Shown here: positions 1 to 64,000 of the stretch, one piece after another | Position numbering within the stretch: position 1 is the stretch's first letter | How the letters are laid out: each line of letters begins with the position of its first letter | Source: Alloalcanivorax marinus | Lineage (GTDB): Bacteria > Pseudomonadota > Gammaproteobacteria > Pseudomonadales > Alcanivoracaceae | Direction of reading: 5' to 3' | DNA: 64,000 nucleotides | NCBI RefSeq assembly: GCF_016906305.1 | Contig: NZ_JADDOL010000002.1 | Coordinates: 62,001 to 126,000, forward strand | Notes under the pieces: model-generated | Seen by the model: the letters and a program-made list of their open reading frames with translations, nothing else | The model's database searches: none | Told to the model about the DNA's origin: nothing | Translations under genes and position numbers: made by a program

Positions 1-589
1 CCCGACGGGCCGCCCCGGCGTCATCGCGAATCCAGAAACGCAGCCCCCGGGCGCGGCAGGCGGCGGCCACCGCCGGGTGGCCGCTCCAGCCACGCAGATA
101 CACGCCCTGACGGGCCGGGTCCAGCCGCGACAGCCCGGCGATCACCTGGGCTTCGTCGAGGGTTTCAGGGGGGATCACCCACTCCGGCGGCAATTGCAGA
201 GCCACCGCCACCGGCCGGTTGGCCGCGGGAAAGGCGCGGGCGGAAAGGCCGCTGCGGGGCACCCACTCCACCGGCTGGCCCTCGCGGCCGTGAGGCTCAC
301 CGGTGAACGCGGTGACTTCGCGAAAATGCAGGGTAACGTGCAGGTCCGGGTAGCGGTGGCGCACGGTCAGGAAGGGACGGGAGCGCACCTCCTCCAGGCC
401 CAGCTCCTCGTGGAGTTCCCGGGCCAGGGCCCGGTCCAGCGGCTCACCGGGTTCCACCTTGCCACCGGGAAACTCCCACAGGCCGCCCTGATGCTTGTGC
501 TCGGGACGGCGGCTCAGGCAGAGACGGTCGTCGCCGTCCGGGATGATGCCGGCGACGACGACAATTTCAGGCAGTGGCGCGGCCGGCAT
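1..589 (-). CDS. mutT: MutT-type Nudix hydrolase with start of a ThiE-like domain, 3' end outside window
   Basis: Minus-strand frame open from an ATG at 589 to the window edge (196 codons visible). The first ~130 residues form a Nudix domain with a full Nudix box (GGKVEPGEPLDRALARE followed by LHEELGL), as in 8-oxo-dGTP diphosphatases that clean oxidised nucleotides from the pool. The residues after about 150 (PPETLDEAQVIAGL, then HPAVAAACRARGLRFW) resemble the opening of the thiamine-phosphate-synthase-like domain fused to MutT in pseudomonads. The gene starts 4 bases after the argJ stop, so it is probably the last gene of secA-argJ-mutT. The C-terminal domain is cut, so its fold is inferred. 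Confidence 0.85.
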   Translation of the reverse strand, partial: MPAAPLPEIVVVAGIIPDGDDRLCLSRRPEHKHQGGLWEFPGGKVEPGEPLDRALARELHEELGLEEVRSRPFLTVRHRYPDLHVTLHFREVTAFTGEPHGREGQPVEWVPRSGLSARAFPAANRPVAVALQLPPEWVIPPETLDEAQVIAGLSRLDPARQGVYLRGWSGHPAVAAACRARGLRFWIRDDAGAARR

Positions 590-593
590 CGGA

Positions 594-1796
594 TCAGGTG
601 CGGTATTCGGCGTTGATTTTCACGTAGTCGTAGCTGAAGTCGCAGGTCCAGACCTGGCCACGGCCTTCGCCGGCGCCCAGGTCCACGCGGATGGTGATGT
701 CCGGGCGGGCCATTACCCGCGCGCCCTGCTCCTCGGTGTAGCTGTCGGCCACGCCGCCTTCGGCGACGATCTGCACATCGTCCAGCCACACCGCCACCTT
801 CTCCACCTCCAGGGCGTCGATGGGCGCGCGGCCCACGGCGGCCAGAATCCGGCCCCAGTTGGGATCGGAGGCGAACAGCGCGGTCTTCACCAGCGGCGAA
901 TGGCCGATGGTCTCCGCCACGATCTGGGCGTCCCGGTCGCTGCGCGCGCCGGCCACTTCGATGGAGACGAACTTGCTGGCGCCCTCGGCGTCACGGATCA
1001 GCGCCTGGGCCAGTTCCACGAACACCGCTTCCAGGGCCTCGTAGAGCAGCGCCGCCGGGCGGGAATCGCCGTCGTCGATGGCCACCTCGGCACGGCCGGA
1101 GGCGATCAGCAGGCAGGCGTCGTTGGTGGAGGTGTCGCCGTCCACGGTGATGCGGTTGAAGGAGGCGTCCGCCAGCCGCTTCACCCACTGGTCCAGCAGC
1201 GGCTGTGCCACGGCGGCGTCGGTGGCGATAAAGCCGAGCATGGTGGCCATGTTCGGCTTGATCATGCCGGCGCCCTTGGCCATGCCGGTGATGGTCACGG
1301 TTTTGCCGTCCAGCTCGACGCGGCGGCTGGCCACTTTCGGCACCGTGTCGGTGGTCATGATGCCTTCCGCGGCGCGGCCCCAGCCGTGCTCATCCAGGCT
1401 TTCCAGGGCCCGCGGCAGCCCTTCCTCGAAGGGTTTCATGGGGAAGGTCTGGCCGATCACGCCGGTGGAGAACGGCAGCACTTCCGAGGGCGCGCAATGG
1501 GCCAGTTCGGACAGCAGCAGGCAGGTTTCCTCGCAATAGGCGAAGCCCTTGTCGCCGGTGCCGGCGTTGGCGTAGCCGGTGTTGATCATCAGGTAGCGCG
1601 GCGCGCTCTGCTGAAGATTGCGGCGGGCCACCTGCACCGGCGCCGCCTGGAAGCGATTGGTGGTGAACACACCGGCGGCGCGGCCGCCCTCGGCCAGCTC
1701 GATCACCACCAGGTCCTTGCGATTGGCCTTCTTGATGCCCGCTTCGATGGCGGCCAGCTTGACCCCGGCCACCGGAAACCATTGCGTCTGTGTCAT
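594..1796 (-). CDS. argJ: Bifunctional glutamate N-acetyltransferase / amino-acid acetyltransferase
   Basis: 400 residues, full length for ArgJ. The enzyme moves the acetyl group from N-acetylornithine to glutamate in the cyclic arginine pathway, and many forms also make N-acetylglutamate. The self-cleavage region is visible (KGAGMIKPNMATMLGF; cleavage expected between A and T of ATML), as are the N-terminal TTNRFQAAPV and the C-terminal DPNWGRI motif. The frame stays open further upstream into secA, but the ATG at 1796, one base after the secA stop, gives the usual N-terminus (MTQTQWFPVAG). Probably translationally coupled to secA. Confidence 0.95.
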   Translation of the reverse strand: MTQTQWFPVAGVKLAAIEAGIKKANRKDLVVIELAEGGRAAGVFTTNRFQAAPVQVARRNLQQSAPRYLMINTGYANAGTGDKGFAYCEETCLLLSELAHCAPSEVLPFSTGVIGQTFPMKPFEEGLPRALESLDEHGWGRAAEGIMTTDTVPKVASRRVELDGKTVTITGMAKGAGMIKPNMATMLGFIATDAAVAQPLLDQWVKRLADASFNRITVDGDTSTNDACLLIASGRAEVAIDDGDSRPAALLYEALEAVFVELAQALIRDAEGASKFVSIEVAGARSDRDAQIVAETIGHSPLVKTALFASDPNWGRILAAVGRAPIDALEVEKVAVWLDDVQIVAEGGVADSYTEEQGARVMARPDITIRVDLGAGEGRGQVWTCDFSYDYVKINAEYRT

Positions 1797-1797
1797 A

Positions 1798-4527
1798 TCA
1801 GGATTCCAGCTTGCCGTGGCAGTGCTTGTACTTCTTGCCGGAGCCACAGGGGCAGGGCTCGTTGCGGCCGATCTTGCGGCCTTCGCGCACCACCGTGCGC
1901 GGCGCTTCGCCCCCCTCCGGGGCCGCCGCCGGCGCGGCGCCGTCGGCGCTCGGCGCCGCCAGCTGCTCCTGGCGGGCGTTCATTTTTTCCGCCTGCTCGC
2001 GGGCTTCCTCGCGGCGCTGCGCTTCCAGACGCTCCACCTCGTCGTCGCGGCGCACCTCGAAGCTGTGCACCACGCGGATCAGCTCATGCTGGATCTGGTT
2101 GAGCATGGTCTGGAACAGCTCGAAGGCTTCCTTCTTGTACTCCTGCTTGGGGTTCTTCTGCGCGTAGCCGCGCAGGTGAATGCCCTGCCGCAGGTGGTCC
2201 ATGCTGGCCAGATGTTCCTTCCAGTGCCGGTCGAGAATCTGCAGCATCAGGTGCTTCTCGATCTGGCGCAGGGTGTCCGGGCCGATCTCGGCGCGCTTGC
2301 GCTCGTACTGGGCCTCCAGCTGTTCGATGACACGCTCGGTGATGCCCTCGATGTGCAGGCCCTTGTCCTCTTCCAGCCAACGCTGGATCGGCACGTCGCA
2401 GCCGTACTCGGCGTACAGGGTCTTTTCCAGGCCCTCCGCGTCCCACTGGTCTTCCACGGACCCCGGCGGCATATGGCTGTGCACCACTTCCGGCACCACG
2501 TCGCGGCGGATGCTTTCCACCGAGGACGCCAGGTCCTCGCTTTCCAGAATCTGCTCGCGCTGGCTGTAGACCACCTTGCGCTGGTCGTTGGCCACGTTGT
2601 CGTATTCCAGCAGGTTCTTGCGGATGTCGAAGTTGCGCGCCTCCACCTTGCGCTGGGCGTTCTCGATGGCACGGGTCACCCAGCGGTGCTCGATGGCTTC
2701 ACCGTCCTTGAGACCCAGTGAGCGCATCATGTTGCGCACCCGGTCGGAGGCGAAAATACGCATCAGGTCGTCTTCCATGGACAGGAAGAAGCGGGTGTAA
2801 CCCGGGTCGCCCTGGCGACCGGCGCGGCCCCGCAGCTGATTGTCGATACGGCGGGATTCGTGGCGCTCGGTGCCGATGATGTGCAGGCCGCCGGCCTCCA
2901 GCACCTTCTTGTGGTTCTCCTCCCATTCGGAGCGGATCTTTTCCGCCAGTTCCTCGGAGGGCTCGTCCATGTGCTTGATTTCTTCCTCGGCGTTGCCGCC
3001 GAGCATGATGTCGGTGCCGCGGCCGGCCATGTTGGTGGCGATGGTCACGGTGCCCGGCCGGCCGGCCTGGGCGATGATCTGCGCTTCACGCTGGTGCTGC
3101 TTGGCGTTGAGCACCTGGTGCTTGATCTTTTCCTGGGTGAGCCGCTGGGCCAGGTATTCGGAGGCCTCGATGGTGGCGGTCCCCACCAGCACCGGCGCGC
3201 CCCGCTCCACGCAGTCACGCACCGCTTCCACGATGGCGTCGAATTTTTCCTGCAGGGTCAGGTAGACCAGGTCGTTGGCGTCCTTGCGGACCATGGGCCG
3301 GTTGGTGGGGATCACCACCACGTCCATACCGTAGATCTGGCGGAACTCCACCGCCTCGGTGTCGGCGGTACCGGTCATACCGGCCAGCTTTTCGTAGAGG
3401 CGGAAATAGTTCTGGAAGGTGGTGGAAGCCAGAGTCTGGTTTTCCTGCTGGATGCGTACCCCTTCCTTGGCTTCCACCGCCTGGTGGATGCCCTCGGACC
3501 AGCGGCGGCCGGGCATGGTGCGGCCGGTGTGCTCGTCGACAATGACGATCTGGCCGTTCTGCACCACGTATTCGCGGTCCTTATGGAACAGCGCGTGGGC
3601 CTTGAGCGCGGCGTGCACATGGTGGAGCAGGGTCAGATTGTGGGCGGCGTAGAGGCTTTCGCCCTCCTCCAGCAGCTTGTTTTCCACCAGCAGGGATTCG
3701 ATCAGCTGGTGGCCTTCCTCGGTGAGCTCCACCTGGCGCTGCTTCTCATCGATGAAATAGTGGCCTTCGTCCTCCTCAGTCTGCGCCTTCAGCCGGGGGA
3801 TCAGCACGTTCATCTGTTTGTACAGCTCGGAGGAGTCCGCCGCCGGGCCGGAAATGATCAGCGGCGTGCGCGCTTCATCGATCAGGATCGAGTCCACTTC
3901 GTCGACGATGGCGTAATAAAGCGGCCGCTGCACCCGATCTTCCAGGCGGAAGGCCATGTTGTCGCGCAGATAATCGAAACCGAATTCGTTGTTGGTGCCG
4001 TAGGTCACGTCACAGGCGTAGGCTTCGCGCTTCTGCTCCTGGGGCTGCTGGGAGAAGATCACCCCCACGCTCAGGCCCAGGAACTCGTAGAGCGGGCGCA
4101 TCCAGTTGGCGTCCCGCTCGGCCAGGTAATCGTTCACCGTGACCACGTGCACGCCGCTGCCGGTCAGCGCGTTCAGGTAGGTGGGCAGGGTGGCGGTCAG
4201 GGTTTTACCTTCCCCGGTGCGCATCTCCGCGATGCGGCCCTCGTGCAGCGCGATGCCCCCCATCAGCTGCACGTCGAAATGACGCATGCCCATCACCCGG
4301 GTGGCGGCTTCGCGACACACCGCGAACGCTTCCGGCAGCAATTCGTCCAGGGTCTTGCCTTCGGCGTGGGCGGCTTTCAGCTCGGCGGTTTTGGCCCGCA
4401 GCGCCGCGTCGTCCAGTTGCGCGATCTCGTCGGCGCGGGCGTTGACCGCCGACACCACACGGCGGATCCGCTTGAGCTCGCGGTCGTTCTTGGTCCCGAA
4501 GACTGTCTTGACGATGGTAGCCAGCAT
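1798..4527 (-). CDS. secA: Preprotein translocase ATPase subunit SecA
   Basis: 909 residues, the usual length. SecA is the ATP-driven motor that pushes unfolded preproteins through SecYEG. The N-terminus ([18 protein letters not shown]) and Walker A segment (MRTGEGKT) are typical, Walker B reads [14 protein letters not shown], and helicase motifs GRGTDI and [10 protein letters not shown] are present. The C-terminus carries the linker and the zinc-binding tail [18 protein letters not shown], which contacts SecB and ribosomes. It heads the secA-argJ-mutT run, and a REP palindrome lies in its upstream gap. Confidence 0.98.
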
Positions 4528-4624
4528 GAAACGTCCGTTCTTATATCAATGGGTAGGGCGAAAAGAAGCCATTCTAAACACAATAGACCAGGGAGATAAG
4601 GTGCGGGGGGCGACTATTCAAGCG

Positions 4625-4672
4625 GTAGGAGCGGCCGTTCGGCCGCGAGCGCGGCGGAACGGCCGCTCCTAC
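4625..4672. repeat. REP-like palindrome (copy 1)
   Basis: Perfect 16-base arms, GTAGGAGCGGCCGTTC at 4625-4640 and its complement at 4657-4672, with a GC-rich centre. It lies between the secA start and the M23 peptidase stop. The TAGGAGCGGC core is shared with the elements near 25,581 and 30,017 and matches the general form of pseudomonad REP sequences. In RNA it would form a strong hairpin that could separate the two genes. The rest of the gap 4528-4681 shows nothing else clear. Confidence 0.8.
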
Positions 4673-4681
4673 TGTCGGGTT

Positions 4682-5608
4682 TTAGCGACGGGCGCGGTAA
4701 ATATAGGGGTGCGGATTGACCTGGCGGCCGTCCTTGAGTACTTCGTAGTGCACATGGGGACCGGTGGAGCGGCCGGTGGAGCCCATCAGGGCCACCACGT
4801 CGCCGGTGCGCACGATGTCGCCCACGTTCACGCGGACTTCCTTGGCGTGGCCATAGCGGGTGCTGATGCCGTTGCCATGGTTGATTTCCACCAGCTTGCC
4901 GTAGCCGGTGCGCTCGCCGGCGAAAGTGACCACGCCGGCGGCGGTGGCCACCACATCGGAGCCGTCCTTGCCGGCGAAGTCCACGCCGCCGTGCCAGGCC
5001 AGCTTGCCGCTGAAGGGGTCGGCGCGGCGGCCGAAGCGGCTGGACATCCAGCCGTGCACGATGGGCCGGCCGGCCAGGAAGGTCTCGCTTTCCAGATGCC
5101 GGTCGGCGAGCAGGTTTTCCAGAATGTTCAGCTGCTGCTCACGGCGCTCCAGGGTCTCGGTGAGCGCGCTCAGCTCTTCCAGGAAGGACGGCGGCGTGAA
5201 GGCACTGCCCTCCTCGGTTTCCGGGCCGCCCACCGCCATGCCGCCACCGAAATCGAACTCCTCGCTGTCGATGCCGGCCACGTCCACCAGCCGCTCGCCG
5301 AGTGCATCCAGGCGGGTCAGCCGGGCCTGGGCGTCGGCCAGCTTCAGGGTCAGGGCGCGGATCTGCTCTTCGCTGAGCCGCTTCAGCTCGGAGACTTCGT
5401 GGGCCTGGGCGTCCAGATGGTCCTGGAAGCGGGCGGCCACCGCGTCGGTGTAGGACGGCGGGGCCCAACGGTAGCTGACCCAGTAGGCGCCGACACCGAC
5501 CAGCACCGGCACCACCATCAGCACCGCCAGCAGAATCACCGGCAGGTGGCGGGGTACCGACAGGGTGCGGGAGTGGCCCCGCTTGCTGTTCAACAATATG
5601 ATGTTCAT
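4682..5608 (-). CDS. Membrane-anchored M23 family metallopeptidase (LytM-like)
   Basis: 308 residues from the ATG at 5608; the open frame extends upstream but those residues look non-coding. A short cytoplasmic N-terminus (MNIILLNSKRGHSRTLSV) precedes one transmembrane segment (about residues 20-44), then a coiled-coil-rich region, then a C-terminal peptidase M23 domain. Zinc/catalytic motifs are visible: HGGVDFAGKDG (HxxxD), RYGHAKEV and HVHYEV (HxH). Likely a peptidoglycan endopeptidase or an activator of amidases in the periplasm. A homologue sits beside secA in many pseudomonads. Substrate and partner are unknown. Confidence 0.88.
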   Translation of the reverse strand: MNIILLNSKRGHSRTLSVPRHLPVILLAVLMVVPVLVGVGAYWVSYRWAPPSYTDAVAARFQDHLDAQAHEVSELKRLSEEQIRALTLKLADAQARLTRLDALGERLVDVAGIDSEEFDFGGGMAVGGPETEEGSAFTPPSFLEELSALTETLERREQQLNILENLLADRHLESETFLAGRPIVHGWMSSRFGRRADPFSGKLAWHGGVDFAGKDGSDVVATAAGVVTFAGERTGYGKLVEINHGNGISTRYGHAKEVRVNVGDIVRTGDVVALMGSTGRSTGPHVHYEVLKDGRQVNPHPYIYRARR

Positions 5609-5775
5609 GGCAACGGCGAACGACCTCTTCACTCGCGGAACCTGTGCTCCGACCGGCTCCGGGAAAATGGGTTCAAAAACGCGCCATGACGGGCGTGCCG
5701 CTGGCTCGCCCGGGCAGATCCTTGGCCGTGAAGCGCCCCCCGGAGGGTGAAACAAAGGTGCCTTAAATGATTTTT

Positions 5776-5781
5776 TACAAT
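5776..5781 (+). promoter_or_regulatory. Candidate -10 box for dciA
   Basis: TACAAT lies 25 bases before the dciA ATG in the 197-base gap between the divergent peptidase and dciA genes. No convincing -35 sequence sits 16-18 bases upstream, so this is a weak call. The rest of the gap is GC-rich and shows no other signal. Confidence 0.3.
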
Positions 5782-5805
5782 CGCAGGGTAGCGTAAGGAA
5801 AAGGC

Positions 5806-6264
5806 ATGAGCAAGAAAACCCTGCCCGACGAACTCCAGGGTCTGATCCACGCCCATCCGGTGCTCAAGCGGCTGGCGCGGGCCGCCCGCGGGCGTGGCGG
5901 GGACACCCATGGCGATCCCCGGGATTGCCTGCCGCCGGCCCTGCGCGACCGGGTACGGCTGGTGCAGGAGGAACAACGCTGGCTGGCCCTGGTGGAAACC
6001 AGCGCCACCGCCCAGCTGCTGCGCTTCCATCTGCCGCGCCTGGAACGCGCCCTGCCCTCCGGCCAGGCGCTCAAGATCGTAGTCACCGGCCGGCGGGAGC
6101 TGGGCGCCGCCGCGCCGGGCAAGGCGCCCGCCGCGCCCGGGCCCACCCTGGACGCCCACAGCGCCACCCACCTGCGGCAGGCGGCGGACTACATCGACGA
6201 TCCGGACCTGGCGGCGTCGCTGCGCCGGCTGGCGGGCCGGGCCGGGCCCGGCGGCGAAACGTAA
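5806..6264 (+). CDS. dciA: DUF721 / DciA-family protein
   Basis: 152 residues. The N-terminus (LIHAHPVLKRLARAA) and the central WLALVETSATAQLLRFHLPRLERAL stretch are typical of DUF721. DciA proteins help load or regulate the replicative helicase DnaB in bacteria lacking the DnaC loader. The C-terminal ~50 residues are rich in Ala, Gly and Pro and are followed by a short helix, probably flexible. It is transcribed away from its neighbours, while secA, the peptidase and lpxC all run on the other strand. A homologue sits in the same lpxC-secA interval of pseudomonads. The function is by family, and sequence identity in this family is low. Confidence 0.8.
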   Translation: MSKKTLPDELQGLIHAHPVLKRLARAARGRGGDTHGDPRDCLPPALRDRVRLVQEEQRWLALVETSATAQLLRFHLPRLERALPSGQALKIVVTGRRELGAAAPGKAPAAPGPTLDAHSATHLRQAADYIDDPDLAASLRRLAGRAGPGGET

Positions 6265-6266
6265 AA

Positions 6267-6295
6267 CGCCCCGGTCGCGGGAGACGACCGGGGCG
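6267..6295 (-). terminator. Rho-independent-type terminator after lpxC
   Basis: Eleven-base stem CGCCCCGGTCG / CGACCGGGGCG with a 7-base loop, followed on the minus strand by TTTTAC. It lies between the convergent dciA and lpxC genes. The T-run favours minus-strand (lpxC) termination, though the stem could also act on dciA transcripts. Confidence 0.7.
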
Positions 6296-6347
6296 CACAG
6301 GGAGGCAACCACCGTGATCCGTCACGGTGTGCGTGGGGCGCGGAGGG

Positions 6348-7262
6348 TTACTCCGCGGCCATGATCGGCTTCACGTAGGAGATCGGCGCGGTGTCCGCGT
6401 CCTCGAACGTGACCAGTTCCCAGGCGTCTTCCTGCTTGAGCAGCTCACGCAGGAGGGCATTGTTGAGGGCATGGCCGGATTTGTGACCCACGAACTCGCC
6501 GATCAGGCTGTGGCCCAGCTGATACAGGTCGCCGATGGCGTCCAGCATCTTGTGCTTGACGAATTCGTCGTCGTAACGCAGACCGTCCTCGTTGAGGATG
6601 CGGAACTCATCCACCACGATGGCGTTGTCGACGCTGCCGCCGAGGGCCAGGTTCTGGCTGCGCAGGAACTCGATGTCGCGCATGAACCCGAAGGTCCGGG
6701 CGCGCGCCACTTCCTTCACGAAGGACGTGGAGGAAAAGTCGATGCTGGCCAGCTGGCTGCGTTCCTCGAACACCGGGTGATCAAAGTCGATCGAGAAAGT
6801 CACCTTGAAGCCATCGAACGGCACGAAGGTGGCCACTTTGTCCTGCTCGCGGACGGTGACTTCCTTCTTGATGCGGATGAACTTCTTGGCGGCTTCCTGC
6901 TCCTTGATGCCGGCGGACTGCAGCAGGAACACGAAGGGCCCGGCGCTGCCGTCCATGATCGGTACTTCCGGCGCCGACAACTCCACGTAGGCGTTGTCGA
7001 TGCCCAGACCGGCCATGGCCGAGAGCAGGTGCTCCACGGTGCCCACCTTGACACCATCCTTCACCAGGGTGGTGGACAGGGTGGTTTCGCCCACGTTCTC
7101 GGCGCCGGCGGCGATCTCCACCACCGGATCCAGGTCCACACGACGGAACACGATGCCGGTGTCGACCGGCGCCGGCCGTACCGTCAGATAAACCTTTTCG
7201 CCGGTGTGCAGGCCCACGCCGGTGGCGCGGATCACGTTCTTGAGGGTTCGTTGTCTGATCAT
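6348..7262 (-). CDS. lpxC: UDP-3-O-acyl-N-acetylglucosamine deacetylase
   Basis: 304 residues, full length. LpxC carries out the first committed step of lipid A synthesis, a zinc-dependent deacetylation. Zinc ligands are visible: His78 in TVEHLLSAM, and the His and Asp of [12 protein letters not shown]. The general acid-base His lies in [10 protein letters not shown]. The N-terminus ([21 protein letters not shown]) is typical. The C-terminus ends PIMAAE; in enterobacteria the LpxC tail controls FtsH turnover, but whether that holds here is unknown. It follows ftsZ, the standard end of this cluster, with a 108-base gap that may carry its own promoter. Confidence 0.97.
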
Positions 7263-7282
7263 TGATCCGTCACAAAATTCCG

Positions 7283-7333
7283 GTATCCGCTAAGGATACA
7301 GCCATCCTCAACGCAAATAAGGGGGCGATCATA
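7283..7333 (-). promoter_or_regulatory. lpxC upstream region: -10-like box and 5' leader hairpin
   Basis: In the ftsZ-lpxC gap the minus strand has TATGAT (7328-7333) as a possible -10 box. Downstream, inside the presumed leader, is a small hairpin with six-base arms GTATCC (7283-7288) and GGATAC (7294-7299). The -35 match is poor. The arrangement suggests lpxC can be transcribed separately from ftsZ. Confidence 0.35.
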
Positions 7334-7370
7334 ACAAAATTCCCTTTTGCGCACCACGTATCCGCCGCCG

Positions 7371-8534
7371 TCAGTCAGCCTGACGGCGGAGGAAGGTCGG
7401 AATATCGATGAAATCCAGGTCTTCCGCGGTGTTGACCGCCTGCCGGCCACCACCGGCGGCCTGCTGCTGGGCCCGTTTGCGCTCCACGGCGGGACGATCC
7501 AGGTCGTTGTAGTCCACCCGACCGTCGGCACCCACGGGGGTTTGACGCCCGCGCACCACCTTCAGTTCCTGCTGGGCGGCGCCCAGGCCGGTGGCGACCA
7601 CGGTGACGCTGATATTGTCGCCCATATCCGGGTCGATGGCCGTGCCGATGATCACATTGGCGTCTTCGCTGGCCAGCTCGCTGACGATGTCCCCCACCTC
7701 GGAGAACTCGTCCAGGGCGATGGACTCGTTGGCGGTGATGTTGATCAGGATGCCGCGAGCGCCGCGCAGGTCCACGTCTTCCAGCAGCGGGCTGGAAATC
7801 GCCGCCTGGGCCGCTTCCGCCGCCCGGTTGTCGCCGCTGGCGATGCCGGTGCCCATCATCGCGGTGCCCATTTCGCTCATCACGGTGCGCACGTCGGCGA
7901 AATCCACGTTGATCATGCCCGGGCGCACGATCAGATCGGCGATGCCCTTGACCGCGCCTTGCAGCACCTCGTTGGCCGCCTTGAAGGCGTCCAGCAGGGT
8001 GGTGGAGCCGCCCAGCACGGACTGCAGCTTCTCGTTGGGGATGGTGATCAGCGAGTGCACGTGCTCCTTGAGCGCCTCGATGCCTTCCTGGGCGGAGCGC
8101 ATGCGCTTCTTACCCTCGAACGGGAACGGCTTGGTGACCACCGCCACGGTGAGGATGCCCAGTTCCTTGGCGATCTCGGCCACCACCGGCGCCGCGCCGG
8201 TGCCGGTGCCGCCGCCCATGCCGGCGGTGACGAACACCATGTCGGCGCCGTCCAGCAGTTCGGCGATGCGCTCACGGTCTTCCAGAGCGGACTGCCGGCC
8301 GATGTCCGGATTGGCGCCGGCGCCCAGGCCCTTGGTGACCTGGCTGCCGAGCTGGATCACGGTCTTGGCCGAGGAATTGCGCAGTGCCTGCGCATCGGTG
8401 TTGGCGCAGATGAAATCCACGCCTTCCACATTGGAACGCACCATGTGGTCCACGGCGTTGCCGCCGCCGCCACCGACGCCCACTACTTTGATGACCGCGC
8501 CATGGGGTACGGAATCTTCAAGTTTGAATTGCAT
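7371..8534 (-). CDS. ftsZ: Cell division protein FtsZ
   Basis: 387 residues, usual length. Tubulin-like GTPase that forms the division ring. The tubulin signature is present (GMGGGTGTGAAPVVAEIA), as are the N-terminal GVGGGGGNAVDHM loop, the T7 loop region (NVDFADVRTVM) and a C-terminal conserved peptide (LDFIDIPTFLRRQAD) that binds FtsA and ZipA. It is separated from ftsA by 105 bases, the largest gap inside the cluster, where extra ftsZ promoters would be expected by analogy, although none is obvious. Confidence 0.98.
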   Translation of the reverse strand: MQFKLEDSVPHGAVIKVVGVGGGGGNAVDHMVRSNVEGVDFICANTDAQALRNSSAKTVIQLGSQVTKGLGAGANPDIGRQSALEDRERIAELLDGADMVFVTAGMGGGTGTGAAPVVAEIAKELGILTVAVVTKPFPFEGKKRMRSAQEGIEALKEHVHSLITIPNEKLQSVLGGSTTLLDAFKAANEVLQGAVKGIADLIVRPGMINVDFADVRTVMSEMGTAMMGTGIASGDNRAAEAAQAAISSPLLEDVDLRGARGILINITANESIALDEFSEVGDIVSELASEDANVIIGTAIDPDMGDNISVTVVATGLGAAQQELKVVRGRQTPVGADGRVDYNDLDRPAVERKRAQQQAAGGGRQAVNTAEDLDFIDIPTFLRRQAD

Positions 8535-8639
8535 GGTTGATCTCCCGTTAATGCTTCCCTGTTTACTGCCTTTTCCGGCTTCGGACCGCTCTTGGTCCGA
8601 GGTCGAAACCGTTTGGATGCGCGGCGTTAGCCGCGATCC

Positions 8640-9875
8640 TCAAAAATTGCCTTGGAACCACTTCTTGAAGCGTTCCAGCCAGTTCACTTCGCCGCCGCCG
8701 GCCTGGGCCCGCGGACTGCGTCCTTCCTTCTCCATGCGATGCCCGTACAGCAGCAGGCCCACGGAGGTGGAATAAATCGGATTGCGCACCACGTCGGTGA
8801 GCCCGGCCACGCCCTGGGGCGTGCCCAGCCGCACCGGCATATGGAAAATCTCTTCCGCCAGCTCCACCGCGCCCTCGATCTTGGAGGAGCCGCCGGTGAG
8901 CACGATGCCGCCGGGGATCATGTCCTCGAACCCGGAGCGGCGGATTTCCGCCTGGATCAGGGTGAACAGCTCGTCGTAGCGCGGCTCCACCACCTCGGCC
9001 AGGTTCTGGCGGCTGAGGGTACGCGGCGGCCGGTCGCCGACGCTGGGCACCTTGATGGTCTCGTCGGCGCCGGCCAGCTGGGTCAGCGCGCAGGCGTACT
9101 TGATCTTGATCTCGTCGGCGTGCTGCTTGGGCGTGCGCAGGGCCATGGCGATGTCGTTGGTGACCTGATCGCCGGCGATCGGAATGTTGGCGGTGTGGCG
9201 GATCGCCCCTTCGGTGAAGATGGCGATGTCGGTGGTGCCGCCGCCGATGTCGACGATGCACACGCCCAGCTCGCGCTCGTCCTCGGTCAGTACCGAATGG
9301 GCGCTGGCCAGCTGCTCGAGGATGATGTCCTCCACTTCCAGGCCGCAGCGGCGCACGCACTTCTCGATGTTCTGGGCGGCGTTCACCGCGCAGGTCACCA
9401 GGTGCACCTTGGCTTCCAGCCGCACGCCGCTCATGCCCACCGGCTCGCGCACCCCTTCCTGGTTGTCCACCACGTATTCCTGGGGCAACACGTGCAGGGT
9501 TTTCTGGTCCGCCGGGATCGCCACCGCCTGGGCGGCGTCGATCACCCGGTCGATGTCGGCCTGCGTCACTTCCCGGTCACGGATCGCCACGATGCCGTGG
9601 GAGTTCAGGCTGCGCACGTGGGAGCCGGCGATGCCGGCGTACACGGAGTGGATCTGGCAGCCGGCCATCAGCTCCGCTTCTTCCACGGCGCGCTGGATCG
9701 AGCGCACGGTGGCCTCGATGTCCACCACCACGCCCTTCTTCATCCCCCGCGACGGCTGGGAGCCGAGGCCCACCACTTCCACGGTGCCCTCCTCGGTGAC
9801 CTGGCCGACGATGGCCACCACCTTGGAGGTGCCGATGTCGAGGCCCACGATCATGTTGTCCACTGCGTTCGCCAT
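8640..9875 (-). CDS. ftsA: Cell division protein FtsA
   Basis: 411 residues. Actin-like ATPase that ties FtsZ to the membrane. The N-terminal phosphate-binding motif (IVGLDIGTSKVVAIVG), the second nucleotide-binding motif (CIVDIGGGTTDIAIF) and TGGSSKIEG are visible. The last ~14 residues (NWLERFKKWFQGNF) form an amphipathic helix with basic and aromatic residues, the expected membrane-targeting sequence. It starts 22 bases after the ftsQ stop. Confidence 0.97.
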   Translation of the reverse strand: MANAVDNMIVGLDIGTSKVVAIVGQVTEEGTVEVVGLGSQPSRGMKKGVVVDIEATVRSIQRAVEEAELMAGCQIHSVYAGIAGSHVRSLNSHGIVAIRDREVTQADIDRVIDAAQAVAIPADQKTLHVLPQEYVVDNQEGVREPVGMSGVRLEAKVHLVTCAVNAAQNIEKCVRRCGLEVEDIILEQLASAHSVLTEDERELGVCIVDIGGGTTDIAIFTEGAIRHTANIPIAGDQVTNDIAMALRTPKQHADEIKIKYACALTQLAGADETIKVPSVGDRPPRTLSRQNLAEVVEPRYDELFTLIQAEIRRSGFEDMIPGGIVLTGGSSKIEGAVELAEEIFHMPVRLGTPQGVAGLTDVVRNPIYSTSVGLLLYGHRMEKEGRSPRAQAGGGEVNWLERFKKWFQGNF

Positions 9876-9897
9876 TAGAGGTACGTCCTCTGTTTGC

Positions 9898-10704
9898 TCA
9901 TGCCTTTTGATCCCGCCAGGTCACCGCGATGCCATCGGCATAGCGCAGGTCGACCCGGGCCACTCCGCGGCTGTCGCTGCTCAGCACGCCACGGTAGAGC
10001 CGCGTGAAGCGGCGTAACTTACCCACGTAATTTTCCCGGTCCACCACCACCTGCATCTGGTTGTCCAGGGTCAGGCGGGCGGTGAGCCGCGCGTTCACTT
10101 CCATGCGCTCGATGCCCAGGCCCACTTCGCGCAGCAGCTTGCTCATGCTGTGGTAGAAGCCCATCACCGCTTCCAGGCGCTGGTCCGGCCCGTTGAGACG
10201 CGGCAGGCCGGTCAGGTCGTACTGCTTGAGCGCCTGGAACGGCTCGCCGTTGCGCGACACCAGCACGCTTTCGTTCCACACCGCCACCGGCTCGCGCTCG
10301 GTGATGGTCAGCTTGACCGTGTCCGGCCACTGCCGGCGCACGGACACGTCCGACACCCAGCTCAGGCCGGCGGCGCGCTGGTAGATGTCCTCCAGCGGCG
10401 CCGAAAAATAGTTGGCGTCGCGGACCAGCGCGGCCAGGGCGGTCTGCACCTGCTGCTGGCGACGCACGTCGGTGACGCCGTCCACGCCGACCTTGCGGAT
10501 CGGGTAGTGGTCCAGCACCCGCGGCAGCCAGATCACCCCGGCCACCAGCACCACCGCCACCAGCGAGGCCAGCACCCCGGGCACCGCCGCGGCCAGCCGC
10601 TCGCGCAGCGGCACCGTCGGCGCCTGCCGGCGGACGCGGGTCGCCCGCGGGGACGCGCCCCGGCCGCGGCGCGGCTCCGGCGTGCGGCGCGGCGCCCTAG
10701 CCAC
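9898..10704 (-). CDS. ftsQ: Cell division protein FtsQ
   Basis: 268 residues. Bitopic divisome protein: a basic cytoplasmic N-terminus (~30 residues, many Arg and Pro), one transmembrane helix around residues 40-62 (PGVLASLVAVVLVAGVIWL), a POTRA domain (YPIRKVGVDGVTDVRRQQQ), and the FtsQ-type C-terminal domain. FtsQ bridges early and late division proteins by binding FtsB and FtsL. It overlaps the end of ddlB by 8 bases, which suggests coupled translation. Confidence 0.95.
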   Translation of the reverse strand: MARAPRRTPEPRRGRGASPRATRVRRQAPTVPLRERLAAAVPGVLASLVAVVLVAGVIWLPRVLDHYPIRKVGVDGVTDVRRQQQVQTALAALVRDANYFSAPLEDIYQRAAGLSWVSDVSVRRQWPDTVKLTITEREPVAVWNESVLVSRNGEPFQALKQYDLTGLPRLNGPDQRLEAVMGFYHSMSKLLREVGLGIERMEVNARLTARLTLDNQMQVVVDRENYVGKLRRFTRLYRGVLSSDSRGVARVDLRYADGIAVTWRDQKA

Positions 10705-11668
10705 GGCCCTTGCTCCCTTTCTTCGCCTTGCCCGCCGGGGCCCGGTCCATGGCTTCCAGCAGAATGCGCGCCACCAGGGTGGCGAAATCGTCGCCGGCGG
10801 CCTTGGCGGCCATCGGCACCAGGCTGTGGTCGGTCATGCCCGGCACGGTGTTCACCTCCAGCAGTTGCCACTGGCCCTGTTCGTCGCGCATCACGTCGAC
10901 ACGGCCCCAGCCCCGGCAGCCGACCACCCGGAAGGCGCGCAGGGCCAGCTCGCGAAGGGCCTGTTCGTCGGCGTCGTCGAGCCCGGCCGGGCACAGGTAT
11001 TCGGTGCTGGTGGCCTGGTATTTGGCTTCGAAATCGTAAAACGCGTGGGGCGTCTTCAGACGGATCGCCGGCAGCGCCTGGTCGCCCACCACCGCCACCG
11101 TGTACTCCGGCCCGTGCACCCAGGCTTCCACAAGCACTTCGCTGTCGTAATGGCGGGCGGCGGCCAGGGCGGCGGCCAGATCCGCCTCGCCGTCCACCTT
11201 GGCCATGCCGATGGACGAGCCCTCATGGGACGGCTTGACCATGCGCGGGAAACCCATGGTGGCCGGCACTTCGGAAATACCGTCCACATAGAAGTCCGGG
11301 GTCGGCAGGCCGGCGCCCTTCCACAGCTGCTTGGTGCGCACCTTGTCCATGCCGATGGCCGAGGCCATCACGCCGGAACCGGTGTAAGGCACGCCCAGAT
11401 GCTCAAGCACGCCCTGGATCACGCCGTCCTCGCCGCCGCGACCGTGCAGGGCGATGAAGGCCACGTCGAAGCCCTTCAGCGTGCCCACGCCGCTGTCCGC
11501 CGGATCCACCAGTTCGGCGATCAGCCCCAGCTGGCGCAGCGCCTGATGGACGGCGGCGCCGCTCTTCAGCGACACCGACCGCTCGGCGGAGTCGCCTCCG
11601 GCCAACACCGCCACCCGGCCGATGCGGGCCAGGCGTTGCTTCATGGCGCTGTCCAGGCGGTTAACCAC
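10697..11668 (-). CDS. ddlB: D-alanine--D-alanine ligase
   Basis: 323 residues. ATP-grasp enzyme that makes D-Ala-D-Ala for the peptidoglycan pentapeptide. Family motifs: [19 protein letters not shown] near the N-terminus, [32 protein letters not shown], and the C-terminal [15 protein letters not shown]. It sits between murC and ftsQ as in other gammaproteobacteria and overlaps both by 8 bases. An in-frame ATG 8 codons in (MKQRLARIG) is an alternative start. Confidence 0.96.
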
Positions 11669-13139
11669 GATGTTCCTCTCCTTGCGCCGGGCCGCTGACC
11701 TGTTCCGCCAGGTCCCGGGCGATGGTGCCCACGTTACCGGCGCCCTGGGTGACCAGCAGATCGCCGTTCTTCAATACCTGCTTGAGCAGCCCGGGCAGTT
11801 TGGCCGGGTCGTCCACGTACAGCGGCTCGATGCGCGCGCGCTGGCGCAGACTGCGCATCAGGGCGCGGCTGTCGGCCCCGGGAATCGGATCCTCGCCGGC
11901 GCCATAGACCTCCAGCAGCAGCAATTGATCCACCTCGCCGAGCACTTCCACGAAATCCTCGTAGAGATCGCGGGTACGGGTGTAACGGTGCGGCTGGAAC
12001 AGCATCACCAGGCGCCGGCCCGGCCAGCCCTGGCGGATCGCGGCGACGGTGGCGGCCACCTCGCGCGGGTGGTGGCCATAGTCGTCCACCAGGGTGGCGC
12101 TGCCGCCGTCGCAGGGGTATTCGCCGAGCACGTCGAAACGCCGGCCCACGCCGCCGAAGCCGTTCAGCCCGCGCACGATGGCCTCATCGTCGGCACCCTC
12201 GTCGGCGGCCACGGCGATGGCCGCCAGGGCGTTGAGCACGTTGTGGCGGCCGGGCATGTTCAGGGTGATGTCCAGGGGCGCGCCTTCGCTGCGCACCACC
12301 CGGAAGCGGGTCCGCATGCCGTCCTGGGTCACGTTCTCGGCGCGCAGGTCCGCGTCCTCGCTGAAGCCGTAACGGATTACCTGGCGATTGACCCGGGGCA
12401 GCAGCTTGCGCACCACCGGATCGTCCACGCACATCACCGCCACGCCGTAGAACGGCAGGTTGTGCAGAAATTCGATAAAGGTGTTTTCCAGCCGCGCGAA
12501 ATCGCCGCCGTAGGTGTGCATATGGTCGGCGTCGATATTGGTGACGATGGCGCTCATCGGCTGCAGGTGCAGGAAGCTGGCGTCGGATTCGTCCGCCTCG
12601 GCCACCAGGTAGCGGCTCTGGCCCAGGCGCGCATTGGTACCGGCGCTGTTCAGGCGACCGCCGATCACGAAGGTCGGGTCCAGCCCGGCTTCCGCCAGAA
12701 TCGAGGCCACCATGGAGGTGGTGGTGGTCTTGCCGTGGGTGCCGGCCACGGCGATGCCGTGGCGGAAACGCATCAGCTCGGCCAGCATTTCCGCCCGCGG
12801 CACCACCGGCACGCGGCGCTCGTGGGCGGCGGCCACTTCCACATTGTCGGTTTTCACCGCCGTGGAGGTGACCACCACGTCCGCGTCCTCGATGTTTTCG
12901 GCCCGGTGGCCGATGTCCACGCGCACGCCCAGCTCGCGCAGGCGCGCCACCACTGGCGACTCCTTGATGTCGCTGCCGCTCACCGCGTAGCCCTGGTTGG
13001 CCAGCACCTCGGCGATGCCGCACATGCCGGCGCCGCCGATGCCGACGAAATGGATGCCCCGGATGCGGCGCATCTCCGGCACGGTGTGCACCGCTTCCGG
13101 TTTCATGTTGCCAGCGGCTTTCGTGTTGCTAGCGGCCAT
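11661..13139 (-). CDS. murC: UDP-N-acetylmuramate--L-alanine ligase
   Basis: 492 residues. Adds L-Ala to UDP-MurNAc, the first amino acid of the stem peptide. The N-terminal Rossmann motif ([17 protein letters not shown]), the Mur ligase ATP motif ([13 protein letters not shown]) and [10 protein letters not shown] are visible. It overlaps the end of murG by 11 bases; an in-frame ATG at residue 12 is an alternative start. Confidence 0.97.
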
Positions 13140-14199
13140 GGGCCACCTCCTCGCACAATTTCGCCACCCGGGCGGCGCTGTCCGGCACCGCCAGCTGGCG
13201 GGCGCGGCAGGCGATCTGCGCCAGGGCGTCCCGTTCGGTCATGCCGGCCAGGCTGCGCGCCAGGGTGCCGGCGTTCATCTCGCTCTGCGCCATCATCAGC
13301 GCGGCGCCGCGGTCCACCAGCCAGCGCGCGTTGAGCGTCTGGTGATCGTCCACCGCCGTGGGTAGCGGCACGAACAGCGCGGCCACGCCGGCGGCGGCCA
13401 CTTCCGCCACCGTCAGGGCGCCGGCCCGGCACACCACCAGATCCGCCCAGGCGTAGGCCTCGGCCATGTCGTCGATGAATTCGCTGACCCGGGCGTGCAG
13501 GCCCAGGGCCTGGTAAACCGGCAGTGCCTCGTTCTCACGACCGGCGCCGCATTGGTGGCGCACGTCCAGCTGATTGCCGAGCGCCGCCATCAGCAGTTCC
13601 GGCAGATCCTGGTTGAGCGCCAGCGCGCCCTGGCTGCCGCCCAACACCAGCACCCGCAGGGCGCCGCGGCGGGCCTGGTAACGTTCGGTGGGCTCCGCCA
13701 GGGCGGCGATCTCGGCGCGCACCGGGTTACCCACCCAGATGCCGCCGGAGATCGCGCCCTCGAACCCTTCCAGGGTCTCGGTGGCGAAACGCGCCAGGGT
13801 GCGATTGGTCAGACCCGGCACCGCGTTCTGCTCATGCACCACCAGCGGCACGCCGGCCAGCCGCGCGGCCAGCCCGCCGGGAGCGCTGACGAAGCCGCCG
13901 AAGCCCACCGCCAGCACCGGTTTGACCCGGCGGATCAGGCGGCGCGCCTGCCACAGGGCGCGCAGCATCTGCAGCGGGCCGATCACTTTGCGTTTGAGAC
14001 CGCCGCCACGCAGGCGGCCCACGCCCAGGGTCGCCACTTCAAAACCGTGCTTGGGCACCAGCCGGGTTTCCATGCCGCCTTCCGCGCCCAGCCACAGAAC
14101 CCGGAAACCGGCGTCGGTGAGCTCGCGGGCCACCGCCAGCGCGGGGAACACGTGCCCGCCGGTGCCGCCGGCCATGATCAGAACCGTCCCTTTGCTCAT
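13129..14199 (-). CDS. murG: UDP-GlcNAc transferase making lipid II
   Basis: 356 residues from the ATG at 14199. MurG adds GlcNAc to lipid I on the inner face of the membrane to give lipid II. Glycine-rich loops [14 protein letters not shown] and [13 protein letters not shown] and the donor-binding [11 protein letters not shown] motif are present. The same frame is open for a further ~365 codons upstream, but that part is antisense or shadow of ftsW. The start is fixed by homology and by the ATGA overlap with the ftsW stop. Confidence 0.96.
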
Positions 14200-15347
14200 T
14201 GCGCCCTCCCTCTGGCCTGGAGGCGGGACTGCTCGGCGCCGGCACGCAACACCAGCGCCACCATGGCCGCCGAAATCAACAGGGACGAGCCGCCGTAACT
14301 GACGAACGGCAGGGTCAGCCCCTTGGTGGGCAGCACGCCCATGTTCACGCCCACGTTGATGAACGCCTGGGCGCAGAACACCAGCGCGCAGCCGTACACC
14401 AGGTAGGCGTGATACAGAAAGCCCCGTTCCTCCAGCCCGTGACCGATGCGGAACACCCGCCAGCCCAGCACCGTGAAACCGGCCAGCATCGCCAGCACGC
14501 CCAGCAGGCCCCACTCCTCCGCCAGCACCGCGAACACGAAGTCGGTGTGCGCTTCCGGCAGGTAGAACAGTTTTTGCACGCTGTTGCCCAGGCCCACGCC
14601 CATGAAGTGGCCACGGCCGAAGGCGATCAGGCTTTGCGTCAGCTGGTAGCCGGCGCCGTACTGGTCCGCCCAGGGGTCGGTAAAGCTCATCAGGCGCGCC
14701 ACGCGATAGGGCTCCGCCAGCGCCACCACCGCCGCCAGCGCCACCGCCGCCAGGCCGATCAGCAGGAACCGCAGGGTCGGCACGCCGGCCAGGAACAGCA
14801 TGCCCATGGCGGTAATGCCCAGTACCACCACGGCGCCGAAGTCCGGCTGCAGCAGCAGCATGAACGTGAGCGCGCCAAGCACGCCCAGGGGAATCAGGAA
14901 GGCCTTCCAGCGGGTTTCCAGGGCGGCCTTGTGCTGGGCGATGTAACCGGCCAGATAGAGCACGAAGCATAGCTTCACCACCTCGGACGCCTGAATGGTC
15001 AGGCCGGGCAGTGCGATCCAGCGGGTGGAGCCGTTCACTTCCCGGCCCAGGCCGGGCACGAACACCAGCAGCAGGAACACCACCGCCACCGGCAGCGCCG
15101 CGAAGCGCAGTTTTTCCAGCACCGTCAGCGGCACGCAGCAATAGACGAACAGGCCCACGCCGACGCCGGCCAGCAGATACAGGCCGTGGCGCATGCCGTA
15201 GTAGAACGGGTTGCCGAGTCGCGTTTCGCCGATCTGCAGGGACGCGGAGGTGACGATCACCAGCCCCGCCAGACTCAGCAGCGCCACCGCCCACAGCAGC
15301 GGACGGTCGACACCGGATTGGCGAACGCTGAGCAGAACCCTAGCCAC
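14196..15347 (-). CDS. ftsW: Septal peptidoglycan glycosyltransferase FtsW
   Basis: 383 residues, polytopic with about ten hydrophobic segments, SEDS family. FtsW polymerises glycan strands at the septum together with FtsI. Typical motifs are SLAGLVIVTSAS near the N-terminus, the catalytic-loop region (GLGREVNGSTRWI) and LTLPFVSYGGSSLLISAA near the C-terminus. It overlaps murD by 8 bases and murG by 4. The C-terminal tail is basic and cytoplasmic. Confidence 0.96.
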   Translation of the reverse strand: MARVLLSVRQSGVDRPLLWAVALLSLAGLVIVTSASLQIGETRLGNPFYYGMRHGLYLLAGVGVGLFVYCCVPLTVLEKLRFAALPVAVVFLLLVFVPGLGREVNGSTRWIALPGLTIQASEVVKLCFVLYLAGYIAQHKAALETRWKAFLIPLGVLGALTFMLLLQPDFGAVVVLGITAMGMLFLAGVPTLRFLLIGLAAVALAAVVALAEPYRVARLMSFTDPWADQYGAGYQLTQSLIAFGRGHFMGVGLGNSVQKLFYLPEAHTDFVFAVLAEEWGLLGVLAMLAGFTVLGWRVFRIGHGLEERGFLYHAYLVYGCALVFCAQAFINVGVNMGVLPTKGLTLPFVSYGGSSLLISAAMVALVLRAGAEQSRLQARGRAQ

Positions 15348-16665
15348 CGGTCACCTCCTTGGCGCGGGCGGTGAAATCGTCGCCCCGGGCGGTGTAACCG
15401 CTGTACATGTCGAAAGAGGCACAGGCCGGCGACAGCAGCACCGCGTCGCCGGGCTGAGCCAGTTGCCGGGCCCGGGCCACGGCGGCGGCCATGTCCGCCA
15501 CCCGTTCGCAGGGCACGCCGGCCAGGCCGTCGGCCACCTTGTCCGCGTCCTGGCCCAGCAGCAGCGCCGCGCGCAGGTATTGCCGGGCGGGCTCGCCCAT
15601 GGGCGAGAATTCCTGGCCCTTGCCCTGACCGCCGGCGATCAGGATCACCTTGCCGGGGATCGCCTCGCCGATGCCGGTGAGCGCCGCCAGGGTGGCGCCC
15701 ACATTGGTGGCCTTGGAATCGTTGATCCAGCGCACCTCGCCGGCTTCGGCGATCAGCTGGCAGCGGTGCGGCAGCCCCTTGAACACCTTGATGGTGGCCA
15801 GGGCGGTGGCGCGGTCGAAGCCCAGGGCATCGCTCATGGCCAGCACCGCCAGCACGTTCATGGCGTTGTGGTGGCCGGTGAGCGCCAGTTCATCCAGGCG
15901 CAGCAGTTCCTCGCCCTGGCAGGTCAGCACCTGCCGCTCCGCGTCCAGGCGGTAGTGGGCTTCCGGGTGGCTGCCAAAGGTCACTTCCCGGGGCGCCGGG
16001 TTCTGCGGCCGGGTGGCCAGATCGTCCCGGTTCCACACCGCCACCTGGCAGCCGTCGTAGATGCGCTGCTTGGCGGCCACGTAATCGCTGAACTTGGCGT
16101 AACGGTCCAGATGGTCCTGGGACACATTGAGAGTGCTGGCCACCTGGGCGTTCAGGCTGTAGGTGGTCTCCAGCTGGAAGCTGGACAGCTCGAGCACGTA
16201 CAGACCCGCGTCCTCGCGCAGCAGATCCAGCGCCGGCACGCCCAGATTGCCGCCCACCCCCGGCTTGGCGTCGCAGGCTTTCGCCACTTCGCCCAGCAGG
16301 GTGACCACGGTGCTCTTGGCGTTGGAACCGGTAATGCCCACCAGCGGCCGGCTGGCGGCGCGGGCGAACAGCTCGATATCGCCGATCACTTCCTTGCCCT
16401 CGGCGGCCTGCTCGGCGATGGCCGGGGTGGACACCGCCACGCCGGGACTGACGATCAGCCGGCGGGCACGCTTCATCCAGCCGCTCTTGAAGCCGCCGGC
16501 ATGGATCTTGAGCTTGGGGTATTCGGCGCGCAGATCGTCCAGCCCGGCCGGAGCCTCACGGGTATCCAGGGCGCGCACGGGCATACCCTGATCCGCCAGA
16601 TAGCGGATCACGGAGTGCCCGGTGACCCCGAGACCAATGACCAGATCGAACGCGTCTTTCGCCAT
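15340..16665 (-). CDS. murD: UDP-N-acetylmuramoyl-L-alanine--D-glutamate ligase
   Basis: 441 residues from the ATG at 16665; the frame extends upstream but those residues run back into mraY. Adds D-Glu to UDP-MurNAc-L-Ala. The N-terminal VIGLGVTGHSVIRYL, the P-loop variant GITGSNAKSTVVTLLG, the NVSQDHLDRY motif and WINDSKATNVGATLAAL are visible. The P-loop reads SNAKST rather than the commoner TNGKST; I recall similar versions in other pseudomonad-type MurD proteins. It starts 17 bases after the mraY stop and overlaps ftsW by 8. Confidence 0.96.
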   Translation of the reverse strand: MAKDAFDLVIGLGVTGHSVIRYLADQGMPVRALDTREAPAGLDDLRAEYPKLKIHAGGFKSGWMKRARRLIVSPGVAVSTPAIAEQAAEGKEVIGDIELFARAASRPLVGITGSNAKSTVVTLLGEVAKACDAKPGVGGNLGVPALDLLREDAGLYVLELSSFQLETTYSLNAQVASTLNVSQDHLDRYAKFSDYVAAKQRIYDGCQVAVWNRDDLATRPQNPAPREVTFGSHPEAHYRLDAERQVLTCQGEELLRLDELALTGHHNAMNVLAVLAMSDALGFDRATALATIKVFKGLPHRCQLIAEAGEVRWINDSKATNVGATLAALTGIGEAIPGKVILIAGGQGKGQEFSPMGEPARQYLRAALLLGQDADKVADGLAGVPCERVADMAAAVARARQLAQPGDAVLLSPACASFDMYSGYTARGDDFTARAKEVTGG

Positions 16666-16682
16666 AGAGTTGTTGTCGTCCT

Positions 16683-17765
16683 TCAGCGAATTTTCAGGGT
16701 CGCGAGACCCACCAGTACGAGAATCACGGTGATGATCCAGAACCGCACGATGATCTTCGGCTCCGGCCACCCTTTCAGTTCAAAGTGGTGATGAATCGGC
16801 GCCATGCGGAAAATGCGCCGGCCGGTGAGCTTGAACGACGCCACCTGCAGCATCACCGACACGGTTTCCATCACGAACACGCCGCCCATGATGAACAGCA
16901 CGATTTCCTGGCGGACGATCACCGCCATCACGCCCAGCACCGCGCCCAGGGACAGGGCGCCCACGTCGCCCATGAACACCTGCGCCGGGTAGGCGTTGAA
17001 CCACAGGAAGCCCAGGCCGGCGCCGCACAGGCCGGCGACGATCACCACCAGCTCGCCGGCCCCGGCGATATAGGGAATCTGCAGATAGGTGGCGAATTCC
17101 GCGTGGCCGCTGGCGTAGGCGAAGATGCCCAGCGCCGCCGCCACCAGCACGGTGGGCATGATCGCCAGGCCGTCCAGGCCGTCGGTGAGGTTGACCGCGT
17201 TGGAGGCGCCGGTGATCACGAAATAGGTGAGCACCACGTAGAACAGGCCCATGTTGAGCGCCACGGTCTTGAAGAACGGCACGATCAGCTGGGTTTCCGC
17301 CGGGCTCTGGGCGGTGAAATACAGGGCCAGGCCGGCGCCCAGGGCGCCCACCGACTGCCAGAAGTATTTCCAGCGGGCCGGCAGGCCGCGCGGATTCTTC
17401 TCCACCACCTTGCGCCAGTCGTCCACCCAGCCCACGGCGCCGAACACGGTCAGCACCGCCAGGGTGATCCACACGAAGCGGTTGCCCAGGTCGGCCCACA
17501 GCAGGGTGGCGATGGCGATGGACACCAGAATCAGGCCACCGCCCATGGTCGGCGTGCCGGCCTTGCTCAGATGGCTTTTCGGACCGTCGTCGCGGATCGC
17601 CTGGCCGACCTGCTTTTCCTGCAGCTTGCGGATCATCACCGGGCCGATCCAGAACGCCAGGAACAGCGCGGTCAGCACCGCCAGAATGGCGCGCAGCGTA
17701 ATGTACTGGAACACCGTGAAGCCGTTGTAGAGTCCGCTCAGTTGTTCCGCCAGCCAAAGCAGCAT
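16683..17765 (-). CDS. mraY: Phospho-N-acetylmuramoyl-pentapeptide transferase
   Basis: 360 residues with about ten transmembrane helices. MraY transfers phospho-MurNAc-pentapeptide to undecaprenyl phosphate to form lipid I. Motifs include [14 protein letters not shown], the Asp-rich GWVDDWRKV and [14 protein letters not shown], and the C-terminal [15 protein letters not shown]. The start overlaps the murF stop by one base (TGATG), so translation is probably coupled. Confidence 0.98.
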
Positions 17766-19111
17766 CAGTGCTGTCCCCCCTCAGTATTGGTGAGCCGTTG
17801 CACCACCTGCTCCATGCGGGCGAAACGCGACCCCTTGACCAGCACCGTGCCGCCGGCGGCCAGAATGACCTTTGCCTCGCGGGCGGCCTGGTCGTGGTTG
17901 TCCACCGGCCGGGCGCCATCGCCGAAGCCGCGCGCGGCGGATTCGGCGCCGGGCACCGTGATCAGTGTGTCGAGACCGGCCAGACGGGCGTCCTCGCCCA
18001 GTTCGCCGATCAGTTTTTCCGTGTCCGGGCCGAGTTCGCCGATCGGTCCCAGCACCAGGGCTCGCGGCGCCGGACGCTGCGCCAGCCAGGCGATGGCGGC
18101 GCGCACCGAGCCCGGGTTGGCGTTGTAGGTATCGTCCACCAGGGTGCCGCCCTCGACGGTCAGCACATTCATACGCCCGGGCACCGGCTTGAGCTGTTCC
18201 AGACGCGGCACCACCTTGGCCAGGTCCTCGCCCAGCGCCTGCACCGCGGCCAGCGCCAGCAGGGCGTTGCCGACCTGGTGGGCGCCCACCAGCGGCAGCC
18301 GCACGTTCAGCCCCAGGGGCTGCAGCAGGAAGTCGGCGCCCTGCTCGTCCAGCCGCACCGACTCGGCGTGGAGATCGCAGCCCGTCGGGTTGCGCACGCC
18401 CACGCGCCGCACCCGCAGACCCTGCTCGGTGGCGCGCTCGGCGAAGAAGTCCGCGTAATGGTCGTCGTTGTTGACGATGGCGGTGGCGCCCTCGGCGCAG
18501 CCGGTGAAAATTTCGGCCTTGGCCCGGGCGATGCCGTCCATGCTGCCGAAACCTTCCAGGTGCGCGCCGGTCACGTTGGTGATCAACGCCACCTGCGGCT
18601 TCACCAGGGACACGGTCCAGGCGATCTCGCCGGGGGCGTTGGCGCCCAGCTCGATCACCGCGCGGCGGTGTTCCGGGCCCAGACGCAGCAGCGTCAGCGG
18701 CACGCCGATGTCGTTGTTCAGGTTGCCCCGGGTGGCCAGGGTGCCCTCGCCCAGCAGCACGGCGGTCATTTCCTTCACCGTGGTCTTGCCGGCATTGCCG
18801 GTCACCGCCACCCGCGGAATCGGGAAGCGCGCGGCCTGGCCGGCGGCGATCCGCCCCAGGGCCTGGCGGCCATCGGCGACGCGCACCTGACGATCGAACA
18901 GGTCCTGGTCGCGCTCCACCACCACCGCCCGGGCGCCGGTGGCAAGGGCCTGCTCCAGGAAGTCGTGGCCGTCGAAGCGGTCGCCGCGCAGGGCCACGAA
19001 CAGGCTGCCGTCGACCAGGGCGCGGGTGTCCGTGCTCACCGCGCTGATTTCCAGGTCATCGCCGCGCAGCTCGCCGCCGGTCCAGTCGCGAATGTCGCTC
19101 AAACGCATCAT
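17765..19111 (-). CDS. murF: UDP-N-acetylmuramoyl-tripeptide--D-Ala-D-Ala ligase
   Basis: 448 residues from the ATG at 19111, whose ATGA overlaps the murE stop; a second ATG follows immediately. Adds D-Ala-D-Ala to the tripeptide, completing the cytoplasmic precursor. The ATP motif is [15 protein letters not shown] (NAGKTT rather than SNGKTT), and [12 protein letters not shown] and [16 protein letters not shown] are typical. The frame upstream of this start belongs to murE sequence. Confidence 0.96.
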
Positions 19112-20586
19112 GACGCCCCTCCCCGGCCCCACAGAGCCAGCGCGTCGCGGGCCAGCTCGCGGTCGTCCAGGGGCAGGCGTTCGCCCTGGATTTCCTGATA
19201 GTCCTCGTGCCCCTTGCCGGCCACCAGCACCACGTCGCCGGCCTCGGCGCCGGTCACCGCGCGGCGCACCGCTTCGGCGCGGTCCACGCGGGTGTCCATG
19301 GCCGCCGGCGCCCGGGCGCCGGCCAGCATGGCGTCGAGAATCGCCTGCGGGTCCTCGCTGCGCGGGTTGTCGCTGGTCAGGATCACCCGATCCGCGCCGG
19401 CCTCGGCCACGGCGGCCATCAGCGGGCGCTTGCCGGTGTCGCGGTCGCCGCCGCAACCGACCACGCAATGCAGGCGGCCCTGGAAATGCTCGCGCACCGC
19501 CGCCAGGGCTTTTTCCAGGCCATCCGGGGTGTGCGCGTAATCGATGATCACCGTGGGCTTGCCCGGCTCCACGATGGGCTGCATGCGGCCCGGCACCGGG
19601 GTCACCGCCGCCAGGGCGCTCTGCAGACGCTCCGGCGTGACGCCGAAACCGTGCAGCACGCCGGCCACGGCCATCAGGTTGCTGCGGTTGAAGGCTCCGA
19701 ACAGTGGCACGGACACGTTCACCGCCTCACCGCCCACGGTGAAGCGCAGATCCATGCCCCGGGGGTGCGGCTGGCAGGCCACGCAACGCACCGTGGCACC
19801 GGGTCCGGCGCCGAAGGTGATGCAGCGCACGCCGTCATTGAGCCGCGCCAGCAGCGTCTGGGACGCCGGGTCGTCGTCGTTGATCACCGCCTGACTCAGG
19901 TTCGGGCGGGTGAACAGGGCGACTTTGGCCAGCAGATAACTGTCCATGTCGCCGTGGTAATCCAGATGATCGCGGCTCAGGTTGCTGAATACGGCGGCGC
20001 GGATCGGGGTGTCGCCCAGCCGGTGCTGATCCAGTGCGTGGGAGGACACTTCCATGGCCACCGCATCGGCGCCGTCCTGGAGCAGATCGCGCAAACCCTG
20101 CTGCAGGCCGATGGGGTCCGGCGTGGTGTGGCCGGTGCTCCGCTCGTGGCCCTTGAGGCCCACGCCCAGGGTGCCCATCAGGCCACAGTGGAAACCCAGG
20201 GCGTCCAGGGCGTCGCGCAGGAACCAGGTAATGCTGGTCTTGCCGTTGGTGCCGGTAACGCCGATCACCTTTAGCCGCCGGCCGGGCTGGTCGTAGAAAC
20301 GGGCCGCCAGCACGCCCACCTGCCGGCGCAGGTCCGGGATCACCAGGTGCGCCACCGGCGCGGTGGCGCGCACCGCGAAGGTGTCGCCTTCTTCCAGCAC
20401 GGTGGCGGCGCCGGCACGGACGGCGGCGTCGATAAAGCGGCGGCCATCGGTCTGATGGCCGGGCACCGCCAGAAACAGGTCGCCGCGCTGCACCGCGCGG
20501 CTGTCCAGGCGCAGGGCCGGCACCGGCCGGTCGCGCAGGGCCGCCGGCAGCGGGCAATCGGGCAGCAGCTGGCTCAGGGTGCTCAT
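19108..20586 (-). CDS. murE: UDP-MurNAc-L-Ala-D-Glu:meso-diaminopimelate ligase
   Basis: 492 residues. Adds the third residue of the stem peptide. [17 protein letters not shown] is the ATP motif, and [11 protein letters not shown] and [12 protein letters not shown] are family motifs. The substrate motif [10 protein letters not shown] contains the DNPR signature of ligases that use meso-diaminopimelate, as expected for a Gram-negative. Overlaps both ftsI and murF by 4 bases. Confidence 0.97.
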
Positions 20587-22316
20587 GAGCGGCCCTCCCC
20601 GTCCAGATCGCCGGCGATCAGACCGTCGGTCTTGTCCGGCGGCACGTGCAGGGTACGCAGCACGCCGCCGACGATGGCGGAGAACACCGGCGCCGCCACC
20701 AGGCCGCCGTAGTAGGCCTTGCCGCGCGGATCGTCGATCACCACCACCGCGGCGATGCGCGGGTTGGAGGCCGGGGCGATGCCGGCGAACAAACCGATGT
20801 AGCGGTCGTCGGCGTAGCCGTGGCGGGTAATCTTGTGCACCGTGCCGGTCTTGCCCGCCACCTGATAACCGGGAATGCGGGCGCGGCTGGCGGTGCCTTC
20901 CAGGCTGACCACGGTTTCCAGCATGCGCACCAGGGAGTCGGCGGTGTCGGCGGCGATCACCGCCTCGCCCTTGGGCGGCGTGTCCACCTTGACCAGGGAC
21001 AGCGGCACCCTGCGGCCGTGGTTGGCCATGATCGCGTAGGCCTGGGCCAGCTGCAGCGCGGACACGCTGACGCCGTAGCCGTAGGACAGCGCCGCCCGTT
21101 CCACGTCGCGCCAGCGGGCGCGCAGCGGCAGCATGCCGTCGCTCTCGCCGGGAAAGGCGATGCCGGTGGGCTGGCCGAAGCCGAAGCGCTCCAGATAGCT
21201 GGGCAGTACCTGCGGCTCCATGGACAGGGCCAGCTTGCTGGTGCCCACGTTGGAGCTCTTGGTGAGCACCGTGGTCACGTCGATGACGCCGTAATCGCGG
21301 TGGTCACGGATGGTCTTGGGCCCCACGCGCAGATAACCGGGGTGGGTGTTGATCACCGTGGTCGGCGTTACCAGCCCCTGCTCCAGGGCGGCGGCCACGG
21401 TGAACGGCTTCATGGTGGAGCCGGGCTCGAACAGGTCGGTGACCGCCCGGTTGCGCAGGCTGGCGGTGTCCAGATTGCCCCGGTTATTGGGGTTGTAGGC
21501 CGGCTGATTGACCATCGCCAGGATTTCGCCGGTTTTTACATCCAGCACCACCGCGGAGCCGCCGGCGGCCTGGAAGCGGCGGGTGGCGGCCAGCAGTTCC
21601 TTGTAGGCCAGGTACTGCAGGCGCAGGTCCAGGCTCAGGGTCACGTCCTGGCCGGGGGCGGCCGGTTCCAGTACCTCGATGTCCTGGATCACCCGGCCCA
21701 GCAGATCGCGCACCACCTGCTTGCGGCCGGCCTTGCCGGACAGGCGATCCTCGAACGCCAGCTCCACGCCTTCCTGGCCGCGCTCGTCGATGTCGGTGAA
21801 ACCCACCACGTGGCTGGTCACCTCGCCGGCCGGGTAGTAACGGCGGTACTCGGTGAGCCGGTGAATACCGGGGATACCCTTATCCAGGATGGTGGCGGCC
21901 TGCTCCGGCGCCAGGCCCCGGGCCAGGTAAATGAATTCCTTGCTCTTGTGGCGCTCGATGCGCTGGGCGAAGTCGGCCCGGCTGATGATCGGGTTGTTGC
22001 CCAGCAGCGCCCATTTCTCGGGGTGTTCCAGGGCCTCGCTGGGGTTGGCCCACAGGGTGATCACCGGGGTGCTGACGGCCAGCGGCCGGCCTTCGCGGTC
22101 GCGAATCACGCCACGGTGGGCGGCCACCGGCTCCATCCGCAGATTGCGGATCTCGCCCTGGTGGGCGAGAAAGTCGTGCTCGACCACCTGCAGCTGCACC
22201 GCCCGCGCCACCAGCACCGAGCCGCACAGCGCCCAGAAGCCCAGCACGAAGCGCCAGCGCAGCGTCCGGTTGGCTTGCCGTTTGGCCTTTTGTGACGTTC
22301 GGCGCGCCCCTTTCAT
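20583..22316 (-). CDS. ftsI: Penicillin-binding protein 3, septal transpeptidase
   Basis: 577 residues. Class B PBP that cross-links septal peptidoglycan with FtsW. A basic N-terminus precedes one transmembrane helix (about 24-44), then the pedestal domain and the transpeptidase domain. Active-site motifs: [10 protein letters not shown] (SxxK serine), SSN in TKSSNVGTS, and KTG in [10 protein letters not shown]. Overlaps ftsL and murE by 4 bases each, so it is tightly coupled in the operon. Confidence 0.97.
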
Positions 22317-22579
22317 GGCCGTATCAACACTCGCTCGTCGGTTTCCGGTAATTTCATGCCCAGCTCCTCACGAGCCAGGCGCTCCACCCGGGCGTAACTG
22401 CCCCAGGTACTGTGTTCCAGCAGAAGCTGACCCCAGCGGGTTTCCAGCGCCGCCTGCTCGCTGAGCAGTTGCTGGGTGCGGTCGGTGAGACGGCGCGCCT
22501 CGTGGACGCTGTAGGCCACGCCCAGGGCCGAGGCCACCACCATCAACAACAGCAACGGCGCCAGCCAGCGGGCGCTCAT
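22313..22579 (-). CDS. ftsL: Cell division protein FtsL
   Basis: 88 residues: one N-terminal transmembrane helix (APLLLLMVVASALGVAYSV) followed by a leucine-zipper-like coiled coil (LTDRTQQLLSEQAALETRW) and a short tail ending in ELGMKLPETDERV. FtsL, with FtsB, forms the FtsQLB complex that activates FtsWI. Sequence conservation in this family is low; the call rests on size, layout and position between rsmH and ftsI with 4-base overlaps on both sides. Confidence 0.93.
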   Translation of the reverse strand: MSARWLAPLLLLMVVASALGVAYSVHEARRLTDRTQQLLSEQAALETRWGQLLLEHSTWGSYARVERLAREELGMKLPETDERVLIRP

Positions 22580-23514
22580 GCCACCTTCTCCGCCACCCTC
22601 AGCACGGCGCTGCGGCTGCGCGCGTTAACGCGCACTTCCGCCTCGCCGGCGCGCAGCGCCTTGCCCAGCGGCCGCAGCCGCTCGGGCGGCTCGTCCATCA
22701 TCGGCAGGCCGCCCCGGCCCTTCGGGGCCAGGCCGGAGTGATCGCGAATAAAACGCTTCACCAGCCGGTCTTCCAGGGAATGGAAGCTGATAATGGCGAG
22801 ACGCCCGCCGATGGCGAGCGTCTCAAGGGCCTGGTCCAGCACGTTGCGTAAGGCGTCCAGTTCCCCGTTTATATGAATACGCAGGGCCTGGAAGCTGCGC
22901 GTGGCCGGGTGCTTGCCCGGCTCCCCGCGTCCCAGGGCCGATTCAATCAGGGCCGCCAGCTCGCCGGTGGTGCGCAGCGGCTGCTGTTCGCGGCGCTCGC
23001 AGATGCGGCGGGCGATGCGGCGCGATTTACGTTCCTCGCCGTACTGATACAGCACGTCGGCGATGGCCTTCTCGTCGGCGCGGGCCAGCCAGTCGGCCAC
23101 GCTCTCGCCGTGCTCCGGGTCCATGCGCATGTCCAGGGGACCGTCGCGCAGGAAGCTGAACCCGCGAGAGGCGTCGTCCAGCTGCGGCGACGACACGCCC
23201 AGATCCAGCAACAGGCCATCGATGGCCCGCCCCTCGGCGGCCACCAGTTCCGGCAGACAATCAAAACGGGCCCGGTGAATGCGGAAACGACCGTCCTCGG
23301 CGGCCAGCCGTTCGCCGGTGGCCACCGCCTGCGGATCCCGGTCGACCCCCACCAGGCGGGCGGCGGCATCGAGACGGGCCAGCAGCGCGCGGCTGTGACC
23401 GCCGCGCCCGAAGGTGCCGTCCACGTAAAAACCGTCCGCGCGGGTGGGCCACATTTCCAGTACCTCCTCCAGCATCACCGGCTGGTGCTCGTACTGCTTA
23501 TTGTCGTCGCTCAT
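22576..23514 (-). CDS. rsmH: 16S rRNA (cytosine-1402-N4)-methyltransferase
   Basis: 312 residues from the ATG at 23514 (MSDDNKQYEHQPVMLEEVLE); upstream codons in frame are not typical. SAM-dependent enzyme that modifies C1402 in the ribosomal P site; rsmI in this window makes the 2'-O-methylation of the same base. The SAM motif YVDGTFGRGGHSRALL and the C-terminal SFHSLEDRLVKRF are visible. It starts 19 bases after the mraZ stop. Confidence 0.96.
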   Translation of the reverse strand: MSDDNKQYEHQPVMLEEVLEMWPTRADGFYVDGTFGRGGHSRALLARLDAAARLVGVDRDPQAVATGERLAAEDGRFRIHRARFDCLPELVAAEGRAIDGLLLDLGVSSPQLDDASRGFSFLRDGPLDMRMDPEHGESVADWLARADEKAIADVLYQYGEERKSRRIARRICERREQQPLRTTGELAALIESALGRGEPGKHPATRSFQALRIHINGELDALRNVLDQALETLAIGGRLAIISFHSLEDRLVKRFIRDHSGLAPKGRGGLPMMDEPPERLRPLGKALRAGEAEVRVNARSRSAVLRVAEKVA

Positions 23515-23533
23515 ACCCGCCGCCCTAACGACC

Positions 23534-23977
23534 CTAGAAGGACAGGGCCTGCACGCTTTCGGGCATGGCCTCCTGATCCAGGCTCTGTTGTTCCAGTTGG
23601 TTCCAGGTGTCCTCGGCCCAGATCTCAAAACGGTGCATCAAGCCCACCAGCATGGCGCGCTTTTCCAGACCGACCACGTCCCGCAATTCCGGCGGTACCA
23701 GCAGCCGGCCGTTACCGTCCATTTCCATTTCCGCGGCCTGACCCAGAAAGCGGCGCTTGAGGGCGCGTACCTGGGCGTGGGCATCGCTCTGGCTCGCCAC
23801 CTGACGGGCGATATCCCGCCATTCCGGGGCGGGGTACATCACCAGGCAGGCGTCATAAGGGTGTTGTGTAAGCACGAGGCGGCCGCCGCAAGCGCTGTTC
23901 AGCGACTCACGGTATCGGGTCGGCACGGTCAGCCGACCTTTTGCATCCAGATTGAGCGCGGTACGCCCGTTGAACAC
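23534..23977 (-). CDS. mraZ: Transcriptional regulator MraZ
   Basis: 147 residues, first gene of the division/cell-wall cluster, starting with GTG at 23977 next to a GGGGAAGG ribosome-binding sequence. Two AbrB-like swapped-hairpin repeats are visible, each with a GRL motif: LDAKGRLTVPTRYR and MDGNGRLLVPPELR. In E. coli MraZ represses its own promoter by binding TGGGN repeats; such repeats are present here just upstream. Confidence 0.95.
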   Translation of the reverse strand: MFNGRTALNLDAKGRLTVPTRYRESLNSACGGRLVLTQHPYDACLVMYPAPEWRDIARQVASQSDAHAQVRALKRRFLGQAAEMEMDGNGRLLVPPELRDVVGLEKRAMLVGLMHRFEIWAEDTWNQLEQQSLDQEAMPESVQALSF

Positions 23978-24012
23978 TGGCCTTCCCCTCTCTCGGGTTG
24001 AGTGCGGATCCT

Positions 24013-24068
24013 TCCCACTTCATGCCACCGGATGAATGTTTTTCTCCACTTCATCCCACTTTTCACCA
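24013..24068 (-). promoter_or_regulatory. MraZ operator: 10-base-spaced TGG repeats
   Basis: On the minus strand, 24068-24044 reads TGGTG, AAAAG, TGGGA, TGAAG, TGGAG: three TGG units 10 bases apart. A second cluster at 24027-24013 reads TGGCA, TGAAG, TGGGA. This matches the known MraZ box layout (TGGGN separated by 5 bases). Both clusters lie between the -10 box and the mraZ start, a position suited to repression. Confidence 0.75.
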
Positions 24069-24077
24069 CATTGCGAC

Positions 24078-24107
24078 ACTCTAGGTCCACGGGATTCGGC
24101 AAGTCAA
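24078..24107 (-). promoter_or_regulatory. Promoter of the mraZ/division cluster
   Basis: Minus strand: -35 TTGACT (24107-24102), 18-base spacer, -10 TAGAGT (24083-24078). The predicted start near 24071 is immediately before the TGG repeats. This looks like the main sigma70-type promoter driving mraZ and the cluster downstream. Confidence 0.7.
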
Positions 24108-24283
24108 GCTCGGCGGGATCGGCGAATGTAAAAGAAAATCTTTGAAAATCAGTTTGTTAGCTGCGTCACAGAGGGGGCGGGGAGGGTGTTGACGGAGGAG
24201 TTCTGAACGGAATCAAACGCCTGAGCGGCGTTTCCAAGAAACCACTTTAAGTATTAGATTATTTTGTTATATAAACTTATTCA
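24108..24283. other. AT-rich intergenic stretch between mraZ promoter and diiron-protein gene
   Basis: No gene found. The part near 24,240-24,290 is strikingly AT-rich for this genome. Together with the operator it forms the 323-base gap between mraZ and the next gene. No clear RNA or promoter on the plus strand. Confidence 0.5.
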
Positions 24284-24307
24284 GGAATAACTTTTTATAG
24301 TTATTCC
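24284..24307 (-). terminator. Possible terminator hairpin overlapping the stop of the diiron-protein gene
   Basis: Nine-base perfect arms GGAATAACT / AGTTATTCC with loop TTTTAT; the TAA stop at 24303-24301 lies inside the stem. The following minus-strand sequence is AT-rich but lacks a clean T-run, so termination is plausible, not certain. Confidence 0.4.
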
Positions 24308-25104
24308 GGGTAAGCACTGACTCGCGGCGGAAGCCGGTACTGGCGGGGCTCCATCAAATCCGGACCGCATTCCAGGTGCTCCAGCCAGTCGAGGAAGCGG
24401 GATACGGTCCCCGGCTGGTCGAAGTAGCCGCCGTGCTGGGGCACGATCATCGCCGGCGCCAGTTCGCGCACCATCCGCACCCACAACCGGCAGGCCCGGT
24501 TGCCGGCCATGTAGCGCCGATGGAAGCCGGCCATGGCGGGAACGTGGTCCTCGAAACGGGCCACCGCGCCCTCCTCGCCGTCCAGGGAAGCGCCGATATC
24601 ACCGGAAAACAGGATACGGCTGATCGGATCAAAGAAGCTGAAGTTGCCCACCGAATGCAGAAAGTGGGCCGGCAGGGCCCACAGTTCGGTATCACCGAAC
24701 GGCAGCCGGGCGCCTTCGTCGGGCAGCGCCAGAATGCGCGCCTGCCATTGCTCCCCCACCCGGCTGGTCACGAAGGTGGACGCCAGGTGGGGCAGGAACC
24801 GGGACCACAGTTTCGACACCGCCACCTTGCAATCCGAATGCAGCATCCAGCGCGGCAGCGAGGCGATGATGTCCGGGTCCTGGTGGGAGGCGAGAATATA
24901 GTCCAGGGACTTGAGGTCCAGGTGACGGCTCAGTTCGATGGTCAGCGGCGTGAAGGTGAGATCGCCGCCGGGATCAATCAGGGCGCCGTGGCGGCCGTGG
25001 CGGATGGCGAACTGGTTGGCCTGAATGCCCTCGCCTTTCACCAGGTCCGCGTAGCGCACCACCCGGTGGTCCTCGTTCTCGAACAGAATATCCGCTTTGG
25101 CCAT
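24301..25104 (-). CDS. Metallo-beta-lactamase-fold, oxygen-binding diiron (ODP/FprA-like) protein
   Basis: 267 residues from the ATG at 25104. The metal-site pattern matches the flavodiiron (FprA) family rather than hydrolytic beta-lactamases: H74-x-D76-x-D78 (ASHQDPDI), His147 or His150 (AHFLHSVGNF), D169 (LFSGDIG) and H224 (VPQHGG). Spacing follows the FprA ligand set, with Asp76 in place of the usual Glu. There is no flavodoxin domain, so it is a stand-alone diiron domain of the type that binds O2 or NO and acts as a sensor or redox protein. It is a lone gene between the division cluster and rnpB. Function is inferred from motif spacing only. Confidence 0.75.
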   Translation of the reverse strand: MAKADILFENEDHRVVRYADLVKGEGIQANQFAIRHGRHGALIDPGGDLTFTPLTIELSRHLDLKSLDYILASHQDPDIIASLPRWMLHSDCKVAVSKLWSRFLPHLASTFVTSRVGEQWQARILALPDEGARLPFGDTELWALPAHFLHSVGNFSFFDPISRILFSGDIGASLDGEEGAVARFEDHVPAMAGFHRRYMAGNRACRLWVRMVRELAPAMIVPQHGGYFDQPGTVSRFLDWLEHLECGPDLMEPRQYRLPPRVSAYPE

Positions 25105-25189
25105 GAGTCCCCGATCCCCCCGTTGGTCTGTGGCGGAGGATAGCCGCCGACGGCGGCCGGCGGACTGATCGGGGTCAAGGTTCGATGTT

Positions 25190-25550
25190 TGGGTGGACCG
25201 GTCGATAAGCCGGGTTCTGTCGTGGGCAGCCATTCATCTGGGACCCGCGTCACCGCGGGCCTCAAGCGACCTACCCGGATCCAGCGCGGGCCACGCCATG
25301 GGATCCCTATTTGGTCTTGCTCCGGGTGGGGTTTACCCTGCCACCGCTGTTACCAGCGGCGCGGTGCGCTCTTACCGCACCTTTTCACCCTTACCGGTTT
25401 CCGAAGAAGCCGGCGGTCTGTTTTCTGCGGCACTTGCCGTGACCGCGCCGTCGCCAGCGCGGCCCCCAGGCGTTACCTGGCACCCTGCCCTATGGAGCCC
25501 GGACTTTCCTCCAGCGGCGCGAAGCCACCAGCGGCTGCCTGACCGGTCCG
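25190..25550 (-). ncRNA. rnpB: RNase P RNA (bacterial class A)
   Basis: Minus strand. The 5' part has the conserved core GAGGAAAGTCCGGGCTCC followed by CAGGGTGCCAGGTAACGCC; the 3' part has GGTCGCTTGAGGCC and ends CCGGCTTATCGACCGGTCC. The 5' end GGACCGGTC pairs with the 3' end GACCGGTCC to form helix P1, which sets the borders near 25550 and 25195 (3' end uncertain by a few bases). RNase P RNA removes 5' leaders from tRNA precursors. It sits just downstream of rsmI, as is common in gammaproteobacteria. Confidence 0.96.
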
Positions 25551-25556
25551 GCGCGG

Positions 25557-25562
25557 AGCATA
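25557..25562 (-). promoter_or_regulatory. -10 box of rnpB
   Basis: Minus-strand TATGCT ends 7 bases before 25550, exactly where helix P1 begins, so the predicted start matches the RNA 5' end. No clear -35 hexamer is seen. Confidence 0.5.
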
Positions 25563-25580
25563 GCACGATCCAGCCGCCCG

Positions 25581-25660
25581 GTAGGAGCGGTCGTTTCGAC
25601 CGCGATCCGGCGCATCAGTCCGCCGGGGTGGTCCATCGCGGTGTGAGCACCGCTCTTACA
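25581..25660. repeat. REP-like element (copy 2), imperfect pair
   Basis: GTAGGAGCGGTCGTTTCGACCGCGAT begins at 25581 (split here: GTAGGAGCGGTCG, TTTCGACCGCGAT), and an inverted, diverged copy ends at 25660 (ATCGCGGTGTGAGC, ACCGCTCTTACA). Each half also forms its own small hairpin. The outer end covers the rsmI stop codon, and the inner end is about 18 bases from the rnpB -10 box. Confidence 0.65.
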
Positions 25661-26480
25661 GGGTTTCCAGATAGCTGTAGAGCGCCTGCCGCTTGAGGCC
25701 GGTGTGGGCCGCCAGGATACGCGCCGCCCGGGACAGGGGCAGTTCCTCCAGCAGCGCCCGGGCCAGGGCCCGGTCACGTTCGTCCAGCGCCTCGCCCCGC
25801 GCCGCCGGGCCCAGCACCAGCACCAGCTCGCCGCGCCGCTGGTCCTTATCCGCGCTCACCCACGCCAGAATGTCGGCCACCGGTCCCCGGCGCACGGTTT
25901 CAAAGCGTTTGGTCAGTTCCCGGCACAGGGTCAGTTCCCGGTCCGCGGCGACCTTGGGCGCCAGCGCCTCCAGCAACGACAGCACCCGGTGCGGCGCCTC
26001 GTAGATCAGGGTGGTGACGTCGCTGCCCGCCAGCCGCTCCAGGGCCCGCTCCCGGGCGGCGCCCTTGGCGGGCAGGAAGCCCTCGAACAGAAACCGGTCG
26101 CTGGGCTGGCCGGACACCGCCAGCGCCGCCAGCAACGCGGAGGCACCGGGCACCGGCACCACCGTCACGCCGGCGTCCTGGCAGGCACGCACCAGCCGAT
26201 AACCGGGATCGCTGACCAGCGGCGTGCCGGCGTCGCTGATCAGGGCGCCCTGATCCCCTTCCGACAGCCGCTTGACCAGCTCCGGGGTGCGCTGCGCCTC
26301 ATTGTGGTCGTGGTAGCTGATCAGCCGGGTGCCGACGCCGATATGGTCCATCAGCGCCTGGCTGTGGCGGGTATCCTCGGCGGCGATCCAGTCCACCTCG
26401 CCCAGCACCGCCAGCGCCCGGCGGGTGATGTCGTCGAGGTGACCGATGGGGGTACTGACCACATACAGGGTGCCGCTCAT
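25656..26480 (-). CDS. rsmI: 16S rRNA (cytidine-1402-2'-O)-methyltransferase
   Basis: 274 residues from the ATG at 26480 (a TTG directly upstream is in frame but unlikely). Tetrapyrrole-methylase fold: TLYVVSTPIGHLDDITRRAL, AAEDTRHSQ, SDAGTPLVSDPGYRLV and VPVPGASALLAAL are family motifs. The enzyme completes the modification of 16S C1402 begun by RsmH. It is divergent from lpoA, as in E. coli (yraL-yraM). The C-terminus has a helix-turn-helix-like end (ARILAAHTGLKRQALY). Confidence 0.96.
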   Translation of the reverse strand: MSGTLYVVSTPIGHLDDITRRALAVLGEVDWIAAEDTRHSQALMDHIGVGTRLISYHDHNEAQRTPELVKRLSEGDQGALISDAGTPLVSDPGYRLVRACQDAGVTVVPVPGASALLAALAVSGQPSDRFLFEGFLPAKGAARERALERLAGSDVTTLIYEAPHRVLSLLEALAPKVAADRELTLCRELTKRFETVRRGPVADILAWVSADKDQRRGELVLVLGPAARGEALDERDRALARALLEELPLSRAARILAAHTGLKRQALYSYLETL

Positions 26481-26545
26481 CAACAGTTCCAGAAGTTGTG
26501 TAAAAGTTGGCGGCCGTCAGGGTGATTCAGGCGCCGCAAACCGCC

Positions 26546-26551
26546 TACAAT
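26546..26551 (+). promoter_or_regulatory. Candidate -10 box for lpoA operon
   Basis: TACAAT lies 42 bases before the lpoA ATG in the divergent rsmI-lpoA gap; no strong -35 hexamer upstream. Probably drives lpoA-yraN-diaA-dolP. Confidence 0.35.
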
Positions 26552-26593
26552 ACCGGCACCGTTCCCGTAGTCGCAAAGGGTTGCCCCACCGCC

Positions 26594-28435
26594 ATGGATT
26601 TTCGACCGGCTCGTCTGGCCGCGATGGCACTGATTGTGTTCGTCGCCGGCTGTCAGTTACCCGCCCCCCAGGGCACCACTTCCGACCGGGACCGGGCCGC
26701 CCCCGCCCGGGAAGCCCCGCAACAGGTCGCCGACGCCAACCAGCGGCTGACGCAGCTGGCCGAGCCGGTGCGCACCGACACCGCCCTGGCCTGGGCCCGC
26801 TATTATCTGATCAACGACCGCGCCGCCGACGCCGGCGCCCTGCTCGACCAGGTGGACGACGGCAACGCCCAGACCCAGGACCAGCGCTACCACTGGCTGC
26901 GGCTGCGCACCCAGGCGCTGCTCGCCGGGCAGCACCCCCAGCGGGCGCTGGATCTGCTCGACCAGCGCCAGGCCACCCTCAATGGTTTCGACGCCGGCCG
27001 CCAGGCGCGCATGAAACTGCTGCGTGCCGACGCCCTGGCCCTGGACGGCCGGCTGCTGGACAGCCTGCGTGAGCGCGTCGCCGTGGACGCCCTGCTCGAC
27101 AGCGACGACCAACGCTACAACCGCAAGCTCACCTGGGAAGCGCTGATGAGTCTGCCCCTGGAAGAGCTGGAGACCCGCTCCGAGGAGGCCACCGGCGATC
27201 TGCGCGGCTGGATGGAACTGGCGCTGCTGTACCGGGACCCGCAGGCCAATATCGATGCCCAGGTGGAACGTCTGCAAGCGTGGCGGGAGACCTGGCCCAA
27301 CCATCCGGCCGCCCGCCAGCTGCCGGAAATGGTCGGCGCCCTGCAACAGGCCGCCCGCGAGCGGCCCCAGCGGGTGGCGGTGCTGCTGCCGGAAAGCGGC
27401 CCCCTGGCCCCGGCCGCGGAAGCCATCCGCGACGGCTTGATGACCGCGTTCTACAGTGCCGAGCAGGCCGGCAACCCGACGCCGGACCTGCGCTTCTACG
27501 ACGTCAGTGGCGCCGACATGGCCAGCCTGCTGCAGCGCGCCGTGGACGACGGCGCCCAGTTCGTGATCGGCCCGCTGGCCAAGGACAAGGTGGCGGACCT
27601 GGCCGCCCTGGGCACCCCGCCGGTGACCGTGCTGGCGCTCAATTATCTGGATCAGGACAGCCGCCAGGCGCCGCTGTTCCAGTTCGGTCTGGCGCCGGAA
27701 GACGAGGCCCGGCAAATCGCCGACCAGGCCTGGCGCGAAGGTCACCGGCAGGCCGGCGTATTGTACCCGGACAGCGAATGGGGCCGCCGCGTGGGCGAGG
27801 CCTTCATCACCGCCTGGCAGGACCGGGGCGGCCAGGTCACGGTGGAAAGCGCCTTCCACGACGACGAACTGGGCGACACCGTGAAAAACCTGATGGACAG
27901 CGCCCGCCGCGACGACGGCAGCGCCGGCCGGCGCGCGGAATATCAGCCCAGCCGTGGCGACAACATGAGCTTCCTGTTCATGGTCGCCAACCCCAACCAG
28001 GGCCGCCAGCTCAAGCCGCTGCTCAACTTCCATTACGCGCGCAATCTGCCGGTGTACGCCACCTCCTACATTTACGACGGCACCCCGGCGCCGCGCCGGG
28101 ATCAGGATCTGGACGGCGTGCGCTTCGTGGACATGCCGTGGATTCTTTATCAGGATACCCGTCTGCACCAGCTGGCCCGGGAAACCTGGCCGGAGGGCCA
28201 CGGTCGCTACAACCGGCTGTTCGCCATGGGCGTGGACGCCTACCGGCTGCAGGCGCGGCTGTACCTGCTGCGCACCGTGGCCGGCAGCGACCTGCCCGGC
28301 GTCACCGGCAATCTGCATCTGGACGGGGCCCGGCTGGTGCGCGAGTCCGACTGGGCGGAATTCCGCCGCGGCCAGCCGCAACCGCTGCCCCGCTTCGGCG
28401 GCGGCGCCACGCTGGAGAACAACCGCTTCGATTGA
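26594..28435 (+). CDS. lpoA: Outer-membrane lipoprotein activator of PBP1A (LppC family)
   Basis: 613 residues from the ATG at 26594. The N-terminus is a lipoprotein signal ending in the lipobox VAGC (Cys about residue 20). The N-terminal half is TPR-like helical (many Leu/Ala/Asp/Arg helices), and the C-terminal half is a periplasmic-binding-protein fold (RVAVLLPESGPLAPAAEAIR, FVIGPLAKDKVADLA, GVLYPDSEWGRRVGEAF, GVRFVDMPWIL). LpoA reaches through the peptidoglycan to stimulate PBP1A. The order rsmI/lpoA-yraN-diaA-dolP is the same as in E. coli. Confidence 0.93.
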   Translation: MDFRPARLAAMALIVFVAGCQLPAPQGTTSDRDRAAPAREAPQQVADANQRLTQLAEPVRTDTALAWARYYLINDRAADAGALLDQVDDGNAQTQDQRYHWLRLRTQALLAGQHPQRALDLLDQRQATLNGFDAGRQARMKLLRADALALDGRLLDSLRERVAVDALLDSDDQRYNRKLTWEALMSLPLEELETRSEEATGDLRGWMELALLYRDPQANIDAQVERLQAWRETWPNHPAARQLPEMVGALQQAARERPQRVAVLLPESGPLAPAAEAIRDGLMTAFYSAEQAGNPTPDLRFYDVSGADMASLLQRAVDDGAQFVIGPLAKDKVADLAALGTPPVTVLALNYLDQDSRQAPLFQFGLAPEDEARQIADQAWREGHRQAGVLYPDSEWGRRVGEAFITAWQDRGGQVTVESAFHDDELGDTVKNLMDSARRDDGSAGRRAEYQPSRGDNMSFLFMVANPNQGRQLKPLLNFHYARNLPVYATSYIYDGTPAPRRDQDLDGVRFVDMPWILYQDTRLHQLARETWPEGHGRYNRLFAMGVDAYRLQARLYLLRTVAGSDLPGVTGNLHLDGARLVRESDWAEFRRGQPQPLPRFGGGATLENNRFD

Positions 28436-28472
28436 GGGAACATCACCATTCTTTCCAGGGGGGAAAGAGGCC

Positions 28473-28859
28473 ATGGAAGGCAACAACAGGGATTGGCGCA
28501 GGCAACGGGGCCTGCGCGCCGAGCGCCGCGTGCTCGACTGGCTGCGCGAGCGCGGGCTGACACCGCTGGCGGCCAACTACCGCTGCCGGCTGGGGGAAGT
28601 GGATCTGATCATGGAGCACGGCGACACCCTGGTGTTCGTGGAGGTGCGCTGGCGGGCCGGGCGCGGCTACGGCGGCGCCCTGGCTTCCGTGGACACCCGC
28701 AAGCAGCGCCGCCTGACCCGCGCGGCGCGCCATTTTCTCGGACGCCACCCGCTTCAGGCCCGCCGGCCCTGCCGCTTCGACGTGGTGGGCCTGGAACCGG
28801 ATGAACGGGGCGCGGTCCGCTATGATTGGATACAGAACGCTTTTTACGGAGACGGATAA
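28473..28859 (+). CDS. yraN: UPF0102 family protein YraN
   Basis: 128 residues with an AGGGGGGAAAGAGG ribosome-binding stretch upstream. Endonuclease-like fold: LRAERRVLDWLRERGLTPLA, YRCRLGEVDLIM and LVFVEVRWR carry the E, D and ExK residues of the PD-(D/E)xK-like site. The cellular role is not settled; the family is sometimes linked to DNA recombination. It ends directly before the diaA start (no gap). Confidence 0.9.
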   Translation: MEGNNRDWRRQRGLRAERRVLDWLRERGLTPLAANYRCRLGEVDLIMEHGDTLVFVEVRWRAGRGYGGALASVDTRKQRRLTRAARHFLGRHPLQARRPCRFDVVGLEPDERGAVRYDWIQNAFYGDG

Positions 28860-29446
<587 letters not shown>

Positions 29447-29447
<1 letters not shown>

Positions 29448-30016
29448 TGCGTCACCTCGGGTTGATGGCCCTGCTGGCCACCCTGCTGCTGTCCGGCTGC
29501 GCCGCCCTGACCAAGAACATGTCCCAGGAACCGGTGGACGCCGACCACGGCTCGCGCACCTTCGGCGCCTTCGTCGAGGACGGCAACATCGAGCGCAAGA
29601 TCAAGATCAACCTGGCCCGCACCAGCGCCGAGCTGGACGAAAGCCACATCGTGGTGGTGAGCTTCAACGGCAATGTGCTGCTGGCCGGCGAAGTGGCCAG
29701 CGATGACCTGCGCGTGCAGGCCGGCAACATCGCCGACCAGGTCCGCCATGTGCGCCACGTTCACAATGAACTGAAAGTGTCCGGCAAGACCGGCACCCTG
29801 GCGCGCACCAACGACACCTGGCTGACCACCAAGGTGAAAAGCCGGCTGCTCACCCACAGCGAGACGCCGGGCTGGCGCACCAAGGTGGTGACGGTGAACG
29901 GCGTGGTCTATCTGATGGGCCTGCTCAGCCGCGCCGAAGCGGATTCGGTGGTGGCCCAGGTGCAGCAGGTGGGCGGCGTGCAGAAGATCGTCAAGATCAT
30001 CGAATACATCGACTGA
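29447..30016 (+). CDS. dolP: BON-domain outer-membrane lipoprotein DolP
   Basis: 189 residues from the ATG at 29447, overlapping the diaA stop by one base (TAATG), with a TGGAGG site upstream. Lipoprotein signal with lipobox LSGC (Cys about 18), then two BON domains (IKINLARTSAEL to VHNELKV; TKVKSRLLTHSE to VKIIEYID). DolP (YraP) supports outer-membrane integrity and BAM function and localises to division sites in E. coli. Confidence 0.92.
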
Positions 30017-30077
30017 TCGCGGCCGAAGCCGCTCCTGCCAAACCCGCGATGGTGTGCAGGAGCGGCTTCAGCCGCGA
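30017..30077. repeat. REP-like palindrome (copy 3)
   Basis: Arms TCGCGGCCGAAGCCGCTCCTG (in two parts TCGCGGCCGAAGC, CGCTCCTG; 30017-30037) and the near-complement ending at 30077, loop of about 18 bases. It starts directly after the dolP stop (30016), between convergent dolP and the enolase-superfamily gene. Shares the CAGGAGCGGC / TAGGAGCGGC core with copies 1 and 2. Confidence 0.75.
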
Positions 30078-30093
30078 TTCGGGCAGGGATCGC

Positions 30094-31221
30094 TCAACCA
30101 GCCCGATACCGATCCAGGGCGTCCAAACCGTCCAGCGGCCCGATACCAGGGGCATCCCCCAGGCTGGCCATTCCCTCTTCCACCCGATTGAGCGCGCCGG
30201 CCAGTTCCGTGCGCAGCGGATTGGAGTTGGCGTCCACCTCCAGGGCCCCGTCACCGCCCACCGCCGCCAGCAGATGGCCCGAGGCCAGCAGGCCGATGCC
30301 GCCGCCCAGATAATGCGGGAAATAGCGCAGCCCGGCGTCGTTGATGGCCTTCGCCAGCGGCAGCCCGCGACTCAGACCGCCCCACTTGGCCACGTCCGGC
30401 TGCAGGATCGACAACGCGCCGCTGTCGATGGCCTCGCGGAAACGCTCCTCGCCCATCAGGTTCTCGCCGGCGGACACCGGAATGTCGGTGAGCGCCGCCA
30501 GCGCCCGCCAGTCGGACCAGGGCGCGGTGCACAGCAGCGGCTCCTCGATCCATTTCAGCCCCAGCCGATTCAGCGCCGGCAATTGCTCCCGGGCCTGCTC
30601 CAGGGTCCAGCCCTGGTTCACGTCCACCATCAACGAGGCCTGCTCACCCAGGGTGTCTCGCAGCGCCGCCAGGTTGGCCAGATCGCGCTCCGCGCCAAAG
30701 CCGATCTTCAGTTTGAAGCGGGTGTAGCCTTGCGCCGCCCGCGCCGCCGCCAGCCGCTCCGGGGCAGTGGGGTTGAGGCCGCTGGCGTACACCGGAATAC
30801 GGTCCGTGTCGCCGCCCAGGTAGCGCCACAGCGGCTGGCCGGCCCGGCGCGCGCACAGGTCCCACAGCGCCAGATCAATGCCGGACAGACACTGGGCGAA
30901 CGGCCCGGGCTCGGCGGATTGCAGCGCCAGCACGCGGGTGCCCGCCTCCAGGGCCTGGTAAGCCGCCGCCGGCGATTCGAACTCCCGGTCCACCAGTTGC
31001 GCGCGGAACACGCTCTCCACCAGCCGCGCCCGGTGCTCGGCGCCCACCATGGGGAAGTTGCACCAGATCTCGCCCCAGCCCTGATGGCCGTCCTGGTCGG
31101 TGACCCGCACCACCACCATGGGCCGGTCCAGCATGATGCCGAAGGACGTCTGCACCGGGGTGTCCAGGGGGCAGCGGTACACGAAGGTGTCGAGGGCGCG
31201 AACGGCGACCGGGTGGTTCAT
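30094..31221 (-). CDS. Enolase-superfamily enzyme, mandelate racemase subgroup
   Basis: 375 residues from the ATG at 31221, overlapping the GntR stop by 4 bases (ATGA). The barrel domain shows the superfamily residues: KxK (RFKLKIGFG), Asp (SLMVDVNQGW), Glu (LKWIEEPLL), Glu (PVSAGENLMG), then Asp (LQPDVAKWGG) and His (RYFPHYLGGGIG), the Asp-His pair of the mandelate racemase subgroup. It therefore should abstract a proton next to a carboxylate, as a racemase or a sugar-acid dehydratase. The substrate is unknown. It is probably induced with the divergent dehydrogenase/TRAP operon under GntR control. Confidence 0.85.
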   Translation of the reverse strand: MNHPVAVRALDTFVYRCPLDTPVQTSFGIMLDRPMVVVRVTDQDGHQGWGEIWCNFPMVGAEHRARLVESVFRAQLVDREFESPAAAYQALEAGTRVLALQSAEPGPFAQCLSGIDLALWDLCARRAGQPLWRYLGGDTDRIPVYASGLNPTAPERLAAARAAQGYTRFKLKIGFGAERDLANLAALRDTLGEQASLMVDVNQGWTLEQAREQLPALNRLGLKWIEEPLLCTAPWSDWRALAALTDIPVSAGENLMGEERFREAIDSGALSILQPDVAKWGGLSRGLPLAKAINDAGLRYFPHYLGGGIGLLASGHLLAAVGGDGALEVDANSNPLRTELAGALNRVEEGMASLGDAPGIGPLDGLDALDRYRAG

Positions 31222-31958
31222 GCTTTCAGGTCCATTTCCAGATGAATGTAGTCGCCGCGGTAGGTGGCCTCGGCGACGTAAATGATGGTGTTGTCGGCGT
31301 CCACCAGCACCCGTCGCACATTGGCGATCGGATCGCCCAGGGGCATGTCCAGCAGCCGCGCCACTTCCAGGTCCGCCTTGGCGATGGTGATGCTCTGCTT
31401 GGCCTGGGCCACGGTCAGGTCCAGGGACATCAGCACCGGCAGAATGATCTCGTCGCGGAAACGCTGCTCCGCTTTCTCGAACACCGTTTTTTCCAGGTAG
31501 ATGGAAATCACGCAGTACTTCACCCCCTGGCGGGCGTGCACCCGGCGCAGGTGGTGGTAGTGGGCCGCCGGGGTACCGTCGGCGTCGGTGAGGCGGGGCG
31601 GCGTGCTGGAATCGGAAATATTGGTGACCACCGGTGTGTCGCCGCGATAGGCCTCCACCAGCGCCTGCAGGGTGGTTTCCACCTTCACCGGATGCTCGCC
31701 GGCGCCGCCCTTGAGCACCAGGGTACCGACGCCGCGCTGCACCTGGATCAGCCCGGAACGGGCCAGCAACTGCAGGGCCTGGCGCACCGTCACCCGGGAC
31801 ACCGAGAACTCCTTCATCAACACTTCGATGGGCGGCAGCAGGCTCCCTTCCGCCCACACGCCCCGACCGATCCGATAGCGGATAATGTCCGCCACCTGTA
31901 CGTACAGCGGTATCGGGCTCCCGTTCAGCAGCCCGCGGTCATCGTTGTGATCAGCCAT
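31218..31958 (-). CDS. GntR-family transcriptional regulator (HutC/UTRA type)
   Basis: 246 residues from the ATG at 31958 (AAGGGAA ribosome-binding sequence; a longer frame is open upstream). N-terminal winged helix-turn-helix (PLYVQVADIIRYRIGRG, FSVSRVTVRQALQLLARSGLIQ) followed by a UTRA ligand-binding domain (EKAEQRFRDEIILPVL, IANVRRVLVD). It is the first gene of a two-gene unit with the enolase-superfamily gene and is divergent from the GMC-ALDH-TRAP operon, so it likely regulates both. The ligand is probably a pathway intermediate. Confidence 0.9.
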   Translation of the reverse strand: MADHNDDRGLLNGSPIPLYVQVADIIRYRIGRGVWAEGSLLPPIEVLMKEFSVSRVTVRQALQLLARSGLIQVQRGVGTLVLKGGAGEHPVKVETTLQALVEAYRGDTPVVTNISDSSTPPRLTDADGTPAAHYHHLRRVHARQGVKYCVISIYLEKTVFEKAEQRFRDEIILPVLMSLDLTVAQAKQSITIAKADLEVARLLDMPLGDPIANVRRVLVDADNTIIYVAEATYRGDYIHLEMDLKA

Positions 31959-31990
31959 CCATTCCCTTCCCTTCGCTTCCCGGCAAACGC

Positions 31991-32049
31991 TTGACAGGAA
32001 ACCTAGCATGTGGAAACGTTCGCATCAACTGATGTCCTAACATTAGGAC
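31991..32049. promoter_or_regulatory. Divergent promoter region with dyad GTCCTAA-CA-TTAGGAC
   Basis: Between the GntR gene and the GMC gene. Plus strand: TTGACA (31991-31996) could be a -35, though no good -10 follows at 17 bases. A 16-base dyad with perfect 7-base arms lies at 32034-32049, about 18 bases before the GMC ribosome-binding site. Its place in the divergent gap makes it the best candidate operator for the GntR regulator. Confidence 0.5.
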
Positions 32050-32079
32050 TTCATGACTTCTCACCGCAAGGAGTACACG

Positions 32080-33699
32080 GTGTCCGACAAACAATACGAC
32101 TACATCGTGGTGGGCGCCGGCTCGGCCGGCTGCATCGTCGCGAACCGGCTGTCCGCGAACCGCGACAACCGGGTGCTGTTGCTGGAAGCGGGCGGCTGGG
32201 ACCGCAATTTCTGGCTGCACTTTCCGGTGGGCTACTACCGCTCGATTTACGATACCCGGGTGGCCCGGCTGTTCGACACCGAACCCTCCGAGGGCAGCGG
32301 CGGGCGCAACATTGTCTGGCCCCGGGGCAAGGTGATCGGCGGTTCCAGCTCCATCAACGGGCTGATCTTCATTCGCGGCCAGCGCGAGGACTACGACAGT
32401 TGGGCCGCCCAGGGCGCCAGCGGCTGGTCCTATGACGAGGTGCTGCCCTACTTCCGCCGCCTGGAGCGTTACACGGGCACCGACCGGGGCGACGGCAGTC
32501 GCGGCGACCGGGGCGAACTGGAAGTCTCGGACATGCGCACCAACAACCCGGCCTGCCAGGCCTGGCTGCGCGCCGCCGGGGAATACGGCCTGCCCTTCAA
32601 CCCGGACATGAACAGCAGCGACACCCGGGGCGTGGGCCCCTATCAGCTGAGCCTCAAGGGCCGCTGGCGTTGCAGCTCCGCCAAGGCGTTCCTGACCCCG
32701 ATCAAGGACCGCCCCAACCTGACCATCGTCACCGAGGCCCCCGCCAACCGGGTGGTGTTCGAAGGCAACCGGGCGGTGGGCGTGGAATGGCGCCACAACG
32801 GCCAGGTGCATCGGGCCAGCGCCCGCCGCGAAGTGGTGCTGTGCGCCGGCGCCATCCAGACGCCGCAGCTGCTGCAGCTGTCCGGCGTGGGCCCCGCCGA
32901 GCTGCTGCGCCGGCACGGCATCGAACCGGTTCACGACGCGCCGGAGGTGGGCGCCAACCTGCAGGATCACTATCAGGTGCGCGCCATCTACCGTCTGAAG
33001 CGCAAGCTGTCCCTGAACACCGATGTGCGCAACCCCTTCAAGCTCGCCAGGATGGGCCTGGAATGGCTGCTGCGCGCCTCCGGCTCGCTGACCGTGGGCG
33101 CCGGCCAGGTGGGCGGCAGCGCCCGCACTTGCTACGCGGACGGCGACCGGCCGGATGTGCAGTTCAACGTGATGCCGCTGTCGGTGGACAAGCCCGGCAC
33201 GCCGTTGCACCGCTACCCCGGCTTTACCGCCTCCGTGTGGCAGTGCCACCCCCGCTCCCGGGGCCAGGTGCGGATCGCCTCCGCCGACCCGGAGGCGGCG
33301 CCGATCATCGAGCCCCGCTATTTCTCCGATCCCCATGACCGCAAGGTGATCGTGGAGGGCATGAAGATCCTTCGTGATATCGCCCGCCAGCCCGCGTTCC
33401 GCGATCTCTGGGACGTGGAGATGGAACCCGGCGAGCAGATCGACGGCGACGAGGCCCTGTGGGAGTCCGCCCGCCAGCGCGGCGGCACCGTGTTCCATTG
33501 CGTGGGCACCTGCCGCATGGGCAGCGACGACGGCGCCGTGGTGGACCCCCGTCTGCGCGTGCGCGGCGTGCAAGGCCTGCGCGTGGTGGACGCCTCGGTG
33601 ATGCCCCAGGTGACCTCCGCCAACACCAATGCGCCCTCGCTGATGATCGGCGAGAAAGGCGCGGCCCTGATTCTTGAAGACGCCAACCCGGAGTCCTGA
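32080..33699 (+). CDS. GMC-family FAD-dependent alcohol dehydrogenase (choline dehydrogenase-like)
   Basis: 539 residues if the GTG at 32080 is used; AAGGAG lies 6 bases before it. An in-frame ATG at 32053 has no such site. Rossmann motif YIVVGAGSAGCIVANRLS, GMC signature 1 (RGKVIGGSSSINGLIFIRG), signature 2 (GAIQTPQLLQLSGVGP), and the C-terminal catalytic His/Asn segment (VFHCVGTCRMG; SANTNAPSLMIGEKGA). Expected to oxidise a primary alcohol to an aldehyde, passing electrons to a quinone or other acceptor. Next to an aldehyde dehydrogenase and a TRAP importer; the substrate is not recognisable. Confidence 0.9.
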   Translation: MSDKQYDYIVVGAGSAGCIVANRLSANRDNRVLLLEAGGWDRNFWLHFPVGYYRSIYDTRVARLFDTEPSEGSGGRNIVWPRGKVIGGSSSINGLIFIRGQREDYDSWAAQGASGWSYDEVLPYFRRLERYTGTDRGDGSRGDRGELEVSDMRTNNPACQAWLRAAGEYGLPFNPDMNSSDTRGVGPYQLSLKGRWRCSSAKAFLTPIKDRPNLTIVTEAPANRVVFEGNRAVGVEWRHNGQVHRASARREVVLCAGAIQTPQLLQLSGVGPAELLRRHGIEPVHDAPEVGANLQDHYQVRAIYRLKRKLSLNTDVRNPFKLARMGLEWLLRASGSLTVGAGQVGGSARTCYADGDRPDVQFNVMPLSVDKPGTPLHRYPGFTASVWQCHPRSRGQVRIASADPEAAPIIEPRYFSDPHDRKVIVEGMKILRDIARQPAFRDLWDVEMEPGEQIDGDEALWESARQRGGTVFHCVGTCRMGSDDGAVVDPRLRVRGVQGLRVVDASVMPQVTSANTNAPSLMIGEKGAALILEDANPES

Positions 33700-33700
33700 C

Positions 33701-35125
33701 ATGAAATTCGATTACCGAGACCACCTCGGAGGGGGCACGCCCTTCCAAACCGTGAACCCGGCGCGCCCCGAGCAGGTGGTGGGCGGCTACGCGGAAGTGA
33801 GCGACCCCGGCGCCGTGGACCGTGTGCTCGATCGGGCCGCCGAGGCCCAGACCGAATGGGCCGGGGTGCCGCCGGTGGCGCGCGGCGACCGGCTGCTCGC
33901 CTTCCTCGACGAGGTGGTGGCGAACGTGGACCGCATCGCCGAAGCGATCACCCTGGAACAGGGCAAGCCCCTTAACGAGGCGCGCAACGAAATCCTCAAG
34001 GGCTGCGCCGAAGGCCGCTTCATGGCCGGCGAGGCCGCCCGCCAGCAATTGCAGACCACCGCCGCCGCCCGTCCCCGTGTGCGCAATCTGATCCTGCGCC
34101 GGCCGCGCGGCACCCTGCTGGCCATCTGCCCCTGGAATTTCCCGGCGATGACGCCGCTGCGCAAACTGTGCCCGGCGGTCGCCTTCGGCAACGCGCTGGT
34201 GATCAAACCGTCCCAGTTCACCCCGGCGGCGGCCTTCCTGCTGGCGGACATCGCCGAACGGCACTTCCCCGCCGGTCTGGTGCAGGTGCTGCCCTGCGGC
34301 GGCGCCTTCGCCAGCCAGCTCACCGCCGCCGGCCGTTTCGACGGGGTCAGCTTCACCGGTTCGGTGGCGGTGGGCCGCAAGGTCGGCCTGGCCGCCGCCG
34401 AGGGCCTGGTGCCCGCGCAACTGGAACTGGGCGGCAAGAACGGCGTGATCATCAATGACAGCGCCGACCTGGACGGTTGCCTGGATCAGGTGTTCGGCGC
34501 CGCCTTCCAGACCGGCGGCCAGCGCTGCACCAGCCTCAGCCGGGTGATCGTGCATCGTGACTTGCACGCGGCCGTGGTCCGGGGGCTGACCGAACGGGCC
34601 CGCGGCCTGCGGCTGGGCGATGGCCTGGACGATGGCACCACCCTGGGCCCGCTGTGCAACGGCGCCCATTTCGACAGCGTCAAAACGCTGACCGCCCGGG
34701 CGGTGGACGAAGGCGCCCGTCTGGTGACCGGCGGCGAGCCGGTGACGGTCCCCGGCTGCGAGGGCGGTTATTTCTTCGCGCCCACCCTGCTGGACCAGGC
34801 CGGCGCGTCCGACACCGCCAGCCGCCAGGAAATCTTCGGCCCGGTGCTGTCGGTGCTGCCCTACGACGACGCCGACCAGGCGCTGACGATTCTCAACGAC
34901 ACCGAATACGGGCTCACCTCCAGCCTGTTCTCGGACTCCCATGCGCTGATCCAGCGCTTCCTGGACGAAAGCCGCAACGGAATGCTGCACGTGAACAACG
35001 GCACGGTGCCGGACGTGAACATGCCGTTCGGCGGCATGAAGCACTCCGGGCTGGGCGCGTACTCCGTGGGCGCCTCCGCGTCCGCGTTCTACACCATCGA
35101 GCAGGCCGCCTATCTGGCCTGGTAA
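33701..35125 (+). CDS. NAD(P)-dependent aldehyde dehydrogenase
   Basis: 474 residues from the ATG at 33701, one base after the GMC stop. ALDH family: catalytic Glu in PAQLELGGKNGVI, catalytic Cys in QTGGQRCTSLSR, cofactor-binding CPWNFPAMTPLRKL and FTGSVAVGRK. Likely oxidises the aldehyde made by the preceding GMC enzyme to an acid. The family is closest in style to succinate-semialdehyde or glycolaldehyde/lactaldehyde dehydrogenases, but exact specificity cannot be told from motifs. Confidence 0.9.
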   Translation: MKFDYRDHLGGGTPFQTVNPARPEQVVGGYAEVSDPGAVDRVLDRAAEAQTEWAGVPPVARGDRLLAFLDEVVANVDRIAEAITLEQGKPLNEARNEILKGCAEGRFMAGEAARQQLQTTAAARPRVRNLILRRPRGTLLAICPWNFPAMTPLRKLCPAVAFGNALVIKPSQFTPAAAFLLADIAERHFPAGLVQVLPCGGAFASQLTAAGRFDGVSFTGSVAVGRKVGLAAAEGLVPAQLELGGKNGVIINDSADLDGCLDQVFGAAFQTGGQRCTSLSRVIVHRDLHAAVVRGLTERARGLRLGDGLDDGTTLGPLCNGAHFDSVKTLTARAVDEGARLVTGGEPVTVPGCEGGYFFAPTLLDQAGASDTASRQEIFGPVLSVLPYDDADQALTILNDTEYGLTSSLFSDSHALIQRFLDESRNGMLHVNNGTVPDVNMPFGGMKHSGLGAYSVGASASAFYTIEQAAYLAW

Positions 35126-35146
35126 AAAAACGACAGGGTGATAATC

Positions 35147-36202
35147 ATGAAAACAATCGCCAAACTGGCCCTACTCGCCACCGTTTTGTGGACCACCACG
35201 GTGGCCGCCGACACGCCCAATCCGTTCGACTACCGGTCGGTGCCCAAGGAAGGCGACCAGATCACCATGCGTCTGGCCCATTCACTGAACATGGAGTGGA
35301 GCTCCCAGACCGTGGCGCTGAAGCGCTTCGCGGAGCTGGTCGCGATCTACACCGACAACCGCATCCGGCCGGTGATCTTTCCGGGCTCGCAGCTCGGCAG
35401 CGAAAAGGAAATGCTGCAGCAGGCCCGCCAGGGCGTGATTCAGGTGACGCTGCCGGCCACCAACAACATGGCCCAGGTGGCGCCCAGCCTGAACGTGCTG
35501 CTGCTGCCCTATCTGACCCAGAGCACGGAAGAGTCGAACTACCTGCTGGACCACATCACGCCGGTGTTGCAGCCGCGGGTCATCGAGGAAGCGGGGGTGC
35601 GCATCATCGGCTGGGAGAACACCGGCTGGCGGCATTTCTTCTACAACGCGCCCGAGCCCATTGAAACGCCGGCGGATCTGGCACCGCTGAAAATGCGCGT
35701 GCCGCCCAACGCGATCATGCTCGGCACCTACAAATCCTGGAACGCCTCGCCGGCGCCGATCGCCTGGAATGAGCTCTACAGTGCCCTGCAACAAGGCGTG
35801 GTGGAAGGCGGCGACAGCCCGGTCAGCGACATCATCGGCATGAAATTCGACGAGGTGATCAGCCGCATCTCCCGATTGCACTACACCATCCTCACCCATC
35901 CCATCGTGGTCTCCGAGCGCTGGTTCCAGGATCTGGACCCGGAGCTGCAGGAGGCGGTGCTGCGCGCCGGCCGGGAAACCACGGAGTACGTGCGCTGGTG
36001 GCAGCCGCTGGATGAAGCCCGCTGGTGGAAGCTGGCGGAGGAGGCCGGCGTCAAAATCGACGACATCAAGGACGAAACGCCGTGGGCGGAGAAAGCCCGC
36101 GCCGCCTGGCCGAACTACTACCCCCTGATCGGCAAGGACGGCGAGGCACTCGCCGATAAAGCGCTGGAAATCCTGGAAGCCTACAAAGCCAACCAACAAT
36201 AA
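35147..36202 (+). CDS. TRAP transporter periplasmic substrate-binding protein
   Basis: 351 residues from the ATG at 35147 (a GTG 9 bases upstream is in frame but overlaps the ribosome-binding GGGTGAT). Signal peptide of about 24 residues (IAKLALLATVLWTTTVAADT). DctP family: MRLAHSLNMEWSSQTVALKRF, FPGSQLGSEKEMLQQ, LKMRVPPNAIM and VVEGGDSPVSDI. The Arg of KMRVP normally binds the substrate carboxylate, so an organic acid ligand is likely. First of three genes encoding a full TRAP system. Confidence 0.92.
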   Translation: MKTIAKLALLATVLWTTTVAADTPNPFDYRSVPKEGDQITMRLAHSLNMEWSSQTVALKRFAELVAIYTDNRIRPVIFPGSQLGSEKEMLQQARQGVIQVTLPATNNMAQVAPSLNVLLLPYLTQSTEESNYLLDHITPVLQPRVIEEAGVRIIGWENTGWRHFFYNAPEPIETPADLAPLKMRVPPNAIMLGTYKSWNASPAPIAWNELYSALQQGVVEGGDSPVSDIIGMKFDEVISRISRLHYTILTHPIVVSERWFQDLDPELQEAVLRAGRETTEYVRWWQPLDEARWWKLAEEAGVKIDDIKDETPWAEKARAAWPNYYPLIGKDGEALADKALEILEAYKANQQ

Positions 36203-36254
36203 AACCATCCGCCCGAGGCCGGGACGGCCCGCGTCGTCCCGATGGGAGAAAAAC

Positions 36255-36728
36255 ATGTACAACTTGCTGAGAAAGTCCCAACTGGCGCTGTGTCATCTGT
36301 TGCTGTCGGGCATGGTGCTGGCCCTGTTGCTGCAGATTTTCGGACGCAGCTTCAATGCCGGCCTGGAATGGACCGAGGAACTGTCCCGGTTCGCCTTTAT
36401 CTCCTTCGTCTTTATCAGCGCCAGCTATTCGGCGCTGACCCGATCCGATCTGCGCATCGGCGTGTTTTCCGACTGGCTGGGCCGGCGTCTGGGCCGCGGC
36501 CTGGTGGAAGGCATCACCACCGCCCTGCTGCTGCTGTTCGATGTGCTGATGATCATCTACTGCTTCCGCAACGTGATCGACGGCATCAAGTATCCCAGCG
36601 TGTCTCCGGTGCTCGGTTTCAATACCAACTACCTGTTCGTGGTGTTGATTCTGGCCTTCGTGCTGTCCGCGCTGAGCCGCCTGGTCGGGCCCAACGCCCG
36701 CGGCGAGGCCGGGGAGGGTCTGGCATGA
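36255..36728 (+). CDS. TRAP transporter small membrane subunit (DctQ type)
   Basis: 157 residues with four predicted transmembrane helices. The region FNAGLEWTEELSRFAFISFVF is typical of DctQ proteins, seen here as GLEWTEELSRFAFI. It pairs with the large subunit to form the membrane part of the Na+-driven TRAP importer. Its last codons overlap the next gene by 4 bases (ATGA). Confidence 0.9.
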   Translation: MYNLLRKSQLALCHLLLSGMVLALLLQIFGRSFNAGLEWTEELSRFAFISFVFISASYSALTRSDLRIGVFSDWLGRRLGRGLVEGITTALLLLFDVLMIIYCFRNVIDGIKYPSVSPVLGFNTNYLFVVLILAFVLSALSRLVGPNARGEAGEGLA

Positions 36729-38026
36729 CCTCCGTACAGTGGGTACTGATTATCATGCTGCCGGCGCTGCTGCTGCTCGGCGTGCCGATCTACGCGGCGC
36801 TGGGCCTGACCGGCTTCGCCGCCGCCTGGTTCCTGGGCGCCGATCTGGTGTTCGCCGCGCAGAGCATCTTCAATGGCGTGGACAACTTCGCGCTGCTGGC
36901 CATTCCGGCCTTTATTCTGGCCGGCAACATCATGGAAAAGGGCGGGCTGACCCACGACATCATCCGCATCTTCCGACGCATGTTCGGGCACGTTCCCGGC
37001 AGCCTGGGGATGGTGACGATTCTGTCGTGCATGTTCTTCGCCGCCATCTCCGGCTCCGGCCCGGGCACCGTGGCGGCCATCGGCTCGATCATGATTCCGT
37101 CCATGGTGCGCTACGGCTACCCGGCGCCCTACGCCGCCTCGGTCACCGCCACCGGCGGCACCCTGGGCATTCTGATTCCGCCCAGTAACCCGATGATCAT
37201 TTACGCCATCATCGCCAACGTCTCCATCGCCGACGTGTTCGCCGCCGGCCTGCTGCCCGGCCTTTTGATGGGCGTGGTGCTGGTGTTCACCGCCTATGTG
37301 CTGGCCAAACGTTCCGGCGCCGTGGTCAACCCGGTACACGAACAGGAGGACGAGAACGAAAGCCTGGGATCACTGATCTGGCACGCCAAGTTCGCCCTGT
37401 TCCTGCCGGTGCTGATTCTCGGCGGCATTTACTCCGGCCTGTTCACGCCGGTGGAAGCCTCGGTGGTGGCGGTGTTCTACGCGCTGGTGGTGGCCCGCTT
37501 CGTGTACCGGCAACTGGACGCCCGGGCCCTCCACGAAGCCTTCGAACAGACCCATCGCATCTCCGGCGCGCTGATGATCGTGGTGGCCTGCTCGGCGCTG
37601 CTGGCCAAGGTGATCACCCTGGAAACCATTCCCCAGCAGATTTCCGCGGCCATGTCCGGCGTGTCCACCAACCCGCTGGTGATCCTGCTGTGGATCAACG
37701 TGTTCCTGATTCTGGTGGGCACCTTCATGGAAACCATGTCGGCGATCATCATTCTGGCGCCGATCCTGGTGCCGCTGGTCACCGCCTTCGGCATCAACCC
37801 GGTGCATTTCGGCATCATCCTGGTGACCAATATCCAGATCGCCTTCCTGACGCCGCCACTGGGGGTCAACCTGTTCGTGTCCAGTCAGATATCCGGGGTA
37901 CCGGTGGAGAAAATCATTCGCAGCATCTGGCCGTTCCTGGTGGCCCTGCTGGGGGTGCTGGCGCTGGTGACCCTGTTCCCGCAGGTCAGCCTGTGGCTGC
38001 CCGACCTGCTCAGATCCTTGCGCTGA
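36725..38026 (+). CDS. TRAP transporter large permease subunit (DctM type)
   Basis: 433 residues from the ATG at 36725, about 12 transmembrane helices. Ion-transporter superfamily motifs: ALLAIPAFILAGNIMEKGG, AISGSGPGTVAAIGSIM, GTLGILIPPSNPMIIYA and the C-terminal TPPLGVNLFVSS. Carries the substrate across the inner membrane with Na+. Last gene of the GMC-ALDH-TRAP operon, followed by a clear terminator. Confidence 0.94.
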   Translation: MTSVQWVLIIMLPALLLLGVPIYAALGLTGFAAAWFLGADLVFAAQSIFNGVDNFALLAIPAFILAGNIMEKGGLTHDIIRIFRRMFGHVPGSLGMVTILSCMFFAAISGSGPGTVAAIGSIMIPSMVRYGYPAPYAASVTATGGTLGILIPPSNPMIIYAIIANVSIADVFAAGLLPGLLMGVVLVFTAYVLAKRSGAVVNPVHEQEDENESLGSLIWHAKFALFLPVLILGGIYSGLFTPVEASVVAVFYALVVARFVYRQLDARALHEAFEQTHRISGALMIVVACSALLAKVITLETIPQQISAAMSGVSTNPLVILLWINVFLILVGTFMETMSAIIILAPILVPLVTAFGINPVHFGIILVTNIQIAFLTPPLGVNLFVSSQISGVPVEKIIRSIWPFLVALLGVLALVTLFPQVSLWLPDLLRSLR

Positions 38027-38035
38027 GTTCTTTTC

Positions 38036-38063
38036 GACCCGCCTCCCCGGCGGGTCTTTTTTT
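38036..38063 (+). terminator. Rho-independent terminator of the TRAP operon
   Basis: GACCCGCC, loop TCCCC, GGCGGGTC followed by seven T. Ten bases after the dctM-type stop. Textbook form. Confidence 0.93.
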
Positions 38064-38097
38064 ATCCGTGCTCGAAACCGCCCGCCGGCACATCGAA

Positions 38098-38204
38098 GCG
38101 GGTCTGTGTTACGCCCTTCCGGGACCCTTGAGAACAGGACGTTCGAAAGGGAGCCTACATGGACGTACTTGCGGCGTTCCCGGAAGGGCGTAACACAGAC
38201 CCGC
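38098..38204. repeat. Long inverted-repeat element, 27-base perfect arms
   Basis: Arms at 38098-38124 and 38178-38204 are perfect complements over 27 bases (begin GCGGGTCTGTGTTACGCC). The 53-base centre contains GGGAGCCTACATGGACG and TACTTGCGGCG, phrases I recognise from dispersed intergenic repeats of marine gammaproteobacteria. No transposase or sensible frame inside. It lies between two convergent genes. It could be a non-autonomous mobile or structured repeat; only one copy is in this window. Confidence 0.75.
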
Positions 38205-38221
38205 GGCCCCGATGGAGGGTC

Positions 38222-40234
38222 TCAAGGCTGGTTGTGGCGAAGCATGTAGCGGGCGGTCTGGTAGAAGCCTTCCAGCATTGCCTTGCGCCGCTCCAGCAAC
38301 GCCGGGCGGGCTTCGTTGACCGGCTCGTTCAGGACCGGGTTATCCAGATCGTACAACCGGGGCCGGTCGCCGTCGTACTGCATGCTCATATGGTAATCGG
38401 CGCCGAGCAGCCCGATCAGCGGATTCTGGCTGCGGTTGCCACCAAAGGTGAGCGCGTAGAACGGCGCCTCGGTGTGCAGCAGATCCCTGCCCAGGGTGCG
38501 GTTCTCGTAGGGCAGCCCGACGATCCCCAGGGCGGTGGGCAGAATGTCCACCAGGCTGGCCGGATGCTCGATCACGCGCGGCCCGTCCAGCACGCCCGGG
38601 CCGTACAGAATCAACGGCACATGGTGCTTGTCGAGCCCCAGGCTTTCGCTGTAGCCCATATGGCTGGACGACTCGGAGCGGTCGTTGTGATCGCCGTAGA
38701 GAATGTACAGGGTGTTGTCGCCGTAGGCTTCGCTGGCGGCCAGCTCGTTGATGAAGCGGCCCACGTTGTGGTCCAGCAGGCGCACCGCGTTGTACTGGTC
38801 GTTGCCCAGGAAGCTGTGCTTCTGCACCTCCCCTTCCGGCGGCTGTTTGGTCTCGAACTCCGAGCCGTCATCGGGAATGGTGAACGGCCGGTGGTTGCCG
38901 GCGGTCTGGATAAACGCAATGAACGGCTGGTCCGGGTCCAGTTCGCTGAGGCGCCGGTGGGCGGCGTCGAACAGGGAGCGGTCGGAGATACCCCAGACGT
39001 CCACGTTGGGCGCGTCGTAGTCACCGGCCTCGTGCAGCTCCAGGTCGCGGATATTGTTGGTCAGCAAGCCGCTGATATTCGCCCAGCCGGCGTTGCCGCC
39101 GATAAAGTAGAACCGCTGGTAGCCCTTGAAGGCGTTCACCAGGGTGTACTGATTGACGATCTGCGGGTTGCGCGACGCGGTGGAGCCGCCCCAGGTCACG
39201 TCGGGAATGCCGGTGACCAGGCCGAACACGGTGCGCGCCGTGCCGCTGGAGGGCACCATGAAGTTCGGAAAGAAATAGCCCTGGTGGCCGAGCGCGTCCA
39301 GATTGGGCGTGGCTTCCATGGGGTTGCCGTACAGGCCCAGCCGGTTGGCGCCCATGGATTCCAGATGGATCAGGACCACGTTGGGCGGACGGCCGGCGCG
39401 GGCGTGGCCGGGGACCTGGCGGGCGAAATCGAACTCGCCGTCCTCCGGATGGCGGGCGTTCTCCGGCACGCCCAGGTAATCGGCCATCCACTCATAGTGG
39501 CGCGCCAGAGCGTCCGGGTCGTGCTTGCGGGTGCCGGTGGTCAGGGTGTCGTAGAAGAACACCGCCGGGTTCAGCCCCAGGGCGGCCACCTGCTGATTGT
39601 TGGCGAAATAGGCGTCGCTCCAGCGTAACGGCACCTCGCCGAACTGCCCCATGATGCCGAGCGCATAGAGGTAGGTGCAGGCCACGCCCACCAGGGTGCC
39701 GGCCAACCAGCCCCGGCGCGGCGGGCTGCCGGCGGTGAACCGGCGCACCCAGCGGCGCGCGGCCCAGCCACACAGCAGCGCGGCGGCGATCAGCAGCACC
39801 GTCAGCGGGATCACCGGGTAGCTTTCCCACACCATCAGCAGCGAGTCCCGGCGGTCCTCGAAGAACCGCAACACGGAACTGTTCAGCCGTTCCGCCAGAT
39901 AGCTGTAATGGGCGAAGTCGGCCACGTACGTGAGCGTCAGCGCGGCCCCGGCCAGGGCCAGCCAGACCACGGCCAGGCCTCGGGCAATACGCCCCCGGCG
40001 CAGACCCAGCACGCCGGGCAGCAGGCTGAGCAGCGCCACCGGCAGGGTCACCAGCAACGCCACCCGCAGGTCGAACCGCAGGCCCACGCCGAAGGCGTGC
40101 CACAGTTCGTCCCGGTTCAGGCCCTGATCGGCCAGAAAGGTGAAATAGAACGCCACCCGCAACGCCAGCAAAGCGAGGAAAGTGACCAGCACCAATCCCA
40201 GAATCAACCGCAGCCGCGGCGACGGACGCCTCAC
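38222..40234 (-). CDS. Inner-membrane LTA-synthase/sulfatase family phosphotransferase
   Basis: 670 residues: about five N-terminal transmembrane helices (to ~residue 200), then a periplasmic alkaline-phosphatase-superfamily domain. Metal/nucleophile motifs: VVLIHLESMGANRLGLYGN (metal-binding Glu), the Thr of VPSSGTARTVFGL, and YILYGDHNDRS (Asp-His). Such enzymes move phosphoglycerol, phosphoethanolamine or similar groups to envelope glycans or lipids. Which group is moved is not clear. It overlaps the sspB stop by 4 bases, an unusual partner for sspB. Confidence 0.85.
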   Translation of the reverse strand: MRRPSPRLRLILGLVLVTFLALLALRVAFYFTFLADQGLNRDELWHAFGVGLRFDLRVALLVTLPVALLSLLPGVLGLRRGRIARGLAVVWLALAGAALTLTYVADFAHYSYLAERLNSSVLRFFEDRRDSLLMVWESYPVIPLTVLLIAAALLCGWAARRWVRRFTAGSPPRRGWLAGTLVGVACTYLYALGIMGQFGEVPLRWSDAYFANNQQVAALGLNPAVFFYDTLTTGTRKHDPDALARHYEWMADYLGVPENARHPEDGEFDFARQVPGHARAGRPPNVVLIHLESMGANRLGLYGNPMEATPNLDALGHQGYFFPNFMVPSSGTARTVFGLVTGIPDVTWGGSTASRNPQIVNQYTLVNAFKGYQRFYFIGGNAGWANISGLLTNNIRDLELHEAGDYDAPNVDVWGISDRSLFDAAHRRLSELDPDQPFIAFIQTAGNHRPFTIPDDGSEFETKQPPEGEVQKHSFLGNDQYNAVRLLDHNVGRFINELAASEAYGDNTLYILYGDHNDRSESSSHMGYSESLGLDKHHVPLILYGPGVLDGPRVIEHPASLVDILPTALGIVGLPYENRTLGRDLLHTEAPFYALTFGGNRSQNPLIGLLGADYHMSMQYDGDRPRLYDLDNPVLNEPVNEARPALLERRKAMLEGFYQTARYMLRHNQP

Positions 40235-40641
40235 TTCACGACCTTGAGATGGCTGGCCCGGGACGGCTTGTCACCGTCGTCGTCGCTGTCCGGGCCCGGG
40301 GCGGGCGGTTCCGGAGGCGGTTCCACCGGCTCGAACGCCATGCCCTGGCCGTTCTCCCGGGCGAACACCGCCATCACCGCCTCCACCGGTACCCGTACCG
40401 TGTGCGGCACACCGCCGAAACGGGCGGAGAAGGAAATCTCTTCATTACCGGCCTCGAAGGCGGTCACCGCCCGGGGCGCGATATTGAGCACGATCTGCCC
40501 GTCCTGGACGAACTCCTGCGGCACCTCGGCGCCGGGATAGCGGGCATCCACCGCCAGATGGGTGGTCAGGCCGTTGTCGCAGATCCATTCGTGCATCGCC
40601 CGTATCAGATACGGGCGATTGGGGGTCATCTCGTCACTCAT
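40231..40641 (-). CDS. sspB: ClpXP protease specificity-enhancing factor SspB
   Basis: 136 residues. SspB binds ssrA-tagged proteins and delivers them to ClpXP. The N-terminal substrate-binding domain reads RPYLIRAMHEWICDNGLTTHL and HLAVDARYPGAEVP, followed by an acidic, Pro-rich linker and the C-terminal ClpX-docking tail LKVVK. It follows sspA by 3 bases, the standard sspAB pair. Confidence 0.95.
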   Translation of the reverse strand: MSDEMTPNRPYLIRAMHEWICDNGLTTHLAVDARYPGAEVPQEFVQDGQIVLNIAPRAVTAFEAGNEEISFSARFGGVPHTVRVPVEAVMAVFARENGQGMAFEPVEPPPEPPAPGPDSDDDGDKPSRASHLKVVK

Positions 40642-40644
40642 GGC

Positions 40645-41283
40645 TTACAGTTGCTGACGCAGTTCGCGCTCGGCTTCGGACAGGCTGACCTGGAACGCAT
40701 CGCGGTCGAACAGACGCTCGGCGTAATCGATCAGCGGCTTGGCCTGCTTGGCGGGCAGGTCCACGCCCATGGCCGGCAGCCGCCACAGGATCGGGCCGAT
40801 CACGCAATCCACCAGGGTGAACTCCTCGCTCATGAAGAACGGCAGCTCGTTGAAGATCGGCGCGGTGGCGATCAGACCTTCCCGCAGCTCCTTGCGGCGC
40901 TTGTTCAGCGAGGCCTCTTTCTCTTCGCCGATCAGCAGGGCGTCCACATGGTGGCACCAGTCCCGCTCGATGCGGTGGATCAGCAGCCGGCTCTGGGCGC
41001 GGGCCACCGGGTACACCGGCAGAAGCGGCGGATGCGGGAAGCGCTCGTCCAGATATTCCATGATCACCGTGGACTGATACAGGGTCAGTTCCCGGTCCAC
41101 CAGGGTCGGCACCTCGTTGTAAGGGTTCAGCGAGGCCAGGTCTTCCGGCTTGTCGCCGTTGTCCACGTCGACGATGTCCACGGTGACGCCTTTTTCCGCC
41201 AGAACGATGCGTACCCGATGGCAATAATGATCGTTCGGGGAGGAAAAGAAGGTCATCGAGGAACGTTTGGTCACCACACCCAT
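40645..41283 (-). CDS. sspA: Stringent starvation protein A
   Basis: 212 residues, glutathione-transferase-like fold without expected GST activity. SspA binds RNA polymerase and supports stationary-phase and stress gene expression. Motifs: [56 protein letters not shown] and the proline-rich tract. The short N-terminal extension (MGVVTKRSS) before MTFFSS is common in pseudomonads. Located downstream of petC as in pseudomonads. Confidence 0.95.
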
Positions 41284-41319
41284 GGTCGAGTCATCTCCAC
41301 GCTATATCGCAATAACACA

Positions 41320-41351
41320 AACAGGGTAGCCGCTCGCGCGGTTACCCTGTT
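41320..41351 (-). terminator. Hairpin after petC
   Basis: Fourteen-base arms AACAGGGTAGCCGC / GCGGTTACCCTGTT with one G-T wobble and a TCGC loop, followed on the minus strand by TTGTGTTATT. A moderate terminator separating the bc1 operon from sspA. Just after it, GATATAG on the minus strand may serve as an sspA -10 box. Confidence 0.65.
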
Positions 41352-41388
41352 GCTCGCCGGAAGGCGTTCCTGGCGGGGCGAGGCCCGC

Positions 41389-42045
41389 TTAGTGAACGTC
41401 CTTCCAGTATTCCTTTTTCAGCAGGTAGGCCGGAATCAGCAGAATCGCCAGGAACACCAGCACATACACACCGATCCGCTCACGGGTGGGAGCAATGGGC
41501 TCCGCCGCGTAGGTGAGGAAGTTGGTGATGTCGCCCATATTGGACTCAAACTCTTCCTCGCTCAGATCCTGCTCCATCTTCGCCATCACATGGGGCATGC
41601 CCACGCTCGGGAATACGTGGTTATTGTACCCGTAGGGACGGGACTCGTCCTCGTAGAACCCGATCAGATAGGAGTAGATCCAGTCCGACGAACGGTGCCG
41701 GGCGGCCAGCGACAGGTCCGGCGGCGGGTTGCCGAACCAGGCCTTGCCGTCCGCGGCGGTCATGCCGTTCTGCATCTGATCACCGATCTTGTCGGTGGTG
41801 AAGTTCAGATACTTCAGCGTCAGTTCGTCGGACATACCCAGGTCTTCGGCCATGCGGCCGTAGCGCAGGTACTCCAGGCTGTGACAGCCCATGCAATAGT
41901 TCACGAACAGCTTGGCGCCATTTTGCAGGCTTACTTTGTCCTGCAGGTTCACCGGCGCCTTTTCCAGCTCCACATCGTGACCGCCGGCCGCGCCGGCCAG
42001 CGCGGGCAGGCAGCTGAACAGCAATGCTACAACCAGCTTCTTCAT
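41389..42045 (-). CDS. petC: Cytochrome c1 of the bc1 complex
   Basis: 218 residues from the ATG at 42045, overlapping the cytochrome b stop by one base. Signal peptide (LVVALLFSCLPALAGAAG), haem-c motif NYCMGCHSLEYLRYG, probable axial Met region (SVGMPHVMAKM), and a C-terminal membrane anchor (IGVYVLVFLAILLIPAYLL). Carries electrons from the Rieske protein to soluble cytochrome c. The frame is open upstream but belongs to cytochrome b shadow. Confidence 0.96.
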   Translation of the reverse strand: MKKLVVALLFSCLPALAGAAGGHDVELEKAPVNLQDKVSLQNGAKLFVNYCMGCHSLEYLRYGRMAEDLGMSDELTLKYLNFTTDKIGDQMQNGMTAADGKAWFGNPPPDLSLAARHRSSDWIYSYLIGFYEDESRPYGYNNHVFPSVGMPHVMAKMEQDLSEEEFESNMGDITNFLTYAAEPIAPTRERIGVYVLVFLAILLIPAYLLKKEYWKDVH

Positions 42046-43331
42046 CAGTGACCCCCCGTTACGCGTTCCGGAACCGCCTTGGACTTCTCGAATCGGTGCG
42101 CCAGCGGCAGCGCCAGGAAGAAGAACAGGAAGTAGTAGACCGTGCCGATCTGCGCCAGCGTCTTGTACAGGCCGGAGGCCGGCTGCGTGCCCAGGAAACC
42201 CAGCATCAGGAAGTCCAGCGCGAAGATCAGCAGCAGGGTCTTGCTCAGCCAGCCCTTGTAACGGATGGATTTCACCGGGTGGCGATCCAGCCAGGGCAGC
42301 AGGAACAGCACCACGATGCCGCCGCCCATGGCGATCAGGCCCCAGGACTTGGCGGACATGCCGAACCACTCGATGGTGGTGGCCCGCAGCATGGCGTAAT
42401 AAGGCCCGTAGTACCACACCGGCGCGATGTGATCCGGCGTCTTCAGCGGGTTGGCCGCCACGAAGTTCGGTTTCTCGATCAGATAGCCGCCGCCGGTGGG
42501 GAAGAAGAAGATCACCACCGCGAAGATCATCAGGAAGACGATCACGCCGGGCAGGTCCTTGACTGTGTAGTAAGGGTGGAACGGGATGCCGTCGCGGGGG
42601 ATGCCGTTCTCGTCCTTGTTCTGCTTGATCTCGACGCCGTCCGGGTTGTTGGAACCCACTTCGTGCAACGCCAGAATGTGCAGGAACACCAGCGCCACCA
42701 GCACCAGCGGAATGGCCACCACGTGCAGGGCGAAGAACTTGTTCACCGTGGCGGTGGACAGCAGGTAGTCGCCGCGCACCCAGGTGGTGAGCGCCTCACC
42801 GATTTCCTTGGCGTCCTTGGCGTCGATGAACGGCAGGATGTCGAACGGAATGGCGCCGGCCAGGGAGATGATCACCTGGGCGCCCCAGTAGGACATGTTG
42901 CCCCAGGGCAGCACATAGCCCAGGAAGCCTTCCGCCATCAACGCCACGTAGATCAGCATGCCGAAGATCCACACCAGCTCGCGGGGCGGCTTGTAGGAGC
43001 CGTACAGCAGGCCGCGGAACATGTGCAGGTAGACCACCGCGAAGAAGGCGGAGGCGCCCACCGCGTGCATGTAGCGGATCAGCCAGCCCCACTGCACGTC
43101 GCGCATGATGTATTCCACCGAGCCGAAGCCGTCGGACGGGGAATAGAACATGGTCAGCCAGATGCCGGTAAGCAGCTGGTTGATCAGTACCACCATGGAG
43201 AGCACGCCAAAGTAGTACCAGAAGTTGAAGTTCTTCGGAGCGTAGTACTCCGACATGTGCTTCTTGTAGGTGTTGACGACGGGGAGACGGGCATCCACCC
43301 AGTCGATCAAACCATTGACCATTCGCATCAT
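42045..43331 (-). CDS. petB: Cytochrome b of the bc1 complex
   Basis: 428 residues, eight or nine transmembrane helices. The two pairs of haem-binding His are visible (WLIRYMHAVGASAFF and VVYLHMFRG; NKFFALHVVAIPL and LVFLHILALHEVGSNNP), and the Qo-site PEWY-type loop reads APVWYYGPYYAML. It is the quinol oxidising/reducing core. Overlaps the Rieske gene by 4 bases. Confidence 0.97.
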   Translation of the reverse strand: MMRMVNGLIDWVDARLPVVNTYKKHMSEYYAPKNFNFWYYFGVLSMVVLINQLLTGIWLTMFYSPSDGFGSVEYIMRDVQWGWLIRYMHAVGASAFFAVVYLHMFRGLLYGSYKPPRELVWIFGMLIYVALMAEGFLGYVLPWGNMSYWGAQVIISLAGAIPFDILPFIDAKDAKEIGEALTTWVRGDYLLSTATVNKFFALHVVAIPLVLVALVFLHILALHEVGSNNPDGVEIKQNKDENGIPRDGIPFHPYYTVKDLPGVIVFLMIFAVVIFFFPTGGGYLIEKPNFVAANPLKTPDHIAPVWYYGPYYAMLRATTIEWFGMSAKSWGLIAMGGGIVVLFLLPWLDRHPVKSIRYKGWLSKTLLLIFALDFLMLGFLGTQPASGLYKTLAQIGTVYYFLFFFLALPLAHRFEKSKAVPERVTGGH

Positions 43332-43915
43332 GCCTCAGTCTCCCCTTCTTCAGAACCGATGATGATGACGGCGTCACTGGTATAGGAATGAGGCGGCACC
43401 ACCAGGTTGGTGGGGGCCGGCACACCCTGATAGACCCGGCCGGCCAGGTCGAACTTGGACCCGTGACAGGGGCAGAAGAAACCACCGTACTGCAACTCCA
43501 CGGTGGGCTCTTCCTCGAACAGAGGCGAACAACCCAGGTGGGTACAGATACCGATCAGCACCAGATATTCTTTTTTGATGGAGCGCCACTCGTTGGCCGC
43601 GTAGGGCGGCTGCTGGTCCGCCTCGGACTGCGGATCCTTGAGTTCGCCGTTGAGTTTGTCCAGGTTGGCGATCATGTCGTCGGTGCGACGCACCACCCAG
43701 ATCGGCTGGCCGCGCCATTCGGCCACCACGCGCTGCCCCATATCGAGTTTGCTGACGTCCACTTCGACGGGGGCGCCGGCATTCTCGGCCTTCGCGCTGG
43801 GCTGCCAGGATTTGACAAAAGGTACCGCCGCGCCGATGGCACCCGCCGCGCCCACCGCTGAGGTCAGGCCGATCAAAAAGGTGCGGCGGCTGGTATTTAC
43901 GCCGTCATTGCTCAT
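43328..43915 (-). CDS. petA: Rieske iron-sulfur subunit of the bc1 complex
   Basis: 195 residues. Tat-type signal (NTSRRTFLIGLTSAVGAAG) that stays as the membrane anchor. 2Fe-2S ligands in GICTHLGCSP and CPCHGSKFD. First gene of petABC. Electron entry point from quinol to cytochrome c1. Confidence 0.97.
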   Translation of the reverse strand: MSNDGVNTSRRTFLIGLTSAVGAAGAIGAAVPFVKSWQPSAKAENAGAPVEVDVSKLDMGQRVVAEWRGQPIWVVRRTDDMIANLDKLNGELKDPQSEADQQPPYAANEWRSIKKEYLVLIGICTHLGCSPLFEEEPTVELQYGGFFCPCHGSKFDLAGRVYQGVPAPTNLVVPPHSYTSDAVIIIGSEEGETEA

Positions 43916-44005
43916 TGAGTTATTCTCCCCTTAGATCCCACGCTCGGGGGGTGGCCCGAGACTCGAGGTCGGTGCTCGTGCTCCGGGCGGAGTAAGGCGG
44001 CGGAA

Positions 44006-44034
44006 ATGGTAATGAAAAAGACCACATCTGACAA
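44006..44034 (-). promoter_or_regulatory. Promoter of petABC
   Basis: Minus strand: -35 TTGTCA (44034-44029), 17-base spacer, -10 TACCAT (44011-44006). About 90 bases before the petA ATG. Good match to the sigma70 consensus. Confidence 0.7.
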
Positions 44035-44081
44035 CCGGTTATTCTTCGCCAGCGCCTCGCTAAACCACTGATTTATGCATA

Positions 44082-44110
44082 AAAAAAGCCCAGCAACGCC
44101 GGGCTTTTTC
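44082..44110 (-). terminator. Terminator after rpsI
   Basis: Minus strand: GCCCGGC, loop, GCTGGGC followed by seven T (44087-44081 region). Lies 30 bases past the rpsI stop. Confidence 0.88.
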
Positions 44111-44136
44111 GGGGCTCGACAACGCGAAGCGTCGTC

Positions 44137-44532
44137 TTACCGCTTGGAGTACTGCGGACGCTTACGCGCTTTGTGCAGACCCACTTTCTTACGTTCCACC
44201 TCACGGGCGTCACGGGTCACGTAGCCGGCACGGCGCAGGGCGCCACGCAGCTCGCCGTCGTATTCCATCAGCGCACGGGTGATACCGTGACGGATGGCGC
44301 CGGCCTGACCGTTGTTGCCGCCACCGCTGACGGTCACGTACACGTCGAAGCGCTCGGCGGCGTCCACCAGCTCCAGCGGCTGACGCACCACCATGCGGTT
44401 GGTCTCGCGACCGAAGAACACGTCCAGCGGACGACCGTTGACGGTGATGTTACCGCTGCCCGGGCGCAGGAAGACGCGGGCGGAAGCCGTCTTGCGGCGG
44501 CCGGTTCCGTAATCGGCGTTTGCAGTTGCCAT
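44137..44532 (-). CDS. rpsI: 30S ribosomal protein S9
   Basis: 131 residues. [14 protein letters not shown] near the N-terminus, the [14 protein letters not shown] central motif and the conserved basic end RKRPQYSKR, which reaches the P-site tRNA. Eleven bases after rplM, the usual L13-S9 pair. Confidence 0.98.
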
Positions 44533-44543
44533 CGACTGACCTC

Positions 44544-44972
44544 TTAGAGTTCGAGCTGCTGCGGCTGCTGAGCGGTATGCGGATGCTCGGCGCCGGCGTA
44601 GACTTTGAGTTTGCGCAACATGTCGCGACCCAGCGGGTTACGCGGCATCATGCCCTTCACGGCTTTCTCGATCACCATCTGCGGTTTTTCGCTGATCAGG
44701 GTCTCGAAGTTCGCTTCCTTGATACCGCCCGGGTAACCGCTGTGGCGATAGTACATCTTGTTGGAAGCTTTTTTGCCGGTCACGGCCACTTTTTCCGCGT
44801 TGATCACGACGATGTAGTCGCCGGTGTCCACGTGCGGCGTGTATTCCGGCTTATGCTTGCCGCGCAGACGGCTGGCGATTTCCGCGGCCAGCCGGCCCAG
44901 CGTTTTGCCGGAGGCGTCCACCACATACCAGTCGCGCTTTACGCTTTCCGGTTTCGCGCTGAAGGTCTTCAT
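44544..44972 (-). CDS. rplM: 50S ribosomal protein L13
   Basis: 142 residues. [20 protein letters not shown] at the start, [17 protein letters not shown], the [14 protein letters not shown] motif and MLPRN-like GMMPRNPLG. An early-assembling large-subunit protein; in E. coli L13 also represses its own operon by binding the mRNA leader. Confidence 0.98.
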
Positions 44973-45041
44973 GGGAGTCTTCCCTAAAATTTGTGCCCTG
45001 AATTCAATACGTTACGGGTTCAATCAACCCTCCGGCGAGAG

Positions 45042-45092
45042 CCCGCCGGGCAAGAGGGTGCGAATTGTACTGAACCCCCCCGGCAAAGACAA
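45042..45092 (-). promoter_or_regulatory. rplM-rpsI promoter and leader hairpin
   Basis: Minus strand: -35 TTGTCT (45092-45087), 17-base spacer, -10 TACAAT (45069-45064). Directly after the start the leader can fold CCCGGCGGGC with GCCGGAGGG (about 45060-45042), a strong hairpin. A structured leader here fits autoregulation by L13 as known in E. coli. Confidence 0.7.
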
Positions 45093-45182
45093 GCGGGAAA
45101 ACGTGCTGCTATAGTCTGGCCCTTGCGCCGGCGGCCGCCGGGCGCTTTTTGTCTTCGTTTCCGGATCACAGGAGAGCCGTTT

Positions 45183-46220
45183 ATGGAATACCGTCCGCTG
45201 GGTGGGACCGATCTCAAGGTCAGCAGCCTCTGTCTGGGCACCATGACCTGGGGCAACCAGAATACCGCCGAGGAAGGCTTCGCGCAGATGGAGCTGGCCC
45301 TGGCCCGGGGCGTCAACTTCTTCGACACCGCGGAAATGTACGCGGTGCCGGCCAGCCCGGAAACCTCGTTCCGCACCGAGGAGATCATCGGCGAGTGGTT
45401 CGCCCGCACCGGCAACCGGGACAAGGTGGTGCTGGCCACCAAGGCCGCCGGCCCCGGCGAATACGTCAAACACATCCGTGGCGGCCCGCGCTTCACCGCC
45501 GACAGCCTGCGGGACGCGGTGGAAGGCAGCCTCAAACGGCTGCGCACCGACGTCATCGACCTCTATCAGCTGCACTGGCCGGAGCGCCCCACCAACTTCT
45601 TCGGCCGCCTCAACTACAAGCACAAGGAGGCGCCGGAGGCGGTGCCGATCGCCGACACCGTGGCCGGGATCAAGGCGCTGGTGGACGCCGGCAAGATCCG
45701 CCACTGGGGGCTGTCCAACGAAACCCCCTGGGGCACCATGACCTTTCTGCGCGAAGCGGAGAAGATCGGCCTGGCGCCGCCGGTCTCGATCCAGAACCCC
45801 TACTCCCTGCTCAACCGCAGCTTCGAGGTGGGCCTGGCCGAGGTGGCCCACCGCGAGAACGTGGGTCTGCTGGCCTACTCGCCGCTGGCGTTCGGCATGC
45901 TCACCGGCAAGTACCGTAACGGCCAGTGGCCCGCCGACGCCCGCCTGACCCGCTTCAAGCAGTTCGCCCGCTACAACGGCGAACAGGCGGTGGCGGCCAC
46001 CGAAGCCTACTGTCAGCTGGCCGAGGAACGCGGGATCAGCCCTACCCAGCTGGCGCTGCAGTTCGTCACCACCCGGCCGTTCGTGACCAGCAACATCATC
46101 GGCGCCACCAACCTGAACCAGCTCCGCGAGAACCTGGACAGCGTCGACCTGCCCTGGGACAAGGACCTGGAAGAGGCCCTGGAAGCGATCCACACCCGCT
46201 TCCCGATCCCGGCGCCCTGA
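45183..46220 (+). CDS. Aldo/keto reductase, Tas-like
   Basis: 345 residues from the ATG at 45183, with AGGAG 8 bases upstream. NADPH-dependent AKR barrel: catalytic Asp/Tyr in NFFDTAEMYAVP, Lys in VVLATKAAG, His in LYQLHWPER, and the cofactor region SNIIGATNLNQL. The long loop with PETSFRTEEIIGEWF and RPTNFFGR is typical of E. coli Tas. Physiological substrate unknown. A TATAGT (45110-45115) upstream may be its -10 box. Confidence 0.9.
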   Translation: MEYRPLGGTDLKVSSLCLGTMTWGNQNTAEEGFAQMELALARGVNFFDTAEMYAVPASPETSFRTEEIIGEWFARTGNRDKVVLATKAAGPGEYVKHIRGGPRFTADSLRDAVEGSLKRLRTDVIDLYQLHWPERPTNFFGRLNYKHKEAPEAVPIADTVAGIKALVDAGKIRHWGLSNETPWGTMTFLREAEKIGLAPPVSIQNPYSLLNRSFEVGLAEVAHRENVGLLAYSPLAFGMLTGKYRNGQWPADARLTRFKQFARYNGEQAVAATEAYCQLAEERGISPTQLALQFVTTRPFVTSNIIGATNLNQLRENLDSVDLPWDKDLEEALEAIHTRFPIPAP

Positions 46221-46253
46221 CCCAACCGGGCGCCCGGACGGGCGCCCGACCGC

Positions 46254-46295
46254 TTGACGGACATCGTCGTTCCGGTCAATGTACACACTGTGTAC
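46254..46295 (+). promoter_or_regulatory. Promoter region with perfect 15-base palindrome GTACACACTGTGTAC
   Basis: Palindrome at 46281-46295: arms GTACACA and TGTGTAC around a central C. TTGACG (46254-46259) upstream could be a -35, and the expected -10 position runs into the palindrome. A repressor (for example TetR-type) bound here would block the FAD oxidoreductase gene, whose ATG is 17 bases further on. No matching regulator gene is adjacent. Confidence 0.6.
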
Positions 46296-46312
46296 TTTCA
46301 GGGAGCGAACCC

Positions 46313-47938
46313 ATGTCCAGCCCTCAACCCAGCAGTCTGCGTGTCGGCCGCCGCTACCGCGCCAACCGTCTTGATGGTCCCTACGATGCCCTGGTGATCG
46401 GCTCCGGCATGGGCGGGCTGACCGCCGCCGCCTGCCTGAGCCGGATGGGCTGGAAGGTGGCCGTGTTCGAGCAGCACTACACCGCCGGTGGTTTCACCCA
46501 CAGCTATGAACGCAACGGCTACGAATGGGACGTGGGCGTGCACTACATCGGCGACATGGGGCGCGCCGACACCCTGGGCCGGCGGCTGTTCGACCACATC
46601 AGCGACGGGCAATTGAAGTGGGCGCCCATGGACGCCTGTTACGACCGCATTCATCTGGGCGACCGCCATTACGATCTGATGGCCGGCCCCGCGGCCTTCC
46701 GCGATGAGCTGCGACGCGCCTTCCCCGGCGAGCACGACGCCATCGACGCCTACCTGCACGCCATCAAGAAAGCCGCCGGCGCCATCCAGCCCCTCACCGT
46801 TACCCGCCTGCTGCCCGGCGCACTGGGTCGCGTCGCCCGCAAGGGCCTGGACCGTGGCGCCCTGGGCCGCTACAACCGCACCACCCGGGCGGTGCTCGAG
46901 GAACTCACCGACAACCAGGAACTGATCGCGGTGCTCACCGGCCAATGGGGCGACAACGGCCTGCCGCCGTCCCGCTCCAGCTTTCTGATCCACGCGCTGA
47001 TCGCCCGCCACTACCTGTACGGCGGTTACTACCCGGTGGGCGGCGCGTCGCAGATCGCGCGCACCGTGATCCCGGTGATCCAGCAAAGCGGCGGCGATGT
47101 GTTCACCTATGCCGACGTCACCGACATTCTGGTGGAGAATGGCCGCGCCACCGGCGTGCGCCTGGCCGACGGCCACGAGGAACGGGCGCCCTGCGTGATC
47201 AGCGACGCCGGCGTGTTCAATACGTTCAGCGAACTGCTGCCGGAACACGCTCCCGAGTACGCCTTCTATCAGCAGCGGCTGAGCGGCGTGCGGCGCTCCA
47301 TGGCCAGCGCCTGCCTCTATATCGGCCTGAACGACACCGCCGAAAACCTGGGCCTGCCGAAAACCAACTACTGGATCTATCCGGACAACGATTACGAAGC
47401 ACGGCTGGACCAGGCCCTGGCCGACCCGGACCGGCACGATATCCCGCTCACCTACATTTCCTTTCCCAGCGCCAAGGACCCGGACTTCGCCCGCCGCTAC
47501 CCCGGCCGCGCCACCGTGGAAATCGTGGCCGCCGCGCCCCATGACTGGTACCGGCAATGGGACGGCACCACCTGGGGCCAGCGCGGCGAGGACTACGAGG
47601 CCCACAAGGAAGCCTTCGCCCGCCGCCTGCTGGAGAAACTGTTCGAGAAACACCCGAACCTGCGCGACCACCTGGACTACTACGAATTGTCCACGCCCCT
47701 GTCCACCGCCTGGTTCTGCCGTTACCCCACCGGGGAAATCTACGGGCTCGACCACGACCCCCAGCGCTTCGACCAGGACTGGCTGCGCCCCAAAACCCGG
47801 GTGCCCGGGCTCTACCTGACCGGCCAGGACGTGCTCACCTGCGGCGTGGTGGGCGCTCTGGTGTCCGGTCTGACCACCACCCTGGCGGTCACCGGCCGCA
47901 AGGGCCTGCCGCTGGCGCGGCGCATGTTCGTGGGCTGA
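46313..47938 (+). CDS. FAD-dependent oxidoreductase of the phytoene desaturase / retinol saturase type
   Basis: 541 residues from the ATG at 46313 (GGGAG upstream). Dinucleotide-binding motif ALVIGSGMGGLTAAACLSRMG followed by VFEQHYTAGGFTH, split here to show GSGMGG and the glutamate at the strand end; C-terminal FAD motif PGLYLTGQDVLTCGVVGAL. Proteins of this shape include carotenoid isomerase/desaturase and all-trans-retinol 13,14-reductase relatives; many bacterial ones have unknown lipid or isoprenoid substrates. Followed after 4 bases by an SGNH hydrolase gene, so the pair may act on an acylated substrate. Confidence 0.85.
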   Translation: MSSPQPSSLRVGRRYRANRLDGPYDALVIGSGMGGLTAAACLSRMGWKVAVFEQHYTAGGFTHSYERNGYEWDVGVHYIGDMGRADTLGRRLFDHISDGQLKWAPMDACYDRIHLGDRHYDLMAGPAAFRDELRRAFPGEHDAIDAYLHAIKKAAGAIQPLTVTRLLPGALGRVARKGLDRGALGRYNRTTRAVLEELTDNQELIAVLTGQWGDNGLPPSRSSFLIHALIARHYLYGGYYPVGGASQIARTVIPVIQQSGGDVFTYADVTDILVENGRATGVRLADGHEERAPCVISDAGVFNTFSELLPEHAPEYAFYQQRLSGVRRSMASACLYIGLNDTAENLGLPKTNYWIYPDNDYEARLDQALADPDRHDIPLTYISFPSAKDPDFARRYPGRATVEIVAAAPHDWYRQWDGTTWGQRGEDYEAHKEAFARRLLEKLFEKHPNLRDHLDYYELSTPLSTAWFCRYPTGEIYGLDHDPQRFDQDWLRPKTRVPGLYLTGQDVLTCGVVGALVSGLTTTLAVTGRKGLPLARRMFVG

Positions 47939-47942
47939 AGCG

Positions 47943-48656
47943 GTGCGCTTCTGGCTGGCCTTCGTGCTGCTGGCGCCGCTGCTGCTGTGGCAGGGCCGCC
48001 GGGCACGGCGTGACACGCCGCGGCTGCCGGAAGCCGGCGGCGCCGACCACGGCCGGGTGGGCGCCGGCGACACGCCACTGCGTCTGCTGCTGGTGGGCGA
48101 GTCCACCGCCGTGGGCGTCGGCGTACGGGAACATCACCAAGGACTGGGCGGGCAACTGGCCCGGGCCCTGCATCGGCAACTGGGCCGCCCGGTGACCTGG
48201 CGGGTGGACGGCGTCAACGGCATCCGCGCCGCCGCCCTGGCCACGCGGCTCGCCGACCGGCCGGCGCCCGACGTGGATCTGGTGGTGGTCAGCCTGGGCG
48301 TTAACGACACCACCGGCCTCACCTCGCCACGCCGCTACCAACAAGCACTGGGCCGGCTGATCGCCACCCTGCGCCGGAAGCGGCCGCACCTGCCGGTGGC
48401 CCTGCTGGCGGTGCCGCCGATGCAGCACTTCACCGCCCTGCCCCGGCCCCTGCGCGATCTGCTGGGCGCCCGTGCCGGCCGGCTCGACCGGGCCCAGCAG
48501 GCCCTGGCGGCCCGCCTGCCCGACGTTCACGCCCTGACCTGGCCAGCGGTCGCCGACCCGTCCCTGCTGGCCGAGGACGGCTACCACCCCGGAGAAGCGG
48601 GCTACGCCCATATCGCCGACCGGGTGGCGCCGGCCCTGGCCGGCCTGCTGCGCTAG
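47943..48656 (+). CDS. SGNH/GDSL-family hydrolase with N-terminal anchor
   Basis: 237 residues from a GTG at 47943, four bases after the oxidoreductase stop. N-terminal hydrophobic segment (FWLAFVLLAPLLLW), probably a membrane anchor or signal. SGNH blocks: nucleophile Ser in LLVGESTAVGVG, Gly in VNGIRAAA, Asn in SLGVNDTTG, and Asp/His in EDGYHPGEAGY. An esterase, lipase or deacylase acting at or outside the membrane. Substrate unknown. Confidence 0.85.
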   Translation: MRFWLAFVLLAPLLLWQGRRARRDTPRLPEAGGADHGRVGAGDTPLRLLLVGESTAVGVGVREHHQGLGGQLARALHRQLGRPVTWRVDGVNGIRAAALATRLADRPAPDVDLVVVSLGVNDTTGLTSPRRYQQALGRLIATLRRKRPHLPVALLAVPPMQHFTALPRPLRDLLGARAGRLDRAQQALAARLPDVHALTWPAVADPSLLAEDGYHPGEAGYAHIADRVAPALAGLLR

Positions 48657-48672
48657 CCGCGGCGGCCCCTGC

Positions 48673-48924
48673 TCAGCTCACCGGCGCGGCCACCGCCACG
48701 GGAATGCGCCGCCGCATCCGCACCACCGGCTCCGTGACCGGTTCGCCCTGGCCCGCCCGTTCATCGGCCTGGAAAGCGCAGCTCACCCGAGCGGTCTCCA
48801 CATCCAGGACACCCTGAGGCACCGACTGCGGGTTCTCGGGATGATTGCACCACACATCGGGCCCATGCTGAGTACGCCTCGGGCGGGCACTGCGGTAACG
48901 GCACTCACTGCAACAGATCAACAT
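48673..48924 (-). CDS. Small cysteine-containing hypothetical protein
   Basis: 83 residues, starting MLICCSECRYRSARPRR with GGGAGG and GGGAAG sequences upstream of the ATG. Cys at 4, 5, 8, 26 and 49 (CCSEC, WCNHPENP, VSCAF) could bind a metal. No family recognised. It is convergent with the SGNH gene. Coding is plausible from the ribosome-binding site and codon use, but the protein is short. Confidence 0.5.
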   Translation of the reverse strand: MLICCSECRYRSARPRRTQHGPDVWCNHPENPQSVPQGVLDVETARVSCAFQADERAGQGEPVTEPVVRMRRRIPVAVAAPVS

Positions 48925-49192
48925 CTTCCCTGGCCTCCCTTCCGTTCTCGACCAATTCGACTTTTGACTTTCGACCCGGATCGCCGGACCAGCTTGTCAG
49001 AGCCCGGCGCCGCCCGTAAAGCGGACGGGTCGAGGGAGTAAAAAGACGCAAACCGGATCCTGCGCCCCTGTCTCACCATGCAGGATCGACAGTGGAGGGG
49101 TGGCTTTTCGGTCAAGTGATATGGTTCACACAAGGTGATATTTTGAACAAATAATAACAATCGGTAGGACTCGAACTTCTTGGGGTTAGAGC
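48925..49192. other. Intergenic stretch
   Basis: 268 bases between divergent small genes. No RNA gene or repeat seen. The last 80 bases are AT-rich (GATATTTTGAACAAATAATA) and probably carry the promoter of the next gene. Confidence 0.4.
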
Positions 49193-49504
49193 ATGGACTC
49201 GCTTATCGTCAACCTGCGCTCGGACGAGCAGCCCGACGTATCCATCCAATGTGACGCCATCCGAATGGACGGCGTGATCTGTCTTGTTCCCGAATGGGTC
49301 TATTCCCCGGACGGCCTCGACCGGTCGCCGGCGCGCCTGATACGCCTGCTCGACCTGCCCATGGAACGCGTGGCCGGCTACCGGGAAAGCTACGCCCTGC
49401 AGCGCCCCCTGCCCCGCGCCGTACTCGCCGGCCAGGTGCCGGTGGAGCTGGATGGCAAGATCGAGGTGGTGTTCGTGCCGCTGCGGTTTCGGGTGAACGG
49501 GTAG
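49193..49504 (+). CDS. Hypothetical protein
   Basis: 103 residues (begins MDSLIVNLRSDEQPDVSI, ends VFVPLRFRVNG), with GGGGTTAGAG before the ATG. Mostly beta-strand and loop in appearance; no signal peptide, membrane segment or known motif. Stands alone between a divergent small gene and the convergent VapC-type toxin gene. No function proposed. Confidence 0.6.
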   Translation: MDSLIVNLRSDEQPDVSIQCDAIRMDGVICLVPEWVYSPDGLDRSPARLIRLLDLPMERVAGYRESYALQRPLPRAVLAGQVPVELDGKIEVVFVPLRFRVNG

Positions 49505-49521
49505 CCCCCGTTGCCCGCCCC

Positions 49522-49923
49522 TTACCAAACCGTGCGTACGTGTCGGTAAGCACGGATCTTTTCATCCGCGGTCACCAGCGCACTGTTGAGGTGGCGGGCC
49601 AGGGCCACGATAAGCCGGTCCGCCGGATCCTTGTGGAATTCCCCGGGCAGACGAGTGGATTCCACCCCCACGTCATTGTCCACGGGGACAAACCGAACCG
49701 CCGGTATCTGACCAACGGTCTCCAACCAGTCATCGATATTCATGGTAAGCGTGAGACGGTCGCGACTGACCAGCATGGCGATCTCCCAGGCAGAGATGGA
49801 TGACACCAGAATAAGTCCGTCGTCCACCGCTTGCTCGCGCTCGATCTCGCCCCTGGCGTCGGTGGACAGCTCATCACCCCCATTTACCCACCACACCAGC
49901 ACATGGGTATCCAGTACGATCAC
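49522..49923 (-). CDS. PIN-domain ribonuclease toxin, VapC-like
   Basis: 133 residues. PIN-domain acidic residues: Asp in MIVLDTHVLVWW, Glu in SSISAWEIAML, Asp in DPADRLIVALA and Asp in LVTADEKIR. Such toxins cut specific RNAs, often tRNA or rRNA. Overlaps the antitoxin stop by 4 bases (ATGA), the usual coupling. Lies about 450 bases from CRISPR array 1. Confidence 0.92.
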   Translation of the reverse strand: MIVLDTHVLVWWVNGGDELSTDARGEIEREQAVDDGLILVSSISAWEIAMLVSRDRLTLTMNIDDWLETVGQIPAVRFVPVDNDVGVESTRLPGEFHKDPADRLIVALARHLNSALVTADEKIRAYRHVRTVW

Positions 49924-50156
49924 CGCGCCGCGTCCCAGTCGTCTTCGGCAACCGGATCGGTCGGGCGATTGAAGTCCACCACACTGCCTTTGAGTCTCTC
50001 CAGCGGAGAGCGCTGATCGGACCGGTAACGCCGGATTTCCACGGTCGGCTTGCCGTGATCGGTGACCACCACCGGCACCCCCGAGGTTTCGACCTTGCGG
50101 AAAAATTCCAGGGCCCGGGCTTTGAACCGGGACTTGGTAACCTGCTCAGCCTCCAT
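49920..50156 (-). CDS. Phd/YefM-type antitoxin
   Basis: 78 residues from the ATG at 50156, which has AGGAGG 6 bases upstream; an ATG 10 codons earlier is less likely. Pattern KSRFKARALEFFRKVETSGVPVVVTDHGKPTVEI, given here by its parts FKARALEFFRKVE and VVVTDHGKPTVEI, is the Phd/YefM DNA-binding fold; the C-terminal acidic tail would block the toxin. Neutralises the PIN toxin and probably represses the pair. Confidence 0.9.
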   Translation of the reverse strand: MEAEQVTKSRFKARALEFFRKVETSGVPVVVTDHGKPTVEIRRYRSDQRSPLERLKGSVVDFNRPTDPVAEDDWDAAR

Positions 50157-50371
50157 GTCTGCCTCCTGACCACCATGATTGATCATTAAACATACAGCCG
50201 TGATGTGACCATATCAAGTAGTCACACCAACATCAGCGTCGCTGCGGTGGATGTTCGTATCGTCCCCCACCGGTGTGGCGTAGGGTCCGAAACATCGAGG
50301 TTCTATGGCGCTTTTTAAGCCACCCGTTCGACCGAAAATTCGGATCCGAGCGGCCTGTCACGCGAAGTATC
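50157..50371. other. Toxin-antitoxin promoter and array-1 trailer
   Basis: 215 bases between the antitoxin and the last repeat of array 1. Expected to hold the antitoxin promoter (AT-rich near 50190-50220, including TGATCATTAAACATA). No further repeat copy is found to the left of 50372. Confidence 0.5.
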
Positions 50372-51899
50372 TTTCTTAACTGCCTACGCGGCAGCGAACG
50401 TGTGGGGCGCGCAGCCCCACGGTTTCGAGTTTTTCTTAGCTGCCTACGCGGCAGCGAACCCGATCCGTACATTCGGGCCGGCCGCCTTGATTTTCTTAGC
50501 TGCCTACGCGGCAGCGAACGAGGTACTGGCCGGCGGCATGGGCGCCTACGTTTTCTTAGCTGCCTACGCGGCAGCGAACTCCAGGTCGGTTTCCTCGATG
50601 GCTCTCCGCATTTTCTTAGCTGCCTACGCGGCAGCGAACGCGGCCGTCTCGGAATGGGTGCCCCGGTACGCTTTCTTAGCTGCCTACGCGGCAGCGAACC
50701 TTGCCCACGAACTGCCCGACCTGGGCGCACTTTTCTTAGCTGCCTACGCGGCAGCGAACGGGCCACCGGTCGGCTCCACGGTCACGTCGTGTTTCTTAGC
50801 TGCCTACGCGGCAGCGAACCTACAGAACGCCGACTTGGGCGTGATTTTGCTTTTCTTAGCTGCCTACGCGGCAGCGAACGAATTGCAGGGGCGTGTCCAG
50901 GCCCATTTCCATTTCTTAGCTGCCTACGCGGCAGCGAACCAGCCGGGCGAGCGATACCTGACCCGCTTTGTTTTCTTAGCTGCCTACGCGGCAGCGAACC
51001 GAATGATGACGATCCTGACATGGGTCATGCTTTTCTTAGCTGCCTACGCGGCAGCGAACGCAGACCGGCCAGACCCAGGAGCGCACCGAGTTTTCTTAGC
51101 TGCCTACGCGGCAGCGAACAGGAGGTGGTGCGCACCACCTTGGGCCACGAGTTTCTTAGCTGCCTACGCGGCAGCGAACACGGTGCCAATCGCAGCGGCG
51201 GCGAGCCCAACTTTCTTAGCTGCCTACGCGGCAGCGAACGTCTTGCGGGTCGCTGACGCCCTTCCCTTCACTTTCTTAGCTGCCTACGCGGCAGCGAACG
51301 CAGGGATCCCCATCCTGCAGGCGCTGGAGCATTTCTTAGCTGCCTACGCGGCAGCGAACTTGCCCGCCGGCCATCATTGACCCGGCAAACATTTCTTAGC
51401 TGCCTACGCGGCAGCGAACGTCGCCTTCACCGCCCGGCTCATTTTCGTGACTTTCTTAGCTGCCTACGCGGCAGCGAACTCATAGGTGCGGCATGCCTGG
51501 GCTGTGTCGGTTTTCTTAGCTGCCTACGCGGCAGCGAACAACGATCTCGTTTGGTCGCTGGAGCAGACGCATTTCTTAGCTGCCTACGCGGCAGCGAACG
51601 GTCTCCGCTTCCTGTTCGGTCTCGGATTCCTTTTCTTAGCTGCCTACGCGGCAGCGAACGCCCCGGGCGTCGATCTCCTGTTTCGCCTCTTTTTCTTAGC
51701 TGCCTACGCGGCAGCGAACCCGCCGCACTACTGAACTATGCGGACGACGAATTTCTTAGCTGCCTACGCGGCAGCGAACTTCCGCTCCTTGAGCTTTTCG
51801 ATAATCAGGTATTTCTTAGCTGCCTACGCGGCAGCGAACCTGACCCAGTAGGGCCGGGGTGCCGCGATCAGTTTCTTAGCTGCCTACGCGGCAGCGAAC
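50372..51899 (-). CRISPR. Type I-F CRISPR array 1: 26 repeats, 25 spacers
   Basis: 28-base repeats every 60 bases exactly, so all 25 spacers are 32 bases. On the transcribed (minus) strand the repeat starts GTTC, has stem GCTGCC / GGCAGC around loop GCGTA and ends in handle CTAAGAAA, the type I-F form. All repeats look identical except the left-most (50372-50399), which has one change (first base of the handle, C to T). That marks the left end as the old, leader-distal end; the leader is at the right next to cas6f. No two spacers look alike. Confidence 0.98.
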
Positions 51900-52029
51900 T
51901 AGAGGTTAGTCTCAGTAACCTATTGTTTATTCAGTAGAAAGCAGAATAACACCCACTCCCACCCTTTTTTCAGGGTGGGAGATAAGTGTTTGATTAACAA
52001 GGTTTACTATAAATCCCGAGCAGAAAGGG
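51900..52029 (-). promoter_or_regulatory. Leader of CRISPR array 1 with IHF site
   Basis: 130 AT-rich bases between the cas6f stop and the first repeat. On the minus strand AATCAAACACTTA (51995-51983) matches the IHF consensus WATCAANNNNTTR perfectly, 83 bases from the repeat. A 10-base-pair hairpin CTCCCACCCT / AGGGTGGGAG lies at 51956-51981, and TATAGT upstream (near 52010) could be a -10 box. IHF bends the leader for spacer insertion in type I-E and I-F systems. Confidence 0.75.
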
Positions 52030-52593
52030 TCAGAACCAGGGGACCGTTGCTGTCGGACTCAGTCCGTAGGCGCTGAAAAGACCAGGAACAGCATCATCGC
52101 GCAGAGGGCCGTGTTCAACGAATAAAGCAAAGCGCTGCTCGGTAGTCGCGCTTCGCAGGGTGACAAACGGCAGGGACACCGCCTTTTCAATACTGTCGGG
52201 CAGCTGACGCCGGGCCTCTTCCTCGGAAACATTGTGGCGCCGACAATAACGTCGCCGCAGACGCGCCACATTGGTTTTCGGCTGTACACGACGCACCACG
52301 CGGTGCCGGGCGTCGTATGGCACGGGTTGTATGCTGCCCACGTGCAGATGGTCCGTCATACCACCAAGCCAGGTTCCACCCATCAGTTCCGCCAGACGAT
52401 CCTCGGTGCCATGGAGGCGCATTCTGGCCCCCAATGTGCGCGGCTTATGGCCGTGGGCGGGAAAGCTCACGCCGACATCCTCCACGCCGCCTCGAGCCAG
52501 CGCACGGTGTAACTTGCTGTATAGGGCGTCCAGCAGCACCTGCCGGCTGAACTCCGGATCTGGACGCACACTCATCTCCAAATACGCGTCCAT
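52030..52593 (-). CDS. cas6f: Cas6f (Csy4) crRNA-processing endonuclease
   Basis: 187 residues. Begins MDAYLEMSVRPDPEFSRQ; His29 in YSKLHRAL lines up with the catalytic His29 of Pseudomonas aeruginosa Csy4. An Arg-rich helix (VARLRRRYCRRHN) matches the part that sits in the hairpin major groove, and the C-terminal SLPFVTLRSATTEQRF and GLFSAYGLSP are family motifs. It cuts pre-crRNA at the base of the repeat hairpin and stays bound to the crRNA 3' end. Starts 3 bases after csy3. Confidence 0.96.
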   Translation of the reverse strand: MDAYLEMSVRPDPEFSRQVLLDALYSKLHRALARGGVEDVGVSFPAHGHKPRTLGARMRLHGTEDRLAELMGGTWLGGMTDHLHVGSIQPVPYDARHRVVRRVQPKTNVARLRRRYCRRHNVSEEEARRQLPDSIEKAVSLPFVTLRSATTEQRFALFVEHGPLRDDAVPGLFSAYGLSPTATVPWF

Positions 52594-52596
52594 ACC

Positions 52597-53628
52597 TCAC
52601 CCCGCATCCCCGAATACGCCACCACGAATCAGCGTCGCCATCACAAAATGCTGGTCAGTCTGGCTGGGGGTCTTATCCTTGAGGATCCAGTTATCCAGTA
52701 GTGAATAGAAATCCGCCTTTTGCTTCGGTTGCCGGTACGCCTTGCCCTGAGTGGTGACAGAGCCATAGGGCTCCACGGCAATCGGCCCCAAATCCTGGCC
52801 ACCTTCCGAGGGGTACCAGGTGTCAATGGTGCGCAGGGCATTACCCAGTTTTTGTGAGTGGATGCCGGCCACGTTGCCAATCTGATAGAGCGTTTTGCTC
52901 TTGTCACCACGGCCTCGCTCCAAGATCAGCTCTTGGGAGGGGAAAACCTCCTGCCCTGCCCCGACACGGGCAAAAGCCATCACCTCCAGCAAAGTGTGTT
53001 GTTCACCGGCCAAGCCGGAGGCAATACATTGTGCAAGTGCCTCAAGCCCGGTGCGTGACGCATCGGTGGGCTCGAAATCACGCAGCGAAAGAGCCAGTCC
53101 GTCGAAGGTCCACGAATCGGTGACCTGGCCTTCGCGGATACGACGTACCCGGACTTCCACCTGCTCGGCTCCAACGCGGTTGCGCCACAGAAAACGACCG
53201 TTGGCCAGGTTGTAGGCGTAGCGCTGCGCCAACGTGGCGAACCCCTGATTGGCCACATAGCCTTTGACCGTGGTCAGCAACTTATCCTGGTAATCCGCAT
53301 TGTTGCAGGCGGACGGCATCCCCGCTCCCCCCAATACCCGTAGGGTAAAACGAACCATCAAGGTGTCCGAGGTACTGGGTAATGCCGCCACATCAACGGT
53401 TTGGAGGTTGGGGTTTTCAATCTGCGCGTCGAGCTTGGCAGGGTCTTGATCCTTGGTCTTAAGGCGATTGGAAATGGTGCCGCGCACCGATTTCTCGCGC
53501 ACTTCAACGGCGGGCCAGCTCTCGAAATCGTCACGATGCCCCCACTGTCCGGCAAAGAACAGCGCATCGGATGGGTCCAGCTTGCGCTCGAAGGCGAGCA
53601 CGGAGGCGGTTTTAAGGGCGGTAGCCAT
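52597..53628 (-). CDS. csy3: Cas7f (Csy3), backbone subunit
   Basis: 343 residues, start with AAGGAG 7 bases upstream. Starts [25 protein letters not shown]; family motifs include [15 protein letters not shown] and [18 protein letters not shown]. Six copies form the filament along the spacer in the Csy (Cascade) complex. Between csy2 and cas6f as in all I-F1 operons. Confidence 0.96.
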
Positions 53629-53658
53629 GGCGAAACTCCTTCTGTTTTGTTTTATCCG

Positions 53659-54654
53659 TTAAGAGGGTTGGTAGTCATTGCGAAGACGATATAGTCCGGC
53701 ATCCGTGTCGCTGTGGGCATACCAGAGCATGTCTTGGGCACGGTTGAGGCGATGAGGACTGATCCATTGCCCCACAGAGTACAGGCCTTCCACAAAGCGG
53801 AAGGGCGTGACCGCATCGCGGGCATTAGCGACACTGCCCGCCTCATAACACGGCGAAAGCGCCCCGTAGCCCACGGGAATCGGCACCACCCAGCCCGGTG
53901 ACTTTCGGACCTGCCAGCTGAAGCTCGGTCGGTCCTGTTCATTACTGTCGGCGCCAGCTTTCTTCCTATCACTGGCTTCCGGAGCGTAGTGCAGGGTAAG
54001 CCGAGAACAATCCAGCCAGGCGTCCAGCTCCGTAGCGGCCGGGTCTTCCTTTCGCAGTTCGGCAAGGCTCTGAGCAAGCAGATCGTCACGGCCCACCAGC
54101 ACAAAGCCGGGCAACCATCCTCGACGCAAATTCAGGAACTGCTTATGCCGCTCCCCGGGGTCCTCATCCAGAACCACCAGTTGCGGCCGCTGCCAGGACT
54201 TGCGCTGGCCCGGAAGCGCCGGCATCACACTCCCTCCTGCCAGGCGCATACCGGACACTATGCGGGCCAGCTCCGCCGCGACTTCCTCGCGGCGTCCAGG
54301 GTCGGCCGAGCAGAGCGCGCCCTCGGCGCCCAGTACCAAAGTGACGTCCAAATGCACCCGACCTTCCTCCACAATGGCGGCCGTGGAGCCATCCTTACCC
54401 ACCGGATTGCGAGTGAGCAGGAAACGCCGGGTAAAGCCCGTCTGATTAACCTGAGCATCGAAACCGTGGCAAATCACGCCGACCCCAGTGAAAATCAGGT
54501 CGAGACCGGCGGTCGGCAGCTTGCGCTCCAAAGCCTGCATGGCCCCCACGAAGGCGCTCATGGCGGGAAAGCCCCAGGTCATCTGGCTGGAAATGGCATT
54601 GGCATTCTGAATACGCAGGTGCGGCAGCACCAACAAAGCTTTTGGCTCAGACAT
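53659..54654 (-). CDS. csy2: Cas5f (Csy2)
   Basis: 331 residues from the ATG at 54654 (8-base overlap with csy1); a longer frame is open but is csy1 shadow. Begins MSEPKALLVLPHLRIQNANA; typical Csy2 features are the AISSQMTWGFPAM segment and IPVGYGALSPCYEAG near the C-terminus. It caps the crRNA 5' handle together with Csy1. Confidence 0.95.
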   Translation of the reverse strand: MSEPKALLVLPHLRIQNANAISSQMTWGFPAMSAFVGAMQALERKLPTAGLDLIFTGVGVICHGFDAQVNQTGFTRRFLLTRNPVGKDGSTAAIVEEGRVHLDVTLVLGAEGALCSADPGRREEVAAELARIVSGMRLAGGSVMPALPGQRKSWQRPQLVVLDEDPGERHKQFLNLRRGWLPGFVLVGRDDLLAQSLAELRKEDPAATELDAWLDCSRLTLHYAPEASDRKKAGADSNEQDRPSFSWQVRKSPGWVVPIPVGYGALSPCYEAGSVANARDAVTPFRFVEGLYSVGQWISPHRLNRAQDMLWYAHSDTDAGLYRLRNDYQPS

Positions 54655-55948
54655 GGGGCAACACCTCCTGCAGGGCATCCAGCTTAGCCTTGAGTGCGCC
54701 TGTCCATTGCGCGTGTTCCGGGTCACCCATCGGTAGCCGCCGGCTTAGCTCCCGGTTTAACCAATTGGCAAAGCGGTGACGAACTTGATCTGGCCAGTCT
54801 TCGCTTTCGCGCTTTGCCTGGAAAACGGCATCGTAATCAGCCCGGTGCGGGTCCAGCCAAAGCGTCTCGGCTTCGTTCAAGCGGCATTGGGAATCGGCGC
54901 TCCAACCAGGCTCGAGCACACTCAGCTCGCCGGCAAACAGCACCAGCTCATCAATAAGGGCATCCACGTATCCATCCCGCCGTTTGCGTGTCGCCACGAC
55001 CGGGTCCGGCCCCTGCTCAAGGAACCGGGCCAGTTGGGATATCAACCATCGCACCTCCCGGCGGCGCCCAAAGCGAGGGAACACGGAATCAGTGCGCAAT
55101 GGCGCCGGGACCTCAGGGCTTTCCCATATCGGCGGCAAGGAAGCGAGCAAATAGTTGTTGCCTGCGCGTTCGCTGTTGAGCTGAGAGATGTTCTGAGGTT
55201 TGGTGCCGCCCAGCTTTTGCACCGCCAGGTTCGGGTAATCCCGGTACCCCCAATCACAAGGCTTGCTCTCGCGCCGTGCTTTGCGCGCTTCCTTGGCGGC
55301 TTCACCAAAGCGATCCTCATTGATGGCCAGAAACACCCGGTGTGCCAGGGAGGTGGCGTACAACGGCGCGAGCAGATGGAAGTGGTCATCACGGGTCGGG
55401 TCTTCGCCCACAAGCCAATACACTTGCTTGGCCTTGGTATGGCTCGCGGCACCGGTACGCTCGGCCACCAGGCCGGCAAAAGCCTCCACCCATGCCCGAG
55501 CCTGGTCCGCGTCGTCGCTCAGCGCCTGCCGCAACTCAGCGTCATCCTCAAGCACCCGCTCCAGAACCGACCGGCCCTCATGTTCTACCTTAAGGAACTT
55601 ATAGACATCCAGAGCGGCGGCATTGCCAACCACATCCGCCTGAAAATCAGAGCCCATTACTCCACTGCTTACCAACCCCGGATGCACCAAATCCCCGGGC
55701 TCCACATAGAGGTTTGAACCCTTGGCGTCCGGGTGGATCGGTTTCAGTGAATGGGTAACAAGCTGGATCTGGCTGGCACGGGAGGCGGCGCTTTCAACCC
55801 AGTGCTCAAACTGAAACTGAGCACGCAGCGCTTCCCGCTTGGGGTCGTCGTCGGCGAGTTTTTCGAGCTTGCCCTGCAGGCGCTCGCTCAGAAACTGCTC
55901 CATAGCCGCACGCAAGCCGCGTACTGACGGGTCATTCAGGATTTCCAT
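54647..55948 (-). CDS. csy1: Cas8f (Csy1), large subunit
   Basis: 433 residues, start preceded by AGAAGGAG. Family features: VTHSLKPIHPDAKGSN, HPGLVSSGVMGSDFQADVVGNAAALDVYKFL (quoted in parts: SSGVMGSDF and DVVGNAAALDVYKFL), KPQNISQLNSERAG. In the I-F complex this subunit reads the CC protospacer-adjacent motif and with Csy2 holds the handle. Starts 28 bases after the cas2-3 stop. Confidence 0.95.
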   Translation of the reverse strand: MEILNDPSVRGLRAAMEQFLSERLQGKLEKLADDDPKREALRAQFQFEHWVESAASRASQIQLVTHSLKPIHPDAKGSNLYVEPGDLVHPGLVSSGVMGSDFQADVVGNAAALDVYKFLKVEHEGRSVLERVLEDDAELRQALSDDADQARAWVEAFAGLVAERTGAASHTKAKQVYWLVGEDPTRDDHFHLLAPLYATSLAHRVFLAINEDRFGEAAKEARKARRESKPCDWGYRDYPNLAVQKLGGTKPQNISQLNSERAGNNYLLASLPPIWESPEVPAPLRTDSVFPRFGRRREVRWLISQLARFLEQGPDPVVATRKRRDGYVDALIDELVLFAGELSVLEPGWSADSQCRLNEAETLWLDPHRADYDAVFQAKRESEDWPDQVRHRFANWLNRELSRRLPMGDPEHAQWTGALKAKLDALQEVLPHV

Positions 55949-55976
55949 ATTATTGGTCTCCTTCTATTTATATTTT

Positions 55977-58900
55977 TCATCGCTGTCTTACAAACCCCAG
56001 GGCGGGATGAAAACGCCACCCGTGCTCACTGTCCGGCAGAGTGACAGTCCCAAAACGTCGGGCACAGCTCTCCAGCTCCTGCCCCAGATCGTCGGCTAAC
56101 GCCGCCAGAGCTTCGAGATAGTCGGTATCGCCCCAGGGGCGGATGCGCGGCGAAGCGACCGCCTCATCCGGAATGCGGTGGTGCAAGCTGGTGTCCACAT
56201 CCACATAAAGGGGCAGGCGTCGCCCCGGTTCTTTACGAATCTGCTGAAGCCCGTATTGTTCGCCGCCCTCGTCCGGCATCAGCACCAGGTCAACGCGCTT
56301 GGTATTGTCGTTTCTGAAAGGCTGTTGCTGCGGCAGGACCGCGGTCAGCGAAGCACGAGGCAGCTCGTGCCAGGTATAAGCACCAAGACGAGGCGCCGAG
56401 GCGGACTGGCGCCGGATTCGCTCACGGCGGCTAAGGTTGCCGACATCCGCTTCTTCCTCGGGCGCCGACAACGGCGCCACCATGCATTCCTTCAGGCGCG
56501 CGTGCTCCAGGTCCACCAGGTTCTCACGGGGGCGGAGGCTGCGCCGGACGAGGATGCGGGGTCGGGCGTCGATCACCTCACGCTCTTCAGCACGCAACAA
56601 TTGCTCAAGACGGTGATTACTCAGTAACCAGTCTCCGGGCCCTTCGAAGCCCGGCCGGCAAAAGGCGGGGTCCCCCGGGCTCGTCAGGTGACGGATATTG
56701 GTGTCCAGTAACACCAGATTGGTTGCGCTACAGCCGCCCTCGCGGTGACGACGCACGCGGCCCGCCAGTTGAATCATGGACCGCATGGAGGAAGGTTCCA
56801 CTATAGCCCAGTCGTAATCGTGGTCTCGCCCAACCTCGGTGACCGGCGAGCCCAAAACCAGGAATATCTGGTTCTGCTCCGGGTGCGCATCCAAAAGTTT
56901 ACGGATGTCGGGCAGCTGAAACACCGCCAATGGATCCCTGCGGTTCAGGGCCTGGTCCAACCGCGCTTCGATGGCGGACCGGATCAACAGGGGGTATTGC
57001 GAGTGATAAACGCAAAGATGGATGCACTGCCCCTGCTCCGCTCCCTGCCGGTAGAGCGCTAGCGCCACCTCCACCAATGGTTCGATATTAGCCATGCGGA
57101 CCAAACCGAAGCTCACTCGCTTTGCACTCGTCGGGTCCAGAGTATGGTGGTTGGCGTGCAGCTCTTTGGCATGGACCAGAATACGGTTAGCGAACGTCTC
57201 AACTACCTCCTCGCGACGGCTGCCGGACACCGCAAGAGGCGCCAAGCGTGCCCGGCGCCGAACCGGCGCCTTGCCAAGCCTCGCCGCGCGCCGTTCAGCG
57301 AACTCCTGGTGGGACGAAACGAACAGCTCCCTATCCGGACAATCCTGATGCGCCTGACCGTGCTCATCGAACCAGGCGCAGCAGATATCAAGCGCCGCAC
57401 CGGGTTCTCCCCGATTACGCTGGTAATGGGATCGGCCGTCCCGATAAGCCTCGTACAGCCCCTGAACCAAGGACGGCGGCAAGGTAGCGGACGACAAAAG
57501 CACGCGCGAGCCGAGCAGACCCGCCCAGTGCACCAGGCGAGTCAGCGCGGGCAGGTCGTCCAGATCGAAGTCGTCCGGTTCATCAAGGACAAGGTCACCA
57601 CTCATCAAGCGCAGCATGGGGGCGATCTGGCGGCCGCCGCGCTGGCTCTCCGTCGCCGGTGTCAGATGGTCAACGGTGCAGACCAGTATCGGCGCGGCGA
57701 GCAGCGCTTTTACCATGGGGTCATGGGCCACCCGGCCAAGCAGGGGATGGTTATCCAGATTTCCGTCAAAGCGGACATAGCTGTCCTCGGGCAACAGGCT
57801 TTGCACGGAAGCAGAACCACTGCGCTCTGCCAGCTCCTGGTGATATTCAAACAAGGTCCGGCTGGCGCTACCCCCCACTCGAACGGCCAGGTCGTCCTCA
57901 CTCAGACCCAGCGTTTCCCGGTAGGCCTTGCCGGTTTGCAAGGTGAGCGTGCGCAATCCAAGAGCAATGGAAAAGCGAGCGCCGGCCTCCGGGTCCGCCA
58001 GGGCGTAAAGAATGCGCGCATTGGCCAATGTTTTTCCGCAACCAGTAGACGCCATGTTGATTCCAAAAAAGCCGTGCCGACGGGCCCGTTCACGCAGCCC
58101 CTCCGCCAGATCATAGGCGCGGTCTTGCCAACGGAAACGGGGGTCGGCGCTGCGCCTTCGGAACGCTTGGTGGCGGGCAAGACGCGGCAAATGCCGCTCC
58201 ATATTGGGTAACGCCCGGCTCACCGCCCGGGAATGCTTCTCCACCCCAAGCAGGTGCTCGTCCAGAGGCTGATTCGGCTCACCGGTCTCACGCAGAGTGT
58301 TGGCCAATAACGGGTAGCCCGCTTGGCCACGGACACGATGGGCGGGTTCACTGAGACTGGAGTAATAATGATCCGAGGTCATCAGCACCAAACGAGCAAG
58401 GTGCATGACGTAGGGATTATCCAACGGAGCCGTCATGTCGCAGCACTGCCGCAGTTGCTTTGCCAAGCCGGCGGCCCGCGACCGCCATAGCTCCGTAGTC
58501 ACGGGCAAGCCGTGCGGGAACTGCCAATAGGGCCGGATCTGCACCGCGTCCTGACTGTCGCAGACTTCGTTCCAGGCGGCGGTAATGATGCCTGGTAAGC
58601 CTGATAACTGGCGCGCCTGAAAACCAGACACCCTCGCGCCCAGCCGGGGAGCACCTCCCCCTACAGACCGATCCCCCGGCATTACCGGCAGACGGTGGTG
58701 GGTAACGATCAGCCAGCCAACGGCCGCGGCCAGCGGTGGCAGATGAGCGAACGGCGTGGAGTCACGGGCATCAAGGCCGTCCTTGTTGAGACGGTTCAGC
58801 CACGCCGCGTCGTCAGCCGCGGCCGGGTTTTCAAGACGGGCCAGCCAGGTGGCGTCCTCATCCTCCCCGACAAAAGCCTCGAACAAGCGCAGGGAGACCC

Positions 58901-59351
58901 ATTCGTGCCGATAAAGATTACGCTCCGGTTTCGCACCGGGTTTAAGTTTACGCTGGAAACTGGCACAGGCTTTGCCAAGGTCGTGCATGAGCGCCGCCAG
59001 CGCGGCTAGCAGGGTGATGTACTCACCGGTGTGCCAGTCATTCTCATCGCCCCGCCGCAAAATGTCTCGACGGGTGGTGTTGGTGGGCACCGCGCCCTGA
59101 GCGTTGAACCTGCTGGCGTCACCTACAATCCACAGCAACTCGCTATGATCCCGACCGCGAATCCAATGACAAGACACAGCGGTATTCTTTCGGGCAGTCT
59201 TGCGTAACAGGCGACGCAATGTATCCAGACCCTGCTTGGTGATTGGCGTCTGCCAGGTACGCTCGCCCCTGCGCTCAGCAAATTGGTCGAGAATGCGCCG
59301 GGTTTCCTTTAATGCTCTCTTGTCACACTGTGAGACCAGCAGTACGTTCAT
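55977..59351 (-). CDS. cas3f: Cas2-Cas3 fusion (type I-F nuclease-helicase)
   Basis: 1124 residues from the ATG at 59351, in an ATGA overlap with cas1; 30 further in-frame codons upstream lie inside cas1. Residues 1-~95 are Cas2-like (MNVLLVSQCDKRALKETRR). HD nuclease motif at H123-D124 (AALMHDLGKACASF), His149 (YRHEW). Helicase: INMASTGCGKTLANARIL (Walker A), GDLVLDEPDDFDL (DExx), and IQLAGRVRRHREGG (motif VI). Degrades targeted DNA and, with Cas1, acquires spacers. Key residues look intact. Confidence 0.97.
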   Translation of the reverse strand: MNVLLVSQCDKRALKETRRILDQFAERRGERTWQTPITKQGLDTLRRLLRKTARKNTAVSCHWIRGRDHSELLWIVGDASRFNAQGAVPTNTTRRDILRRGDENDWHTGEYITLLAALAALMHDLGKACASFQRKLKPGAKPERNLYRHEWVSLRLFEAFVGEDEDATWLARLENPAAADDAAWLNRLNKDGLDARDSTPFAHLPPLAAAVGWLIVTHHRLPVMPGDRSVGGGAPRLGARVSGFQARQLSGLPGIITAAWNEVCDSQDAVQIRPYWQFPHGLPVTTELWRSRAAGLAKQLRQCCDMTAPLDNPYVMHLARLVLMTSDHYYSSLSEPAHRVRGQAGYPLLANTLRETGEPNQPLDEHLLGVEKHSRAVSRALPNMERHLPRLARHQAFRRRSADPRFRWQDRAYDLAEGLRERARRHGFFGINMASTGCGKTLANARILYALADPEAGARFSIALGLRTLTLQTGKAYRETLGLSEDDLAVRVGGSASRTLFEYHQELAERSGSASVQSLLPEDSYVRFDGNLDNHPLLGRVAHDPMVKALLAAPILVCTVDHLTPATESQRGGRQIAPMLRLMSGDLVLDEPDDFDLDDLPALTRLVHWAGLLGSRVLLSSATLPPSLVQGLYEAYRDGRSHYQRNRGEPGAALDICCAWFDEHGQAHQDCPDRELFVSSHQEFAERRAARLGKAPVRRRARLAPLAVSGSRREEVVETFANRILVHAKELHANHHTLDPTSAKRVSFGLVRMANIEPLVEVALALYRQGAEQGQCIHLCVYHSQYPLLIRSAIEARLDQALNRRDPLAVFQLPDIRKLLDAHPEQNQIFLVLGSPVTEVGRDHDYDWAIVEPSSMRSMIQLAGRVRRHREGGCSATNLVLLDTNIRHLTSPGDPAFCRPGFEGPGDWLLSNHRLEQLLRAEEREVIDARPRILVRRSLRPRENLVDLEHARLKECMVAPLSAPEEEADVGNLSRRERIRRQSASAPRLGAYTWHELPRASLTAVLPQQQPFRNDNTKRVDLVLMPDEGGEQYGLQQIRKEPGRRLPLYVDVDTSLHHRIPDEAVASPRIRPWGDTDYLEALAALADDLGQELESCARRFGTVTLPDSEHGWRFHPALGFVRQR

Positions 59352-60325
59352 GGCGTATCGCTCGCCTGACGCATGGCTACACTCTTGACGGTGTCGATCA
59401 TGAAATCCAGTGCTTCCGTACGGGCCAAGGACTCGATACATGCTTGCCGAAAAGCCTGTTCATCGTCACCCCGCATGGCACTCAGGAAGGCCTGAGGCAG
59501 AATGACCGCATCCTTAATCAAATCCGCGACATCGAATACCAGCCCTCCCCGGCGCGTTTTGCCGTGTAATATGGCCAAGCCGTGGGGCAGGCCCAGCACC
59601 CAAGTGGCGGTGGCCGCCAACCCATAGGCCAGATAATTACCGTGGTCCAGAAAACGATTGGCCGGATCCGTCCCCGTGCCTCTTTTTGCACGCCGAAAAG
59701 ACCCGTAATCAACCGCATCACAAGCCAGCTTGAACAAACGTTTCGTGAGACGTGCCTCCACGGTCAGCAATTCCATGGTGGTCGTACTGGTCTCGATATC
59801 CTGGCCACCCTGCTCGAGCGCCGATATCAGCGCGGCCTCGATCACCTGGAAACCGGCTTCATGCAATGATCTTGAGCCCAGCCAATGCTCACGGATACGC
59901 CCCAACCTGGCATACTGGAAATACTTGGCGGCAGCCAGCCTCTTTACGTCATCAAACCAGAAATGCACCCAGGCCTGCAGGTATTCAGTGGGTCGATATT
60001 CGCTTTGCGGGCTGAACCAGGCCACCTCTATATCCACTTCATTGGCGCTGAACAAAGGCGTCCCTCCGCCCCCGCAAAAACCCACCAACACCCCCGCCTT
60101 CGCCATTTCCCGCATGGCGGCCTGCGTTACCGAGGTCCCCGTTCCAAGCAACACGGTGGTGGTATTGGCGATAGGGATATTCCAGTAAAGGGATTGCCGC
60201 CCCTGGTCGGTGACATACTCCACGCGGCCACCGTTGACCAACAGCCGGCAGTGCTGCAAGTAATACACGTTGGCTCGCTTGGAATGCAGAATCGTCTTGA
60301 GATCCGCTGGCGACAAGTCTTCCAT
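59348..60325 (-). CDS. cas1: Cas1 integrase, type I-F
   Basis: 325 residues from the ATG at 60325, which has GGAGG 7 bases upstream (an ATG 8 codons earlier would place the ribosome site inside the gene). Begins MEDLSPADLKTILHSKRANV. Metal-site residues expected for Cas1 are present: Glu in LLTVEARLTKRLF, His in GLAILHGKTRRGG and Asp in LVFDVADLIKDAV. Inserts new spacers together with the Cas2 part of Cas2-3, to which it is translationally coupled. Confidence 0.97.
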   Translation of the reverse strand: MEDLSPADLKTILHSKRANVYYLQHCRLLVNGGRVEYVTDQGRQSLYWNIPIANTTTVLLGTGTSVTQAAMREMAKAGVLVGFCGGGGTPLFSANEVDIEVAWFSPQSEYRPTEYLQAWVHFWFDDVKRLAAAKYFQYARLGRIREHWLGSRSLHEAGFQVIEAALISALEQGGQDIETSTTTMELLTVEARLTKRLFKLACDAVDYGSFRRAKRGTGTDPANRFLDHGNYLAYGLAATATWVLGLPHGLAILHGKTRRGGLVFDVADLIKDAVILPQAFLSAMRGDDEQAFRQACIESLARTEALDFMIDTVKSVAMRQASDTP

Positions 60326-60402
60326 AAACGCCCCTCCAAAAGGCGGCACCCTTGGTCATGCTCACCCGGTTGTAACACGGGGGCTGCCCGGGGAATGCCA
60401 CC

Positions 60403-60420
60403 ACTGATCTTACGATCAGT
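60403..60420. promoter_or_regulatory. Dyad ACTGATC-TTAC-GATCAGT upstream of cas1
   Basis: Perfect 7-base arms with a 4-base centre, in the 135-base gap between the WYL regulator stop and cas1. On the minus strand TAAGAT overlaps the dyad and could be a -10 box for cas1. It is not followed by a T-run on the minus strand, so it is more likely an operator than a terminator. A dimeric regulator such as the adjacent WYL protein is a natural candidate. Confidence 0.5.
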
Positions 60421-60460
60421 ATTTTGCTCCCTATCCACCGGCTTAGCGGTGCCCTGTTGG

Positions 60461-61423
60461 CTAGCGGTAAACCGCCAGCGCAGCCGCCAGACGCTTCCGA
60501 ACACTCAGGCGAAGCGCCTCCGGCGCCAACACCTCCGCGTCCGGGCCATGGCGCAATACCTCCATGGTCAGTTCCGTCGGGTCTGAATACGGTACCCAAA
60601 GGTGGTACCCATCATCCCGCCACTCTCCATGCTGCTTTGCGTGCCAGTGTTCGTCTGCCACCCACCGTGCCGCCCACGGGGAAAAGCGCAGATGAGCCTG
60701 GGCCGACGGCGCGCCGGAAAAAAGGCCGAAACTACCCTCCATAAAACGGTCCAGACGGTCGGCAGGCATCGCCCGAGCCTCACCCTGCTTCGGCTCAAGT
60801 TCAATAATGCGATCCAGGGAAAAAAGCCGCAGACCACCCGCTTTTTCACAATCGGCCAGCAGATACCAATTATGGCGGTAATGCAAAAGCCTCTGCGGAT
60901 GCACCAGCCGCTCGCCACCATGGTCGCGACTGCGTGGCTGATAGCGGATACGCAGGCACCGACCCGCCAGAGTGGCATCGGCAACACAAGTAAAAACGTG
61001 GTCGGGGACCTTTCGTTGTTGCGTTGACTGCAACCTGACCTTATCACTCAAACTTGCCGCCTGAGTTCCGGCGTCACCCAGCAAGCCCTGAATCCTCCGG
61101 CGTATCGGTGCAAGGCGATGGCTCATCAAACCAGGGTGGACGGCTTCCAGAAGTTGCTCACAAGCCAGCAAAGCATATAACTCACTGGCGTTCATCCAGA
61201 AGCCGGGTAATTCAAACTGTGGGGCATCAGGGTCATAATGATGGCCGTTCCGCTCGCGGTCGTAGACGATGGGCGCGCCGAAAAAGTCACGCAAATACTG
61301 AAAATCCTGGGTGACCGTATTCCGTGTTACCCCCAGCTCTTCGGTAAAGCGCCGCATCGGTACCGGGCAGCGAGCATGGCGCAACAGACCATGAATGCGA
61401 TAAAAACGCTCAAGGCGGGTCAC
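60461..61423 (-). CDS. WYL-domain transcriptional regulator next to cas1
   Basis: 320 residues from a GTG at 61423 with AGGGA 6 bases upstream. N-terminal winged helix-turn-helix (LERFYRIHGLLRHAR, RRFTEELGVTRNTVTQDFQYL), then a WYL domain: LRIRYQPRSRDHGGERLVHP, and the signature in LHYRHNWYLLADCEKAGG, then a C-terminal WCX-like region. WYL proteins bind nucleotide-like or nucleic-acid ligands and often control defence islands (for example BrxR, CapW). Same strand as and 135 bases before cas1, so likely a cas regulator. The ligand is unknown. Confidence 0.9.
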   Translation of the reverse strand: MTRLERFYRIHGLLRHARCPVPMRRFTEELGVTRNTVTQDFQYLRDFFGAPIVYDRERNGHHYDPDAPQFELPGFWMNASELYALLACEQLLEAVHPGLMSHRLAPIRRRIQGLLGDAGTQAASLSDKVRLQSTQQRKVPDHVFTCVADATLAGRCLRIRYQPRSRDHGGERLVHPQRLLHYRHNWYLLADCEKAGGLRLFSLDRIIELEPKQGEARAMPADRLDRFMEGSFGLFSGAPSAQAHLRFSPWAARWVADEHWHAKQHGEWRDDGYHLWVPYSDPTELTMEVLRHGPDAEVLAPEALRLSVRKRLAAALAVYR

Positions 61424-61441
61424 GACATATCCCTAGGTGTT

Positions 61442-61484
61442 TTATTATTCACCGAAGACTATATCTTTGTGACGAGTATCACAA
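61442..61484 (-). promoter_or_regulatory. CRP/Vfr-type site TTGTGA-N6-TCACAA and promoter of the WYL regulator
   Basis: Perfect palindrome at 61467-61484, matching the CRP core TGTGA-N6-TCACA. With TAATAA (61447-61442) as -10, the site would be centred near -41, the class II activating position; with TATAGT (61463-61458) as -10 it would overlap the -35 and repress. The regulator GTG is at 61423. The remaining 61485-61693 contains no gene. Confidence 0.65.
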
Positions 61485-61693
61485 TTCCATTTTCACAACG
61501 CCCCCACTGAGGCTGCGCCAATATTGCCTTCAATCATGGCCTGAATAGGGAGAGACCTATCTATACTACGTTTTATTTACTTCCCTCCGCGCCGGCCGAC
61601 GCTGCCAATTCCTGCACTGATAGAGCCCTTAAAATAGGCACCTTTCCGCTTTTGAGCTTTTGGCAGCATAATTGATGATGCTTTCGCTCCTAG

Positions 61694-64000
61694 CTTGACG
61701 GCTGCCTATATGGCAGCAATCCGTTGGCTCCCGCTCCATTCCGGATCCCCGGCTTTCTTAGCTGCCTATGCGGCAGCAAACAGCGGATTTGTCGATTTCT
61801 AAGTTTCCGAAATTTTCTTAGCTGCCTATGCGGCAGCAAACAGCACCTCCTGGTCCTCGATCTGGCCCTTGTCTTTCTTAGCTGCCTATGCGGCAGCAAA
61901 CCCCTGGGGTGAAGGCCGCCGGCTGCGGCCGGTTTTCTTAGCTGCCTATGCGGCAGCAAACGCTACGGTACCGAATTGCGCTGCTACGACAACTTTCTTA
62001 GCTGCCTATGCGGCAGCAAACCCGGGGCCTCAACAGTTACGCTATTGCATATTTTTCTTAGCTGCCTATGCGGCAGCAAACCAGAGCCAACCCCAGGCGG
62101 GCTAACCGCCAGCTTTCTTAGCTGCCTATGCGGCAGCAAACGGTGTCCCGGTCAACGACGACGAGGAGTGCGATTTCTTAGCTGCCTATGCGGCAGCAAA
62201 CGCTGCTCGCGCAGGATCCCTACCGGGCCCGCTTTTCTTAGCTGCCTATGCGGCAGCAAACCGCTCAACGCGGATGGCAGCCCGGGCGTCCCATTTCTTA
62301 GCTGCCTATGCGGCAGCAAACTCCTGGTCCTCGAACAGGAACTCTTCGATGCCTTTCTTAGCTGCCTATGCGGCAGCAAACGGCGCTCATGGGCATTGAT
62401 TGTGAGTGTGCCCTTTCTTAGCTGCCTATGCGGCAGCAAACACGGACTGGTAACGGATTCCGAGCGCGTCGGCTTTCTTAGCTGCCTATGCGGCAGCAAA
62501 CTCCAGGAGACCATGACGGCGGTGGCTGAGATTTTTCTTAGCTGCCTATGCGGCAGCAAACGTGGACCCCACCACGGGCGCCGGCGTGGCGGTGTTTCTT
62601 AGCTGCCTATGCGGCAGCAAACTGGGCTGGGTCCGGCACGATCACGGCGCCCACTTTCTTAGCTGCCTATGCGGCAGCAAACCGCACCTCCGCCTCCGGC
62701 TCCGCGCTCCGCTTTTTCTTAGCTGCCTATGCGGCAGCAAACATGGTGGTGTTATCGTACCCCGCGAACAAAGGTTTCTTAGCTGCCTATGCGGCAGCAA
62801 ACGTGCGGGTGCCGTTGCGCAGCTCGACCACGCTTTTCTTAGCTGCCTATGCGGCAGCAAACGGCTATGACTGGACGCCGCTGCACTATCGGCTTTTCTT
62901 AGCTGCCTATGCGGCAGCAAACTTCAGCGCCGTATGCTCGGCGCCCTCGTCGTCTTTCTTAGCTGCCTATGCGGCAGCAAACATTGCGGCGACCACGGCG
63001 AGAACGACGGCGTATTTCTTAGCTGCCTATGCGGCAGCAAACATCTTCCAGTGCGCCCAGGTCGGGCATGTGGTTTTCTTAGCTGCCTATGCGGCAGCAA
63101 ACTGCAGGATTCCGCGCCCGTTCCTAAGGATGATTTTCTTAGCTGCCTATGCGGCAGCAAACCGCCACCAGTGCATCGTGGTCGAGCGCGTGGATTTCTT
63201 AGCTGCCTATGCGGCAGCAAACGGGGTTATTCGTCAGGTCCTTTGCCAGTGCTGTTTCTTAGCTGCCTATGCGGCAGCAAACACAACCGCCACTCTGGCC
63301 GCCAAGTTCCCGCTTTTCTTAGCTGCCTATGCGGCAGCAAACGCGACTTGGCGCTATCTGTGCCGTATCTCGATTTTCTTAGCTGCCTATGCGGCAGCAA
63401 ACGCCCGGGCCGATCCGGCACTGATCCAGCCAGATTTCTTAGCTGCCTATGCGGCAGCAAACACACTCACTGAATCCTCACGGAGTGGCCGACATTTCTT
63501 AGCTGCCTATGCGGCAGCAAACAATCTGATGGCGCGCATCCGTACGATTAAACCTTTCTTAGCTGCCTATGCGGCAGCAAACGTCGTAGCCCTCTGCTGT
63601 CTCCGCCGGCCAGTCTTTCTTAGCTGCCTATGCGGCAGCAAACTGGCGGCGCAGGAATGAGATCGACTCGGGCCTTTTCTTAGCTGCCTATGCGGCAGCA
63701 AACAACGGTTTTGACGACCTGCCGCACTTTGAGCTTTTCTTAGCTGCCTATGCGGCAGCAAACGAAACGGGCTTCCATGTCGTCGTAGTCCTCGTTTTCT
63801 TAGCTGCCTATGCGGCAGCAAACTCGGAGTAGACCCGATTTTCCGCGCGCCACGATTTCTTAGCTGCCTATGCGGCAGCAAACGCGCGGAGCTTCTTGTG
63901 GACGCCGCCGCTGGATTTCTTAGCTGCCTATGCGGCAGCAAACTCGTTCGGCCTGGGCCCGGGCTTCTTCCTTGCTTTCTTAGCTGCCTATGCGGCAGCA
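61694..64000 (-). CRISPR. Type I-F CRISPR array 2: 39 repeats (first degenerate, last cut by window), 38 spacers
   Basis: Repeat on the transcribed (minus) strand starts GTTT, stem GCTGCC / GGCAGC, loop GCATA, handle CTAAGAAA; it differs from array 1 at two positions. Regular repeats start at 61754 and recur every 60 bases, with two 61-base steps (62534 to 62595 and 63555 to 63616), so two spacers are 33 bases and the rest 32. A decayed repeat at 61694-61721 (20 of 28 bases kept) is the leader-distal end. The last repeat starts at 63976 and leaves the window, so the leader and newest spacers are outside. Confidence 0.98.

Follow-up and report, generated by a model that had tools for sequence, protein, structure and literature searches.

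Except in a few models, it is poorly understood when bacteria take on the cost of CRISPR immunity. In the window, i.e. the whole 64,000-nt stretch of Alloalcanivorax marinus DNA analyzed here, a gene for a WYL-domain regulator is embedded in a type I-F CRISPR-Cas locus, which raised the question of whether, through which DNA site, and in which direction such a regulator would govern the cas genes.

The WYL gene and its locus

On the minus strand, the order of the locus was array 2, the WYL gene, cas1f, cas2-3, csy1, csy2, csy3, csy4, and array 1, with the following coordinates.

52030 to 52593, minus strand: csy4 (cas6f)
52597 to 53628, minus strand: csy3 (cas7f)
53659 to 54726, minus strand: csy2 (cas5f); the true start may be internal to the ORF
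54647 to 55948, minus strand: csy1 (cas8f)
55977 to 59351, minus strand: cas2-3, start placed at the Met of MNVLLVSQCD (ORF-list start, 59441)
59348 to 60325, minus strand: cas1f (TIGR03637, 505.5 bits), ATG start preferred to the GTG at 60349 of the ORF list
60461 to 61423, minus strand: WYL regulator gene, 320 aa, with wHTH, three-helix linker, WYL, and WCX (ORF list, Pfam, AlphaFold2 model)
61700 to 64000 and on to about 64020, presumably minus strand, as taken from the usual orientation of I-F repeats: array 2, with 28-nt repeats at a 60-nt period, a degenerate final repeat at 61700, and its leader outside the window

The ORFs and profile matches agreed with the original prediction that the WYL gene is co-directional with cas1 and lies between array 2 and the cas genes. 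The likeliest cas1 start was the ATG at 60325, served by the ribosome-binding site GGAGGGG, with which the gap between WYL and cas1 is exactly 135 nt. Two long I-F arrays flank the locus (window positions 50273-51937 and 61700-64000). Array 2 runs toward the WYL gene and its degenerate repeat ends 277 nt from the WYL start, so that transcripts of the array may read through into WYL.

The 320-aa protein was found to combine the N-terminal HTH, WYL, and WCX parts of an HTH-WYL-WCX transcription factor. Pfam detected WYL at 67.4 bits (cut-off 21.8) and WCX at 58.3 bits (cut-off 23.9), while HTH_11 at residues 9-60 reached 22.3 bits, just under its cut-off of 25; in the AlphaFold2 model (mean pLDDT 75.2, pTM 0.39), the wHTH comprised residues 1-63. 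The PADLOC model PDLC01457 matched the protein at 119.7 bits, and no NCBIfam family did so at E ≤ 0.001. The best sequence match was PafBC (E 1e-18). With the model as query, Foldseek placed DriD first (E 1.3e-14), PafBC next, and BrxR and CapW after them, and in a second structural aligner BrxR, CapW, DriD, and PafBC were tied at Z 12-14 for this model of pTM 0.39; the fold therefore does not tell activators and repressors apart.

Upstream of the WYL start lies a second element of possible regulatory relevance.

61468 to 61483, no strand assigned: CRP-like palindrome TGTGA-N6-TCACA, matching 10 of 10 consensus bases

This CRP-like box was present with 9 or 10 of the 10 bases in all ten Alcanivoracaceae loci, whatever their cas type, and was not found upstream of WYL in Marinobacter or the other groups examined. 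The genome contains nine perfect TGTGA-N6-TCACA sites versus none of the reversed pattern, and it encodes a CRP equivalog (367 bits; cut-off 266). With a consensus site, its conservation, and an encoded CRP, the WYL promoter has the features of a CRP-regulated promoter, the site itself being predicted. In relatives other than G025, G030, and G035, a conserved TAnAGT follows the box by 6 nt; if this is the -10, the box falls near -26, on the -35/-10 spacer, a position from which CRP may repress WYL. An alternative promoter, GTCACA-N18-AATAAT with AATAAT at 61449-61444, would have class II geometry with the box possibly at -41.5. As judged from these sequences, the WYL gene may have its own promoter with a CRP-like second layer of control in Alcanivoracaceae, of either sign. 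In the I-F locus of Pectobacterium atrosepticum, according to part of PMC4499141, CRP at TGTGA-N6-CCAAA, located at -41.5 of cas1, activates cas; a CRP box is near the I-F locus in both cases, but here it precedes WYL instead of cas1 and may overlap the -35/-10 spacer.

The block before the cas operons

The elements predicted in the gap between WYL and cas1 were as follows.

60403 to 60420, minus strand: perfect 7+4+7 dyad with palindromic arms ACTG-N10-CAGT, a candidate WYL binding site
60369 to 60420, minus strand: 52-nt putative operator/promoter block before cas1, ranked first among 127,898 window positions by matrices whose training sets excluded the window
60369 to 60377, minus strand: predicted extended -10-like element TGtTACAAC, a weak TATAAT match, aligned with TGnTAGGGT of relatives

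The perfect dyad proposed for the 135-nt gap was found as ACTGATC-TTAC-GATCAGT; the proposed overlap with a -10 box did not hold, the conserved -10-like element lying about 25 nt downstream. By our own arithmetic, the chance of a perfect 7-nt dyad in a 135-nt gap is about 0.007 with a 4-nt loop and about 0.08 with any loop of 0-10 nt. By this estimate the dyad alone is unimpressive; what appears impressive on comparison of related loci is its conservation.

The gaps between WYL and the first cas gene aligned as an ungapped 52-nt block in both the Marinobacter/Halomonas and the Alcanivoracaceae groups, with the pattern ACTG-N10-CAGT-GGTGC-N7-GGGGCAGT-N8-TAnnnT, of which the dyad is the first third. 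The window block was the most diverged of its group, carrying CCCC stretches where the others have GGGG and a weak -10 (TACAAC). Exact ACTG-N10-CAGT occurred in 6 of 9 Alcanivoracaceae gaps, 12 of 17 gaps of the Marinobacter/Halomonas group, and none of 9 in a more distant group, whereas equal base frequencies would give 0.06 across the gap positions as a whole; many of these sites are related by descent. It was not in the gaps of L053, L055, L056, L051, and L069, and manual anchoring was used to align L051, L053, L055, and L056, where exact arms were absent. In Marinobacter, the ACTG arm overlaps the last WYL codons, and coding constraint may therefore help to conserve it there.

Position weight matrices carried the block across cas subtypes. 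The site ranked first in its own locus in 13 of 14 held-out I-E/I-F loci with a matrix trained on eight I-C sites, in 13 of 13 held-out loci with one trained on nine I-E sites, and in 16 of 17 with one trained on five I-F sites, some loci being near-copies and the counts hence not independent. The miss in both failing tests was L056, whose hand-set alignment seems off by about one base; the near-duplicate sites L049 and L047 (and L126/G005 once) were excluded from some training sets. The window site ranked first of 127,898 positions at 8.8 bits with the I-C matrix, 10.4 with the I-E matrix, and 13.0 with the matrix of all sites but its own, and in a separate test it scored 12.4 versus 4.8 for the next-best position. 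When a 16-site matrix of the Marinobacter/Halomonas group was run over 2.9 million positions, Alcanivoracaceae I-F/I-E sites were on top outside the training set (17.0, 14.3, and 13.8; best unrelated position, 10.5), and the window site scored only -7.0. The array 2 leader, considered as another WYL target, was rejected, as the operator matrix gave no match near it.

The block was also retained where WYL and the cas genes are further apart. In L046 (8986-9700) and L047, a PIN-domain toxin and a Phd/YefM-like antitoxin are inserted divergently between WYL and cas3 of an I-E locus. Although this pair separates WYL from cas3, the block stands directly before cas3, and overall the site was kept at the cas promoter with 0.8 to 1.8 kb of other DNA between it and WYL. 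More distant WYL-linked loci carry a counterpart, ACTGGATAwAtnn-CCAGGACAGGTTTTG-nCC-N11-TAnnnT, before I-C, I-E, and I-F operons, with CCAGGACAGGTTTTG preceded by ACTGG-N8-CCAG; its core gave 11 matches in 3.6 million positions, which stem from seven distinct sites, all before cas operons. In L191, L198, and L199, which had not been inspected before the pattern was set, the distance from the counterpart to the cas operon downstream was 120-270 nt and that to WYL 1.7-1.8 kb; the block thus belongs to the cas promoter and not to the WYL 3' end. Recognition-helix residues varied between groups with differing operators (RNTVTxDF, SRATVxRII, and SEKTVKRAI). Neither operator version was carried by two I-F loci, L188 (G248) and G046, the gap of the latter containing a GGCTCA..TGAGCC palindrome. 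Alignment of the cas1 upstream regions thus placed the dyad, as had been anticipated, within a conserved candidate operator directly before the cas operon, and the linkage of this operator to WYL-associated cas operons is well supported by the comparison.

The dyad could also be read as an RNA hairpin, either a terminator on the plus strand or a structured leader, with no protein site at all. It has a 7-bp stem, a 4-nt loop, and a subsequent ATTTTG on the plus strand, and a scan listed it as terminator-like, two such sites being found versus 1.4 expected by shuffling. Against this, only the outer ACTG/CAGT was conserved, whereas the five inner pairs per site were unpaired in most of 18 sites; there was no U-run on the coding strand, conservation ran 34 nt past the hairpin to the -10, and Rfam gave no match in 51900-61760. 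This reading is hardly credible, and it was discarded because the inner pairs are not kept.

Linkage of the WYL lineage to cas genes and exchange of cas modules

Linkage to I-F loci elsewhere, on which the original prediction depended, was borne out: cas-linked WYL genes occurred in other genomes, I-F loci included. In all 20 loci with at least 53% WYL identity (L046-L065), the cas operon followed directly or, in L046/L047, after the PIN/Phd pair. Among 80 homolog loci, whose subtype labels came from PADLOC and Pfam and were extended by clustering, 30 had cas genes next to WYL (3 I-F, 13 I-E, and 14 I-C), and in L071 I-C genes lay about 4 kb beyond it. Most of the other 49 were Lysobacterales and other homologs of 40-48% identity, without cas genes and beside a patatin, HIRAN, or SEC-C gene; a few of the 49 stop at contig edges. 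Across 390 sampled genomes of the order, a WYL homolog at E ≤ 1e-40 was present in 33, and all 33 were examined. Same-strand cas genes lay within about 2.1 kb downstream of 21 of them (11 I-F, 6 I-C, 3 I-E, and 1 II-C), including all nine homologs with at least 49% identity; the remaining 12 had no cas gene nearby, in the sense that tblastn with reference proteins of I-C, I-E, I-F, and II-C gave no match within the 5 to 14 kb retrieved. These data show the recurrent cas-operon linkage expected of CRISPR-associated WYL regulators.

A controller dedicated to I-F, as originally proposed, was not what emerged. WYL genes of this lineage also stand before I-C, I-E, and II-C cas genes, and of the 63 order genomes with Cas1f over the cut-off only 12 had WYL upstream (the 11 above plus G046, where a contig end truncates WYL). 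The regulator is not restricted to I-F; one lineage serves I-C, I-E, I-F, and II-C. In G194, the WYL gene has an internal stop. L128/L129 (G030 and G025) have, at the same chromosomal position as the window's I-F genes, WYL followed by Cas9 and a type II Cas1, a class 2 system.

These same counts bear on whether WYL simply rides along with CRISPR, the block being read by another host factor, or acts elsewhere, e.g. as a general DNA-damage regulator. The 12 of 33 order-sample homologs without cas genes nearby, the patatin-like gene adjoining the Lysobacterales homologs, and the 51 of 63 I-F loci lacking such a WYL upstream would all fit. On the other hand, the 52-nt block before cas1 was missing in all five WYL-less I-F loci examined, cas genes followed WYL in every locus of the L046-L065 set, operator and recognition helix change together between groups, and the window matrix found no second comparable site in the window. 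We consider this alternative quite improbable.

The association between regulator and cas genes was also analyzed through a tree of 56 WYL proteins, which included 20 chosen, rather than all, non-cas-linked homologs; G035, which lies at a contig edge, was excluded from both the tree and the gap counts. The tree tracked hosts (Alcanivoracaceae, Marinobacter/Halomonas, and Gallionella) and not cas subtypes, its well-supported branches forcing at least 11 label changes for I-E, at least 7 for I-C, and at least 4 for I-F. The window WYL was closest to two I-E-linked WYLs (77%). The window Cas1, Cas3, and Csy1 were closest to those of the WYL-less I-F locus G020 (85, 76, and 69%), compared with 78-79, 65-66, and 57-62% for WYL-linked I-F loci of its own genus. 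In addition, genes that flank the window locus, among them those for a fadL-type porin and an acyl-CoA dehydrogenase, are also found next to I-F, I-E, and II-C loci within the family, and one Marinobacter set of flanking genes recurs beside I-C, I-E, and I-F loci. On this comparative evidence, cas modules appear to be exchanged behind the WYL regulator, often at one chromosomal site. At the same site in L132 (G006), a 65-residue WYL remnant of 83% identity was found without cas genes, which marks a decayed or deleted CRISPR locus.

Direction of control and known WYL systems

The comparisons above established gene linkage, conservation of the putative operator, its independence of cas subtype, and its retention at the cas promoter; binding by WYL, activation, and the ligand are what we infer. 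Probably, a dimeric wHTH-WYL-WCX factor binds the conserved block and activates the downstream cas operon on a nucleic-acid signal, in a DriD/PafBC-like manner. The WYL dimer would bind ACTG-N10-CAGT and the adjoining GGTGC-N7-GGGGCAGT, roughly -58 to -21 of the cas1 promoter, a nucleic-acid ligand (best guess, single-stranded DNA) would occupy the WYL/WCX groove, and ligand-bound WYL would recruit RNA polymerase to a promoter with an extended -10-like element and no recognizable -35. Exposure of ssDNA by an attacking phage or plasmid, or by DNA damage, would then increase cas expression, and the factor would be dedicated to whichever cas operon is downstream.

With TAnnnT taken as the -10, the arms occupy roughly -58 to -41 and GGGGCAGT roughly -28 to -21, with GGTGC around -40; the cas1 promoter block contains no TTGACA-like -35. 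The fixed spacing from block to -10 and the lack of such a -35 thus suggest an activator geometry over a poor -35, as in DriD and, differently, PafBC. An exact match of GGGGCAGT-N8-TA to the PafBC -26 (RecA-NDp) consensus was rejected, as the spacing seems off by one, and the resemblance is a hint rather than evidence. A sigma-54 promoter was considered as well and rejected, GG-N10-GC giving no fit in the conserved block on checking by eye.

The same regulator and operator might instead repress: WYL lying across the -35 would block the cas promoter and be released by a nucleic-acid or nucleotide signal, like BrxR, CapW, and Sll7009. In favor of this, the block extends over the -35 and the spacer, the second structural aligner leaves BrxR and CapW level with DriD and PafBC, and PMC4012209 and PMC9122601 describe Sll7009 as a repressor of a type I-D locus and BrxR as a repressor that binds inverted repeats. 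However, this cas promoter has no good -35 to block and would need help to fire, and its palindrome is set at a constant distance upstream of -40, as activator sites more commonly are. Furthermore, the palindrome in WYL's own promoter, where BrxR and CapW have an inverted repeat, matches the CRP consensus and is unlike the cas operator, and the usual autorepression loop was not seen with the cas operator site. With the site covering the -35 position and the region upstream of it, with no TTGACA-like -35 in the promoter, and with DriD as the closest structural match (the repressors BrxR and CapW being possible counterparts too), the repression suggested by the original prediction is not favored, and we regard it as somewhat unlikely.

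Activation would place the protein beside DriD of Caulobacter and PafBC of mycobacteria, ssDNA-triggered WYL activators with the same domain order. The DriD site is a 20-bp pseudopalindrome overlying the -35 of promoters whose elements are poor (PMC12340889, in part), and PafBC reads a -26 motif (PMC11804915, in part). The same portion of PMC11804915 gives R181, Y196, R204, R208, R211, and R214 as the ssDNA-binding residues of PafB, four of which are conserved by alignment in the WYL protein (R181, Y196, R208, and R214 as R172, Y187, R199, and R205), while R204 and R211 are replaced by A195 and S202. The conserved residues do not prove an ssDNA ligand, since they are common to many WYL domains. 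DriD and PafBC differ from the present protein in that they control DNA-damage genes rather than CRISPR, share only about 20-25% identity with it, and have the two ssDNA-contact arginines that it lacks; PafBC is moreover a heterodimer.

BrxR (BREX) and CapW (CBASS) are likewise WYL regulators that head defense loci and bind inverted repeats (PMC9122601, in part); they are described as repressors acting on their own promoter region, whereas the conserved site here is at the cas promoter behind the regulator gene. Sll7009, the type I-D repressor of Synechocystis, is likewise a WYL factor tied to a type I CRISPR locus (partial text of PMC4012209 and PMC9122601); it belongs to another subtype and phylum and is likened here by description and not by sequence, the conserved operator and the four-subtype lineage being features of the present case. 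Control of CRISPR by WYL proteins, a prediction made in 2014, is known from type I-D, where it has been demonstrated (PMC4012209, in part). In the open-licence PMC text covered, which included parts of PMC8616872 and PMC6967390, we found no description of a WYL regulator for I-C, I-E, I-F, or II-C, of this lineage, its operator, or its sharing among subtypes, or of module exchange. The PADLOC WYL models "CAS-I...CAS-VI; associated_signaling" catalog WYL as a CRISPR accessory for all types, but hold neither the operator nor the mechanism or module exchange found here.

The same gene and site before other CRISPR types in related bacteria suggest one common switch for interchangeable immune systems. 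As a tentative extension, for which we would give somewhat less than even chances, the WYL sensor-activator and its cognate cas promoter may form a portable cassette that stays at a fixed site while at least four subtypes (I-C, I-E, I-F, and II-C) are swapped behind it, a nucleic-acid signal of infection or DNA damage, CRP-gated in one family, switching on the resident CRISPR. Landing behind a resident switch would explain immediate local control of newly acquired cas modules, and ssDNA activation of the sensor would tie CRISPR induction to phage replication or DNA damage in these bacteria, which are marine and hydrocarbon-degrading. A WYL sensor with a defined operator common to several subtypes makes the question of the signal directly testable with one promoter, one protein, and candidate ligands.

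Sister WYL homologs (L066-L068, L071/L072/L084, and those of Lysobacterales) lie beside a HIRAN-domain, SEC-C motif, or patatin-like gene, possibly other defense genes under related regulators. In the genome of the window itself, two further adjacent WYL genes (L153 and L154, contig C54:25035-26412) were found in a PafB/PafC-like arrangement.

Follow-up and report, generated by a model that had tools for sequence, protein, structure and literature searches.

A conserved Vfr-type palindrome before the WYL regulator gene of CRISPR-Cas loci in Alcanivoracaceae

A type I-F locus with a palindrome before its WYL gene

The window (the whole 64-kb stretch of DNA that was analysed) has, on its minus strand, a type I-F cas operon that is complete and is preceded by a gene for a WYL/WCX regulator of 320 amino acids (60461..61423, minus strand). 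The WYL and WCX domains of this protein are above the cut-off (PF13280, E 1.1e-18; PF25583, E 1e-15), and HTH_11, at 22.3 bits, is just under the 25-bit cut-off. On the same strand follow cas1 (59348..60349; PF01867, E 1.7e-13), for which comparison with L003, a named relative, makes the ATG at 60325 the probable true start, the type I-F cas2-cas3 gene (55977..59441; PF21384 and Cas3 models), and csy1, csy2, csy3 and csy4 (52030..55948; PF09611, PF09614, PF09615 and PF09618). Two type I-F arrays are present, at 50233-51899 and 61755-64000, and their repeats differ slightly (TTTCTTAGCTGCCTACGCGGCAGCGAAC and TTTCTTAGCTGCCTATGCGGCAGCAAAC). In the upstream array, on the minus strand, 38 repeats were counted and a degenerate last repeat lies near 61700. 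The leader of this array falls just past the right edge of the window, so the array is transcribed towards the WYL gene.

Between the upstream array and the WYL gene, at 61467..61484 on the minus strand, lies the palindrome TTGTGATACTCGTCACAA, 44 nt 5' of the GTG start codon at 61423. Its match to the Vfr/CRP consensus is complete, at 10/10 core positions and 12/12 extended positions. The sequence, the coordinates and the distance to the WYL start given in the initial annotation are all exact, and both -10 candidates to which it alluded are present on the minus strand: TATAGT (61458..61463; P1) and AATAAT (61444..61449; P2). The 64-kb window contains no second perfect TTGTGA-N6-TCACAA match. 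With up to two mismatches allowed, it contains one other match, with two mismatches; shuffled sequences average 0.82 per window. Across the 4.05 Mb genome we found 6 perfect TTGTGA-N6-TCACAA sites and 9 TGTGA-N6-TCACA core sites, versus 0 in both cases for the reversed control pattern. An extra TTGTGA half-site (61493-61498, minus strand) occurs 14 nt 5' of the palindrome in the window; none was seen in the relatives.

Conservation of the site and a Vfr ortholog

We used the WYL protein to search 46 Alcanivoracaceae genomes, the family label resting on the named relatives L001-L004 and on family grouping, and 11 of them carry the gene or a truncated remnant. The WYL protein falls to 49% identity across the family loci. 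All 11 loci have TGTGA-N6-TCAC(A/G), with at most one core mismatch, 61-88 nt 5' of the start codon. Based on the 11 aligned promoters, mean identity is 0.93 and 0.91 in the half-sites, 0.39 in the 6-nt spacer, and 0.31 and 0.35 in the flanks. Judged from the alignment, half-sites conserved amid a diverged spacer and flanks are the pattern of a selected dimer-binding site. The initial annotation had let its proposal depend on close relatives that keep the locus; the palindrome is present in all of them. At L133:7014-7352, a truncated WYL gene has no cas genes nearby and its promoter still carries a perfect Vfr palindrome; this remnant is probably the scar of a lost CRISPR locus.

Outside the family, the 150 nt upstream of each of 75 WYL relatives were searched, and a site with fewer than two core mismatches was found in 0/75. 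Vfr itself is encoded by 7 of 10 sampled WYL-carrying genomes of other groups (Marinobacter and relatives, 79-81% identity), in which the palindrome is absent. Given that the site is missing despite the presence of Vfr, the link is specific to Alcanivoracaceae.

One protein of the genome, L087, is a Vfr ortholog, with P. aeruginosa Vfr as its best solved relative (7few, E 1.4e-104) and E. coli CRP as the next. It has the same recognition helix as P. aeruginosa Vfr, CSREMVGRVLK. An ortholog is found in 45 of the 46 family genomes. Other Crp/Fnr proteins were considered as the binding factor: 10 cNMP-domain hits represent several proteins, and the CRP-type helix, sought with a simple search pattern, was matched in L087 only. 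The other palindromes of the genome precede flhDC (two sites), BcsQ, Flp pilin, GGDEF, radical SAM and two family-less genes. In E. coli, flhDC is a standard example of CRP control; here its upstream region (L149:1420-1546) has two perfect Vfr-type sites 30 bp apart and one weaker site. Based on its conservation, on a Vfr ortholog with the same helix, and on the occurrence of the same motif before flhDC and other genes, the palindrome is very probably a Vfr/CRP site. We consider it highly likely that Vfr binds it and affects the WYL gene. The site read initially as one for CRP (or Vfr) thus holds, and the protein is narrowed to Vfr, the CRP ortholog.

Carbon status, which the initial annotation took as the input, is unsupported, since P. 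aeruginosa Vfr reportedly has no role in catabolite repression (PMC9563714) and since the other sites of this genome lie before genes for motility, pili, cellulose and c-di-GMP. As a set, the Vfr-type sites point to a role in motility and surface life and not in carbon use.

Anatomy of the WYL and cas promoters

P1 occupies a position homologous to TAGAGT, TAAAGT, TACATT or TTGAAT in the relatives, where P1-type -10 elements lie 33-57 nt 5' of the start codon (34 in the window). If P1 is used, the palindrome lies over the -35/spacer region. At 10 of the 11 loci the P1-type -10 stands 17 nt after a -35-like hexamer inside the left half-site, with the palindrome at about -25.5 to -27.5; the window is the sole locus with an off spacing, 15 nt. 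At L130, L131 and L132 the conserved block stops right after the P1-type -10, with a variable distance from there to the start codon, and this arrangement points to a transcription start just after that -10.

Activation of the WYL gene by Vfr from the downstream P2, class II-like as with CRP at Pectobacterium cas1, is in our estimate the less likely reading. P2, with the right half-site as its -35, is the best match to the sigma-70 consensus in the region, four Alloalcanivorax promoters have AATAAA at the exact class II spacing, and the known effects on I-F cas are activating, by Vfr in P. aeruginosa (PMC9563714) and by CRP in Pectobacterium (PMC4499141). However, the better P2 hexamers, such as that of the window (GTCACA-N18-AATAAT), would put the palindrome centre near -37.5 and not at the class II position of -41.5, and the hexamers at exact spacing do not end in the T that is conserved at the last position of a -10. 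P2 is weak or absent, and off the class II register, in most relatives, and L130, L131 and L132 keep the site without it. In E. coli, CRP sites at -31 to 23 without TTAC and GAGC repress (PMC5772556). We put repression first based on these analogues and on the 10 of 11 loci that combine P1 with a 17-nt-spaced -35 in the half-site: in the comparison, repression of WYL by Vfr bound near -26 comes out somewhat ahead of class II activation. Taken alone, the promoter of the window is ambiguous as to sign. Of the two actions first proposed, activation from about -41 or repression by covering the -35, the comparison thus favours the second, and the window's best sigma-70 match allows the first.

A separate conserved element lies in the spacer between the WYL and cas genes. 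The proposed WYL box of the window, CAGTGGTGGCATTCCCCGGGCAGC-N8-TACAAC (60369..60412, minus strand), is conserved in WYL-cas spacers with the consensus CAGTGGTGCA...GGGGCAGT, then 8 nt, then TANNNT, and is common to I-F, I-E and I-C loci of Alcanivorax, Marinobacter and halomonads. The box was first spotted by eye in the spacers and then scored with each training locus left out; the held-out loci L001, L002, L016, L017 and L019 score 24.7-42.5 bits. The window's own box scores low, at 3.8 bits, a value equalled in 0 of 100 shuffles, and its core is the only zero-mismatch match in the genome. On scoring, no convincing box was obtained at L024, L026, L028, L036 and L045. At L001 and L002 the box is directly 5' of the type I-E cas3, about 0.8 kb from WYL. 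This position beside cas3 despite the gap indicates that the box goes with cas, not with the end of WYL. The extra DNA between WYL and cas3 at these two type I-E loci (about 0.8 kb, L001:6964-7800) contains no clear gene. In betaproteobacterial loci the WYL box is replaced by a related one, GGCTCA-N6-TGAG. In the spacers of L022, L025, L030 and L040 (Thioalkalivibrio and betaproteobacterial) an inverted repeat similar to GGCTCA-N5/6-TGAGCC takes the place of the WYL box, and it is possibly an alternative form of the operator.

If TANNNT is the -10, the box spans about -42 to -21. In 16 cas promoters the -10 matches at 3-4 of 6 positions and the -35 mostly at 1-2 of 6. The Caulobacter activator DriD (PMC12340889) shares the wHTH-WYL-WCX layout of the regulator and likewise binds across the -35, with a constant spacing to weak -10 elements; the cas-promoter anatomy also resembles that of PafBC (PMC11804915). 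Unlike DriD, which acts at several DNA-damage promoters, the WYL regulator here appears to serve a single cas promoter. At the position aligned with the PafBC arginine that helps to bind ssDNA, it apparently has a serine. Structures of WYL domains other than PafBC match it weakly (E 0.0005-0.002). Based on this sequence evidence, the WYL protein probably controls cas directly, like DriD. From the promoter anatomy, with a box over the -35 and a weak -10 as in DriD, we infer that it would activate cas. The sign may be reversed, as BrxR, CapW (PMC9122601, PMC9122588) and Sll7009 (PMC4012209), which are WYL regulators likewise found with varied defence systems or a CRISPR-Cas locus, are by contrast described as repressors.

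Two further arrangements were rejected. Autoregulation of WYL through the cas-type box does not fit, because scoring gave no such box in any WYL promoter (0.9 bits at most). A direct Vfr site at the cas promoter was sought in the first 0.9 kb after WYL, where the best match has at least two core mismatches at all family loci.

A proposed Vfr-WYL-cas circuit and its rivals

In the mechanism that we propose, Vfr-cAMP would bind the palindrome in the WYL promoter, most likely covering the -35/spacer region and lowering transcription of this regulator, which acts locally. The WYL protein would in turn bind the WYL box, which lies across the -35 position at the cas promoter, and would most likely activate cas in a DriD-like manner, bringing polymerase to a promoter whose -10 is poor and which has no -35. 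The net circuit would run from Vfr-cAMP to WYL to cas. The chances that this full chain operates with these signs, repression and then activation, seem to us about even. Of the two-step circuit of the initial annotation, the Vfr site at the WYL gene stands, the step from WYL to cas gains support from the separate conserved box, and the carbon input drops out.

WYL and cas1 are co-oriented and about 135 nt apart in the window, and the two could form one transcript that the Vfr site controls as a unit, with no second step. This we regard as improbable, given a conserved promoter-like box before cas in 16/16 aligned loci, one that lies beside cas3 also at a distance of about 0.8 kb from WYL; read-through from WYL into cas may nevertheless contribute. 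BrxR and other WYL regulators have inverted repeats close to their own genes as binding sites. Against this general background, and with a palindrome that always accompanies the WYL gene in the family, the palindrome might be an autoregulatory operator of WYL itself, or the operator of another factor. Such an operator is more doubtful still, because the motif is also found before flhDC and other genes that lie at a distance from every WYL gene, the palindrome matches the Vfr consensus and is unlike the cas-promoter box, and WYL orthologs of other families are without it. A chance palindrome without function is hardly conceivable: about one match per window is expected at up to two mismatches, but this match is perfect, and half-sites conserved within diverged flanks at 11 loci, versus 0/75 elsewhere, rule it out.

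The proposed circuit, in which Vfr would repress WYL and WYL would activate cas, differs from the known cases in where the site lies. The I-F cas1 system of P. aeruginosa (PMC9563714) has the same regulator, the same consensus (tgnga-N6-tcaca) and the same CRISPR subtype, but its site is in the cas1 promoter and activating, whereas here the perfect match precedes WYL and repression is more likely. In Pectobacterium atrosepticum (PMC4499141) a CRP-type site, used by CRP-cAMP, is likewise tied to the I-F locus, but as a class II site at -41.5 of cas1 matching at 8/10 positions, compared with 10/10 at the WYL gene here. A WYL gene upstream of I-F genes has been mentioned in Marinomonas (PMC8523701). 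Vfr/CRP is thus already known to act at cas promoters, and WYL proteins are known to regulate defence systems (PMC9122601, PMC4012209). Here a global cAMP regulator appears to control a small WYL regulator dedicated to the locus; among open-access full texts we found no report of CRP or Vfr acting on a CRISPR-associated WYL regulator. We also know of no Vfr input to BrxR, CapW or Sll7009.

Possible exchange of cassettes behind the WYL module

The unit of Vfr site and WYL gene is not confined to one cassette type. It precedes type I-F genes in the window, L003, L004 and L127, type I-E genes at L001, L002 and L129, and II-C-like cas9-cas1-cas2 genes at L130 (3863-8455) and L131 (4656-9040), where Cas9, Cas1 and Cas2 models match and the II-C assignment reflects gene content and protein length, not a subtype model. 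At L132 the contig edge falls inside the WYL gene. L127/L155 is very probably the genome of Alcanivorax dieselolei B-5: its array, in which 63 repeats were counted, covers the crRNA positions given for that strain in a dRNA-seq study (PMC9788540). Type I and type II systems of Alcanivoracaceae are thus served by one family of WYL regulators.

Protein identities do not run in parallel along these loci. L001 and L129 share 82% identity in cas3 and 55% in WYL, L001 and L010 share 83% and 58%, and the WYL proteins of the window and L001, which belong to different subtypes, are 77% identical. These disagreements, taken from pairwise comparisons and not from protein trees, fit a regulator that stays in place while the cassettes behind it are exchanged. 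They may instead reflect a WYL gene that evolves faster, or whole-locus transfers with subsequent loss. On balance we lean towards a resident module in Alcanivoracaceae (Vfr site, WYL gene and WYL box) behind which cassettes have been exchanged between subtypes and even between classes (I-F, I-E, II-C), with regulation belonging to the host lineage rather than to the effector.

How mobile CRISPR-Cas cassettes get wired into host physiology is an open question. If the resident module is real, a swapped-in cassette would come under existing control at once, which is testable, and Vfr would be predicted to lower CRISPR in these bacteria, as opposed to raising it in Pseudomonas. In Alcanivoracaceae, the cAMP network appears to feed into a regulatory module that persists longer than the immune system under its control.
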